NCBI GenBank assembly: GCA_018304145.1
Contig: JAGVWU010000003.1
Span: 1-36,291, forward strand
Length of the DNA stretch: 36,291 nt
DNA from: Candidatus Pacearchaeota archaeon
GTDB taxonomy: Archaea; Nanobdellota; Nanobdellia; Pacearchaeales; GW2011-AR1
Direction: 5' to 3'
This document shows positions 1-36,291 of the stretch, piece by piece (the first letter of the stretch is position 1; each line of letters begins with the position of its first letter). A program made the position numbers and the translations under genes. The notes beneath the pieces are model-generated. The model was not told where the DNA came from. It worked only from the letters and a program-made list of their open reading frames with translations, and did not search any database.

Positions 1-90
1 AATCGCTTATGTGAAAAAACCTCCTTCAAAAAATATGAATATGATAACAAATTGGTAAGTTTGTTTAGTTATAGTTATGAGCGAAGCGAA

Positions 91-308
91 TTAACTCGTT
101 TGATAAGGCGCCTCTTCAATAGCCAAGTCAAACATTCTTTTTAATTCTACATCCATTTTAACTAAACTTGATTTTCTTCCCCTAAACTAAAATAATATCC
201 CAAAGCTCCCAAATAATCTCTATTATCAATAAAACTTCTAAATAATTCTCTAATTGATGTTAATTTTTGTTCTTCACCATCAACAGATTCAACCAAGCTC
301 ATTTCCAT
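91..308 (-). pseudogene. Small ORF with an apparent -1 frameshift
   Basis: The first ATG (306-308) lies inside the 3' end of the citramalate synthase gene, so the two would be translationally coupled. The first frame encodes 48 residues and stops with TAG at 162-164. A neighbouring frame runs through the same G-run (minus-strand GGGG near 185) and continues for about 30 residues to a TAA at 91-93. Joining the frames with one extra base gives a coherent acidic helical protein of about 72 residues, including DYLGALGYYFSLG followed by RKSSLVKMDVELKRMFDLA. I see no known family. It could be a genuine frameshifted gene, an assembly error in the homopolymer, or simply a 48-residue protein. Confidence 0.35.
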
Positions 309-1953
309 CCTCACAGCAATTATTTAATTTAATAAGATAATATCTGAACCCCTTTTCCAAAGCTTCTATTGCGCTTTCAAGAATATTTTTATCAACACCA
401 ACAACAGTAAACTCTTCTCCATCCTGAAAAGTTATCATTGTCCTGACAGAACTTTCTTCAGCTCTCCTTCTTGCAATCTCAACATGAAAATCAATCAGCT
501 TAAGATTTTCAATTTCAGGATATTCTTTTGAAAGAATTTTTTTCAAGGTTTTAAATGCAGCATCAACAGGTCCGCCATCAACTTCAAATTCTCCTTCAAT
601 TATCTTTTCATTTAATCGACATTCAACCTTAAAATAAGAGGTTTCATTTCTATTTACAACCTCGCTTCTTATCTCCCATGCATTTATCTTGAAAATCAAA
701 TCATTTGAACCAAAATATTTTTCAATCAGTAAGAATTGTTCAGCCTCATAAACTCCTGATTTATAACCTTCATTCTCATATTTTCTTAATTCCTCAAATA
801 ATCTTTTGATTTTTTCTTTTGTTTCTTCATTATTTTTATCTAATTTATATCCAAACTTTTCAGCAATTCCTACAATAGAATTCCTTCCTCCCAAGGTATT
901 CATTATTATATTCCTTTTATTCCCAAAATCATAGGGATTTACATGTTCATAACTTGCCCCTTTTGCATGAGCATCAATATGAACACCCGCTTTATGAGAA
1001 AAAGCCAAATCACCGACAAAAGTTCTTTTTTCAGGGATATTTATCCCAGCCAGCCTAAAACCATCTTCATTTATTTTTTTTAATTTTTTTAAATCAATAT
1101 TAAGGTTATTTCCTAATTTTTTTATATAAACCGGAAGAAATTCTGAAAAATCAAGATTTCCTATTCTTTCTCCAATTCCATTTATTGTTCCCTGAACTTG
1201 AGAAATATAGGGCAGACACGATAAGGTATTTGCCAATGCCAATCCGCAATCATTATGAAAATGAACCCCAAATCTCGCTTGAAATCCAGAAGATTTTAAT
1301 ATCTGTCCTGTTTCTCGGACAATCTTTTCAGCTTCATCAGGCAAAAGACCTCCATTTGTATCACATAAAATAATTCTTTCAGCTCCTCCATTGATTGCAG
1401 CAATAATGGTTTGGATTGCGTAATCTTTATTGCTCCAAATTGGTTTTACATTTTCTTTTGTTCCAATTTGGAGGCTTAAAGAATTCTCATTTGAGAATTC
1501 TTTATTTTTCTTAAATGCATCAAAATAATGTTCAGCATCATAAAAAACAATTAAACCCTTTTCTTTTAGGAATTTAACACTTTCAAAAATTTTTTTTAAA
1601 TTTTCTTCAGGAGTTATTTTCAATTGTTTTTCAACATGAGAGATAGAGCTTTTCCCAAAGATGCATGCATATTTTGCTTTGCAATTGACAATTGAATTTA
1701 AATTTTCATCATCTTCAGCAAGAGGTTTTATTGAAGTTGAGCCAAAGGCAACAATTTTTGCATTTTTTACAATTTTCAAACAATTAGAGAAACTTTCAAA
1801 GATTTCCTTAGAAGCCATAGGCCATCCCAATTCAATATAATCAATTCCAAATTCATCAAGTTTTCTGCATAATTCAATCCTGCTTTCAGCATTAAAACTA
1901 GCTCCATGAGCCTGTTCTCCTTCTCTTAATATGCAGTCATAAATTTCTAGCAT
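289..1953 (-). CDS. cimA: (R)-citramalate synthase (CimA-type, LeuA family)
   Basis: Predicted to condense pyruvate and acetyl-CoA to citramalate, the entry into threonine-independent isoleucine synthesis. The 554-residue length and the opening DCILREGEQAHGASF are typical of the long citramalate synthase family (TIGR00977 type) rather than isopropylmalate synthase. A TIM-barrel HMGL-like domain covers about residues 1-270, with the metal-binding HFHND motif near residue 230. A LeuA-type regulatory/dimerisation domain covers about residues 425-545. Its start overlaps the stop of the upstream 74-residue ORF by 7 nt, so the two are coupled. A homocitrate synthase-like role is less likely from the N-terminal motif. 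No other isoleucine or leucine gene is visible nearby. Confidence 0.88.
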   Translation of the reverse strand: MLEIYDCILREGEQAHGASFNAESRIELCRKLDEFGIDYIELGWPMASKEIFESFSNCLKIVKNAKIVAFGSTSIKPLAEDDENLNSIVNCKAKYACIFGKSSISHVEKQLKITPEENLKKIFESVKFLKEKGLIVFYDAEHYFDAFKKNKEFSNENSLSLQIGTKENVKPIWSNKDYAIQTIIAAINGGAERIILCDTNGGLLPDEAEKIVRETGQILKSSGFQARFGVHFHNDCGLALANTLSCLPYISQVQGTINGIGERIGNLDFSEFLPVYIKKLGNNLNIDLKKLKKINEDGFRLAGINIPEKRTFVGDLAFSHKAGVHIDAHAKGASYEHVNPYDFGNKRNIIMNTLGGRNSIVGIAEKFGYKLDKNNEETKEKIKRLFEELRKYENEGYKSGVYEAEQFLLIEKYFGSNDLIFKINAWEIRSEVVNRNETSYFKVECRLNEKIIEGEFEVDGGPVDAAFKTLKKILSKEYPEIENLKLIDFHVEIARRRAEESSVRTMITFQDGEEFTVVGVDKNILESAIEALEKGFRYYLIKLNNCCEDGNELG

Positions 1954-2171
1954 TTTAAACTTCTTTCAATTTCCTCTCTTGCTTTTGCAAAATCTTTTTG
2001 TGATATAGAACTGTATTGAACATAATCTTTTATTTCAGGGGATAATGAAGCATGAAAGGATAACGCTTCTATATGCCCTTTAGTATGATAAAGACTAATA
2101 AATTCATATGCAGCTTCAGCTTCTCTTGTCATGCTATCCCCTTCACTTGTTGCAGTAGTATCTAAACTCAT
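1947..2171 (-). CDS. Small acidic hypothetical protein upstream of cimA
   Basis: A 74-residue soluble, mostly helical protein with no family I recognise. Its start has a clear Shine-Dalgarno sequence (GGAG, 5 nt before ATG) in a stretch repeated almost exactly before the ORF at 2583-2684. Its TAG stop overlaps the cimA ATG by 7 nt. It is therefore co-transcribed with cimA, but nothing in its sequence ties it to branched-chain amino acid synthesis. Confidence 0.6.
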   Translation of the reverse strand: MSLDTTATSEGDSMTREAEAAYEFISLYHTKGHIEALSFHASLSPEIKDYVQYSSISQKDFAKAREEIERSLKC

Positions 2172-2205
2172 AAAAACTCCAGCAAACCCAGAATTTTGAG
2201 CCTGC

Positions 2206-2289
2206 TTATATAAAAATAAAGATTATGCTAAAAATCATGCTAGCTATAACTGATATAAAATTCATTTTGTTTATATTTTTGCCAGCCAT
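2206..2289 (-). CDS. Tiny 27-residue membrane peptide, leader module A
   Basis: ATG 2287-2289 to TAA 2206-2208. The peptide starts MAGKNINKMNF and continues as a hydrophobic segment ending IFIFI, enough for one membrane helix. A TTTAAAAA box is centred near 2315, 26 nt before the ATG, which fits a leaderless archaeal transcript. The 3' flank leads into the Shine-Dalgarno and start of the 74-residue ORF. An equivalent arrangement recurs at 2721-2786. Translation is not proven; the support is the conserved layout and the promoter spacing. Confidence 0.4.
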   Translation of the reverse strand: MAGKNINKMNFISVIASMIFSIIFIFI

Positions 2290-2310
2290 AGTTATTATTA
2301 AGAATAAGGG

Positions 2311-2318
2311 TTTTTAAA
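2311..2318 (-). promoter_or_regulatory. TATA-like box of leader module A
   Basis: The minus strand reads ATTTAAAAACCC here, centred about 26 nt upstream of the ATG at 2289. The same TTAAAAACCC core stands 25 nt upstream of the ATG of module B. Confidence 0.45.
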
Positions 2319-2332
2319 TATTTTTATACTAA

Positions 2333-2581
2333 TCAATTTGAAGACATTTCCCTAATTGCTTCTTGAACAATTCTAGATATATCTTCTTCAATCTTATGAT
2401 TAATGTCTTTGCCATTTCTATTTCTTAAATACTCATAAATTCTATTATGTATTGCAATAGTATCAATCTGATAAAAAGTATTGCATTTGTATCTCGCACA
2501 AAATTCAGGAGGTAAATCTCTTCCTGTTCTGCAATTATTATATCTTGAGCATTGATTTAAACTAATCTTTTCAGTAATCAT
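2333..2581 (-). CDS. Small hypothetical protein with four cysteines
   Basis: An 82-residue protein whose N-terminal half carries four cysteines at roughly residues 11, 17, 28 and 33, spaced like a small metal site, followed by a charged helical C-terminus. I recognise no family; zinc binding is only an inference from the spacing. Its ATG follows the stop of the 33-residue ORF after one base, and a GGATG stretch 9 nt upstream may act as ribosome-binding site. Confidence 0.55.
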   Translation of the reverse strand: MITEKISLNQCSRYNNCRTGRDLPPEFCARYKCNTFYQIDTIAIHNRIYEYLRNRNGKDINHKIEEDISRIVQEAIREMSSN

Positions 2582-2582
2582 G

Positions 2583-2684
2583 TTAAAAACATCCTTTTAA
2601 TTTATTTATAAATATTTTTATTACTCTTTTTGTTTCAGAAAAATTCTCTTTCAAAGACAATGCAATTGTTATTTTATAACTCAT
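2583..2684 (-). CDS. 33-residue basic peptide, second ORF of module B
   Basis: Starts MSYKITIALSLKENF and ends KLKGCF. The start is chosen by an excellent Shine-Dalgarno context, GCAGGAGTTTTTATGAG, nearly identical to the one before the 74-residue ORF (2171). It ends one base before the next ATG (2581). It is amphipathic and basic, with no recognised domain. It could be a real small protein or a translated leader for the 82-residue gene. Confidence 0.45.
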   Translation of the reverse strand: MSYKITIALSLKENFSETKRVIKIFINKLKGCF

Positions 2685-2720
2685 AAAAACTCCTGCAAGC
2701 CAAAAATGAATCAAGGCTTG

Positions 2721-2786
2721 TCAGATGACTAATAGCAGAACTAAAATAATCACAGAATTCAATATAATTGAATTGTTTTTAGCCAT
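2721..2786 (-). CDS. Tiny 21-residue membrane peptide, leader module B
   Basis: ATG 2784-2786 to TGA 2721-2723. It starts MAKNNS and ends in a hydrophobic run VIILVLLLVI. A CTTAAAAAC box at 2807-2815 lies 25 nt upstream, as expected for a leaderless start, and overlaps the 3' end of the MFS gene. The same order (promoter, tiny hydrophobic peptide starting ATGGCT, GGAGTTTTTATGAG, next ORF) occurs at 2160-2320. Confidence 0.4.
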   Translation of the reverse strand: MAKNNSIILNSVIILVLLLVI

Positions 2787-2810
2787 GATTTACTCAAGAA
2801 AAAGGGGTTT

Positions 2811-4016
2811 TTAAGTTTTGTTATAATTTTTGTTAAATATGATAAAAATATTAACAAGAATAAGAAATAATCCTATGCCTAAAAACACGCTCCTTATGCC
2901 AAATATTTCTGCTACGAAACCACCTATTATAGGGGTTATTACATATCCCAAATCCATAAAGAAGTCCCAAATTCCAGCTATCTCACCTTTTTTTTCATTA
3001 TATGAAAGGTCTATAATCAAACCAGAAGCAGCTGGAAAAGAAAAAGTCCATCCAATTGATATTAATATAGCAGAACTAAATATAAAAATAAAATTGGAAC
3101 TTATTGAAAAAAGAATCAAAGATGCACCCATTATAAACAAACCTAAAATCAAGATTTTTTTCTTTCCAAATTTATCTGCAAGTTTTCCAGCAGGGCAAGA
3201 TAAAAAAATTCCAAGAAAAGAGAAACATGCAAGTAAAATTCCTCCCAAACCAGGATTCATTCCAAGAACATCATTACCATAAAATAAAGGACCAAAAGTC
3301 AATAATATCTGTTCCCATCCAGTCAATAAAAGAGAAATTAAAAGAAGCAGAATTCCAAAAGCTTTAAAGTTTCTTATTTTTTTTAATTCATAAGTTAAAG
3401 AAGAGAAATTAAATAATTTCATTGATTTAATAAAGCTACGATTATTGCTCTCTTTTAACCCAAAGATTAAAACAATTATAGCCAATATAACAAGCAGGAC
3501 ATAAGCAGAAATAATGCCTGCAAAACTTAAATATAGCAAGATAAATCCTCCAGCTAAAGCACCAATTGTTTGCCCCAAATATTTTACTTCAAGATCAAAA
3601 CCATAATAGGAAGCCCTTCTATTTTTATTAGTCATTGAGGCGAATTTTGCATCTCTTGGCACTCTCCATGTCTGAAATGCAAATCCCCATAAAAGAAAAA
3701 CAATTGCCAAAACTAAGCTTCCTTTTAAAAGAAATATCAAACTGCTGATTATTATTAATAGTATTAATCCAGAAATCATTAATTTTTTTTTACTGGTTTT
3801 ATTACAAAATAATCCAACAGGAACATCAATTAATATTCCAGTTACAGAAGCAAGTGAAAGTATTAGTCCTATCTGAAAAAAAGAAAGATTAATGCTTTCA
3901 AGATACTTTGGAAATGAAAACTCCAGTATGTAATCAGCAGTAAGCCACAGGAAAGTAGCCAAAATCAAAATAAATATCTTTGAGTTGACAAATCTTTTGA
4001 TCTTATAAAAAACCAT
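2811..4016 (-). CDS. MFS transporter
   Basis: A major facilitator superfamily permease of 401 residues with about 12 hydrophobic helices. Two inter-helix basic loops of the family are visible: GLFCNKTSKKK in the first half and GKLADKFGKKK in the second, the latter matching the classical loop 8-9 motif. The substrate cannot be told from sequence. I place the start at 4016 because this ATG follows the upstream stop by one base (TAAAATG), a junction used repeatedly in this window; an ATG at 4037 would overlap the preceding gene by 20 nt. It forms an operon with the homospermidine synthase-like fragments, so an organic cation or polyamine substrate is possible but unproven. Confidence 0.85.
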   Translation of the reverse strand: MVFYKIKRFVNSKIFILILATFLWLTADYILEFSFPKYLESINLSFFQIGLILSLASVTGILIDVPVGLFCNKTSKKKLMISGLILLIIISSLIFLLKGSLVLAIVFLLWGFAFQTWRVPRDAKFASMTNKNRRASYYGFDLEVKYLGQTIGALAGGFILLYLSFAGIISAYVLLVILAIIVLIFGLKESNNRSFIKSMKLFNFSSLTYELKKIRNFKAFGILLLLISLLLTGWEQILLTFGPLFYGNDVLGMNPGLGGILLACFSFLGIFLSCPAGKLADKFGKKKILILGLFIMGASLILFSISSNFIFIFSSAILISIGWTFSFPAASGLIIDLSYNEKKGEIAGIWDFFMDLGYVITPIIGGFVAEIFGIRSVFLGIGLFLILVNIFIIFNKNYNKT

Positions 4017-4017
4017 T

Positions 4018-4584
4018 TTAAATGTATAGATGTTCAAATTTATTTTTTCTTTTTAATCTTATTTCAGGATTGTATTTATCAATAACAAAATTATTATTTT
4101 TCTTTTTAAAAACAAATTCCTGGATTCTCATATTATCAAACATATAGTATTTGTAATGCTTGTCAAATAAATCCTCAACAAAATAAATTCCATTTTTCAT
4201 TTTATCAAACATAAGAGAAAACAGCGCTGAAAATATTCCTATTGAAACCTGCAGATAAGTAGCACTTGTTCCAATAACTGCTAAATTAGGTATTGAATTA
4301 AGATAATAGACTTTTTTGTCTTTATAATCCAGTATAACTCCTATGCTGTCTGCGCCATCGAGTATCTTTTCAGTGTTATCAGCTTTTATAAGGTCTTTCC
4401 TATAAATATTATTATTCTTCTTGTATATTTCTTCGAGTTTTTCCATAGTTTTCATATTAACAGCATAAATAAACTTAGATGGTATATCATATTTTTGACC
4501 TATTGTCAAATTTTCTTCATGCAGGATGGTAAATCCTTTTGGATATTTGTCATATTTCAAAACTGGAGAAAGTATCTTTTTCAT
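4018..4584 (-). CDS. Homospermidine synthase-like protein, C-terminal part
   Basis: 188 residues corresponding to the C-terminal half of a saccharopine dehydrogenase/homospermidine synthase-family enzyme, with GADSIGVILDYKDKKVYY and a later TSATYLQVS segment matching the family's substrate-binding half. It is in the same reading frame as the upstream ORF; only one TAG codon (4591-4593) and two sense codons separate them. No Shine-Dalgarno sequence stands before this ATG. This is more consistent with a recent nonsense interruption, or readthrough, than with an evolved two-gene arrangement. The MFS gene follows immediately. Confidence 0.7.
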   Translation of the reverse strand: MKKILSPVLKYDKYPKGFTILHEENLTIGQKYDIPSKFIYAVNMKTMEKLEEIYKKNNNIYRKDLIKADNTEKILDGADSIGVILDYKDKKVYYLNSIPNLAVIGTSATYLQVSIGIFSALFSLMFDKMKNGIYFVEDLFDKHYKYYMFDNMRIQEFVFKKKNNNFVIDKYNPEIRLKRKNKFEHLYI

Positions 4585-4590
4585 ATCTAA

Positions 4591-5286
4591 CTAGTGTTTT
4601 ATGGCATTTGGATATAATTTTTTTAATTTGTTTCTTCCAAGTACAATTCCAGAAGGGTCTCTTACATCTTCAACTAAAAACTCATGAATAGACCAAGTCA
4701 TCATAGGAGCCCATTTTTTTGATATAACTGAAGTATCATATTCAAAGTGTATAACTTCTCTAGGAACTCCAAATTTCTCTATCCCATATCTGACCCACAT
4801 ATTAACATTTCCAGGATTCATTCCAGAACACAGTATATGTACAGCATTGTTTATCTTATCTTTTTTTCCATAGATATAATAAATTAATTCATCAACAGTT
4901 TTTTCTTCAGCATTCATCGCAGTATTTATATAGTTTATCTTAACTTTGTCAGTAATTTCAATAATAGGTATAGAATCCATATCCGTTATATCTAATACAA
5001 TATCAATTTTATATCTTTTTAAAATATCTATATATTCTTCTCTTTTTTCAGGCAATTTAATCTCTTTATGAATAAAGACATAATTCAGTGCTTTGTGGTC
5101 AATATAAAGGTTTGATAAAACCTTTCTATTTTTGTCCAATAATATTAACTTGTTAAATAAATTCCTGTGATGAATAAGATTATGTAGAAAAGCATTTGCA
5201 ACTCCTCCAGATGCTCCAAGAACTAATAAATTAGGTTTCTTTATCAACTTCCCGCCTCTTTCTTTATATTTATAATAAATTTGCAT
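4591..5286 (-). CDS. Homospermidine synthase-like protein, NAD(P)-binding part
   Basis: 231 residues with a Rossmann glycine motif, GASGGVANAFLHN, near residue 25. The segment SGMNPGNVNMWVRYG corresponds to the CGANPG region of bacterial homospermidine synthases. It ends ...NAIKH-TAG and the frame then continues into the C-terminal part. Homospermidine synthase makes homospermidine from putrescine with NAD+; a saccharopine dehydrogenase-like relative is the alternative. The true start may be the TTG at about 5244, preceded by AGAGGCGGGA, because a TATA-like TTTATATA overlaps the annotated ATG. Confidence 0.68.
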   Translation of the reverse strand: MQIYYKYKERGGKLIKKPNLLVLGASGGVANAFLHNLIHHRNLFNKLILLDKNRKVLSNLYIDHKALNYVFIHKEIKLPEKREEYIDILKRYKIDIVLDITDMDSIPIIEITDKVKINYINTAMNAEEKTVDELIYYIYGKKDKINNAVHILCSGMNPGNVNMWVRYGIEKFGVPREVIHFEYDTSVISKKWAPMMTWSIHEFLVEDVRDPSGIVLGRNKLKKLYPNAIKH

Positions 5287-5387
5287 ATATAAATTAATCT
5301 AAATAAGTCGCACTTAGGCCATACATACCTTTATAAACAGACAATTCATCTTTTCAGAAATACATAATAGATAAAATCATAAACATA

Positions 5388-5438
5388 AAAAATCTGTAAA
5401 AGATTTTTGTGGTCCAAAAATTTCTCAAAAGAAATTTT
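5388..5438 (+). promoter_or_regulatory. Two consecutive hairpins in the leader of the CxxC gene
   Basis: Stem 1 is AAAAATCT (5388-5395) with AGATTTTT (5401-5408). Stem 2 is AAAATTTC (5417-5424) with GAAATTTT (5431-5438). Both lie between a TATA-like CTTTATAAA (about 5330-5338) and the Shine-Dalgarno of the gene at 5485, giving a leader of more than 100 nt where most genes here are leaderless. A terminator function for another transcript is possible. Confidence 0.4.
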
Positions 5439-5484
5439 AGGAAAATTGAATTCTAGTATGTCAATTATCAGGAGGAAATATATA

Positions 5485-5664
5485 ATGGGAAGATTCGATG
5501 GCGGCTCAAGAGGCGGATTCAGAAGATTCGACGACAGACCGGTAGAAAAGCATAAAGCAGTTTGCTCTGAATGTAAGCAAGAATGTGAAGTTCCATTCAA
5601 ACCTACAGAAGGCAGACCAGTTTTTTGTTCAGAATGTTGGAAGAAAAGAAATCCAAGATTCTAG
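5485..5664 (+). CDS. CxxC-x17-CxxC zinc-binding protein
   Basis: A 59-residue protein: a Gly/Arg/Phe-rich N-terminus (MGRFDGGSRGGFRRFDD) followed by CSEC, exactly 17 residues, then CSEC, with the conserved VPFKPTEGRPVFC core. This matches the small CxxC-x17-CxxC family common in DPANN and candidate-phyla genomes, and it should bind one zinc. The RGG-like N-terminus suggests nucleic-acid contact (inference). The start at 5485 is fixed by AGGAGGAAATATATAATG; an upstream in-frame ATG at 5458 lies before this ribosome-binding site and is unlikely. Confidence 0.85.
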   Translation: MGRFDGGSRGGFRRFDDRPVEKHKAVCSECKQECEVPFKPTEGRPVFCSECWKKRNPRF

Positions 5665-5860
5665 ATTGCAAAAAACAAACTTAATTATAATTATTTTTTA
5701 TTATTCTATTTTTTAAATTCTATTTTTGAAAGGTTTTTATATTACCTTTGACATATATTCTAAGTAAATTAAAGGAAAAATTACCAATCATTTTTAAAGG
5801 AAAGATGATTTGTTAGGAAAAACTTTTAAAAGTTTTAAGAACCTTGGGTTTTATACAAAC

Positions 5861-6559
5861 ATGAACAAAAATCTTGAAAAAACAATTGATTATCTTAAAA
5901 AAAAGAAAAAAATTCTTTTTTTAACAACCTCTAATAGATGGTCCGGTTCAAAAGATGAGCCAAAAAGCGCTTTGTTAGCAAAGGAAATAGCCTCTAAATT
6001 AAACAATAAAGTTACAATAATTGACGTAGCAAAACTTGCAATTTATGTTTGTGAAGGAAATGTTTCTAAAAGAAAATACAACGATTGCGGTGAAAAATTC
6101 GCTTTATTAAAAGACGAGGAAAAAAATCCATCTCAATGCCACAGATGCTGGGCTTCTTTGAATAATCCTGATGATGAATTATGGAGAATTTCAAAAGAGC
6201 TTTTTCAATCAGATTGCGTTGTTTTCTTTGGCTCTATAAGATGGGGGCAGATGAATTCCATTTACCAGAAACTAATTGAACGATTGACCTGGATTGAAAA
6301 TAGGCATTCCACTTTTGGAGAAAGCAATCTGCTTAAAAATATTGATGCAGGCTTGATATGCATCGGACATAACTGGAATGGAAAAAATGTCATAAAAATA
6401 CAGAAAAAAGTACTGAACTTCTTTGGATTTAAAACACCCAAGGAATTATTTTGGAATTGGCAATATACCAATGATGCGAATGAAGAGTCGCAGGAATCTT
6501 ATAAAAAAGCTTTTCCTAAATTTATAAAAGATTTTGAGATAGAGGTTTCTGAGGGTTGA
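5861..6559 (+). CDS. Flavodoxin-family NAD(P)H-dependent oxidoreductase
   Basis: About 232 residues with a flavodoxin/NADPH-dependent FMN reductase fold. The first strand and phosphate loop are ILFLTTSNRWSGSKDE, followed by a strand with VTIIDVAK, a Cys-containing insert (C-x2-C in QCHRCW), and VVFFGSIRWGQMNS, the usual position of the second FMN-binding loop. Cysteines in the insert (DCG, CHRC) resemble iron-sulfur flavoproteins, but the classical cluster spacing is not evident. The open frame extends up to a TTG at 5810. I prefer the ATG at 5861 because it precedes the fold closely, but the start is uncertain. Stop TGA is followed directly by a hairpin. Confidence 0.72.
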   Translation: MNKNLEKTIDYLKKKKKILFLTTSNRWSGSKDEPKSALLAKEIASKLNNKVTIIDVAKLAIYVCEGNVSKRKYNDCGEKFALLKDEEKNPSQCHRCWASLNNPDDELWRISKELFQSDCVVFFGSIRWGQMNSIYQKLIERLTWIENRHSTFGESNLLKNIDAGLICIGHNWNGKNVIKIQKKVLNFFGFKTPKELFWNWQYTNDANEESQESYKKAFPKFIKDFEIEVSEG

Positions 6560-6588
6560 AGATTATCTAAATATAATTTAATAATCTT
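6559..6588 (+). terminator. Hairpin directly after the flavodoxin-family gene
   Basis: AAGATTAT (6559-6566) pairs with ATAATCTT (6581-6588) over 8 bp, beginning within the stop codon. An AT-rich tail follows. Terminator or 3'-end stabiliser. Confidence 0.4.
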
Positions 6589-6722
6589 AATATTTTATTT
6601 GAGGTTCGCATACTCTCCTTTTAGAATAGGTTAAGTTTTGATAAGAGAATCGAGATTAAATGAATCCGATGAACCACTTATCGTTTTTGTACATTAATAA
6701 ATAAACAAAAATTTTAAGTTAT

Positions 6723-6807
6723 ATCAACGGAAATAAATTTTAGGAAAATTTTTTCCTTGATAGATAGGATAAGAAAGGGTAAATTGTCCGGAAATTAATT
6801 TCTTATC
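6723..6807. ncRNA. Two-hairpin repeated element, copy 1
   Basis: Hairpin I is closed by ATCAA (6723-6727) and TTGAT (6757-6761), with GGAAATAAATTTT pairing AAAATTTTTTCC inside. Hairpin II pairs GATAAGAAA (6768-6776) with TTTCTTATC (6799-6807). The 13-nt TTGATAGATAGGA (6757-6769) and the 11-nt CGGAAATTAAT (6789-6799) are identical in copy 2 at 13088-13166, 32 versus 31 nt apart. It sits between convergent genes, so it is not their promoter. I draw it on the plus strand but cannot prove the transcribed strand. It matches no RNA family I know. Confidence 0.45.
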
Positions 6808-6841
6808 TTATAACTTTAGCTTATTAAAATTAAAAATAATT

Positions 6842-7477
6842 TCACAAATTTTTCTTTGCAAAAGGATTTTCCCATTCAACCAAACTTCCTGCTTTTATCT
6901 CAATTTCATCTGCTTTTTTTAATCCAGCTATTTGCTTTCTGTCTAAAATCTGGAAATGCTCAACATCAGCCAGATGCTGGGGAATATACCAAATATCTTC
7001 TTCATCAATCACCCAGTTTTTATCATCAAATCTTGTTAAATCAACAGGCATTGAAAAACTGCGAAGAGTTTTTCTTCCATCATCATTCATATATTCATGA
7101 AAAAAACTCATTACCAACTCTCTTATTGAGTCATATACAGGTTCTCTGTATCTTAAAATAGCGTGATTGGTTTTTGACAATGCTCCCCATTTTCCGTTTG
7201 TTTTAAATACAGCTATTACATGGTCAAAATCATTTCTTGAAGCAGTTAAATCAACAATCAATGGATGCCCAATATTATTTATTCTTAAAGCCAATGCACC
7301 AAACATTGCTCCTTCCATGCAATGGCATTTATTTTGTCTAAGAACCATTCTAGGAGACAGGCAGGTATCCCCATTTTCTTCAAAGTTAACTGGTATTTTA
7401 TTAAGAAAATTCTGTATTTTAACAGGATTGTTCAATTTTTTAAAAATTGCAAGTTCTTCATCATTTAAGCCGAACAT
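6842..7477 (-). CDS. Transglutaminase-like cysteine protein, conserved hypothetical
   Basis: 211 residues. CHCMEGA (residues 51-57) followed by a helix, then DLTASRNDFDHVIAVF with His86 and nearby aspartates, and GKWGALSKTNHAILRYR. This is the Cys...His...Asp order of transglutaminase/papain-like folds and resembles a conserved hypothetical family found in bacteria. Cys53 and His86 are the probable catalytic pair (inference). It has no signal peptide. It stands alone with about 100 bp on each side. The substrate is unknown. Confidence 0.6.
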   Translation of the reverse strand: MFGLNDEELAIFKKLNNPVKIQNFLNKIPVNFEENGDTCLSPRMVLRQNKCHCMEGAMFGALALRINNIGHPLIVDLTASRNDFDHVIAVFKTNGKWGALSKTNHAILRYREPVYDSIRELVMSFFHEYMNDDGRKTLRSFSMPVDLTRFDDKNWVIDEEDIWYIPQHLADVEHFQILDRKQIAGLKKADEIEIKAGSLVEWENPFAKKNL

Positions 7478-7569
7478 AGGTCACCTCTAAACAAACTTAT
7501 TTAATATTATTTATATATCTAACTAACTTTTAATTTTTATTCTTTCTTTCATCTGTTTTGCACTCTGCA

Positions 7570-8310
7570 TTAAAATCTTTCCATAAAATTTATTATTGTT
7601 TTTCTTGGAAGAAATCTTGTTAAAAATATAAAAAATTTATTCTTTATTCCTGTTACAACTATTGGTTTTTTTCTTTTATTTAATTCTCTAACTGCTATTT
7701 TTACAACTTCTTCTGATGACTGCATTATTGATTTTGGTGGGAGTTTATTTACTCCTGATTTATTAAAAAAACCAGTGTTAGTAACACCTGGATGCAAAGT
7801 CATAACATAAACTCCTCTTTTTCTTTGTTTATGCCATAAGCATTGTCCAAGCAATGAATTAAAAGCTTTTGTAGAAACATAAATAGGTCCGTTTGATGAT
7901 GGAAGAAAAACAATTGCAGACGAAACAATAATTAAAGAATCACCTGGTTTCGCTTTTTTAAGAAAAGAATGTGAAATCATCATTATTGCATTGCAATTTA
8001 TTGTAATAACTTCATTCAATTTGTCTATCGGCGTTTCTGCAAAATCGCCGTATATGCCCATCCCAGCATTATTTATAACAAGATTATAATTTTTATTGGA
8101 TATTTCATCGCATATTCTTTTAATATCTTTAAAATCAGTCAAATCCGCATAAATAAATTTATGATTTCCCACAAGCTCATTTACTATTTTGTTTAATTTA
8201 TCTTTTTCATTAGAAACTAAAGTAATATCATATTCCTTGCTCAAAGCTCTTACAAATTCTAAACCTATGCCACTTGAAGCTCCGGTAATTAACGCCTTTT
8301 TATTTACCAT
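7570..8310 (-). CDS. Short-chain dehydrogenase/reductase (SDR)
   Basis: 246 residues with the full classical SDR set: the nucleotide-binding TGASSGIG at residues 9-16, NNAG near 80, the catalytic Ser in IVSSA, and YVSTK as the active-site Tyr/Lys pair. The C-terminus is hydrophobic and basic (FFIFLTRFLPRK), as in the long-chain or membrane-associated SDRs. The substrate cannot be assigned. It forms a same-strand run with dphB upstream, but 80 bp and an AT-rich gap separate them. Confidence 0.88.
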   Translation of the reverse strand: MVNKKALITGASSGIGLEFVRALSKEYDITLVSNEKDKLNKIVNELVGNHKFIYADLTDFKDIKRICDEISNKNYNLVINNAGMGIYGDFAETPIDKLNEVITINCNAIMMISHSFLKKAKPGDSLIIVSSAIVFLPSSNGPIYVSTKAFNSLLGQCLWHKQRKRGVYVMTLHPGVTNTGFFNKSGVNKLPPKSIMQSSEEVVKIAVRELNKRKKPIVVTGIKNKFFIFLTRFLPRKTIINFMERF

Positions 8311-8391
8311 ATTAGAATAATTAAAAGCTTATATAAAAAACTATTCTAAATCAATTTATTTATATCAATTCTTATTTATTTTTTTATAATA

Positions 8392-9114
8392 TTATACTTC
8401 AAACCTTTCCACAGCTTCTTTCTCCAAAAAATGCATTTCACCAGGAATAATAAAGCAAAATGGATCTGCAATTTTATTTGCTTTCTTTTTTAGTTTTTCA
8501 GGAGTTCCATACAAAATCCTTGTTTTTTTTGTACCCATATTAGAGCAAACTATCAAATTATCCAAATCAAAACTCCTGTCTTTGCATGCAATTTTTAATT
8601 CCTCCAGAGCATCGCTAAAATTTAATCCAATATCAATTAAAATCAAAGAATGGGCTTTTATTGACTGATTTTGTTCAGCGTATTCAATGAAACTTTCTGG
8701 CTGGAAATGAGCTTCCCACTTTGGCATTGAGGTTATTTTTCCAAACTTATACAATTGCAAGCCTGTTTCTGCGAGTGTATCAAAAACAGAAGTTGAGTAA
8801 ATAGCCTTTGTTTTGACTTTAGATTCTTCTGCATTCAGTATAAGAGACATGTGTGTTGTTGCAAACAAAGGACACCCATAGACAAGCATGGCAATATTCT
8901 GTTTCTTAGATTCTTTAATCAGCATCTCGCTTTCAACATCTTTCCTTTCTAATTCAATTATCTTTTTTCCAATTATCTTTTCAAGTTTTTTAATGGAATA
9001 AGGAAATTTAACAGTATAATTTTCAAGATAAATTCTTTTGCATCTTTTTATAGCTTCTTTTCCCTCAATAGAAATTCCTTTTTCATTTAGGCCAAGACCG
9101 ATTAAATATAGCAT
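8392..9114 (-). CDS. dphB: Diphthine synthase
   Basis: 240 residues, slightly short for the family. It starts MLYLIGLGLNEKGISIEG, the tetrapyrrole methylase-fold signature of archaeal DphB, followed by YGCPLFATTHMS and the SVFDTLAETGLQLYKFGK segment characteristic of the enzyme. It methylates the modified histidine of elongation factor 2 using S-adenosylmethionine in diphthamide synthesis. No other dph gene is in the window. Confidence 0.92.
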   Translation of the reverse strand: MLYLIGLGLNEKGISIEGKEAIKRCKRIYLENYTVKFPYSIKKLEKIIGKKIIELERKDVESEMLIKESKKQNIAMLVYGCPLFATTHMSLILNAEESKVKTKAIYSTSVFDTLAETGLQLYKFGKITSMPKWEAHFQPESFIEYAEQNQSIKAHSLILIDIGLNFSDALEELKIACKDRSFDLDNLIVCSNMGTKKTRILYGTPEKLKKKANKIADPFCFIIPGEMHFLEKEAVERFEV

Positions 9115-9153
9115 TAAATAATGAAGATAATGTAATTTTTAATTGTTTCTTTT

Positions 9154-9756
9154 TCAGTTCTCTGCTATATCAGAAGAATCAGTCCATGCAGATACATAGC
9201 TGATATGTGGATAAAGTATTCCTTCAAAAGTTTTGCTTCTGGAGCATTTTAGGAATAATATTCCTTTTAAAGTCTTATTTTCAATGCCATCCTCACCGCA
9301 GGTATATTGATAAAATTCTCCAATTCTTTTAGGAATATTTTGTGTCGCAAGATAATTTGCTTCAGCATCACCGCCTTTTAACGAAAAACTATCTTTTCTT
9401 CCATGTCCTATCAATATGACATTATCATATTTGGGATTTTTCAATTCTTCGACAAAATCATCTAAACTTGGATTGCTGCACCAATATACTCTATTTCCTT
9501 TAAATGTTTGTCGAACAGTTACTGGAGTATACATAAATAAATCAGTAATTCCTACCATTAAACTGTCTGGCAGTCTAGGAATATGATAATCCTTCAAATC
9601 ATTTTTTCCAGTAAAGACAACAGTATTTCTTTTCGGTGTTATGCATCTATTTGAAAAGTACGCAGCAGAGACTGATAACGCATTGACAGCAATAATTAGG
9701 GTTAAGCCTTTCAGACTTCTTTTAATCCACTTGACTGAAGTTTTTTTGAATAACAT
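9154..9756 (-). CDS. Membrane-anchored hypothetical protein with HG...C pattern
   Basis: 200 residues. The basic N-terminus is followed by one hydrophobic helix (about residues 17-33), so it is anchored or secreted. The outer domain has VILIGHGRKDS (His-Gly after a beta-strand), then TCGEDG, then GILFLKCSRSK, where a hydrophobic strand ends in Cys. This order resembles the His-Gly/Cys dyad of clan CD (caspase/CHAT-like) peptidases, but the assignment is tentative. It is followed closely by dphB on the same strand, without obvious functional connection. Confidence 0.5.
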   Translation of the reverse strand: MLFKKTSVKWIKRSLKGLTLIIAVNALSVSAAYFSNRCITPKRNTVVFTGKNDLKDYHIPRLPDSLMVGITDLFMYTPVTVRQTFKGNRVYWCSNPSLDDFVEELKNPKYDNVILIGHGRKDSFSLKGGDAEANYLATQNIPKRIGEFYQYTCGEDGIENKTLKGILFLKCSRSKTFEGILYPHISYVSAWTDSSDIAEN

Positions 9757-9838
9757 CTTTTTATTAAGTTAAAAACTATTTATAAATTTAAATACTTAAG
9801 AAAGTTATTTAGCAAAAAATAAAAATTTTTCATAAAAA

Positions 9839-9850
9839 ACTTTAAATACT
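9839..9850 (+). promoter_or_regulatory. Archaeal promoter of pdaD
   Basis: AACTTTAAATAC is a good TATA element with purines upstream. A transcript starting about 25 nt downstream would have a leader of roughly 30 nt. Confidence 0.5.
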
Positions 9851-9900
9851 AGCTTTGAATAGAATTTTTGATATTAATTTATAAGATATAAAAGAGAATA

Positions 9901-10443
9901 ATGATTCCAAGTAAGATGTTTTTTACCAAGGGAGTGGGAATACATAAAGACAGGCTCGCTTCTTTTGAATTAGCTTTAAGAGACGCAGGTATAGAAAAAT
10001 GCAATCTTGTTTATGTTTCCAGTATTTTACCGCCAAATTGCAGATTAGTTTCAAAAGAAGAAGGTTTAAGATTGCTAAATCCTGGAGAGATTACTTTCTG
10101 TGTTATGGCAAGAAGTGAAACCAATGAGCCTAACCGATTAGTTTCTTCTGCAATAGGTGTTGCTGTTCCAAAAGACAATTCCAATTATGGTTATTTGTCA
10201 GAGCATCATTCTTTTGGAGAAACTGCAAAAAGATGTGGAGAATATGCCGAGGATTTGGCTGCAACAATGTTGGCGACAACTTTAGGAATTGAATTTAATT
10301 CAGATACTGCCTGGGAAGAAAGAGAGCAGGTCTACAAAGCAAGCGGGCAGATATTCAAGACAACAAATGTTGTCCAGTCATGCGAAGGGCATAAAGATGG
10401 ATTATGGACAACTACCCTTGCAGCTGCTGTGCTTCTGGAGTAA
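9901..10443 (+). CDS. pdaD: Pyruvoyl-dependent arginine decarboxylase
   Basis: 180 residues matching archaeal PdaD from end to end. The self-cleavage site is visible as YVSSILPP, with cleavage expected between Ser40 and Ser41 to give the pyruvoyl group on the alpha chain. It converts arginine to agmatine, the first step of archaeal polyamine synthesis. A strong promoter, AACTTTAAATAC, lies about 55 nt upstream (9839-9850) and an AAGAGAATAATG context precedes the start. Two hairpins follow the stop codon. Confidence 0.93.
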
Positions 10444-10447
10444 TTCT

Positions 10448-10490
10448 ATAGCAAAGGACGCTGATATTTTTCCAAATGCGCCTTTGCTAT
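10448..10490 (+). terminator. Strong hairpin after pdaD
   Basis: ATAGCAAAGGACGC (10448-10461) pairs with GCGCCTTTGCTAT (10478-10490), 13 bp with one bulged A. It begins 4 nt after the stop and is much more GC-rich than its surroundings. It is followed directly by the repeated 54-nt hairpin element. Confidence 0.5.
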
Positions 10491-10543
10491 CAAGGGAAAG
10501 ACATAAAAAATAAGTGAAATATTTATGTCTTTCACTATAATTG
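10490..10543 (+). ncRNA. Repeated 54-nt 3'-UTR hairpin element, copy A
   Basis: Begins TCAAGGGAAA and ends TTTCACTATAATTG. GAAAGACATAAA (10496-10507) pairs perfectly with TTTATGTCTTTC (10522-10533). Copy B after the rubrerythrin gene (16030-16083) has identical flanks at identical 40-nt spacing, with a G-C to A-T compensatory change in the stem. It probably acts in the pdaD transcript as a 3'-end, processing or regulatory element. Confidence 0.5.
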
Positions 10544-10638
10544 TTAATACACAAAAATTGAGATGTTATGTTGCGAGATGATTAAAAAAATGTTTCAGAA
10601 GCCATATCTTATTGAGTTATTATATTAATTAAAAATAC

Positions 10639-10881
10639 CTATCTGATTCTAAAAATAATAATCAAAAAAGTTATCGTCATCCAAGAAAGAGTTATTATAA
10701 TCGGAATTTTATACTGAAAATCAACAAAAAATAAAAAAATTCCAATCAAAAAACAACAAATAATCAATATTTTTAATCTTTTGTTCCAGGCCTTAATTTC
10801 TTCTTTGCAAGTTTTAGCAAGGAATAATCCAACAGGGATTCCAAAAAGTATTATTATTAAATAAATCAGCTCTTTAATCAT
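10639..10881 (-). CDS. Small membrane protein, three predicted helices
   Basis: 80 residues with hydrophobic segments at about 5-24, 37-54 and 59-78, and a short charged loop (KEEIKAWNKRLK) after the first. It resembles no characterised family that I can name. It stands as a single gene between the pdaD 3' region and a divergent gene at 10942. Confidence 0.55.
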   Translation of the reverse strand: MIKELIYLIIILFGIPVGLFLAKTCKEEIKAWNKRLKILIICCFLIGIFLFFVDFQYKIPIIITLSWMTITFLIIIFRIR

Positions 10882-10941
10882 TAATTAAATAACAAAAAAG
10901 GATATATAAAGATTTTTAAATGGTTTAAAATAAAGATCTTT

Positions 10942-11265
10942 ATGGATAGACAACAATTAAGAAGGGATTTGTTAGCAGGAATGTGCAGGTGTGCTGAAGA
11001 AATTAGCATATACCATCATAATGGACGTCATCTAACAAATATTAGTTTTCTAGATAGATGCCCTGTTGCATTTAAACCTAGAGTTGGAGATAAATATCTT
11101 TTTCAATTAATATTAGATGAAGTTATTGATAATATAGTTTCAGAACAAGAACATATTAAATGGACAAATGAGTATATTATGGGTGCTGCAATTATGGGTA
11201 GATTTTATTATCCCCAATATGGAAGATTTGATGAACAAGAACTTGAAGAAGTTAGAAGAGAATAA
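10942..11265 (+). CDS. Hypothetical protein, 107 residues
   Basis: A soluble, charged protein starting MDRQQLRRDLLAGMCRCAEEIS with a D/E-rich end. No recognised motif. It has the codon pattern of its neighbours, and an AT-rich promoter-like stretch (ATATATAAAG, GTTTAAAATAAAG) lies just upstream, so it is probably a real gene. The next gene (Sua5) starts 33 nt downstream on the same strand and may be co-transcribed. Confidence 0.6.
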   Translation: MDRQQLRRDLLAGMCRCAEEISIYHHNGRHLTNISFLDRCPVAFKPRVGDKYLFQLILDEVIDNIVSEQEHIKWTNEYIMGAAIMGRFYYPQYGRFDEQELEEVRRE

Positions 11266-11298
11266 TTTAATAAATTATCTTATATTCTATAAATAATT

Positions 11299-11850
11299 AT
11301 GAAACTTATTAAACATTCAGAAATAAGCAAAGAAATAGAAGAAGAAATCCTGTCAAAAATCTTGGAAGGAAGAATTTTCATCTATCCAACAGACACAATC
11401 TATGGATTAGGGTGCAATGCCGAAGACAAAGAAGCAGTTGAAAAAATAAAACAAATCAAACAAAGGGATGCAAACAAGCCAATGTCAGTAATTGCTCCTT
11501 CAATTGAATGGATAAAAGAAAATTTAATTGTGGATATTGATTTAGATAAATATCTTCCAGGCTCTTATACAATCCTATTAAAAAAGAAAAATCCTGATTT
11601 TTTAAGCTGGGTTTCGAATACAGATTCCTTGGGAATACGAGTTCCAAATAATGATTTTACAAAAATCATTCAAAAATCCAAAGCCCCTTTTATAACAACT
11701 TCGGTTAATCTATCAGGAGAGCATTTTGCAACAAAGATTTCTGAAATAAGCAAAGAAATTTTGGAAAAAGTAGATATTATAATTGATAATGGGGAATTGA
11801 ATGGAAAACCCTCTACCTTGATTGTTAATGGAAAAGAAGTTGCTAGATAA
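11299..11850 (+). CDS. tsaC: Threonylcarbamoyl-AMP synthase (Sua5/YrdC family)
   Basis: 183 residues, so only the YrdC domain without the C-terminal Sua5 extension. IYPTDTIYGLGCNA is the family signature; KQRDANKPMSVI is the basic substrate-binding loop, and TTSVNLSG closes the pocket. It makes threonylcarbamoyl-AMP from threonine, bicarbonate and ATP for the t6A37 modification of ANN-decoding tRNAs. The partner Kae1/KEOPS genes are not in this window. Confidence 0.92.
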   Translation: MKLIKHSEISKEIEEEILSKILEGRIFIYPTDTIYGLGCNAEDKEAVEKIKQIKQRDANKPMSVIAPSIEWIKENLIVDIDLDKYLPGSYTILLKKKNPDFLSWVSNTDSLGIRVPNNDFTKIIQKSKAPFITTSVNLSGEHFATKISEISKEILEKVDIIIDNGELNGKPSTLIVNGKEVAR

Positions 11851-11857
11851 ATATATT

Positions 11858-12196
11858 TTATAAATGTAATCCTTGAGAAAGAATATTTGCTATTTCAGCT
11901 TCAAGTTCTAAATTTCTAACTTTTAATAATGCAATATGAAAAGCTTCAGGATTAATATTATTAGTCTCTAAAATATATTTAATCTGAGGATTCATTGCCT
12001 CAAGCCCCATTATTACTCTTCTGGTTGAAAATGATTTAGAACCTAAATCAGGAACAACCCTATCTGGAATATAAAAATGATCTTCTCCCACAAAAACATC
12101 ATAAGCTCCATGTTCTATAAGATTTTGAACAAATCTAATCCCTTTTTCTTTATCTTCATAAAATGCTCTTTGTTCTAAGATATTTGTTTTTCCCAT
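11858..12196 (-). CDS. Hypothetical protein, 112 residues
   Basis: A soluble protein with no family I recognise, starting MGKTNILEQRAFYEDKEK. An upstream in-frame ATG at 12229 exists, but TTTATAAAC, a TATA box, overlaps its first codons and lies 25 nt before the ATG at 12196. I therefore place a leaderless start at 12196. It converges with the Sua5 gene, leaving only 7 nt between stops. Confidence 0.6.
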   Translation of the reverse strand: MGKTNILEQRAFYEDKEKGIRFVQNLIEHGAYDVFVGEDHFYIPDRVVPDLGSKSFSTRRVIMGLEAMNPQIKYILETNNINPEAFHIALLKVRNLELEAEIANILSQGLHL

Positions 12197-12251
12197 AATA
12201 ATATTTTGTTTAAAATTGTTTATAAACATTAATATATATCAAAATATCCTT

Positions 12252-12881
12252 TTACTTTCTTCTAGAAGCCAAAATATATCCAATAAATGCAATGTTCAAT
12301 GTAAGTCCAAATAATGCCTGAATTGATGCAGCAAGTCTGTTTATTCCTAGAGGTGCAATATCTCCATAACCAATAGTTGAAAAAGTAGTCATGCTAAAAT
12401 ACAAAGAATCAAAAAAATCAATTGTTGTTGGATTCCCATTAAAATTAAAATTATTATTATGCGAATAATAGAATCCTCCAAACAAGATTATAAGAACAAT
12501 TACAAAAAATAAATAATTTAATACAAAAGTGATAATGCTTTTTGAAGCTGCAATTGACTTAAGTCTTGGAATTAAGCCTATTGAATATAAAAATAATGCT
12601 GCAACAAATATTGTAAAAAAAGAATTGAATTCTTCACCCCAGAAAAAATGAATAATTCCAAATACAATGATTAATCCAAGGGAAACATAATCTTCAAAAA
12701 CAGCCCCTTTTTTATGGATTATATTATGTATTTTTATTGCTACAAAAATTATCAATAAAAGAGAAGTTGACATTGGAGGAAGATTTAAGTAAGCCTCAAA
12801 AAATAAAGAACCTATAAATAATATTGCAATAATAACTGCAAGAATAATCTCTAGTCTTTCAGCACTCTTTTTATCCATCAT
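12252..12881 (-). CDS. Potassium channel (two-pore-helix type, no RCK domain)
   Basis: 209 residues with about six hydrophobic segments. The C-terminal third carries the pore: DSLYFSMTTFSTIGYGDIAPLG, where TIGYGD is the K+ selectivity filter, followed by the final inner helix. The N-terminal part has four extra helices, giving a voltage-gated-like layout but without an obvious arginine-rich S4. It ends just after the last helix (ASRRK), so no cytoplasmic RCK/TrkA domain is present in this gene. Confidence 0.88.
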   Translation of the reverse strand: MMDKKSAERLEIILAVIIAILFIGSLFFEAYLNLPPMSTSLLLIIFVAIKIHNIIHKKGAVFEDYVSLGLIIVFGIIHFFWGEEFNSFFTIFVAALFLYSIGLIPRLKSIAASKSIITFVLNYLFFVIVLIILFGGFYYSHNNNFNFNGNPTTIDFFDSLYFSMTTFSTIGYGDIAPLGINRLAASIQALFGLTLNIAFIGYILASRRK

Positions 12882-13087
12882 TAAAAAAAGAAAAGGCTAT
12901 TAATAAATCTTTTTAATAGTAATTCAATAAGGCAAATATCAATAATAAATAAAATATTAGAAATAAAATATAGATAATAGGTTAAAGGGTAATGAAGAGC
13001 AGAAAAAATAAAGTTGATTAACAATTAAATCACATAACAATCTCACCATATCCTATCCTATCCTACATCACATTATAGCAAATAACT

Positions 13088-13166
13088 TCAATAACCGGAT
13101 ATAATATGGTTATTTGATAGATAGGAAATGACATAAGAAACATACGGAAATTAATGTTATTTCCTA
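13088..13166. ncRNA. Two-hairpin repeated element, copy 2
   Basis: Hairpin I pairs TCAATAACC (13088-13096) with GGTTATTTGA (13108-13117), with one bulge. Hairpin II pairs TAGGAAATGACAT (13122-13134) with ATGTTATTTCCTA (13154-13166), 13 bp with one G-U. TTGATAGATAGGA (13114-13126) and CGGAAATTAAT (13145-13155) are identical to copy 1 at 6723-6807. It lies in a 357-bp gene-free stretch (12882-13238). Upstream, a TATCCTATCCTATCCTA run (13049-13065) could pair with the GATAGGA of the shared motif. I see nothing else in this gap. Confidence 0.45.
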
Positions 13167-13238
13167 TAATAAATAAAAAATAATTGATTTTTAAATTATA
13201 ATAGAAAAGTATATTAACTAATAATATTTGGTTTTAAT

Positions 13239-13436
13239 ATGAGCCTAGAAAATTGGGAAGATGTAATTGATAGAGATTGGCCTGATCAAGGACCTGTGAC
13301 ATCTGAAACAGTTAGAGCTATTCAATATCATGCTCAAAGATATGGTGGAACTATGAGGGAAGCAACAGGAAGAGTTTGGACAAATGAAGCATATGAAGCA
13401 AGAAGAAAAAAGGTTCTTTCTACACCCTTACCTTAG
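13239..13436 (+). CDS. Small hypothetical protein, 65 residues
   Basis: Hydrophilic, with a Trp-containing start (MSLENWEDVIDRDWPDQG) and a basic C-terminus. No recognised family. GTATATTAAC about 25 nt upstream can serve as TATA box for a short-leader start. Codon use is like the neighbours. It is a stand-alone gene. Confidence 0.5.
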   Translation: MSLENWEDVIDRDWPDQGPVTSETVRAIQYHAQRYGGTMREATGRVWTNEAYEARRKKVLSTPLP

Positions 13437-13519
13437 TTTTGAGAAATATGTTAAGTAAACCTAATATCTCAATATTAACTTCAATCTCATTTACATTCGA
13501 TTTCAGATTAACAATGCTC

Positions 13520-13584
13520 AATCAACTCTTCTTGCTTGTTGATTTCGCTGACATTTATTATTAATATAACTCGATATTAATCGA
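13520..13584. promoter_or_regulatory. Hairpin and dyad upstream of DTD2
   Basis: AATCAAC (13520-13526) pairs with GTTGATT (13538-13544). Downstream, TCGAT-ATTA-ATCGA (13571-13584) is a perfect 14-nt dyad about 80 nt before the deacylase ATG. The first may end the 13239-13436 transcript and the second may be a protein-binding site; both are inferences from symmetry only. Confidence 0.3.
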
Positions 13585-13663
13585 TGGAGAGCAAATATGC
13601 TAAGTTGACATCTTGACACAACATAATAGAAAAATTAATAATAGCTTATTTCTATTATCTTTC

Positions 13664-14509
13664 ATGCGTTTCGCAATAGCATATTCGAAATTAAATTCAG
13701 CAGGAACTTTAATTGCTGAGGAATTTAAAAAGCTTAGTTTTAGCCCTCAAACTCCTATAATTGAATTGAAAAAAGAAACTATTTATTCTGATGATTTAAA
13801 TGAAAAACATTATCCAGAATTAAAAAACATAGATTTTCTTGTTTTTGCGTCAACCCATAAATCTGAAAAAGGAAATCCTTCTCTATGTCTGCATGCACCA
13901 GGAAATTGGAGGGGAGCAGAAGTAGGAGGAACTCCTGGAAAAATCTGTCCAACCTCTGCATTTGTTTTAAAATATTTATTTCAGGAATTAAACAAGAATT
14001 ATACTGAAAATAAAGAAAAATTGAATCAGGAATATAATGTTACTTTGGAAGCGACTCATCATGGCCCGCATATTAATATTCCGTGCTGTTTTATTGAACT
14101 TGGGAGCAATGAAATCCAATGGAAAGACGCAGAAGCAGCAAAAATAGTTGCAAAAACTATTATCTCCCTGCAAAATTACAATAGTAATTTTATTGCTAGC
14201 CATCCATGGATTCCTGCAATAGGCATAGGAGGTCTGCATTATTGTCCTGCTTTTAACAAAATTCAATTAAACAGCAATTATGCTATTTCTCACATCATTC
14301 CTGAATATAATTTGGTATATAATCCATTAACTATTGAAAATATGATAAAACAAGCTATAATGAAAACAACTGAGAATGTTGATACATTCTTAATAGACTG
14401 GAAAGGTTGTGGAAAATCAGAAGAAAGACAAGTTATAATTGATGCTATTAAGAGGTTAGGGTTGAAGTGGGAGAAGACTTCTGGATTTATTAAAGGAAAT
14501 GGGATATAA
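13664..14509 (+). CDS. dtdA: D-aminoacyl-tRNA deacylase, archaeal type (DTD2/GEK1)
   Basis: 281 residues. The family hallmarks THHGPHINIP and GIGGLHYCPAF are present, together with the C-terminal WKGCGKSEERQ segment. It hydrolyses D-aminoacyl-tRNAs, a translational proofreading role. The open frame extends upstream to a TTG at 13613, but the family normally starts at the MRFAIAYSKLNSAG strand, so I use the ATG at 13664. It acts in the cytoplasm, with no visible partner nearby. Confidence 0.9.
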   Translation: MRFAIAYSKLNSAGTLIAEEFKKLSFSPQTPIIELKKETIYSDDLNEKHYPELKNIDFLVFASTHKSEKGNPSLCLHAPGNWRGAEVGGTPGKICPTSAFVLKYLFQELNKNYTENKEKLNQEYNVTLEATHHGPHINIPCCFIELGSNEIQWKDAEAAKIVAKTIISLQNYNSNFIASHPWIPAIGIGGLHYCPAFNKIQLNSNYAISHIIPEYNLVYNPLTIENMIKQAIMKTTENVDTFLIDWKGCGKSEERQVIIDAIKRLGLKWEKTSGFIKGNGI

Positions 14510-14582
14510 ACATAAGAGGACTTCCGAAGTTGAGAAATGAAAAATTTATAAAGGCAAATAAGTTACCAAAGTTGCCATTAAA

Positions 14583-15380
14583 ATGAAAAAAAACCTATTT
14601 ACATTAAGTATATTATCAATTTTTCTAATTTCAATGATTATTATAAGCGGAATTGTTTCTGCAGCAGGTATAAATACTTTAAAAGATTATGAAAATAGTA
14701 TTAATTATACATGTGAACAACCTGAGGATTGTGAAATAAAAGATGTTCGCAATTGTTGTGGTTATCATCCAGAATGTGTGAATAAAAATTCTATTGTTAA
14801 TGCGTCACTTGTTAAAGAGCTATGTGAACATGGAGCACAAACAGGGCTTTGCGGATATAAAGATATCAAGTCTTGCAAATGTGAAAAAAATAAATGTATT
14901 GGGAGTGAGAAAAATGTAACAGATTATAATTATTGTGAAAGAGATACTGATTGTGCTTGTGGGACCAATATTCAAACAGGAGAATGTTTTATAGGAAATA
15001 AAAAATATGTTAATGAAACAAAACAATGTCCTGATTATTGTTCTGGATTTGCTGCAAATCTTATAAATAGATGTGAAAATAATAAGTGTATCTCTAGCAA
15101 TAAAAATCTTCCTGGTAAGGATAAAGTAAAAATCCTTCCTGAAACAGCATCTTTAAGAGCAAGAGAAAGACTGGGTGAATTAGGATTTAATATTACTTTA
15201 AAGGAAGTTGGAACAGGAAATGAAAAAAGATTTGTTTATGAAACAAAGGCAAAAAAAGAAGGCAAATTATTTGGTTTCTTGAAAGTAAAGGCAGACATAT
15301 CTGCTGAAATTGATGCAGAAACAGGCGAAGTTACCAAAGTCCATAAGCCCTGGTGGAGTTTTATTGCAACAGGTATTTGA
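14583..15380 (+). CDS. Secreted Cys-rich protein with C-terminal PepSY-like domain
   Basis: 265 residues. A signal peptide (about residues 1-28, ending IVSAA) leads to a cysteine-rich region (about 40-175) with repeated units containing CEQPEDC, CERDTDC and paired CC/CAC. Several N-x-S/T sequons are present. After a linker, residues about 180-260 form a domain resembling PepSY-type domains (ASLRARERLGELGFN, AEIDAETGEV). It is probably extracellular and disulfide-bonded. A TTTATAAAG promoter element lies about 35 nt upstream (14547-14555). Confidence 0.62.
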   Translation: MKKNLFTLSILSIFLISMIIISGIVSAAGINTLKDYENSINYTCEQPEDCEIKDVRNCCGYHPECVNKNSIVNASLVKELCEHGAQTGLCGYKDIKSCKCEKNKCIGSEKNVTDYNYCERDTDCACGTNIQTGECFIGNKKYVNETKQCPDYCSGFAANLINRCENNKCISSNKNLPGKDKVKILPETASLRARERLGELGFNITLKEVGTGNEKRFVYETKAKKEGKLFGFLKVKADISAEIDAETGEVTKVHKPWWSFIATGI

Positions 15381-15419
15381 TCCAATTAAATTTAAAAACT
15401 TTCAATACTTTGTTTTATT

Positions 15420-15995
15420 ATGAAATCCTTAAAAGGAAGTGAAACTGAAAAAAATCTTTTAAAAGCATTTGCAGGAGAAAGCCAGGCAAGAAACAGATAC
15501 ACTTATTTTGCAAGTGTTGCAAAAAAAGGAGGTTATGAGCAGATTTCTGCAATTTTTCTTGAAACAGCTGAAAATGAAAAAGAGCATGCAAAAGTTTTCT
15601 TCAAGTTCTTAGAAGGAAATATGGTTGAAATAACAGCGGCTTATCCTGCTGGAAAAATAGGAACAACTACAGAAAATTTATTAGCTGCTGCAAATGGAGA
15701 AAAAGAGGAATGGGGAAAATTATATCCTGAATTTGAAAAAACAGCCCGGAAGGAAAGTTTTGATGAAATAGCAGATTCTTTTAAAGAGATAGCAGATGTT
15801 GAAAAAGAGCATGAAAAAAGATACAGAAAATTATTGGAAAATGTTAAAAATAATAAGGTTTTTAGAAAAGATAGAGTAGTCAAATGGAAATGCAGAAACT
15901 GTGGTTATATTCATGAAGGCAGGGAAGCTCCTTTAGTATGTCCTGCTTGTTCTCATCCACAGGCTTTTTATGAAGAAATAGCTGAAAATTATTAG
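15420..15995 (+). CDS. Rubrerythrin
   Basis: 191 residues: an N-terminal four-helix diiron domain with the ligand motifs GESQARNRY, ENEKEHAK and DVEKEHEK, and a C-terminal rubredoxin domain with C-x2-C (KCRNCG) and C-x2-C (CPACSHP) binding one iron. It acts as a peroxide reductase in anaerobes. It follows the secreted protein by 39 nt with ATG at the end of an AT-rich promoter-like stretch, so it may be leaderless. The 54-nt repeated hairpin element follows its stop. Confidence 0.94.
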   Translation: MKSLKGSETEKNLLKAFAGESQARNRYTYFASVAKKGGYEQISAIFLETAENEKEHAKVFFKFLEGNMVEITAAYPAGKIGTTTENLLAAANGEKEEWGKLYPEFEKTARKESFDEIADSFKEIADVEKEHEKRYRKLLENVKNNKVFRKDRVVKWKCRNCGYIHEGREAPLVCPACSHPQAFYEEIAENY

Positions 15996-16029
15996 ACTTC
16001 TTGAATAATTATATTTATTGTTAATATAG

Positions 16030-16083
16030 TCAAGGGAAAAACCTAAGATTTTTCTCAATTATTCATGTTTTTCACTATAATTG
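16030..16083 (+). ncRNA. Repeated 54-nt 3'-UTR hairpin element, copy B
   Basis: Same flanks and length as copy A (10490-10543). The stem keeps 16036-16042 pairing with 16067-16073, with A16040-T16069 replacing a G-C pair of copy A. Two outer pairs of copy A are mismatched here. A larger alternative stem also exists: TGAATAATT (about 16003-16011) with AATTATTCA (about 16058-16066). It begins 35 nt after the rubrerythrin stop. Confidence 0.48.
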
Positions 16084-16180
16084 CAAATTATGTATAGCAG
16101 GATTGTTTTGCTTTAATTTTTGATTTCTTAATCTTACATAAACAACTTTTAAGAAGAACATTTCTAATCCTATTAACTTA

Positions 16181-16435
16181 TCAGAATTCTTCATAATAAT
16201 TTAATTTTCCAGTCCCCTGACCCCTTAAATCAAATTCTTCAACATTCAATCTGTTTGGATGCTGATAAACAATCTGTCTTCTTATATTTTCAAAATCTTC
16301 TTGACTATCTGGAACTTTTTCATGATAGGATTTTGCTTCAATTCGGTTCAATGCATCAACAAAACTTGTTAATTGACTGCAATCTCTAATAATCAATCCA
16401 TTTATTTCTAGCTTAGTTATTCGCTTAAATGTCAT
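16181..16435 (-). CDS. Small hypothetical protein, 84 residues
   Basis: A soluble protein starting MTFKRITKLEINGLIIRDCSQ; mixed alpha/beta by composition, no recognised motif. Divergent from enolase. TTATTAAGT and ATTAGTTTTAATTAC in the shared upstream region offer a promoter. It is probably real judging by codon use. Confidence 0.5.
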   Translation of the reverse strand: MTFKRITKLEINGLIIRDCSQLTSFVDALNRIEAKSYHEKVPDSQEDFENIRRQIVYQHPNRLNVEEFDLRGQGTGKLNYYEEF

Positions 16436-16466
16436 TCATGTAATTAAAACTAATACTTAATAAACA

Positions 16467-16476
16467 TTTATATATT
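16467..16476 (+). promoter_or_regulatory. TATA box of enolase
   Basis: TTTATATATT is centred about 21 nt before the ATG at 16492. This supports a leaderless start at 16492 rather than the second Met four codons later. Confidence 0.5.
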
Positions 16477-16491
16477 AATTTTGTATTATTT

Positions 16492-17742
16492 ATGCATCAA
16501 AAGATGTCTAAAATCCTCTCAATAAAAGCCAATGAAATTCTTGATTCAAGAAAAAAACCAACAGTATCTGTTGTTCTAACAACAGAAAAAGGAAGCTTTC
16601 ATGCAGCTGTTCCATCAGGAGCATCAACAGGAATTTATGAAGCCATGGAATTAAGGGATTCTGATTCTCATGTTTCAAGAGCAATAAAAAATGTAAATGA
16701 AATAATAGCAGAAAGATTAATTGGACTAAATCCAGAAAAGCAAAAAGAAATTGATAATTTGATGATTAAATTTGATGGAACTAAAAATAAATCAAGGTTA
16801 GGGGCAAATGCAATTTTAGGAGTTTCAATGGCTGTTTGCAGAGCAGGAGCTGTGTCAAAAAATATTCCTTTATATAAACATATTGCAGAACTCTCAGAAA
16901 ATAAAAAACTTATTCTTCCATTTCCTTTTTTTAATATAATTAATGGAGGCAGGCATGCAAAAAATAACTTGGCAATTCAGGAATTCATGATTGTTCCAAT
17001 TTCAAAAAATTTCAAAGAAGCTCTTGAAATAGGGGCAGAAATATATAATGATTTAAAAAAAATAATAATCCAAAAATATCCCTCGTTTAATATAGGAGAT
17101 GAAGGAGGTTTTTCTCCAAATTTAAACAATACAGAAGAAGCCCTTGACTTATTAAGGCGGCTGATTTTAAAGTCAAAACATAATAAAAAAGTCAGGATTG
17201 CAATAGATGCAGCTGCTTCTGAATTTTTTAAAGATAATTACTATGATTTAGATATAAAAAATCCGAATAATATTGGAAAAATGAGAAAAACAGGGGAAGA
17301 GTTAATTGAATTCTATAAGAATTTAATAAAAAAATATAATATACTTTCAATTGAAGACCCTTTTAGCCAGGATGATTGGAAATCTTATGGGGAATTTACA
17401 AAAGAAATTGGAAAAAAATTGCAGATAGTTGGGGATGACCTTCTTGTAACAAATCCAAGCAGGATTAAACAGGCTATTTCACAAAAAGCTTGCAACGCCT
17501 TATTATTAAAAATAAATCAAATAGGAACAATAACAGAATCAATAAATGCCTATAAGCTGGCAAAAAAAGCAAAATGGAAAGTTATGGTCAGCCACAGAAG
17601 CGGTGAAACCAGAGATGACTTTATTGCTGATTTAGTTGTTGGATTAGGAACAGGGCAAATAAAATCCGGAGCTCCTTTTCCAATAGAACGAATGACAAAG
17701 TATAATCGGTTGGTTGAGATTGAAAAAGAACTGCATAGATAA
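16492..17742 (+). CDS. eno: Enolase
   Basis: 416 residues, close to the usual length. The signature segments are complete: PSGASTGIYEA near the N-terminus, the catalytic Glu in GDEGGFSPN, the Lys in LLLKINQIGT, and the SHRSGETRDDFIADL block. It interconverts 2-phosphoglycerate and phosphoenolpyruvate. It is a monocistronic gene; a hairpin follows and the next gene converges. Confidence 0.97.
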   Translation: MHQKMSKILSIKANEILDSRKKPTVSVVLTTEKGSFHAAVPSGASTGIYEAMELRDSDSHVSRAIKNVNEIIAERLIGLNPEKQKEIDNLMIKFDGTKNKSRLGANAILGVSMAVCRAGAVSKNIPLYKHIAELSENKKLILPFPFFNIINGGRHAKNNLAIQEFMIVPISKNFKEALEIGAEIYNDLKKIIIQKYPSFNIGDEGGFSPNLNNTEEALDLLRRLILKSKHNKKVRIAIDAAASEFFKDNYYDLDIKNPNNIGKMRKTGEELIEFYKNLIKKYNILSIEDPFSQDDWKSYGEFTKEIGKKLQIVGDDLLVTNPSRIKQAISQKACNALLLKINQIGTITESINAYKLAKKAKWKVMVSHRSGETRDDFIADLVVGLGTGQIKSGAPFPIERMTKYNRLVEIEKELHR

Positions 17743-17758
17743 ACTGACTTGTTTACAC

Positions 17759-17784
17759 AAAGTATACCAAAAAGGATATACTTT
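17759..17784. terminator. Bidirectional hairpin between enolase and the ATPase
   Basis: AAAGTATACC pairs with GGATATACTTT around an A-rich loop with one bulge. It lies between two convergent stops. Its right arm (17771-17785) is an exact inverted copy of 15 nt at 19435-19449. Confidence 0.45.
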
Positions 17785-17791
17785 CTTAATA

Positions 17792-19060
17792 TCATTTTTT
17801 TTCAAGAATCCACTTCCAAACAGGCATTACTTTTATTTTCTTGCCTTCTATTTTTATCTCTTCTTCTTGATTATTTGTTAGAAGTAACCCTTTGTTTAAC
17901 TTGAATTTATCCATTGCTTCTTTCAATCCAGAAATTTCTCTTTTCCGATTATCTTCATTTAAATCATAACAAACTTGTATTGCATCAATTACTGCTTTAT
18001 TTTTTACTAATAAGAAATCACATTCATTTTCATTAGAATAATAAAAAACATCATTATCTTTGTTTAAAGAATTAAATACTAAATTTTCTAGTAACCATCC
18101 TTTATCTTTTGTAAGCTTCTTGGATAAAACTCCAACAAATCCATTATCTATTATATAAAATTTCTTATCGTTTATTATTTGTTTTTTTAGGGAATAGTCA
18201 AATTTGTTTATTGTTTTAGCAAAATAAGTTTCTTCAAGATAATGTATAAACTTTTTGATTGTATTAACACTATTAATATCTGTTATCTTCTTCAATGAAT
18301 TAAAGCTAAATTTATTAGCAAAATTAGATATTAAAATAGAATATAAATTTCTCAAAATAACTATATTATCTACCTTATGCCTAACAGCTATATCTTTTAA
18401 AACAGTATCTTCATAAACTTTTGTTAAAAGTTCAGTATCATTATAAATCAAATATTCTGGCATCCCCCCTTTTATTAAATATTCTTCAAAATATTTTTTT
18501 ATTTCAACTTTTAATTCGGTTTTATAAATAGTATCTTTCTCAAGTTTAAACCCTCTCAGTTCTAAAAACTCTAAAAAAGAAAAAGGTCTAACTATGATAT
18601 CAACATGCCTTCCGGTAAGTTTTGTTCCTAACTCTTTGCTCAATAATGTTGCACTAGAACCTGTTATAAAAAATTTAAAACCTTCTTCATATAATCTTCT
18701 AACAAAGGTTTCAAAGTTTGTTACATTTTGAATTTCATCTAAAAAGAAAGTTTTCTTTTTTCCATATAAGCTTACTAATGCTTCATAAAGTTTGTTAAAC
18801 TCATTAGCAGGAAAATTAAATAATCTCTCATCTTCAAAGTTTATGTAATAAAAGTCTTCATCTTTGTAGTGGTTTTTAATTAATTGCCTTAAAAGAGTAG
18901 ATTTTCCGCTTCTTCTTAATCCTGTTAAAACAACAACATGAGGGAGTTTAATTTTAGATTCAATCTCTTTAAGTATAGTTCTTTCTATGCCAAATTTTTT
19001 ATTCAATATTGTTTCTCTTTGCTTTACTAATATTTCTTTTATTTGTTCTTCGGATATCAT
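17792..19060 (-). CDS. AAA ATPase with DUF4143 C-terminal domain
   Basis: 422 residues. Walker A is GLRRSGKST, Walker B is TFFLDEIQ, and ITGSSATLLSKELGTKLTGR is the sensor region of the AAA_14 family. The C-terminal half (ECDFLLVKNKAVIDAIQVCY) is DUF4143 with a PD-(D/E)XK-like D...VxxIQV pattern. These ATPases are common in archaea, often in variable regions; the cellular role is unclear. An ATG at 19111 would place a TATA box (TTTATAAAT) inside the coding sequence, while the ATG at 19060 lies about 25 nt downstream of it, so I start there. Confidence 0.88.
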   Translation of the reverse strand: MISEEQIKEILVKQRETILNKKFGIERTILKEIESKIKLPHVVVLTGLRRSGKSTLLRQLIKNHYKDEDFYYINFEDERLFNFPANEFNKLYEALVSLYGKKKTFFLDEIQNVTNFETFVRRLYEEGFKFFITGSSATLLSKELGTKLTGRHVDIIVRPFSFLEFLELRGFKLEKDTIYKTELKVEIKKYFEEYLIKGGMPEYLIYNDTELLTKVYEDTVLKDIAVRHKVDNIVILRNLYSILISNFANKFSFNSLKKITDINSVNTIKKFIHYLEETYFAKTINKFDYSLKKQIINDKKFYIIDNGFVGVLSKKLTKDKGWLLENLVFNSLNKDNDVFYYSNENECDFLLVKNKAVIDAIQVCYDLNEDNRKREISGLKEAMDKFKLNKGLLLTNNQEEEIKIEGKKIKVMPVWKWILEKK

Positions 19061-19198
19061 GATAATATAACAAATATAGGATTTATAAATGTTGTCATTG
19101 GGGTTGCACAAAATAGTTACTTTTTGTGCAATGACAATGAATAGATAAATTATTTAAAGGACATTTTATGAAATAATTAGTCCAAATAGGAGATAAAA

Positions 19199-19435
19199 AT
19201 GGAACCAAATCAAAATTATAATACATCTGAATCAAATTCAACACCAAGAAACAAATCTTTATCAAAAATCGAAATAGCTGCACTTTCAGCTCCTTTTGTT
19301 TTAGGAACATCATTATTATTTACATCTTATGATTCAAAATTTGTACCTTATTTAGCTGCTGGAACAATAATCTCTGCTTTCATAGATGCATTATATTTTA
19401 TTCCAAGAGATAGACAAAATAGAAGTGCTCATTAG
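19199..19435 (+). CDS. Small membrane protein, two helices
   Basis: 78 residues. The Asn/Ser-rich hydrophilic N-terminus (about 1-25) is followed by two hydrophobic segments (about 26-42 and 47-66) and a basic tail. An AGGAGAT Shine-Dalgarno sequence stands 5 nt before the ATG. Divergent from the ATPase. No family recognised. Confidence 0.55.
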   Translation: MEPNQNYNTSESNSTPRNKSLSKIEIAALSAPFVLGTSLLFTSYDSKFVPYLAAGTIISAFIDALYFIPRDRQNRSAH

Positions 19436-19437
19436 AA

Positions 19438-19461
19438 AGTATATCCTTTAGGATATATTCT
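19438..19461 (+). terminator. Hairpin after the small membrane protein
   Basis: AGTATATCC (19438-19446), loop TTTA, GGATATATTCT (19451-19461), followed by TTTT. Terminator-like. It shares 15 nt, inverted, with the enolase/ATPase hairpin. Confidence 0.45.
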
Positions 19462-19470
19462 TTTACATAG

Positions 19471-19502
19471 AGAATTCGGGAGTTCGATCCTCTCTAGGTC
19501 CA
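19471..19502 (+). tRNA. tRNA 3'-end remnant (T-arm plus acceptor strand)
   Basis: GGGAG (19478-19482), TTCGATC, CTCTC (19490-19494) form a complete T-arm with canonical T54 T55 C56 G57 A58 and C61. TAGGTCC (19495-19501) and A at 19502 fit acceptor positions 66-73. The matching 5' strand (GGACCTA) is absent upstream and no D-arm or anticodon arm is seen. This is therefore either a truncated tRNA, an integration-site remnant, or the 3' half of a split tRNA. No function is established. Confidence 0.55.
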
Positions 19503-19677
19503 TTCATTTGATATATTTTTAAAGGATGTTTTTGTAAAATAATAAACCTAAATGGGAAGAGAGTTCTGATAAAATTAAAAGAAAAATAAACAATTCAGAA
19601 ATTTGATGCGGGAAAAAGTTTCAAACTATCATCTTTAGGTATGGGTAAAACACAAGAAGTTCTTGACATCAAAGGAG
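19503..19677. other. Gap with no supported gene
   Basis: AT-rich stretch between the tRNA remnant and the 3' end of the surface-protein gene. One short open stretch on the plus strand (KLSSLGMG) resembles the start of aldo/keto reductases, but it has no usable start and does not continue as that family. I regard it as uninformative. Confidence 0.3.
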
Positions 19678-20199
19678 CTACGATTCCTTTATACTTTTTT
19701 TATAATCCATTAAAGTTATTAATGCAAAAAATAAGCATAATGTGTTTATGAATAATATTATTTTAATATCCTGCCCCTTATATCTAACAACACTCTGATT
19801 TGAATTATCTTCTGTATCTATAAAATTATCATCCTCATTGTTTTTATTTTTATTATTCACTAAATCTTCTGATTCATCAAGAGTATGAGTTTCTTCTGAA
19901 TTTGTGTCTGAATAACTACTTTCGCTAGCTTGATTGTTTGAATTTATTTGAGTATTTGTATTGCTATTAGTTGTTTGATTGACCTTTATTTGTGAAGAAC
20001 TATTATTTGTAGTAGAGGTAGCAGAATTGGTTGTGTTGTTTACAGGGCTTGTTGTTGCATTTGGAAATGTCTGATTTCCAAGGGGAATATTAATTACACT
20101 TCCAAGAGCAGCACCTGAGCCAAATGCAGATATGAAAGAAATATTAATTAAGAATATCAGTAAAATTCCAAATAATATACATCTTTTTTTATATTCCAT
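19678..20199 (-). CDS. Asn/Thr/Ser-rich membrane-anchored surface protein
   Basis: 173 residues. The N-terminal signal peptide (about 1-26) ends at SFISAFG. The next 110 residues are low-complexity N/T/S with many N-x-S/T sequons, then an acidic D/E/N stretch. A single membrane helix (about 147-165) and a short basic tail close the protein. This layout fits a heavily N-glycosylated cell-surface stalk anchored at its C-terminus (inference). The low-complexity body makes homology assignment impossible by eye. Confidence 0.65.
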   Translation of the reverse strand: MEYKKRCILFGILLIFLINISFISAFGSGAALGSVINIPLGNQTFPNATTSPVNNTTNSATSTTNNSSSQIKVNQTTNSNTNTQINSNNQASESSYSDTNSEETHTLDESEDLVNNKNKNNEDDNFIDTEDNSNQSVVRYKGQDIKIILFINTLCLFFALITLMDYKKSIKES

Positions 20200-20327
20200 T
20201 TTACCTGGATTTATATAAAAATATAGAATTTAAATCTAAGTTACTACTTTTTACAGATGATTTTTGTTAATGTAAAAGTTATTAATTTGAAACCTTATTT
20301 TTAAGAAATCAAAAGGATTAATCACTA

Positions 20328-20672
20328 TCAGAGCAGTTCTTCCTGAATTTTTTTCTTTCTTAATTTTCTTGGATGTTCTTCTTCAACCTCAAGATTCTGC
20401 TCTTCATTTAACTCGCTTTCTTCAGGAGGTTCAGGTGCTTTGATTTCTGGCTTTATCTCTCCAAAATCTTTTTCATTAATGGAGTTTATTATAGCTTTAA
20501 AATCCTTAAAAGCTTCAGCAGAAATTCTTGTTCCTGATTTTGTAAATCCAGTATACTTATCAGAAGTTGCAAATTCCCTTATTGTCAATCCAGTCTTTCC
20601 TCCAAAATCATCGATTCTTATTATAATGTCAGTAATTGCGTTCTTTTTTATTTTTCCAAATTCTTTTTCCAT
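20328..20672 (-). CDS. PC4-like (transcriptional coactivator p15) protein
   Basis: 114 residues. Residues about 14-67 (ITDIIIRIDDFGGKTGLTIREF, GFTKSGTRISAEAFKDFKAI) follow the PC4 fold pattern: a beta-strand, a FxGKxxLxIREF turn, the TKSGxxIS motif and a closing helix. The family binds single-stranded DNA as a dimer. The C-terminus is an acidic Pro/Glu linker ending in a basic patch (PRKLRKKK). A role in transcription or repair is inferred from the family only. Confidence 0.7.
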   Translation of the reverse strand: MEKEFGKIKKNAITDIIIRIDDFGGKTGLTIREFATSDKYTGFTKSGTRISAEAFKDFKAIINSINEKDFGEIKPEIKAPEPPEESELNEEQNLEVEEEHPRKLRKKKIQEELL

Positions 20673-20742
20673 TTTTAAGATAAATATTGATTTCTTTATT
20701 AATTTATCTGTTTTTGAATATAGAATAATAAATATGCTAGCA

Positions 20743-21822
20743 TCAATTCTGCTTAAGCATCATGGCATCCTGAGGGCATATTTCAATGCAGCAGAAGCAT
20801 CTTATGCATTTTTTTCTGTTTACAGCAGGAAATGGATTCATTTCTATTGCCTTTACAGGACAATGCCTCATGCATAACCCGCATTTCAGGCATTTTTTAA
20901 TGTCGCATATTATAGGTTTTTCTTTAAAAAGAACTTTTAATAATCTCTTGGTTTTTGATTTTGAATGGGAGGTCGGAAGTTTGAATTCTATTTTTTTGAA
21001 CTTTTTACCAGCAATCTGGAATTTAAAATTTGGATAAAGTCTTCTTTTTACACATTCTTTTATAGCATAAACTGATTTTGGATTTATACCTATCATCTTT
21101 GTAACTGCAATATCTAATGCTATTCCGTTTTTTGAAGCAAATATTAATTCAGCTTTTTTTATATCTCCAGAAGTAGGTCCCTCTCCTTCCATTCCAATCA
21201 CACCATCCATTATATTTAAGCCAGGGTTTATATTTTGATAAATATCTACCAGCACTTCTGAGAATTTTTTGTCTCCATGAGCTTTGTTATGCAATCTCTG
21301 TTTTAAGCCTCCTGGAATAATTCCATAAAGATTTTTTATAGCTCCGGTGTACTTGGTAAGAGAATGTGTTTTTAATTTAGGAACATTAATAATCAAGTCC
21401 GCATCTTTTATAACTTTTGATATATCAAAACTTTTCAGTATTTTGGCATTTTTATCTCTAATCTTAACAAGTTTATCTTGCTCAAAAATTACCAGCTTTC
21501 CGTATTTTTTAGCAACTTTACCGATTCCAGATGCCCTAAAAGAAGATTCAGGGTTTGTAAAAGGAGAATCTCCTATAAGGATTTTGCAATTATTTTTTTT
21601 AAGAATTTTGCAAATAGCCTCTATGATTGACGGATGAGTGGTTGTTGCTATTTGTTTTTTTGGAAAACATCCAACGACATTTGGTTTAATTAGAACTTTT
21701 TTGCCTTTGAATTTTGAAAAATCAAAATCAATCAAAGAAATAGATTTTTCAACAGCTCTGTCAACATCATTTTGGGAATAATTTCTGCATTTGACAATTG
21801 CAACTTTTTCAATAGTTTTCAT
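20743..21822 (-). CDS. DUF362 iron-sulfur protein
   Basis: 359 residues. Residues 1-290 are the DUF362 domain (VLIKPNVVGCFP, DSPFTNPESSFRASG, NVPKLKTHSLT). The C-terminus is a bacterial-type ferredoxin with two four-cysteine motifs (CLKCGLCMRHCP and CIRCFCCIEICP), binding two [4Fe-4S] clusters. The biochemical function of the family is not settled; an electron-transfer role is likely. The start follows the upstream stop by one base (TAAAATG), so it is coupled to the GNAT remnant. Confidence 0.88.
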   Translation of the reverse strand: MKTIEKVAIVKCRNYSQNDVDRAVEKSISLIDFDFSKFKGKKVLIKPNVVGCFPKKQIATTTHPSIIEAICKILKKNNCKILIGDSPFTNPESSFRASGIGKVAKKYGKLVIFEQDKLVKIRDKNAKILKSFDISKVIKDADLIINVPKLKTHSLTKYTGAIKNLYGIIPGGLKQRLHNKAHGDKKFSEVLVDIYQNINPGLNIMDGVIGMEGEGPTSGDIKKAELIFASKNGIALDIAVTKMIGINPKSVYAIKECVKRRLYPNFKFQIAGKKFKKIEFKLPTSHSKSKTKRLLKVLFKEKPIICDIKKCLKCGLCMRHCPVKAIEMNPFPAVNRKKCIRCFCCIEICPQDAMMLKQN

Positions 21823-21823
21823 T

Positions 21824-21985
21824 TTATTTTAGAATTTTATCAGCCCAGACAAAGGTTTTTTCTTCCTTAAATCCTTTGTCTTTCCAAAACTTTCTTGTTT
21901 TCTTATTATGCAAGTCCTCTAATATCTGTATATAATTTATTTTATTTATATCCTTTAATTTTGCTCTTCTAATTTTAATATTCAT
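21824..21985 (-). pseudogene. GNAT acetyltransferase remnant with internal deletion
   Basis: A 53-residue ORF: IKIRRAKLKDINKIN resembles the first strand and helix of a GNAT enzyme, and it passes directly into KTRKFWKDKGFKEEKTFVW, which resembles the last helix and strand. The central acetyl-CoA-binding motif (Q/RxxGxG/A) is missing. It has a GAGG ribosome-binding site and coupled spacing to the DUF362 gene, so it may still be translated. I interpret it as a GNAT gene that lost about 80-100 residues in-frame. Confidence 0.45.
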
Positions 21986-22002
21986 TTTTGCCTCTTTTTA
22001 AT

Positions 22003-22536
22003 TTAATCATTAAAATATTCTACAGCTTTTATAATTTGCTGAATTAAATCTCTTGTAATGAATAAAGAAGATTTTGAGTATAATTCATTTACTTTTTCAA
22101 TTGTTGTTTTTTTATCTATTATCTTATCCTTAAAAGCTCTTAATATAATTCCAATAGTTCCATGAACTTCAATATTATATTTTATAGCAACATTTCTAGC
22201 ATCTAAATCATCAGTTAAAAAATAATCAGTTTTTTCCTGCATTGCTAAGACTATCGCAAAAGATTCTCCTAAATCTAAATTTTCTTGATTTGTTAATATT
22301 TTAACCCTGTCTTTAAAATCAGGCAGTAATTCCTGTATTTTTATTTTTCTTGGAACAGCTATCTTGTTATTCCTTAATTCTTTTTCAACTTCTTTAGGAA
22401 TCATGATTTTATAAAAAATATCAAGAACTTTAATTAAATTAATTTCACTTAAATGAATAATTGGTCCAGTATTAGAAACAGCTTTCTTTTCATTTGCTAA
22501 ACCAATGAACTTATCATCTTCGTTGTTATTTGCCAT
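22003..22536 (-). CDS. PIN-like toxin (DUF3368 family)
   Basis: 177 residues with the DUF3368 opening SNTGPIIHLSEIN, the acidic residues in DLGESFAIVLA and the FLTDDLDARNVA strand-loop, which together give the conserved acidic cluster of PIN-fold RNases. These proteins act as toxins of VapC type. Its start overlaps the stop of the upstream RHH-type gene by 11 nt, the usual antitoxin-then-toxin order. Confidence 0.8.
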   Translation of the reverse strand: MANNNEDDKFIGLANEKKAVSNTGPIIHLSEINLIKVLDIFYKIMIPKEVEKELRNNKIAVPRKIKIQELLPDFKDRVKILTNQENLDLGESFAIVLAMQEKTDYFLTDDLDARNVAIKYNIEVHGTIGIILRAFKDKIIDKKTTIEKVNELYSKSSLFITRDLIQQIIKAVEYFND

Positions 22537-22735
22537 AAAGCCCCCATTGAATATCGCTTTTTATTGCAGATTCCAATTGAGCAACTTTTTGTTTTTTAAT
22601 TAGTTCACGAATAGCATCTCGAATTAATTCAGATTTATTAGCATACCATCCCTGTTTAATCAATTCTTCCATTTCATCAATTATTCTTTTAGTTAATTTT
22701 GCAGGCACACATTCCATGTCAGATTCATTTACCAT
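22526..22735 (-). CDS. Ribbon-helix-helix antitoxin
   Basis: 69 residues. CVPAKLTKRIIDEMEELIKQGWYANKSELIRDAIRELI is a standard RHH/CopG-like DNA-binding fold, with a short C-terminal segment (SDIQWGLYGK) likely to bind the toxin. It is expected to neutralise the adjacent PIN toxin and autorepress. GTAATACTATTATAAATA just upstream gives the promoter. Confidence 0.78.
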   Translation of the reverse strand: MVNESDMECVPAKLTKRIIDEMEELIKQGWYANKSELIRDAIRELIKKQKVAQLESAIKSDIQWGLYGK

Positions 22736-22751
22736 TTTAAATTTTATATAT

Positions 22752-22980
22752 TTATAATAGTATTACTCTGGTAATACTTATAAATCTTTCGGCTTGCGAG
22801 AAATTCAGATTTAGCCTGTCATAATATTTTCTAATCTCTGCAGGATTATGTTGAAATAAAGCAGTCAAACGTATCTCATCATACTTATCGGCATTAGCCA
22901 TTATTTTAGGGTATATTCCTATTTTGAGACTGTTTCATTCTATTCTTCATCACTTCTTTTGTTGTCTTTCTTTTTTTCAT
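22752..22980 (-). pseudogene. Small frameshifted ORF upstream of the RHH/PIN pair
   Basis: Frame 1 starts at ATG 22978-22980 (MKKRKTTKEVMKNRMK) and stops at 22906-22908. A second frame, open through the same place, reads SLKIGIYPKIMANADKYDEI and continues about 35 more residues to TAA 22752-22754. The junction is near minus-strand ACAGTC. Joining the frames would give about 75 residues. The second frame alone also has an ATG at 22901 (49 residues). No family recognised. Confidence 0.35.
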
Positions 22981-23029
22981 CTCTTTTTATTCAATAAACC
23001 AAGAATTAATTATATTTATATTGTTCTAT

Positions 23030-23383
23030 TCAAGAAAAAAACTGCCTTAATCTGAATAACCTTATTATATTTTCATCAATTTGATTAATATATTTTTCTT
23101 CCAAAACTCCTAACCTTTTCATTATTCTCCTTTTATCAATGGCTCTTGTTTGAAAAATTAATGCTATGGAATCAGATTCTAATCTATTCTTTTCACTTTT
23201 CTTAATTTCAATCGTATGCGTGAATCTTAATGAATTCAAGTTGGATGTTAAAGGAATAACAATGCAAACATTTGTTTCAGTATTCGCAAGAATTATAACC
23301 GGTCTTGTACCGATTTGCTCATGAACACTTACTGCTGGAAATTCAACAAGCCAAATCTCGCCTTTATGCATATTCTTTTTCAA
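23030..23383 (-). CDS. MazF/PemK-type toxin
   Basis: 117 residues. GEIWLVEFP near the N-terminus, IGTRPVIILAN and VIPLTSN are the standard PemK/MazF strands; FQTRAIDKRRIMKRLGVLEE is the conserved C-terminal block. It is an endoribonuclease toxin. The start overlaps the antitoxin stop; the Met at residue 5 (23371) would reduce the overlap from 20 to 8 nt. Confidence 0.88.
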   Translation of the reverse strand: MKKNMHKGEIWLVEFPAVSVHEQIGTRPVIILANTETNVCIVIPLTSNLNSLRFTHTIEIKKSEKNRLESDSIALIFQTRAIDKRRIMKRLGVLEEKYINQIDENIIRLFRLRQFFS

Positions 23384-23567
23384 AATTTATTAAAGCCTCG
23401 TCACTCAAATCATCCCATGTTTCTGATTCTTTATCCAATCTTCTTTTTTCTAAATTATCCAAATAGATTTTTAATGCTCTTTTAACTATTTCTCTTTTGT
23501 CAACTCCTGTTAACTCTCCTATCTCATTAATTTTCCTCAATTCTTCATTAGTTAGGTTAATTTCCAT
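23364..23567 (-). CDS. Antitoxin partner of MazF/PemK toxin
   Basis: 67 residues. An N-terminal RHH-like part (NLTNEELRKINEIGELTGVDKREIVKRAL) is followed by an acidic C-terminus (ESETWDDLSDEALINFEKEYA) typical of the toxin-neutralising tail. ATTTAAATAAAC lies about 24 nt upstream, so the operon is probably leaderless. Confidence 0.72.
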   Translation of the reverse strand: MEINLTNEELRKINEIGELTGVDKREIVKRALKIYLDNLEKRRLDKESETWDDLSDEALINFEKEYA

Positions 23568-23628
23568 AACTAATAAATATTAAATGTTTATTTAAATATT
23601 ATGTTTTAAAAACAAATATAATGATAAT

Positions 23629-24114
23629 TTACGATAAATCATAATATTCAAACTTATGAGTTTTAAGAATTAGCATTGCTTTCCAATCTGCAATTATATT
23701 GGAATATTTCTGCCTGATTTGTGTGGATATTTCCTCTAATTCATTAGTGTCCTTTGCAATTAAGACACAAGTTAAATCAAAATCTCCCATTATTGAAAGC
23801 AAATCAATAACTCTTTTATGAGCAGTAAGTGATTCAATAAAATCTTTTTTCTCTTCAGCAGTTATATTCCTTAATTTTATTTTTATATCTGCAAGAAGAG
23901 GAAAACCTATTGCCCTAGGATCAATAAAGATTCCAGGATAATAAATATTCTTTCTCTCCATCTCTTTCATTCTTTTATGCACAGAATCAATTGAAAGATT
24001 GATTTTTTTTGCTATTTCAGTAAGCTGAGCTCTTCCATCTTTTTGAAGTATCATAAGGATTTTTTTATCTTTATCGTCTATTGCTCTTGAACTAAGTTTT
24101 GTTTTAATTGGCAT
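23629..24114 (-). CDS. Lrp/AsnC family transcriptional regulator
   Basis: 161 residues. The N-terminal winged helix-turn-helix (IDDKDKKILMILQKDGRAQLTEIAKKINLSIDSVHKRMKEME) covers about 12-58. The C-terminal RAM domain (about 70-150) contains IMGDFDLTCVLIAKD, the usual ligand and oligomer interface. It is divergent from the 24247 operon and the shared 130-bp region carries a palindrome and direct repeats, consistent with autoregulation and control of the divergent genes. Confidence 0.88.
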   Translation of the reverse strand: MPIKTKLSSRAIDDKDKKILMILQKDGRAQLTEIAKKINLSIDSVHKRMKEMERKNIYYPGIFIDPRAIGFPLLADIKIKLRNITAEEKKDFIESLTAHKRVIDLLSIMGDFDLTCVLIAKDTNELEEISTQIRQKYSNIIADWKAMLILKTHKFEYYDLS

Positions 24115-24135
24115 ATTATTATCTTATTTCTTAAT

Positions 24136-24176
24136 AATTAAGGTATATTTATAAATTTATCGATAAATTAAGGTAT
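24136..24176. promoter_or_regulatory. Candidate Lrp operator in the divergent promoter region
   Basis: AATTTATCGATAAATT (24154-24169) is a perfect 16-nt palindrome. AATTAAGGTAT occurs at 24136-24146 and again at 24166-24176, exactly 30 nt apart. TTTATAAAT between them is the likely TATA box of the Lrp gene. A second box, TACTTAAATA (about 24187-24196), with GGAAA upstream, serves the plus-strand operon. Confidence 0.55.
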
Positions 24177-24246
24177 TTTATAGGAAATACTTAAATAGAC
24201 TAATTACTTAGTAGTAGTAGTAACAAATACAATGGAGATAAACAAA

Positions 24247-24501
24247 ATGAAAAATAAAAAACATTATGATTGTAAGGAAGTAGTATCTATGATGAGATTA
24301 CTCTGCGATTATTATGAATCAGACAGAGAATACTGTAATAGAGCTATTTCAGACCACGGCGAGATTTCTTCACCTGAATCTTACAGATTTTATTCTCAAA
24401 GAGAATTAAATGAAAGCCGGAATAGATCACAAGATGCTCATGCAAGATTAATTAGAAAATTACCTCCAAAAATTGCTGATAAACTTAGAGGTAGAATTTA
24501 A
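24247..24501 (+). CDS. Hypothetical protein, 84 residues
   Basis: A charged, helical protein starting MKNKKHYDCKEVVSMM. I use the ATG at 24247 because GGAG (24234-24237) is a Shine-Dalgarno sequence 9 nt before it; the ATG at 24232 overlaps that site. No family recognised. First gene of a three-ORF operon divergent from Lrp. A GTAGTAGTAGTAA stretch lies in its leader. Confidence 0.55.
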   Translation: MKNKKHYDCKEVVSMMRLLCDYYESDREYCNRAISDHGEISSPESYRFYSQRELNESRNRSQDAHARLIRKLPPKIADKLRGRI

Positions 24502-24502
24502 A

Positions 24503-24589
24503 ATGAAAAATAAAAACACAAACATAAGAACAAAAAATCAACCAAGAATCAATTATACTTATAAGAGGATGAAAGGAGGTAATGAATAA
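24503..24589 (+). CDS. 28-residue basic peptide linking two genes
   Basis: ATG 24503-24505 follows the upstream stop by one base (TAAAATG). It encodes a basic, Asn/Lys/Arg-rich peptide ending MKGGNE, and its last codons contain the GGAGGT Shine-Dalgarno of the next gene. It may be a real microprotein or simply a translated coupler. Confidence 0.35.
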   Translation: MKNKNTNIRTKNQPRINYTYKRMKGGNE

Positions 24590-24590
24590 A

Positions 24591-25094
24591 ATGGAAAATA
24601 CACAAAAATTAACACAAAGCGACCTTTACTATTTAATGCAATGTAAATATGGTTTTGATGAATCTAGAAGAAGAATTGGATTAATGTACAGAACAACTCC
24701 TAATAATAGGATAAATGCATCAAAAGAAGATGAAAGAAGAGTTAATCTGGAAGCAGAAGCCCTATTAGAAGTTAGAGATGCTACAAAAATAATCGGAAGA
24801 GCAGTTGCAGATTTAATAAATAGAGGATATAATGGAGCAAATATTGCTAGACTTAAAAATTATGCAAGAAGAATTGCTAAAGAAGAGAGAAAAAAACTTA
24901 ATCCTTATAGACTTTCTAAAAGAATTGATCTTTATTTCACTAAGAGGGATGAAGAAGAGGCATTTGAAGCATACACAGACACTTTAAGACAAATTGGAGC
25001 TGAACAAATACCTGAAAAAGCACTTAGGGTTTATGGAGAGCCTTTAAAAGGGTGGCCTAAAAATTTGACAAGAGGTACTAATAGAGCTGATTAA
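24591..25094 (+). CDS. Hypothetical Arg/Lys/Glu-rich helical protein
   Basis: 167 residues, mostly helical and highly charged, with ARRIAKEERKKLNPYRLSKR in the middle. No recognised domain. AAGGAGGT at about 24573-24580 is the ribosome-binding site; the ATG at 24582 is too close to it, so I prefer 24591. It ends the operon divergent from Lrp and is followed by a bidirectional hairpin. Confidence 0.55.
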   Translation: MENTQKLTQSDLYYLMQCKYGFDESRRRIGLMYRTTPNNRINASKEDERRVNLEAEALLEVRDATKIIGRAVADLINRGYNGANIARLKNYARRIAKEERKKLNPYRLSKRIDLYFTKRDEEEAFEAYTDTLRQIGAEQIPEKALRVYGEPLKGWPKNLTRGTNRAD

Positions 25095-25102
25095 TTTAAT
25101 TT

Positions 25103-25120
25103 TTATTTTTTAAAAAATAA
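25103..25120. terminator. AT palindrome between convergent genes
   Basis: TTATTTTTT (25103-25111) and AAAAAATAA (25112-25120) are perfectly complementary. It lies between two stop codons 51 nt apart. Confidence 0.45.
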
Positions 25121-25145
25121 TAAAGAGGTAATATTTTTTATAAGA

Positions 25146-25994
25146 TTACTTCTTCAGTCCCTTCCACCCAACCTTTTTTTCAACCAGATTTTTCAACTGA
25201 GGCCATTCATCTTCTTGGGTTTTTCTGCTCTCTTGATAAAGAACTCCGATGGGAATTTTTCCCTTCTTGCTGTTATAATCCCATTCATCAGCTAATTCAA
25301 TTGCCTTTTTCATTCCATCTTTATTATCAATCTTATACATTTCCCTATCTTCCTCAGCAGTTTCAACATTGAATACAAGGCAATGCTGCATCATCTCAAT
25401 ATATGAAAAACCTTTATGTTTTATTGCTTTTTCAATGATTTCAGCAGTATGATTAATATCTCTTGGATCGCATCTTGCAATAAAACTCATTCCAGAAGCC
25501 AAGGCTAATTTAATCGGATTAAGAGGTTTGTTAAACTCTCCCAAAGGTTCTGCTTTATTTACATAACCTTGCCTGGAAGTGGGAGTTGCCTGTCCTGTTG
25601 TTAATGCAAAATTCTGGTTATCTGCAACAATATATGTCATGTCAAAATTAAATCTTCCTGCATGAATAAAATGTTCCATGCCTTCTGCATATGCATCTCC
25701 ATCACCTGCAAAACCCAATACAGTCAAATTAGGATTTCCTAATTTGATTCCATAGCAGGTTGGAATGACTCTTCCATGCAAGCCATAAATCCCGCTCATA
25801 TTAATGTAATCATATATTTTTTGATGACAGCCAATTCCAGTTGCCATTGCAAAATGTTCCTGCTTATAACCTTCGCTAATGAGTTTTGCAAGCGCTTTTT
25901 TAACAGATTCCAATATAAGAAAGTTCTTGCATCCTGGACACCAGGTAATCTCCTGGTCTGTTCCTAGTTTTTGTTTTATTTGTTCGATTGTCAT
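25146..25994 (-). CDS. korB: 2-oxoacid:ferredoxin oxidoreductase, beta subunit
   Basis: 282 residues. ITWCPGCKNF near the N-terminus and GFAGDGDAYAEGMEHFIHA are the [4Fe-4S]/TPP-binding segments of the beta subunit. It binds thiamine pyrophosphate and oxidises a 2-oxoacid to acyl-CoA, reducing ferredoxin. Its ATG overlaps the alpha-gene stop by 4 nt, so expression is coupled. Substrate choice (2-oxoglutarate, pyruvate or branched 2-oxoacid) is not decided by sequence alone. Confidence 0.9.
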   Translation of the reverse strand: MTIEQIKQKLGTDQEITWCPGCKNFLILESVKKALAKLISEGYKQEHFAMATGIGCHQKIYDYINMSGIYGLHGRVIPTCYGIKLGNPNLTVLGFAGDGDAYAEGMEHFIHAGRFNFDMTYIVADNQNFALTTGQATPTSRQGYVNKAEPLGEFNKPLNPIKLALASGMSFIARCDPRDINHTAEIIEKAIKHKGFSYIEMMQHCLVFNVETAEEDREMYKIDNKDGMKKAIELADEWDYNSKKGKIPIGVLYQESRKTQEDEWPQLKNLVEKKVGWKGLKK

Positions 25995-27538
25995 TTGATT
26001 TTCTGTATTTCCCCCTTTAATTCATCGCTTGTAAAAGGCTTTCCATCATATTTTAATATCCTGTTTTCAATCTTGATTCCTGTTTTCTCTCTTATCAATC
26101 TTCCTAGCTGTCCTGTAACATTTTGTTCAATTAATATAACTTTATTTGCATTTTCAATTTCCTTTTTAATCTCATCTGACATTGGTTTCATATACAAAAC
26201 CTGCAAAAATTTCCAATTACCTTTTGAAGGATTTTCAATTGATTCATCAATTGCATCAATTGCATCAAGAATAGCTGTTTTATTTGAACCCCAGCTTATT
26301 ACTAAGTTTTTCGCATTTTTGTTTCCATAAATCTTAATCATCTGGAATATTTTGGCTTCTTCTTTTATTTTTTCATATTTTCTTATCCTATCATCTGCAT
26401 TTTTTTTTGCAACAGCAGGAATTTCAGTTGTATTTCCATATTCATCATGCTCATAAGAACTTGCCTTTACAATTCCTTCTCCAGGAACTTTTCTCTTAAC
26501 CTCAACAGGAATAATCTTATTTGGTTTCCTGTCTGTTGAAAATTCTGATTCAGCTAAATGCTTGTCAGAAAGAATTATTGACAAAGCTCCATATTTCTCA
26601 CTTAGATAAAAAGCTTCATTGGTTTTTTCAGTGCATTCAATTGGATCTCCAGGAGCAATCACAATACGGGGAAATTCTCCATGCCCGGCTCTAAGTGCAA
26701 CATCTAAATCTGCTTGGGTTGAATAAGTAGGTATGCCTGTTCCAGGCCCTGGACGTGATGCCAAATAAACAATCAAAGGTATTTCAGATATCCCCTGCAT
26801 GCTCAATGCCTCTGTCATTAAATCATAACCACCTCCAGAACTTCCAATCATTGTTTTTGCTCCTGCAAAACTAGCTCCTAATCCTGCATTTGCAACAGCA
26901 ATCTCATTTTCAGGCTGGAAAACCAAAAAATTATGTTCAATTTGTTTTGCAGCAAGTTCATGCATAACAGCAGTGGCAGGAGTCATCGGATAACTTAAGT
27001 ATAAATCTATTTTAGAATTAATTGCACCTTCTGCAACTCCCTGGCTTCCACTCATCCGCAAAATAGAATTTTTCAGTTTTTTAAGTTCAAATTTTTTTCC
27101 CTTGTTATTAAATCCTTTTTCAGAAGCTGAAATTGCTTCTTGATTATTAAATTCTTTTTTTATTCTATCAATTAAAATACGTTTGTCAATTCCGAAGATT
27201 TTAATTAAAGCTCCTGCAAGTGCAATATTAAGATTTCTTCCAAGTCCATCAAACTCTTTAAAATCAATAATAAATCCATTATTTTTTAATTCATTTTTGT
27301 GCAAAACAATGGTTTTTTCATCCATGGCAACAATTCCATCTAATTTTGATTCATAGCTTCCAACTCTTTTATCAGAAATAGAAAGTATATTGAAATTATG
27401 CCCACCCCTTATAAGCGATGGGTAATCTCTGTAATTAAATGTAAAATATCCTTGTTCAGTAAGAATATCCGATACTATCTGGGATACTTTGTTTATTCCC
27501 TGCCCTGCCTTGCCGCCAATTAAAATATTAAATCTCAT
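25991..27538 (-). CDS. korA: 2-oxoacid:ferredoxin oxidoreductase, fused gamma-alpha subunit
   Basis: 515 residues. The gamma domain comes first (GGKAGQGINKVSQIV, RDYPSLIRGGHN; about 1-165), followed by the alpha domain (GSQGVAEGAINSKIDLYLSYPMTP, then IGSSGGGYDLMTEALSMQG). This gamma-alpha fusion with a separate beta subunit is a common archaeal arrangement. No delta ferredoxin subunit is encoded here. CTATAAATAC, about 25 nt upstream, is the promoter, and a perfect palindrome stands just upstream of it. Confidence 0.9.
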   Translation of the reverse strand: MRFNILIGGKAGQGINKVSQIVSDILTEQGYFTFNYRDYPSLIRGGHNFNILSISDKRVGSYESKLDGIVAMDEKTIVLHKNELKNNGFIIDFKEFDGLGRNLNIALAGALIKIFGIDKRILIDRIKKEFNNQEAISASEKGFNNKGKKFELKKLKNSILRMSGSQGVAEGAINSKIDLYLSYPMTPATAVMHELAAKQIEHNFLVFQPENEIAVANAGLGASFAGAKTMIGSSGGGYDLMTEALSMQGISEIPLIVYLASRPGPGTGIPTYSTQADLDVALRAGHGEFPRIVIAPGDPIECTEKTNEAFYLSEKYGALSIILSDKHLAESEFSTDRKPNKIIPVEVKRKVPGEGIVKASSYEHDEYGNTTEIPAVAKKNADDRIRKYEKIKEEAKIFQMIKIYGNKNAKNLVISWGSNKTAILDAIDAIDESIENPSKGNWKFLQVLYMKPMSDEIKKEIENANKVILIEQNVTGQLGRLIREKTGIKIENRILKYDGKPFTSDELKGEIQKIK

Positions 27539-27589
27539 TTCTTTTTATTCTAAATTAGTATTTATAGAGTATGAAAGAGGATTTTTAAA

Positions 27590-27612
27590 CCTTGTGAACC
27601 CTGTTCACAAGG
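27590..27612. promoter_or_regulatory. Perfect 10-bp palindrome upstream of the kor promoter
   Basis: CCTTGTGAAC (27590-27599), loop CCT, GTTCACAAGG (27603-27612). It lies about 28 nt upstream of the TATA box of the oxidoreductase operon and 107 nt after the methyltransferase stop. The position fits a regulator-binding site; a second terminator is the alternative. Confidence 0.45.
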
Positions 27613-27670
27613 GTCCTAAGAATTGTAAAATAATTCTTTAAATGTTATGAATGTGAGTTCGTAACCTTCT

Positions 27671-27691
27671 AAAAAATACAGAGTATTTTTT
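27671..27691 (-). terminator. Hairpin after the methyltransferase gene
   Basis: On the minus strand AAAAAATAC pairs with GTATTTTTT around a 3-nt loop, 28 nt past the stop codon and ending in T-rich sequence. A weaker 7-bp hairpin (27618-27638) lies further on. Confidence 0.45.
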
Positions 27692-27718
27692 TAAAACTTC
27701 CGAATATTAATTAAATAA

Positions 27719-28351
27719 CTATTTATAATTAATACACTCAACAACTTGTATATTATCAAAAAAATATCTTTCTTTAGAAATTATTTTAAGATTCACTTTT
27801 TTAAGATAATAATTTAATTCCTTTTTCATAAAATAATCATAATATTTGCTTTCCCAGAGTTTTGCTATTCTAAAACCAAGCCATGAAATAATCATATTTT
27901 TTGGAGTATCATAATCCACAATAATTATTTGCCCATTTTTCTTAGTAGTTCGAATCATCTCTTTTAATATCATTAATCCTATTTCTTCAGGCATGTCATG
28001 CAATCCAAAAGACATTGAAGAAACATCAAAGAAATTATCTTTATAACCAATTTTTGATGCATCAGAATTTATAAATTTAATTTTATAATCAGGTTTAATT
28101 TTTTTCCTTGCATATTTTAGCATATCTGGAGAAAGGTCAATCCCCATCACCTCAAAACCTTTTTTTGCAAAATTAATAGACTGATTTCCAGAACCACAAG
28201 CAACATCTAAAATTTTATTATTTTTCTCTTTTATTTTATCGGTAACTTTTTTCCTAACAGGTATTAGAATAACATTCATATAATCATAAACAAAAGCCCA
28301 TTTTTTAAAAAATCTATAATTATACCATTTATAGTTTTCTCTAATATTCAT
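27719..28351 (-). CDS. Class I SAM-dependent methyltransferase (UbiE-like)
   Basis: 210 residues. KILDVACGSGNQSINFAKKG is motif I, GIDLSPDMLKYARKK motif II, and FFDVSSMSFGLHDMPEE the UbiE/COQ5-like post-motif. The substrate is not assignable; a quinone or lipid methylation role is only suggested by similarity. The frame is open to an ATG at 28405, but TTTATATC at about 28374-28382 lies 25 nt before the ATG at 28351, which supports a leaderless start there. Confidence 0.82.
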   Translation of the reverse strand: MNIRENYKWYNYRFFKKWAFVYDYMNVILIPVRKKVTDKIKEKNNKILDVACGSGNQSINFAKKGFEVMGIDLSPDMLKYARKKIKPDYKIKFINSDASKIGYKDNFFDVSSMSFGLHDMPEEIGLMILKEMIRTTKKNGQIIIVDYDTPKNMIISWLGFRIAKLWESKYYDYFMKKELNYYLKKVNLKIISKERYFFDNIQVVECINYK

Positions 28352-28401
28352 AGTTGTATAATAAAAACTATTAGATATAAATCTTTGTTTATGATTAAGA
28401 A

Positions 28402-28602
28402 TCAAATATTACTAACAATTATATTGGATATGAAATCCTTGGATAATCTCTTGCTTACATTAATTATCTCTATTCCAAGAATATTATCATTTTCATCTAA
28501 ATCAATAATAGTATCATTATCTATTTTTTTATTTTTAGCAAACTCGCCTTTGCTAAATTCAATATAAACTGCATCAGCATATTTGTCATATTCAATTTTC
28601 AT
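28402..28602 (-). CDS. DUF2283 family protein
   Basis: 66 residues. YDKYADAVYIEFSKGE at the start, IIDLDENDNILGIEIINVSK in the middle: the DUF2283 pattern. Its ATG follows the stop of the DUF4258-like ORF by one base (TAAAATG). DUF4258/DUF2283 pairs are frequent and are thought to be toxin-antitoxin-like; that role is inferred. Confidence 0.8.
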   Translation of the reverse strand: MKIEYDKYADAVYIEFSKGEFAKNKKIDNDTIIDLDENDNILGIEIINVSKRLSKDFISNIIVSNI

Positions 28603-28603
28603 T

Positions 28604-28813
28604 TTATATCCAATACACCGTTATAAGCTTTATATATTTATCTTTCTCATAAATAATCTCAATTTTTCCTCTTCCCAAATCCTTTTGAACATAATATTTG
28701 CCTTCCAATTTATAACTCTTATCAGGATTATTAATTGCATTAATTATTTCTTCATCCTTGATTTTTCTCTTTTTTAGCCTGTTTTTAATATGGTCTGTGA
28801 ATTCAATATCAAT
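28604..28813 (-). CDS. DUF4258-like protein without a canonical start codon
   Basis: An open frame ending WI-TAA (28604-28606) with FTDHIKNRLKKRKIKDEEI at its start and KYYVQKDLGRGKIEIIYE further on, matching DUF4258. No ATG, GTG or TTG exists before the FTDH motif; the frame is open up to a TAA at 28844-28846. The ATT at 28811-28813 is where the family normally has its Met. The start codon may have mutated, making this a dead toxin-like gene, or a rare ATT start is used. Coupled to DUF2283 downstream. Confidence 0.55.
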   Translation of the reverse strand: MDIEFTDHIKNRLKKRKIKDEEIINAINNPDKSYKLEGKYYVQKDLGRGKIEIIYEKDKYIKLITVYWI

Positions 28814-28876
28814 AAAAAATGATATAATAATAGGATTATATATTTAATTATCCTAAGAATTCAATGAAGAGCTTTC

Positions 28877-29058
28877 TCAAGCCCTAACTTTATTTCCAAC
28901 ACGTTTGTAATCAACAACTGCTTGCACTAATAAATTTCTTCCAGGGCTTATTACATCAGATCAGGAGTAATTTCAATATCAAATCTTCTTCTTGGTTCAC
29001 AACTTCCCATATACAATAATCCAATTGTTCCGCTTATGTCAACATCAGATTCTCCCAT
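28877..29058 (-). pseudogene. Small gene broken by a 5-bp tandem duplication
   Basis: The frame from ATG 29056-29058 (MGESDVDISGTIGLLYMGS) runs into TAA just after EITPDLM. A second frame, DVISPGRNLLVQAVVDYKRV, follows to TGA 28877-28879. At the junction ATCAG is duplicated (28955-28959 and 28960-28964 on the plus strand). Removing one copy restores a single 58-residue frame. An intact TATA-like CCTTAAAAATA stands about 27 nt upstream. No family recognised. Confidence 0.6.
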
Positions 29059-29137
29059 ATTCTTTATATTAATCAATTATTTTTAAGGATATATATTCTT
29101 CAATAACCTATTTAAATTATCATTCTTTATTTGTATA

Positions 29138-29572
29138 ATGAAAAAGAGGTATCGAAAAGGTGTTTTTATTGTAGTCTATATAATGGAAAAAAATAAGATA
29201 TTTTATCTTTTGGTAAAAAGAAAACTTCATTGGAAAGGCTGGGAATTTCCAAAAGGGGGAATAGAAAATAAAAATCATTTAAATGATGTAAAAAGAGAAA
29301 CCAAAGAAGAAACCGGCCAGTTTCCTGTTAAAATAAAATCTTTTAATAAAAAAGGAAAATATCTATATGATAAACAATATCCCGATAGAAAGGGGTTTAT
29401 AGGGCAATCTTATAGATTATTTTCAGCTGAAATAAAAAACAAAAAAATAACTCTTGATAAAAGAGAGCATTCAGATTTCAAATGGCTGGATTTTGATAAA
29501 GCCTGGGCAAAATTAAGCTTTCCCAACCAGAAGATATGCTTAAATATTGTGAATAAGGGGTTGAAGAAATAG
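29138..29572 (+). CDS. NUDIX hydrolase
   Basis: 144 residues. WEFPKGGIENKNHLNDVKRETKEETG contains the catalytic REUxEExG block of the Nudix box. The upstream half of the box is one residue shorter than usual and lacks the Glu of the G-x5-E part. WKGWEFPKGG resembles diadenosine tetraphosphatase-type enzymes. A nucleoside-diphosphate-linked substrate is expected. The start is leaderless-like behind an AT-rich region. Confidence 0.85.
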   Translation: MKKRYRKGVFIVVYIMEKNKIFYLLVKRKLHWKGWEFPKGGIENKNHLNDVKRETKEETGQFPVKIKSFNKKGKYLYDKQYPDRKGFIGQSYRLFSAEIKNKKITLDKREHSDFKWLDFDKAWAKLSFPNQKICLNIVNKGLKK

Positions 29573-29588
29573 AGAATTATAGGGGTAA

Positions 29589-30251
29589 TTATTTATTTTT
29601 TTCAGGAATATGTGTAAATTTGTCTAATTCCTCTTTTGTAAATCTTCCAATATCAACAAACATATCGGAATATTTTTTCATTTCTTCTGCAATTACTCTA
29701 GAATCACCAAAAATTATTATCTGTTTTCCCATTCCTTTGGAAGTTTTTACAGATTCTAATAAATCAATATCTCCTGATAAAACGACTGCAATATCAAAGA
29801 TATCTTTATGAGTAAAATCTACTAAATCAACTGCTAACTGAACATCAACACCTTTTTGAAATACCTTAAGTTCGGATGGGCTAAATTGCAAGGGTTTTGA
29901 TTTGATTTCAAAGAAAAAATATGATTTTGCAAATTTAAAAAAAACTTTTTGCTTTTCCTGTTCTTTTTTAGATTTAGTAAAAAGTTCTTTTAAATATTTT
30001 TCTTCATTAGGATTTTGATTAATGCTTTTTTCAATTTTTTGTATTAAATTATCCGTATATTCTCCAGTATAAAGATAAGTTCTAATATGAGTTAAATTAC
30101 AATTTTTATATTGCAAATTATTATTTAAATATTCTAAAATAAAATTTTTAATTTTATTAAAATCTATAAACCTAAATTCTCCTCTTTCTCTTGATAAGCT
30201 AAAAACACTTTGTTCAAAGTTCTTTTCATCTATTAAAATTAGAACCCTCAT
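29589..30251 (-). CDS. NYN-domain protein (LabA/DUF88-like putative RNase) 1
   Basis: 220 residues. The PIN-like NYN fold is visible: LILIDEKNFE at the N-terminus (first Asp), KGVDVQLAVDLVDF (central acidic residues) and DIAVVLSGDIDLLESV (last acidic strand), then KQIIIFG and a short C-terminal tail. A charged insertion (about 75-110) separates the first strand from the rest. NYN proteins are metal-dependent ribonucleases or RNA-binding proteins. A GC-rich hairpin stands 13 nt before the ATG and no Shine-Dalgarno sequence is between them. Confidence 0.78.
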   Translation of the reverse strand: MRVLILIDEKNFEQSVFSLSRERGEFRFIDFNKIKNFILEYLNNNLQYKNCNLTHIRTYLYTGEYTDNLIQKIEKSINQNPNEEKYLKELFTKSKKEQEKQKVFFKFAKSYFFFEIKSKPLQFSPSELKVFQKGVDVQLAVDLVDFTHKDIFDIAVVLSGDIDLLESVKTSKGMGKQIIIFGDSRVIAEEMKKYSDMFVDIGRFTKEELDKFTHIPEKNK

Positions 30252-30264
30252 TTTTATAGTGAAT

Positions 30265-30304
30265 GGAGAGACTCACTGTCCTGTATTAAACAGAACGTCT
30301 CTCC
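30265..30304 (-). promoter_or_regulatory. GC-rich leader hairpin of NYN gene 1
   Basis: GGAGAGAC (30265-30272) pairs perfectly with GTCTCTCC (30297-30304); an inner CTGT/ACAG pairing is also possible. The palindromic TATA box TTTATAAA (about 30344-30351) would start the minus transcript near 30320, so the hairpin is inside a 70-nt leader. The same TATA element can also serve the divergent glycosyltransferase gene. Confidence 0.5.
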
Positions 30305-30380
30305 TTACAAAATTTTTCTAGTTATACAATTAAAACATCTAAATTTATAAACATTTGTATTCTAAATTAATCAAGAAAAA

Positions 30381-31109
30381 ATGATAACACTTTCAATTGT
30401 TGCGATTGTAATAGATAATCTAGAAATTACAAAAAGATTCATATCAAGCATAAGACAATATACTTCGACTAATTACGAATTAATTTTAATTGATAATAAA
30501 TCAAAGGATAAAGAAACAATAGAATTTATTAAAAATTCAGCTGATAAATATTTTAGATTTGATAAAAGAGTCTCTATTTCTCATGCATGGAACAAAGGAA
30601 TTGATTTGGCAGAAGGAGAATATTTAGTAATAGCAAATAATGATATGGTTGTTCCAAAAGAATGGTTTGAAAAATTAAAAAAACCATTTGATATTGATAA
30701 AAAATGCGGGATTGTATCTCCGTTAACTTTTTGGAATTATAATTTTGGATTAGATACAAAAAGAATTAAACCTTTAAAAAGCTTTTTTAAAAAATTTAAG
30801 AATAAATTTATTAAATTAAAAAAATGGAATCAAGGGATATGGGGAGAATTTTTATTGTTCAAAAAAGAAATATTAATTGAATTAGATAAATTTTCAGAAG
30901 AATATCCTATTGCTTCAGCAGAAGACATTGATTTATTGTTTACTTATTATAAAAATGGATACAATGTTTATATTCAACCAGAAGTTTTTGTTTATCACGA
31001 AGGTAATGCTTCACATAAATTACTTGGGAAAGAAAAGGAAAAAATATGGAATGATAATTATCATAAAATTTTTGTTCCAAAATGGAAAAAATTTTCAAAG
31101 GATATATAA
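30381..31109 (+). CDS. Family 2 glycosyltransferase
   Basis: 242 residues of GT-A fold: TLSIVAIVIDNLEITKRFISS at the start, ELILIDNKSKD, then AWNKGIDLAEGEYLVIANNDMVV with the NDM metal/nucleotide-binding turn, and ASAEDIDLLFTYYKNGY with the ED catalytic-base motif. It transfers a sugar from an NDP donor; the acceptor is unknown. The next gene begins one base after its stop (TAAAATG). Confidence 0.85.
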   Translation: MITLSIVAIVIDNLEITKRFISSIRQYTSTNYELILIDNKSKDKETIEFIKNSADKYFRFDKRVSISHAWNKGIDLAEGEYLVIANNDMVVPKEWFEKLKKPFDIDKKCGIVSPLTFWNYNFGLDTKRIKPLKSFFKKFKNKFIKLKKWNQGIWGEFLLFKKEILIELDKFSEEYPIASAEDIDLLFTYYKNGYNVYIQPEVFVYHEGNASHKLLGKEKEKIWNDNYHKIFVPKWKKFSKDI

Positions 31110-31110
31110 A

Positions 31111-32658
31111 ATGAAAAATTTCTGGAAACAGCATGAAAAGAACATTATAATTCATGGAGAAAAGATGAATATAATTGAATCATGCTTAGACCGGCACGCT
31201 GAAAAAACTCCTGATAAATTAGTCTTTGTCTTTGAAAACGAAAATGGAAAAATAAAAAAATTTACGTATAAACAGCTTCAAAAAGAAGTTAATAAGTTTG
31301 CAAATTTATTAAATGGGTTGAATATTAAACCATCTTCAAGAGTGTTTATATTTCTTCCAAAAATACCTGAAATGTATATTTCTATTTTAGGAATAATTAA
31401 GCAGGGGAGCATAGCTGTTCCATTATTTGAAGCATTTCAAAAAGATGGTTTGGAATTGAGATTGGAGAAAGGAGATGCAGATGTTTTAATAACCAACAAA
31501 GAATTAAGCATGAGAATTCCTAAAGATATTAATAAAAAAGTTCCTGCATTAAAGCATATTTTTATTGTTGATGAAAAAAATTACCAGAATCAAATTAAAA
31601 AGCAATCAGAAGAATTTCATGCAGTTTTAAAAAATAGAAAAGACACTGCAACAATGATTTTTACCTCATCAACAGCAGGAACCCCTGTTGCAGGAATACA
31701 GATTCCTCATCAAGCACTTATTCAGCAGAATTATACAGCAAAACTTGTTTTAGGATTAAATAAATACTCAAATTACTGGTGCACTGCTCACCCTGGATGG
31801 GTAACAGGAACTATTTATGGGATTATTGCCCCGCTGTCAATAGGATGCACAAATTATATTTTAGAGGCTCATTTTGATGCAAAAAACTGGATTAATTTTT
31901 TAAAAAAGAACAAAATTTCAGTGATTTACACTGCTCCAACAGCATTAAGAATGCTTAAACCAGAAATTAAAAAACAAGATTTAAAGCTTGTAAGAAATAT
32001 TTGTTCAGTAGGAGAGGCTCTTAATACTTCTCTTTTTGATTTTTACAAAAAATTAGGGGTTGGAATAAATGATAGTTACTGGCAGACAGAAACAGGTGCA
32101 ATTGTTATTGCGACCTGGAAAGGTTTAAAAAAAAGGCATGGAAGCATGGGAAAGGCAATTCCAGGAATAACAGCAGAAATAATAGATGACACTATTGCAT
32201 TAAAACCAGATTTCCCTTCAATTATGACTGGAATCTACAAGCATAAAAATATGTACAAAAGATACTTCAAAAATGACTGGTTCAGGACAAATGACAGTGC
32301 AACAAAAGACAAAGACAGATATTTTTTCTTTATAGGAAGAAAAGATGATATTATAAAAACTAGTGGAGAGCGTGTAAGCCCAATTGAAATTGAATCAATA
32401 TTAATGAAACATAAAACAGTAAAAGAAGCAGCAGTTATAGGAATTCCGGATGAATTAAAAGGGAATGTTTTGAGGGCTTTCGTTGTTTTAAACAATAATT
32501 TTAAACCTAGTGATAATTTAAAACAAGAACTCTCAATGTTTGTCAAGCAGAATTATGCAGGACATTCTTATCCAAAAGAAATAGAATTCATACAATCCTT
32601 GCCAAAGACAAATTCAGGAAAGATAATTAGGATGAAATTAAGAGAGATGATTCATTAA
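31111..32658 (+). CDS. AMP-forming acyl-CoA synthetase (ANL superfamily)
   Basis: 515 residues. DSYWQTETGAIV is the A5 motif, TGIYKHKN...RYFFFIGRKDDIIKTSGERVSPIEIE covers A7-A8, and LPKTNSGKIIRM holds the catalytic Lys. The P-loop, usually TSGTTGxPKG, reads TSSTAGTPVAG and lacks its Lys. It is closest in layout to acetyl/acyl-CoA synthetases (EC 6.2.1.-). The frame extends upstream into the glycosyltransferase gene, but the ATG at 31111 follows that gene's stop by one base and precedes the first family motifs, so I start there. Confidence 0.85.
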   Translation: MKNFWKQHEKNIIIHGEKMNIIESCLDRHAEKTPDKLVFVFENENGKIKKFTYKQLQKEVNKFANLLNGLNIKPSSRVFIFLPKIPEMYISILGIIKQGSIAVPLFEAFQKDGLELRLEKGDADVLITNKELSMRIPKDINKKVPALKHIFIVDEKNYQNQIKKQSEEFHAVLKNRKDTATMIFTSSTAGTPVAGIQIPHQALIQQNYTAKLVLGLNKYSNYWCTAHPGWVTGTIYGIIAPLSIGCTNYILEAHFDAKNWINFLKKNKISVIYTAPTALRMLKPEIKKQDLKLVRNICSVGEALNTSLFDFYKKLGVGINDSYWQTETGAIVIATWKGLKKRHGSMGKAIPGITAEIIDDTIALKPDFPSIMTGIYKHKNMYKRYFKNDWFRTNDSATKDKDRYFFFIGRKDDIIKTSGERVSPIEIESILMKHKTVKEAAVIGIPDELKGNVLRAFVVLNNNFKPSDNLKQELSMFVKQNYAGHSYPKEIEFIQSLPKTNSGKIIRMKLREMIH

Positions 32659-32711
32659 GTTTATAAACAAATATTTTGGTATTCTATAACTTAAAAATTT
32701 AATTTTTTTAT

Positions 32712-33482
32712 ATGTCAAAAGATAATTCAACAACGACTTATGAATCAGGAAATCCTTACAAGGACGTAACTATAGAAGAAGCAGGCTCTGGAATATTTCA
32801 AATATCTGGAGATTTAGGAGAAGGAATTTTTAAAAATTACCAAGAAAAACTTAAAAATGATTACAATAATTCTCCATTATTGCAATATTTATTTAAAGAT
32901 TCTAGAGGAAGATTAAGAAATGCAAATCCTTTTATAAAAGTGTTATTAGAATCTTTTTTGGAACAAAAAGGTTTAGCATTTCCAAGATTCATGAATCTTG
33001 GAGTTGCTCTAAAATATTTTCCAAGAGAATTAGGTTCTTTTACAATAGATATAGGATTTGTTTTAAGAAGTAACATAGATTTCTATAAACCAAATAATAC
33101 AATTGTAGAAGATCTGACAGATCAAGTTAAAACTTTAAGAGGCAATTTAGAATTTCCAGTTTTAATATCCCTTAGAGGAACAAAACTTCAATCATATCCT
33201 GGCTCAAGATACGATAGTCTTTCTTTTAGGCTTACAGAAGAAACAGAAATTATATCTTCTCTAGTATTGAATCAAGAAGGTTATTTTTCACCAGATGAAC
33301 TTGATGAAAATATTTGTTTGCCAAAAACAACCAGACAAGAAAGAAGACCTGGAGATTTAGAGTTAATAGTTGGACAATCAGGGCTTTGCAGAGCTTACAT
33401 AAATGTTTTTGGTGATATTGATACAGAAACAAAAGATTTAGGAATAACAGATTATAGTCCTGTTCTTGTTGTAAAAAAATAA
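32712..33482 (+). CDS. Hypothetical protein, 256 residues
   Basis: Soluble, with no signal peptide or membrane helix. It begins MSKDNSTTTYESGNPYKD and contains several beta-rich stretches (FPVLISLRGTKLQSYPGSRYDSLSF, PGDLELIVGQSG). No family recognised. TATAACTTAAAAATTTAA upstream supplies a promoter. Codon use matches the neighbours, so it is a real gene. Confidence 0.6.
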   Translation: MSKDNSTTTYESGNPYKDVTIEEAGSGIFQISGDLGEGIFKNYQEKLKNDYNNSPLLQYLFKDSRGRLRNANPFIKVLLESFLEQKGLAFPRFMNLGVALKYFPRELGSFTIDIGFVLRSNIDFYKPNNTIVEDLTDQVKTLRGNLEFPVLISLRGTKLQSYPGSRYDSLSFRLTEETEIISSLVLNQEGYFSPDELDENICLPKTTRQERRPGDLELIVGQSGLCRAYINVFGDIDTETKDLGITDYSPVLVVKK

Positions 33483-33554
33483 TAAAGATAAAATTAGAGA
33501 TGAAAGAGAAAAAATAAAACTTTAAAATAATCTAAATCTATAAAAATAAAATTT

Positions 33555-33798
33555 ATGAGAAATTATCATTCATTAGATATAACTCATCTTGCAAAAGACA
33601 GAAAAATTATTGAGGCAGTTTTACTAGATAGATATAAGCCTTATGGTGGAGAATGTGGCAGTAATACTGTTAAATCTGGTTATGAGTTTGACCCTATTAA
33701 CAGCAGGAGAAATTGCTGGATTAACTGCAAGACTTATTTCCTTGGATGTTAAAAGTTTTGGTTTTACAGATACCCCTTCCTTAAGGGAAGATTTGTAA
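33555..33798 (+). pseudogene. Small ORF with an apparent frameshift
   Basis: Frame 1 (33555-33752) begins MRNYHSLDITHLAKDRKII and stays well coded through KSGYEFDP; it then turns Cys/Trp-rich and stops. The next frame from about 33690 reads TAGEIAGLTARLISLDVKS and ends at TAA 33796-33798. The combined product would be about 80 residues. The second frame alone has an ATG at 33643 (51 residues). No family recognised. Confidence 0.4.
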
Positions 33799-33818
33799 AT
33801 TATCCATATATCTTAGAA

Positions 33819-33974
33819 TCAAATTTTCTTCTTTTTAGATTTTTTCTTGCCTTTATGTTTTTTTAAAAAAGCTTTTATTTTTCTTATTTTTGAAGCCTTG
33901 CCTTTATCGCTTCCAAGTCTTGAATGTTTCTTATTAATTATCTTGCGTTTGCTCTTCCTGGCTTTCTTCTTCAT
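33819..33974 (-). CDS. 51-residue extremely basic protein
   Basis: Start MKKKARKSKRKIINKK, end KGKKKSKKKKI; about half the residues are Lys or Arg, with no acidic cluster. The ATG is preceded by GAGGAGTAAAAATG, one of the best Shine-Dalgarno sites in the window, so I consider the gene real although it is short. It is likely a nucleic-acid-binding or ribosome-associated peptide (inference from charge). Confidence 0.62.
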   Translation of the reverse strand: MKKKARKSKRKIINKKHSRLGSDKGKASKIRKIKAFLKKHKGKKKSKKKKI

Positions 33975-34179
33975 TTTTACTCCTCTTTTTACTATAAATA
34001 AAATAGCTGATAAATCTGGACTCAGTGGTAAAGTGCCTTAAACAACTGTTGGAATTATCTTAACCTATCAACTTGTTTTAAAGGTTATCTTTATCGCTAT
34101 ATAGTCAAGCTTAACAAATACAGGTTTCGTATAGTGAGTTATAGTCCAGTCACCATATTAATGGCAAGTATTTGACAGA

Positions 34180-34224
34180 GGCTGCAATAATAGCACCCTT
34201 TCCAGGGCAACTGGATTATCAGCC
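34180..34224 (+). ncRNA. Candidate structured RNA in a 421-bp gene-free stretch
   Basis: GGCTG (34180-34184) and ATAAT (34187-34191) pair with ATTAT CAGCC (34215-34224), with a 2-nt bulge. CCCT (34196-34199), loop TTCC, AGGG (34204-34207) forms an upper stem. The internal loop (4 and 7 nt) gives a layout reminiscent of an H/ACA guide pocket, but I find no ACA box at the expected place. GCTATATAG near 34092-34100 is a possible TATA box. The rest of 33975-34395 holds nothing I can support. Confidence 0.4.
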
Positions 34225-34395
34225 AATCATATAATAATTCTAGGGTTTATATTGTTATCTTACCTTTTTAAAATGATTACAACAATTAAATATAATGTAT
34301 AAATGGTACATTGCTTTTTGATTTAATTATAATAGTTACTACTTTAAAATGATAATAGATAGAAAGATTTATATAACTTTAAAATATATTAATCT

Positions 34396-34593
34396 ATGAA
34401 AAACATAACCATGCAAACAGAAATGCCTGAAAGTTTAAGATTAATAGAAACAAGATCAGCTTATGAAGCTTTAATAGTTGAAAGAGGCTCTTATGAAGGT
34501 TTTGATCCAGACTATTTAGCTTCAGAAGGATTTGTACCGCCTTTTGTAGAACCAGTAATAAAAAGTGTCCCTCAAGAATTTAACTTTGATTAA
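34396..34593 (+). CDS. Small acidic hypothetical protein, 65 residues
   Basis: Starts MKNITMQTEMPESLRLIETRS; acidic, Pro-containing second half. ATTTATATAAC centred 25 nt upstream makes a leaderless start convincing. No family recognised. Convergent with the next gene (21 nt between stops). Confidence 0.55.
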   Translation: MKNITMQTEMPESLRLIETRSAYEALIVERGSYEGFDPDYLASEGFVPPFVEPVIKSVPQEFNFD

Positions 34594-34614
34594 TTATTTT
34601 TCTTCTTTTTATTT

Positions 34615-35154
34615 TTAGAATTTTGAATGCTTTTTTAAAAATCTTTTATTTAGATAATAAGCCAACCCTATCACAACTATCAATCCTATTAAAGAAAGTG
34701 TGAATTTTAGCCAATCATCAGCAAATTTCCAGTAATCAACAACCCCGAATATTATTATCCCTATTCCTCCAAACATTAATCCAGCTCCAACAAATTCAAG
34801 TCCAAACACCAAACCACCAATAGCAATAATAATTATTCCCAAAGGCAAGGCAATTAAAAATACTCCTCTTGAATATTTTTTCTGGGCATCCTCAAATTCT
34901 TTCTGGCATTTTATATAGCTGTATTCACAATAACCCCCTTCAGCTGGAATTGGTTTTCCTCCTGCAACTGCTGGCGGATAAGTGTTATTTATCCATCTTC
35001 CTCCTGCCTCAATACATTCGCTTGGAAGATTAATTTGCGGGCAATAATCATTATATTCAGGAGATTTTCCGTAAAAGGTGTTTATTCCATAAATTCCAAC
35101 TGAAACTGTTAGTATAAATATCGCAATTCCAAAAACCAGATTTTTTACATTCAT
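34615..35154 (-). CDS. Membrane protein with an extracytoplasmic Cys loop
   Basis: 179 residues. The first helix (about 7-27) leads to an outer loop of about 70 residues with four cysteines and a Trp-rich RWINNTYPP (one N-x-T sequon). Three further hydrophobic helices (about 97-115, 119-140, 148-166) and a basic tail follow. No family recognised. CCTTTATATATG-like sequence just upstream suggests the promoter. Confidence 0.6.
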   Translation of the reverse strand: MNVKNLVFGIAIFILTVSVGIYGINTFYGKSPEYNDYCPQINLPSECIEAGGRWINNTYPPAVAGGKPIPAEGGYCEYSYIKCQKEFEDAQKKYSRGVFLIALPLGIIIIAIGGLVFGLEFVGAGLMFGGIGIIIFGVVDYWKFADDWLKFTLSLIGLIVVIGLAYYLNKRFLKKHSKF

Positions 35155-35271
35155 ATTATTATAAGGGATTTTACCTTTATATATGTTATTATCTTTCTTA
35201 AATAAATTTGCAAAAATATTTATTATATATCAATCAGCATGTTGTGAAATAATTAGATAATTTGTTTTCTC

Positions 35272-35291
35272 TTGATGAATTTATTCATCAA
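35272..35291. promoter_or_regulatory. 20-nt near-perfect palindrome
   Basis: TTGATGAAT, TT, ATTCATCAA: 9-bp stem with a 2-nt centre. It lies in the 482-bp gap 35155-35636, about 110 nt before the tRNA-like gene and about 120 nt upstream of the divergent membrane protein. The symmetry and short centre suggest a protein-binding site more than a terminator. Confidence 0.35.
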
Positions 35292-35382
35292 CCTGTTTTT
35301 ATCATAAAAATCCATACATAACTTACCCTAGGATTAATTAATGAATAAATTTATAATCCTCATAATTCTTGAATATTTATAT

Positions 35383-35473
35383 GCCTCCATCGCTCAGTGG
35401 TAGAAAAATTTTGCATTTGCAAAATAGAATTAACTTACTACAGATGCGAAATTTTTGAGCAACGGATTGCTAA
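35383..35473 (+). tRNA. tRNA 5' half (anticodon GCT) interrupted in the D-stem
   Basis: If 35403-35456 is removed, the remaining bases read as tRNA positions 1-38: acceptor GCCTCCA, T8, D-stem GCTC, A14, G18 G19, A21, D-stem GAGC (perfect), A26, anticodon strand ACGGA, loop TTGCTAA with T33, anticodon GCT (serine) and purine 37. The 54-nt insert has 13-nt inverted ends. No 3' half (TCCGT, T-arm, TGGAGGC) follows in the window. A TATA-like AATTTATAATCC lies about 30 nt upstream. It may be a split-tRNA half or a decayed gene. Confidence 0.5.
35404..35456 (+). repeat. Inverted-end insert inside the tRNA 5' half
   Basis: AAAAATTTTGCAT (35404-35416) is complementary to ATGCGAAATTTTT (35444-35456) except for one G-U. 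GA occurs at both junctions, compatible with either an intron whose exact ends are ambiguous or a small insertion with a 2-bp duplication. Confidence 0.45.
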
Positions 35474-35600
35474 TGATATATAAAAAATTTATATATTATT
35501 AAGATTGAGTAGGAATAACGCATATAGCTAATCAGAGTATTGTATTTTTAACACCAATAAGTTTTAAATACTGCTACTACTTATAATAATCAATTAACAC

Positions 35601-35626
35601 CATGGGGATAGGAAACTAACCCCATG
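35601..35626 (+). promoter_or_regulatory. GC-rich leader hairpin of NYN gene 2
   Basis: CATGGGG (35601-35607), 12-nt loop, CCCCATG (35620-35626), ending 10 nt before the ATG. TTTTAAATA (35562-35570) would start transcription near 35595, so the hairpin occupies most of the roughly 43-nt leader. No Shine-Dalgarno sequence stands between hairpin and ATG. Confidence 0.5.
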
Positions 35627-35636
35627 ATTCCTTAAA

Positions 35637-36179
35637 ATGTATTCTAAAAATAAAAAGGTAATAATTTATATTGACGGCAGCAATTTTTATTTTTCTATTA
35701 AAAAGACATTTAATTGCAAAGTGAATATTGAAGGATTTTGCAAGAAACTTTCAGGCAATAATGACCTTGTTGGTATTAATTATTATATCTCTCCAGTAGG
35801 AGAAAGTAATCCTGATATGTATACTGAACAACAAAAGTTTTTTGAGAAACTGAAAAAGATTGATAAATTAAAGATTGTATTTGGCAGGTTAGAAAAACAT
35901 AAAAAAGATGGAAAAACATTTTATGTTGAGAAAGCAACAGACATAAATATTGCACAAGACTTAATTTTTGATGCTATTGATAATAGTTATGACAAGGCAT
36001 ATTTAATATCCAATGATGGAGATTTTTCAGGAGTTATTCATTCTATAATAAAGAGATTTAATAAGGAAATTGTTTATGTTGCAATTGGAAACAATAAATC
36101 TATCTCTTACCATCTAAAAAATGTTGCTTCCAAGACAATTAGGATTACCAAAGATTTTATCAATGATGTTTGTATTTAG
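35637..36179 (+). CDS. NYN-domain protein (LabA/DUF88-like putative RNase) 2
   Basis: 180 residues, a compact NYN domain: VIIYIDGSNFYFSIKK at the N-terminus gives the IDGSN motif, KATDINIAQDLIFDA the central Asp cluster, and KAYLISNDGDFSGVI the final SNDGDF motif. All expected acidic residues are present, so it is likely an active metal-dependent ribonuclease. It is clearly closer to the canonical family than the NYN protein at 29589-30251 and not its recent duplicate. Confidence 0.87.
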   Translation: MYSKNKKVIIYIDGSNFYFSIKKTFNCKVNIEGFCKKLSGNNDLVGINYYISPVGESNPDMYTEQQKFFEKLKKIDKLKIVFGRLEKHKKDGKTFYVEKATDINIAQDLIFDAIDNSYDKAYLISNDGDFSGVIHSIIKRFNKEIVYVAIGNNKSISYHLKNVASKTIRITKDFINDVCI

Positions 36180-36291
36180 ATAAGAAATGTAGTGTAGTAT
36201 CCCGATATTACTTCGTTTTAGATTAGCCTGATTATCTTTTACCATTTTTTATAAATTTATTAATTTAAATCTTAATCCTATCCATACAGAA
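36180..36291. other. Window end without supported gene
   Basis: Contains a weak hairpin around GTAGTAT/GATATTAC after the NYN gene and an AT-rich promoter-like stretch. A minus-strand ORF starting near 36239 runs antisense through the NYN gene and is probably spurious. Confidence 0.3.

What the first reader, a model, noticed from the sequence alone, without database searches (positions are those of the whole stretch)
35383..35500. tRNA 5' half: D-stem interrupted by a 54-nt hairpin, sequence ends at the anticodon loop
Seen: excision of 35403-35456 yields a flawless tRNA 5' half through position 38, including a perfect GCTC/GAGC D-stem and loop TTGCTAA. The break is at 37/38, the place where archaeal tRNAs are split or carry introns. 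Right after it comes a 13-bp AT hairpin (35472-35500) and no 3' half. Known: split, trans-spliced tRNAs occur in Nanoarchaeum, and D-arm introns occur in some archaea. Inference: a split-tRNA gene that also carries an intron, or a decaying tRNA hit by small hairpin insertions.
Basis: partly seen in the sequence, partly recalled or inferred. Interest (0 to 1): 0.82.

Follow-up and report, generated by a model that had tools for sequence, protein, structure and literature searches.

The report
Displaced 5' half of a tRNA-Ser gene
A serine tRNA gene in an uncultured archaeon has been cut exactly at its anticodon loop, most likely by a small inserted DNA element carrying a nuclease-like gene; close relatives keep the intact gene, so this looks like an insertion scar and not a split tRNA that is stitched together as RNA.

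Summary
Window 35383-35402 plus 35457-35473 is a perfect 37-nt 5' half of tRNA-Ser(GCU), interrupted in the D-loop by a 54-nt hairpin and ending at the anticodon loop TTGCTAA. A same-genus genome (G013) has the intact gene with the same 37 letters and the same upstream gene (81% identity). In G013 the tRNA also has a downstream flank that, in the window's own genome, follows a 3' half on contig C22. Ten 5'-only or 3'-only fragments of tRNA-Ser(GCU) in six genomes all break at the 7-nt loop TTGCTAA, with unrelated DNA beyond it. Several lie in tandem next to an intact copy, separated by 0.1-3.4 kb segments carrying NYN, AbiE, HicAB or WYL genes. This is the signature of site-specific integration into a tRNA anticodon loop, known in archaea for SSV1, pTN3 and Caldiarchaeum. 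The split-tRNA reading fails: no cognate 3' half (TGGAGGC), no trailer-leader pairing, no bulge-helix-bulge. No intact tRNA-Ser(GCU) exists in this 86.6%-complete assembly, so rescue by trans-splicing cannot be wholly excluded. The recombinase was not identified; none lies in the segments examined. New member of a known kind, with an unusual integrase-free, two-polarity array in relatives.

The parts
34615..35154 (-). Gene upstream of the tRNA locus; its DNA is 81% identical to the gene upstream of the intact tRNA-Ser(GCT) in G013
   Evidence: BLAST, window 34640-35196 = L158:2466-3022; alignment
35350..35369 (+). Probable tRNA promoter (TTTATAATCCTCATAATTCT), 26-33 bases before the tRNA start; 19 of 20 letters shared with G013
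   Evidence: read; G013 copy TTTATAATCCTTATAATTCT read
35383..35402 (+). tRNA-Ser(GCU) positions 1-20: acceptor 5' strand, D-stem 5' strand, D-loop
   Evidence: identical to G013 L158:3895-3914
35403..35456 (+). 54-nt hairpin insert in the D-loop, 16-bp stem; absent from all intact relatives; similar hairpins interrupt a second tRNA-Ser 3' fragment in G013, G010 and own C22
   Evidence: fold; only copy of its pattern in the genome; similar hairpins aligned
35457..35473 (+). Rest of the 5' half: D-stem 3' strand, anticodon stem 5' strand, anticodon loop
35467..35473 (+). Proposed 7-bp crossover core TTGCTAA (anticodon loop 32-38), shared exactly by all truncated relatives
35471..35501 (+). AT hairpin directly after the core, first part of the inserted DNA; a similar stretch (29 nt, 90%) lies upstream of the third 3' half in G010
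35580..35639 (+). Leader of the NYN gene with a CCATGGGG/CCCCATG hairpin; 98% identical over 60 nt in G014
   Evidence: BLAST
35637..36179 (+). NYN-domain (PIN-like) predicted RNase gene, first gene of the inserted segment
   Evidence: Pfam NYN 1.1e-18; orthologue in G014 76% identical
36193..36291 (+). Start of a repeat present at the ends of four contigs (C36, C70, C25, C6), which ends the assembly here

Best explanation
This is the displaced, non-functional 5' half of the chromosomal tRNA-Ser(GCU) gene. The ancestral gene was intact, as in G013. A site-specific recombinase exchanged strands at the 7-bp anticodon loop TTGCTAA and inserted a small element here whose first gene is an NYN nuclease. 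That left promoter, host 5' half and TTGCTAA in front of the element (the window), and the old downstream flank with a host-type 3' half at the far end (own contig C22). In such events the element normally supplies a new half so that one intact tRNA survives; here that copy is presumably in the assembly gap. Freed from selection, the 5' half then took a 54-nt hairpin in its D-loop. Shown: the break at the loop, the intact homologue, shared flanks, and the same breakpoint in ten fragments. Inferred: a tyrosine recombinase did it, the missing intact copy, and the late hairpin insertion.
For: Intact gene with 37/37 identical 5' letters in G013 and the same upstream gene. C22's 3' half shares G013's and G010's downstream flank. 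Six 5'-only fragments (window, G014, G017 x2, G005 x2) and four 3'-only (G010 x3, G009) all diverge exactly outside TTGCTAA. G010 has an intact tRNA followed by three displaced 3' halves; G017 and G005 have displaced 5' halves upstream of an intact one. With a tRNA-Ser(GCT) covariance model, intact genes score 84-105 bits, C22 53, and displaced fragments 38 or less. The same kind of 3' fragment array exists at tRNA-Val(TAC) in the own genome. Every genome of the genus searched has PF00589 recombinases, two in the own genome within about 1 kb of tRNA genes. IntSSV1 cuts at the borders of the anticodon loop and pTN3-like integrases use the 5' half (PMC8371274).
Against: No recombinase gene was seen in any segment between fragments, and the window holds only 0.8 kb of the insert. 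C22 may not be the partner end of this very event: its acceptor strand TGAAGGT is not the G013-type TGGAGGC. An intact replacement tRNA-Ser(GCT) was not found in the assembly.
Confidence: 0.82

Rival explanations
1. A true split tRNA: the 5' half is transcribed from its own promoter, the 54-nt D-arm insert is spliced out, and the product is joined in trans to the C22 3' half.
For: Promoter retained. Anticodon stem ACGGA/TCCGT pairs 5 of 5, and acceptor GCCTCCA/TGAAGGT pairs 6 of 7 including one G-U (read). No intact tRNA-Ser(GCT) in the assembly. Canonical-position introns do occur in this genome.
Against: Trailer-leader pairing at shuffled level and no BHB for the insert. C22 carries its own, different 5' part directly upstream, a T-stem mismatch and an acceptor mismatch. 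Intact gene in relatives; truncated copies in relatives coexist with intact genes. Assembly 86.6% complete and broken by repeats on both sides.
Confidence: 0.04
2. The gene was broken by homologous or illegitimate rearrangement between tRNA-Ser copies or repeats, without a dedicated site-specific element; the neighbouring NYN gene is incidental.
For: Contig ends here are repeats. C22 has gyrase genes close upstream of its chimera. Integrases are known to drive inversions at tRNA genes (PMC5495485). No integrase seen.
Against: Ten breakpoints at exactly the same 7 nt in six genomes with unrelated outer DNA; tandem displaced halves with cargo genes.
Confidence: 0.1
3. The truncated 5' half is kept as a small regulatory RNA or as an active attachment site with its two hairpins.
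For: Promoter and all 37 tRNA letters preserved; strong hairpins.
Against: Hairpin and trailer are not conserved in the other truncated halves; no sign of a shared RNA beyond TTGCTAA.
Confidence: 0.04

Closest known systems
tRNA-Thr(GGU) disruption in Caldiarchaeum subterraneum (Sugahara et al. 2012, PMC3293823)
   Same: A 5' tRNA fragment with its original upstream DNA, an inserted segment, and a reconstituted tRNA downstream; proposed to come from integration of a mobile element
   Different: Break at position 24-27 there, at the anticodon loop here; there the insert encodes a putative recombinase; here repeated use across a genus and both polarities
pTN3-like integrases of Thermococcales (PMC8371274, PMC5495485)
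   Same: Attachment site is the 5' half of a tRNA gene, so 5' halves are displaced and the restored tRNA gets its promoter from the element side
   Different: tRNA-Leu there, with a plasmid-encoded integrase; here short segments with no integrase found
SSV1-type integration at the anticodon loop (PMC8371274)
   Same: Overlap region is the anticodon loop; 3' halves displaced, as in G010 and at tRNA-Val here
   Different: Integrase gene is split by integration there; no integrase fragments seen here
Split tRNAs of Nanoarchaeum, Caldivirga and Desulfurococcales (PMC3218864)
   Same: A 5' half ending near 37/38
   Different: They have a cognate 3' half, a 13-14 bp trailer-leader helix and a BHB, none found here

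Membership tests
Split (trans-spliced) tRNA gene | Cognate 3' half elsewhere that completes acceptor and anticodon stems | tested here: not met
   No TGGAGGC 3' half; C22 half pairs 6/7 and 5/5 with a T-stem mismatch and follows its own 5' part
Split (trans-spliced) tRNA gene | Complementary trailer and leader forming BHB plus helix | tested here: not met
   Duplex -9.0 kcal/mol versus shuffled mean -9.06, 237 of 500 as good
Split (trans-spliced) tRNA gene | Joined mature tRNA observed | not testable with these tools
   No RNA data
Archaeal tRNA intron (D-arm) | Bulge-helix-bulge at the exon-intron borders | tested here: not met
   No border position gave a 4-bp central helix with flanking helices
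tRNA remnant at the attachment site of a tyrosine-recombinase element | Breakpoint at a 7-bp core flanked by the anticodon-stem inverted repeat | tested here: met
   TTGCTAA in all ten fragments
tRNA remnant at the attachment site of a tyrosine-recombinase element | Uninterrupted site in a close relative with the same flank | tested here: met
   G013
tRNA remnant at the attachment site of a tyrosine-recombinase element | Displaced halves in tandem with a restored intact tRNA | tested here: met
   In G010, G017 and G005; not visible in the window's own assembly
tRNA remnant at the attachment site of a tyrosine-recombinase element | Recombinase gene in the element | tested here: inconclusive
   None in the segments read, but the window holds only 0.8 kb of the insert and integrase-less integrated elements are documented; recombinases are elsewhere in the genomes
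Integron cassette array | IntI integrase and attC sites | not tested
   Only general PF00589 hits were listed; attC sites were not searched for

The most novel reading that the evidence does not exclude
In this archaeal genus the anticodon loop of tRNA-Ser(GCU) (and of tRNA-Val) serves as a general landing site for small integrase-free cassettes of toxin-antitoxin and defence genes. Each carries its own tRNA half, 5' or 3', stacks in tandem, and is moved in trans by a resident recombinase: an integron-like platform built on a tRNA gene.
Probability: 0.25. Interest if true: 0.65.

Novelty: new member of a known kind. Interest (0 to 1): 0.4.

Why it matters
It gives an origin for an apparent split tRNA gene in a reduced archaeal genome: a half gene with promoter and perfect stems can be an integration scar. 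It also supplies, within one genus, the intact site, both polarities of displaced halves and tandem arrays, which makes the idea that mobile elements create tRNA halves directly testable. If the cassettes move in trans, it would be a compact system for shuffling defence genes in archaea.

Tried and rejected
Looked for a TGGAGGC 3' half in the own genome (none). Tested C22 as trans-splicing partner (no pairing above chance). Tested a D-arm BHB intron (not formed). The lack of tRNA-Ser and tRNA-Ala in the Rfam scan first looked like wholesale tRNA splitting; a T-arm model recovered a tRNA-Ser(TGA) with a 3-bp D-stem that the Rfam search had not listed, so that idea was dropped; tRNA-Ala was not pursued further. 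Searched for an intact tRNA-Ser(GCT) with patterns and a dedicated model: none in the assembly. Looked for a recombinase next to the fragments: none. Looked for further copies of the 54-nt hairpin in the genome: none. First thought the G014 5' half was syntenic (upstream of NYN); on checking strands it lies 36 nt downstream of the NYN stop, so G014 shows the other border of an NYN segment.

Full report
WHAT IS THERE. Window 35383-35473 holds the 5' half of a tRNA-Ser(GCU): acceptor strand GCCTCCA, D-stem GCTC/GAGC, anticodon stem strand ACGGA and loop TTGCTAA. It is interrupted at 35403-35456 by a 54-nt hairpin (folds). Directly after the loop comes an AT-rich hairpin, then an NYN-domain gene (35637-36179; Pfam 1.1e-18), then the contig end. 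A probable TATA box lies 26-33 bases upstream. ARAGORN and Rfam find no tRNA in the window.

THE OWN GENOME. The window is a whole contig (C36) of a 1.15 Mb, 70-contig, 86.6%-complete assembly. An NYN relative at 63% identity is in a named Pacearchaeota genome, so the host is probably a DPANN archaeon of that kind (inference). No 3' half ending TGGAGGC exists. A covariance model built from 13 intact relatives finds in this genome only a tRNA-Ser(TGA) at 64 bits and a defective tRNA-Ser(GCT)-like gene on C22 at 53 bits, followed by other tRNAs at 49 bits or less; intact relatives score 84-105 bits. The C22 gene is a chimera. Its 5' part (GCCCAGT...CGAGG) differs by 2 of 30 letters from the 5' part of G002's tRNA-Ser(GCT). 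Its 3' part (TCCGT...TGAAGGT) pairs with that 5' part at only 3 of 7 acceptor and 2 of 5 anticodon-stem positions. Its TCCGT instead matches the window's ACGGA.

RELATIVES. G013 has the intact gene, with 37 of 37 letters identical to the window's 5' half after removing the insert. The gene upstream of the window's half is upstream of that tRNA in G013 (81% over about 560 bases). The sequence following C22's 3' half matches the sequence downstream of G013's tRNA and of the third 3' half in G010. So the window and C22 carry the left and right flanks of what is one intact locus in G013.

THE BREAKPOINT. Among 18 genomes of the genus, 13 intact contiguous genes were modelled, plus one with a canonical-position intron in G010. 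Ten further copies are halves: 5'-only in the window, G014, G017 (two) and G005 (two); 3'-only in G010 (three) and G009. Every one diverges exactly at the borders of TTGCTAA. In G010 the intact tRNA is followed by three complete 3' halves separated by about 1.9, 1.65 and 3.4 kb. In G017 and G005 the displaced pieces are 5' halves upstream of the intact gene; G017's outer copy repeats the promoter region of the intact one. Genes between or beside the pieces include NYN, WYL, AbiEi/AbiEii, SWIM, GNAT, AAA_14-DUF4143, HicAB and HEPN-nucleotidyltransferase. No recombinase is among them, although PF00589 genes occur in all 18 genomes. In the own genome, tRNA-Val(TAC) shows the same kind of array of 3' fragments with an NYN gene (C70; another fragment at window 19451-19502).

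MECHANISM. The overlap region of IntSSV1 is the anticodon loop, tRNA anticodon arms resemble the core site of tyrosine recombinases, and pTN3-like integrases use the 5' half (PMC8371274). A 5' tRNA fragment, an inserted segment and a reconstituted tRNA were described in Caldiarchaeum (PMC3293823). The window fits: host promoter and 5' half up to the crossover loop, then inserted DNA. The enzyme, the size of the insert and the replacement tRNA are inferred, not seen; the contig ends in a repeat shared by four contig ends.

THE 54-NT HAIRPIN. It is absent from all intact relatives. Similar hairpins of about the same size (stems starting AAAAATTTT or alike) interrupt a second, displaced tRNA-Ser 3' fragment at the T-stem/acceptor junction in G013, G010 and C22. 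No BHB can be drawn at its borders in the window. The simplest reading is an insertion tolerated in a dead fragment; why these palindromes recur in tRNA pieces is open.

SPLIT tRNA? Against: no cognate half, no trailer-leader pairing, intact relatives, and truncated halves coexisting with intact genes. For: no intact gene in the assembly, and the window half could pair with C22's 3' half at 6/7 and 5/5. Incomplete assembly with breaks on both sides is the likelier reason. Probability given 0.04.

NOVELTY. tRNA remnants at integration sites, tandem integration and integrase-less elements are all documented in archaea (PMC8371274, PMC3293823). What I did not find described, in a limited literature search, is one tRNA gene serving both polarities with such small integrase-free segments in a DPANN genus. 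That is kept as the novel case, not the main claim.

Noticed in passing
window 19451-19502; own contig C70 (L101) 779-862, 2232-2256, 4999-5069: Copies of the 3' part of tRNA-Val(TAC): one intact gene and several displaced 3' fragments, some starting at the anticodon loop, with an NYN gene and a small gene pair between them
   Followed up: partly
window 36193-36291; C70:5936-6033, C25:9389-9486, C6:1-98: An identical 98-nt sequence (GTAGTATCCCGATATTACTTCG...) ends four contigs: the edge of an unassembled multi-copy repeat
   Followed up: partly
window 35580-35639; L151:5538-5597; L043:3960-4000: The NYN gene has a leader hairpin (CCATGGGG...CCCCATG); the leader is 98% identical over 60 nt between G000 and G014 while the wider NYN region is 80%, and a similar hairpin precedes the gene in L043; possible autoregulation
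   Followed up: no
L158:4058-4154; L150:10963-11048; L160:342-273: Downstream of tRNA-Ser(GCT) pieces lies a second tRNA-Ser 3' fragment with a palindromic T-loop region and a hairpin of about 50 nt between T-stem and acceptor strand, conserved in three genomes with sequence divergence
   Followed up: partly
L150:3903-4009: G010's intact tRNA-Ser(GCT) has an intron of about 26 nt at the canonical position, in the very loop used as the insertion site; it could protect the gene from further insertion
   Followed up: no
own C46:14498-14577 (L094/L233): tRNA-Ser(TGA) with a 3-bp D-stem, not listed by the Rfam RF00005 search of the own genome
   Followed up: partly
sequence upstream of tRNA-Gln, Glu, Val and Lys genes in L014, L019, L020, L002 and of G013's tRNA-Ser: Recurrent short hairpin leaders (AAGTTCATT...AATGAA-) directly before the mature tRNA start
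   Followed up: no
L150:7118-7420 and 10480-10788; L149:5104-5367: Small conserved ORF without Pfam match (KERPKWPMQRLKGMYFAMHCWKCKKF...) that sits immediately before the tRNA-fragment border in two genomes, in two cases next to a WYL gene
   Followed up: partly
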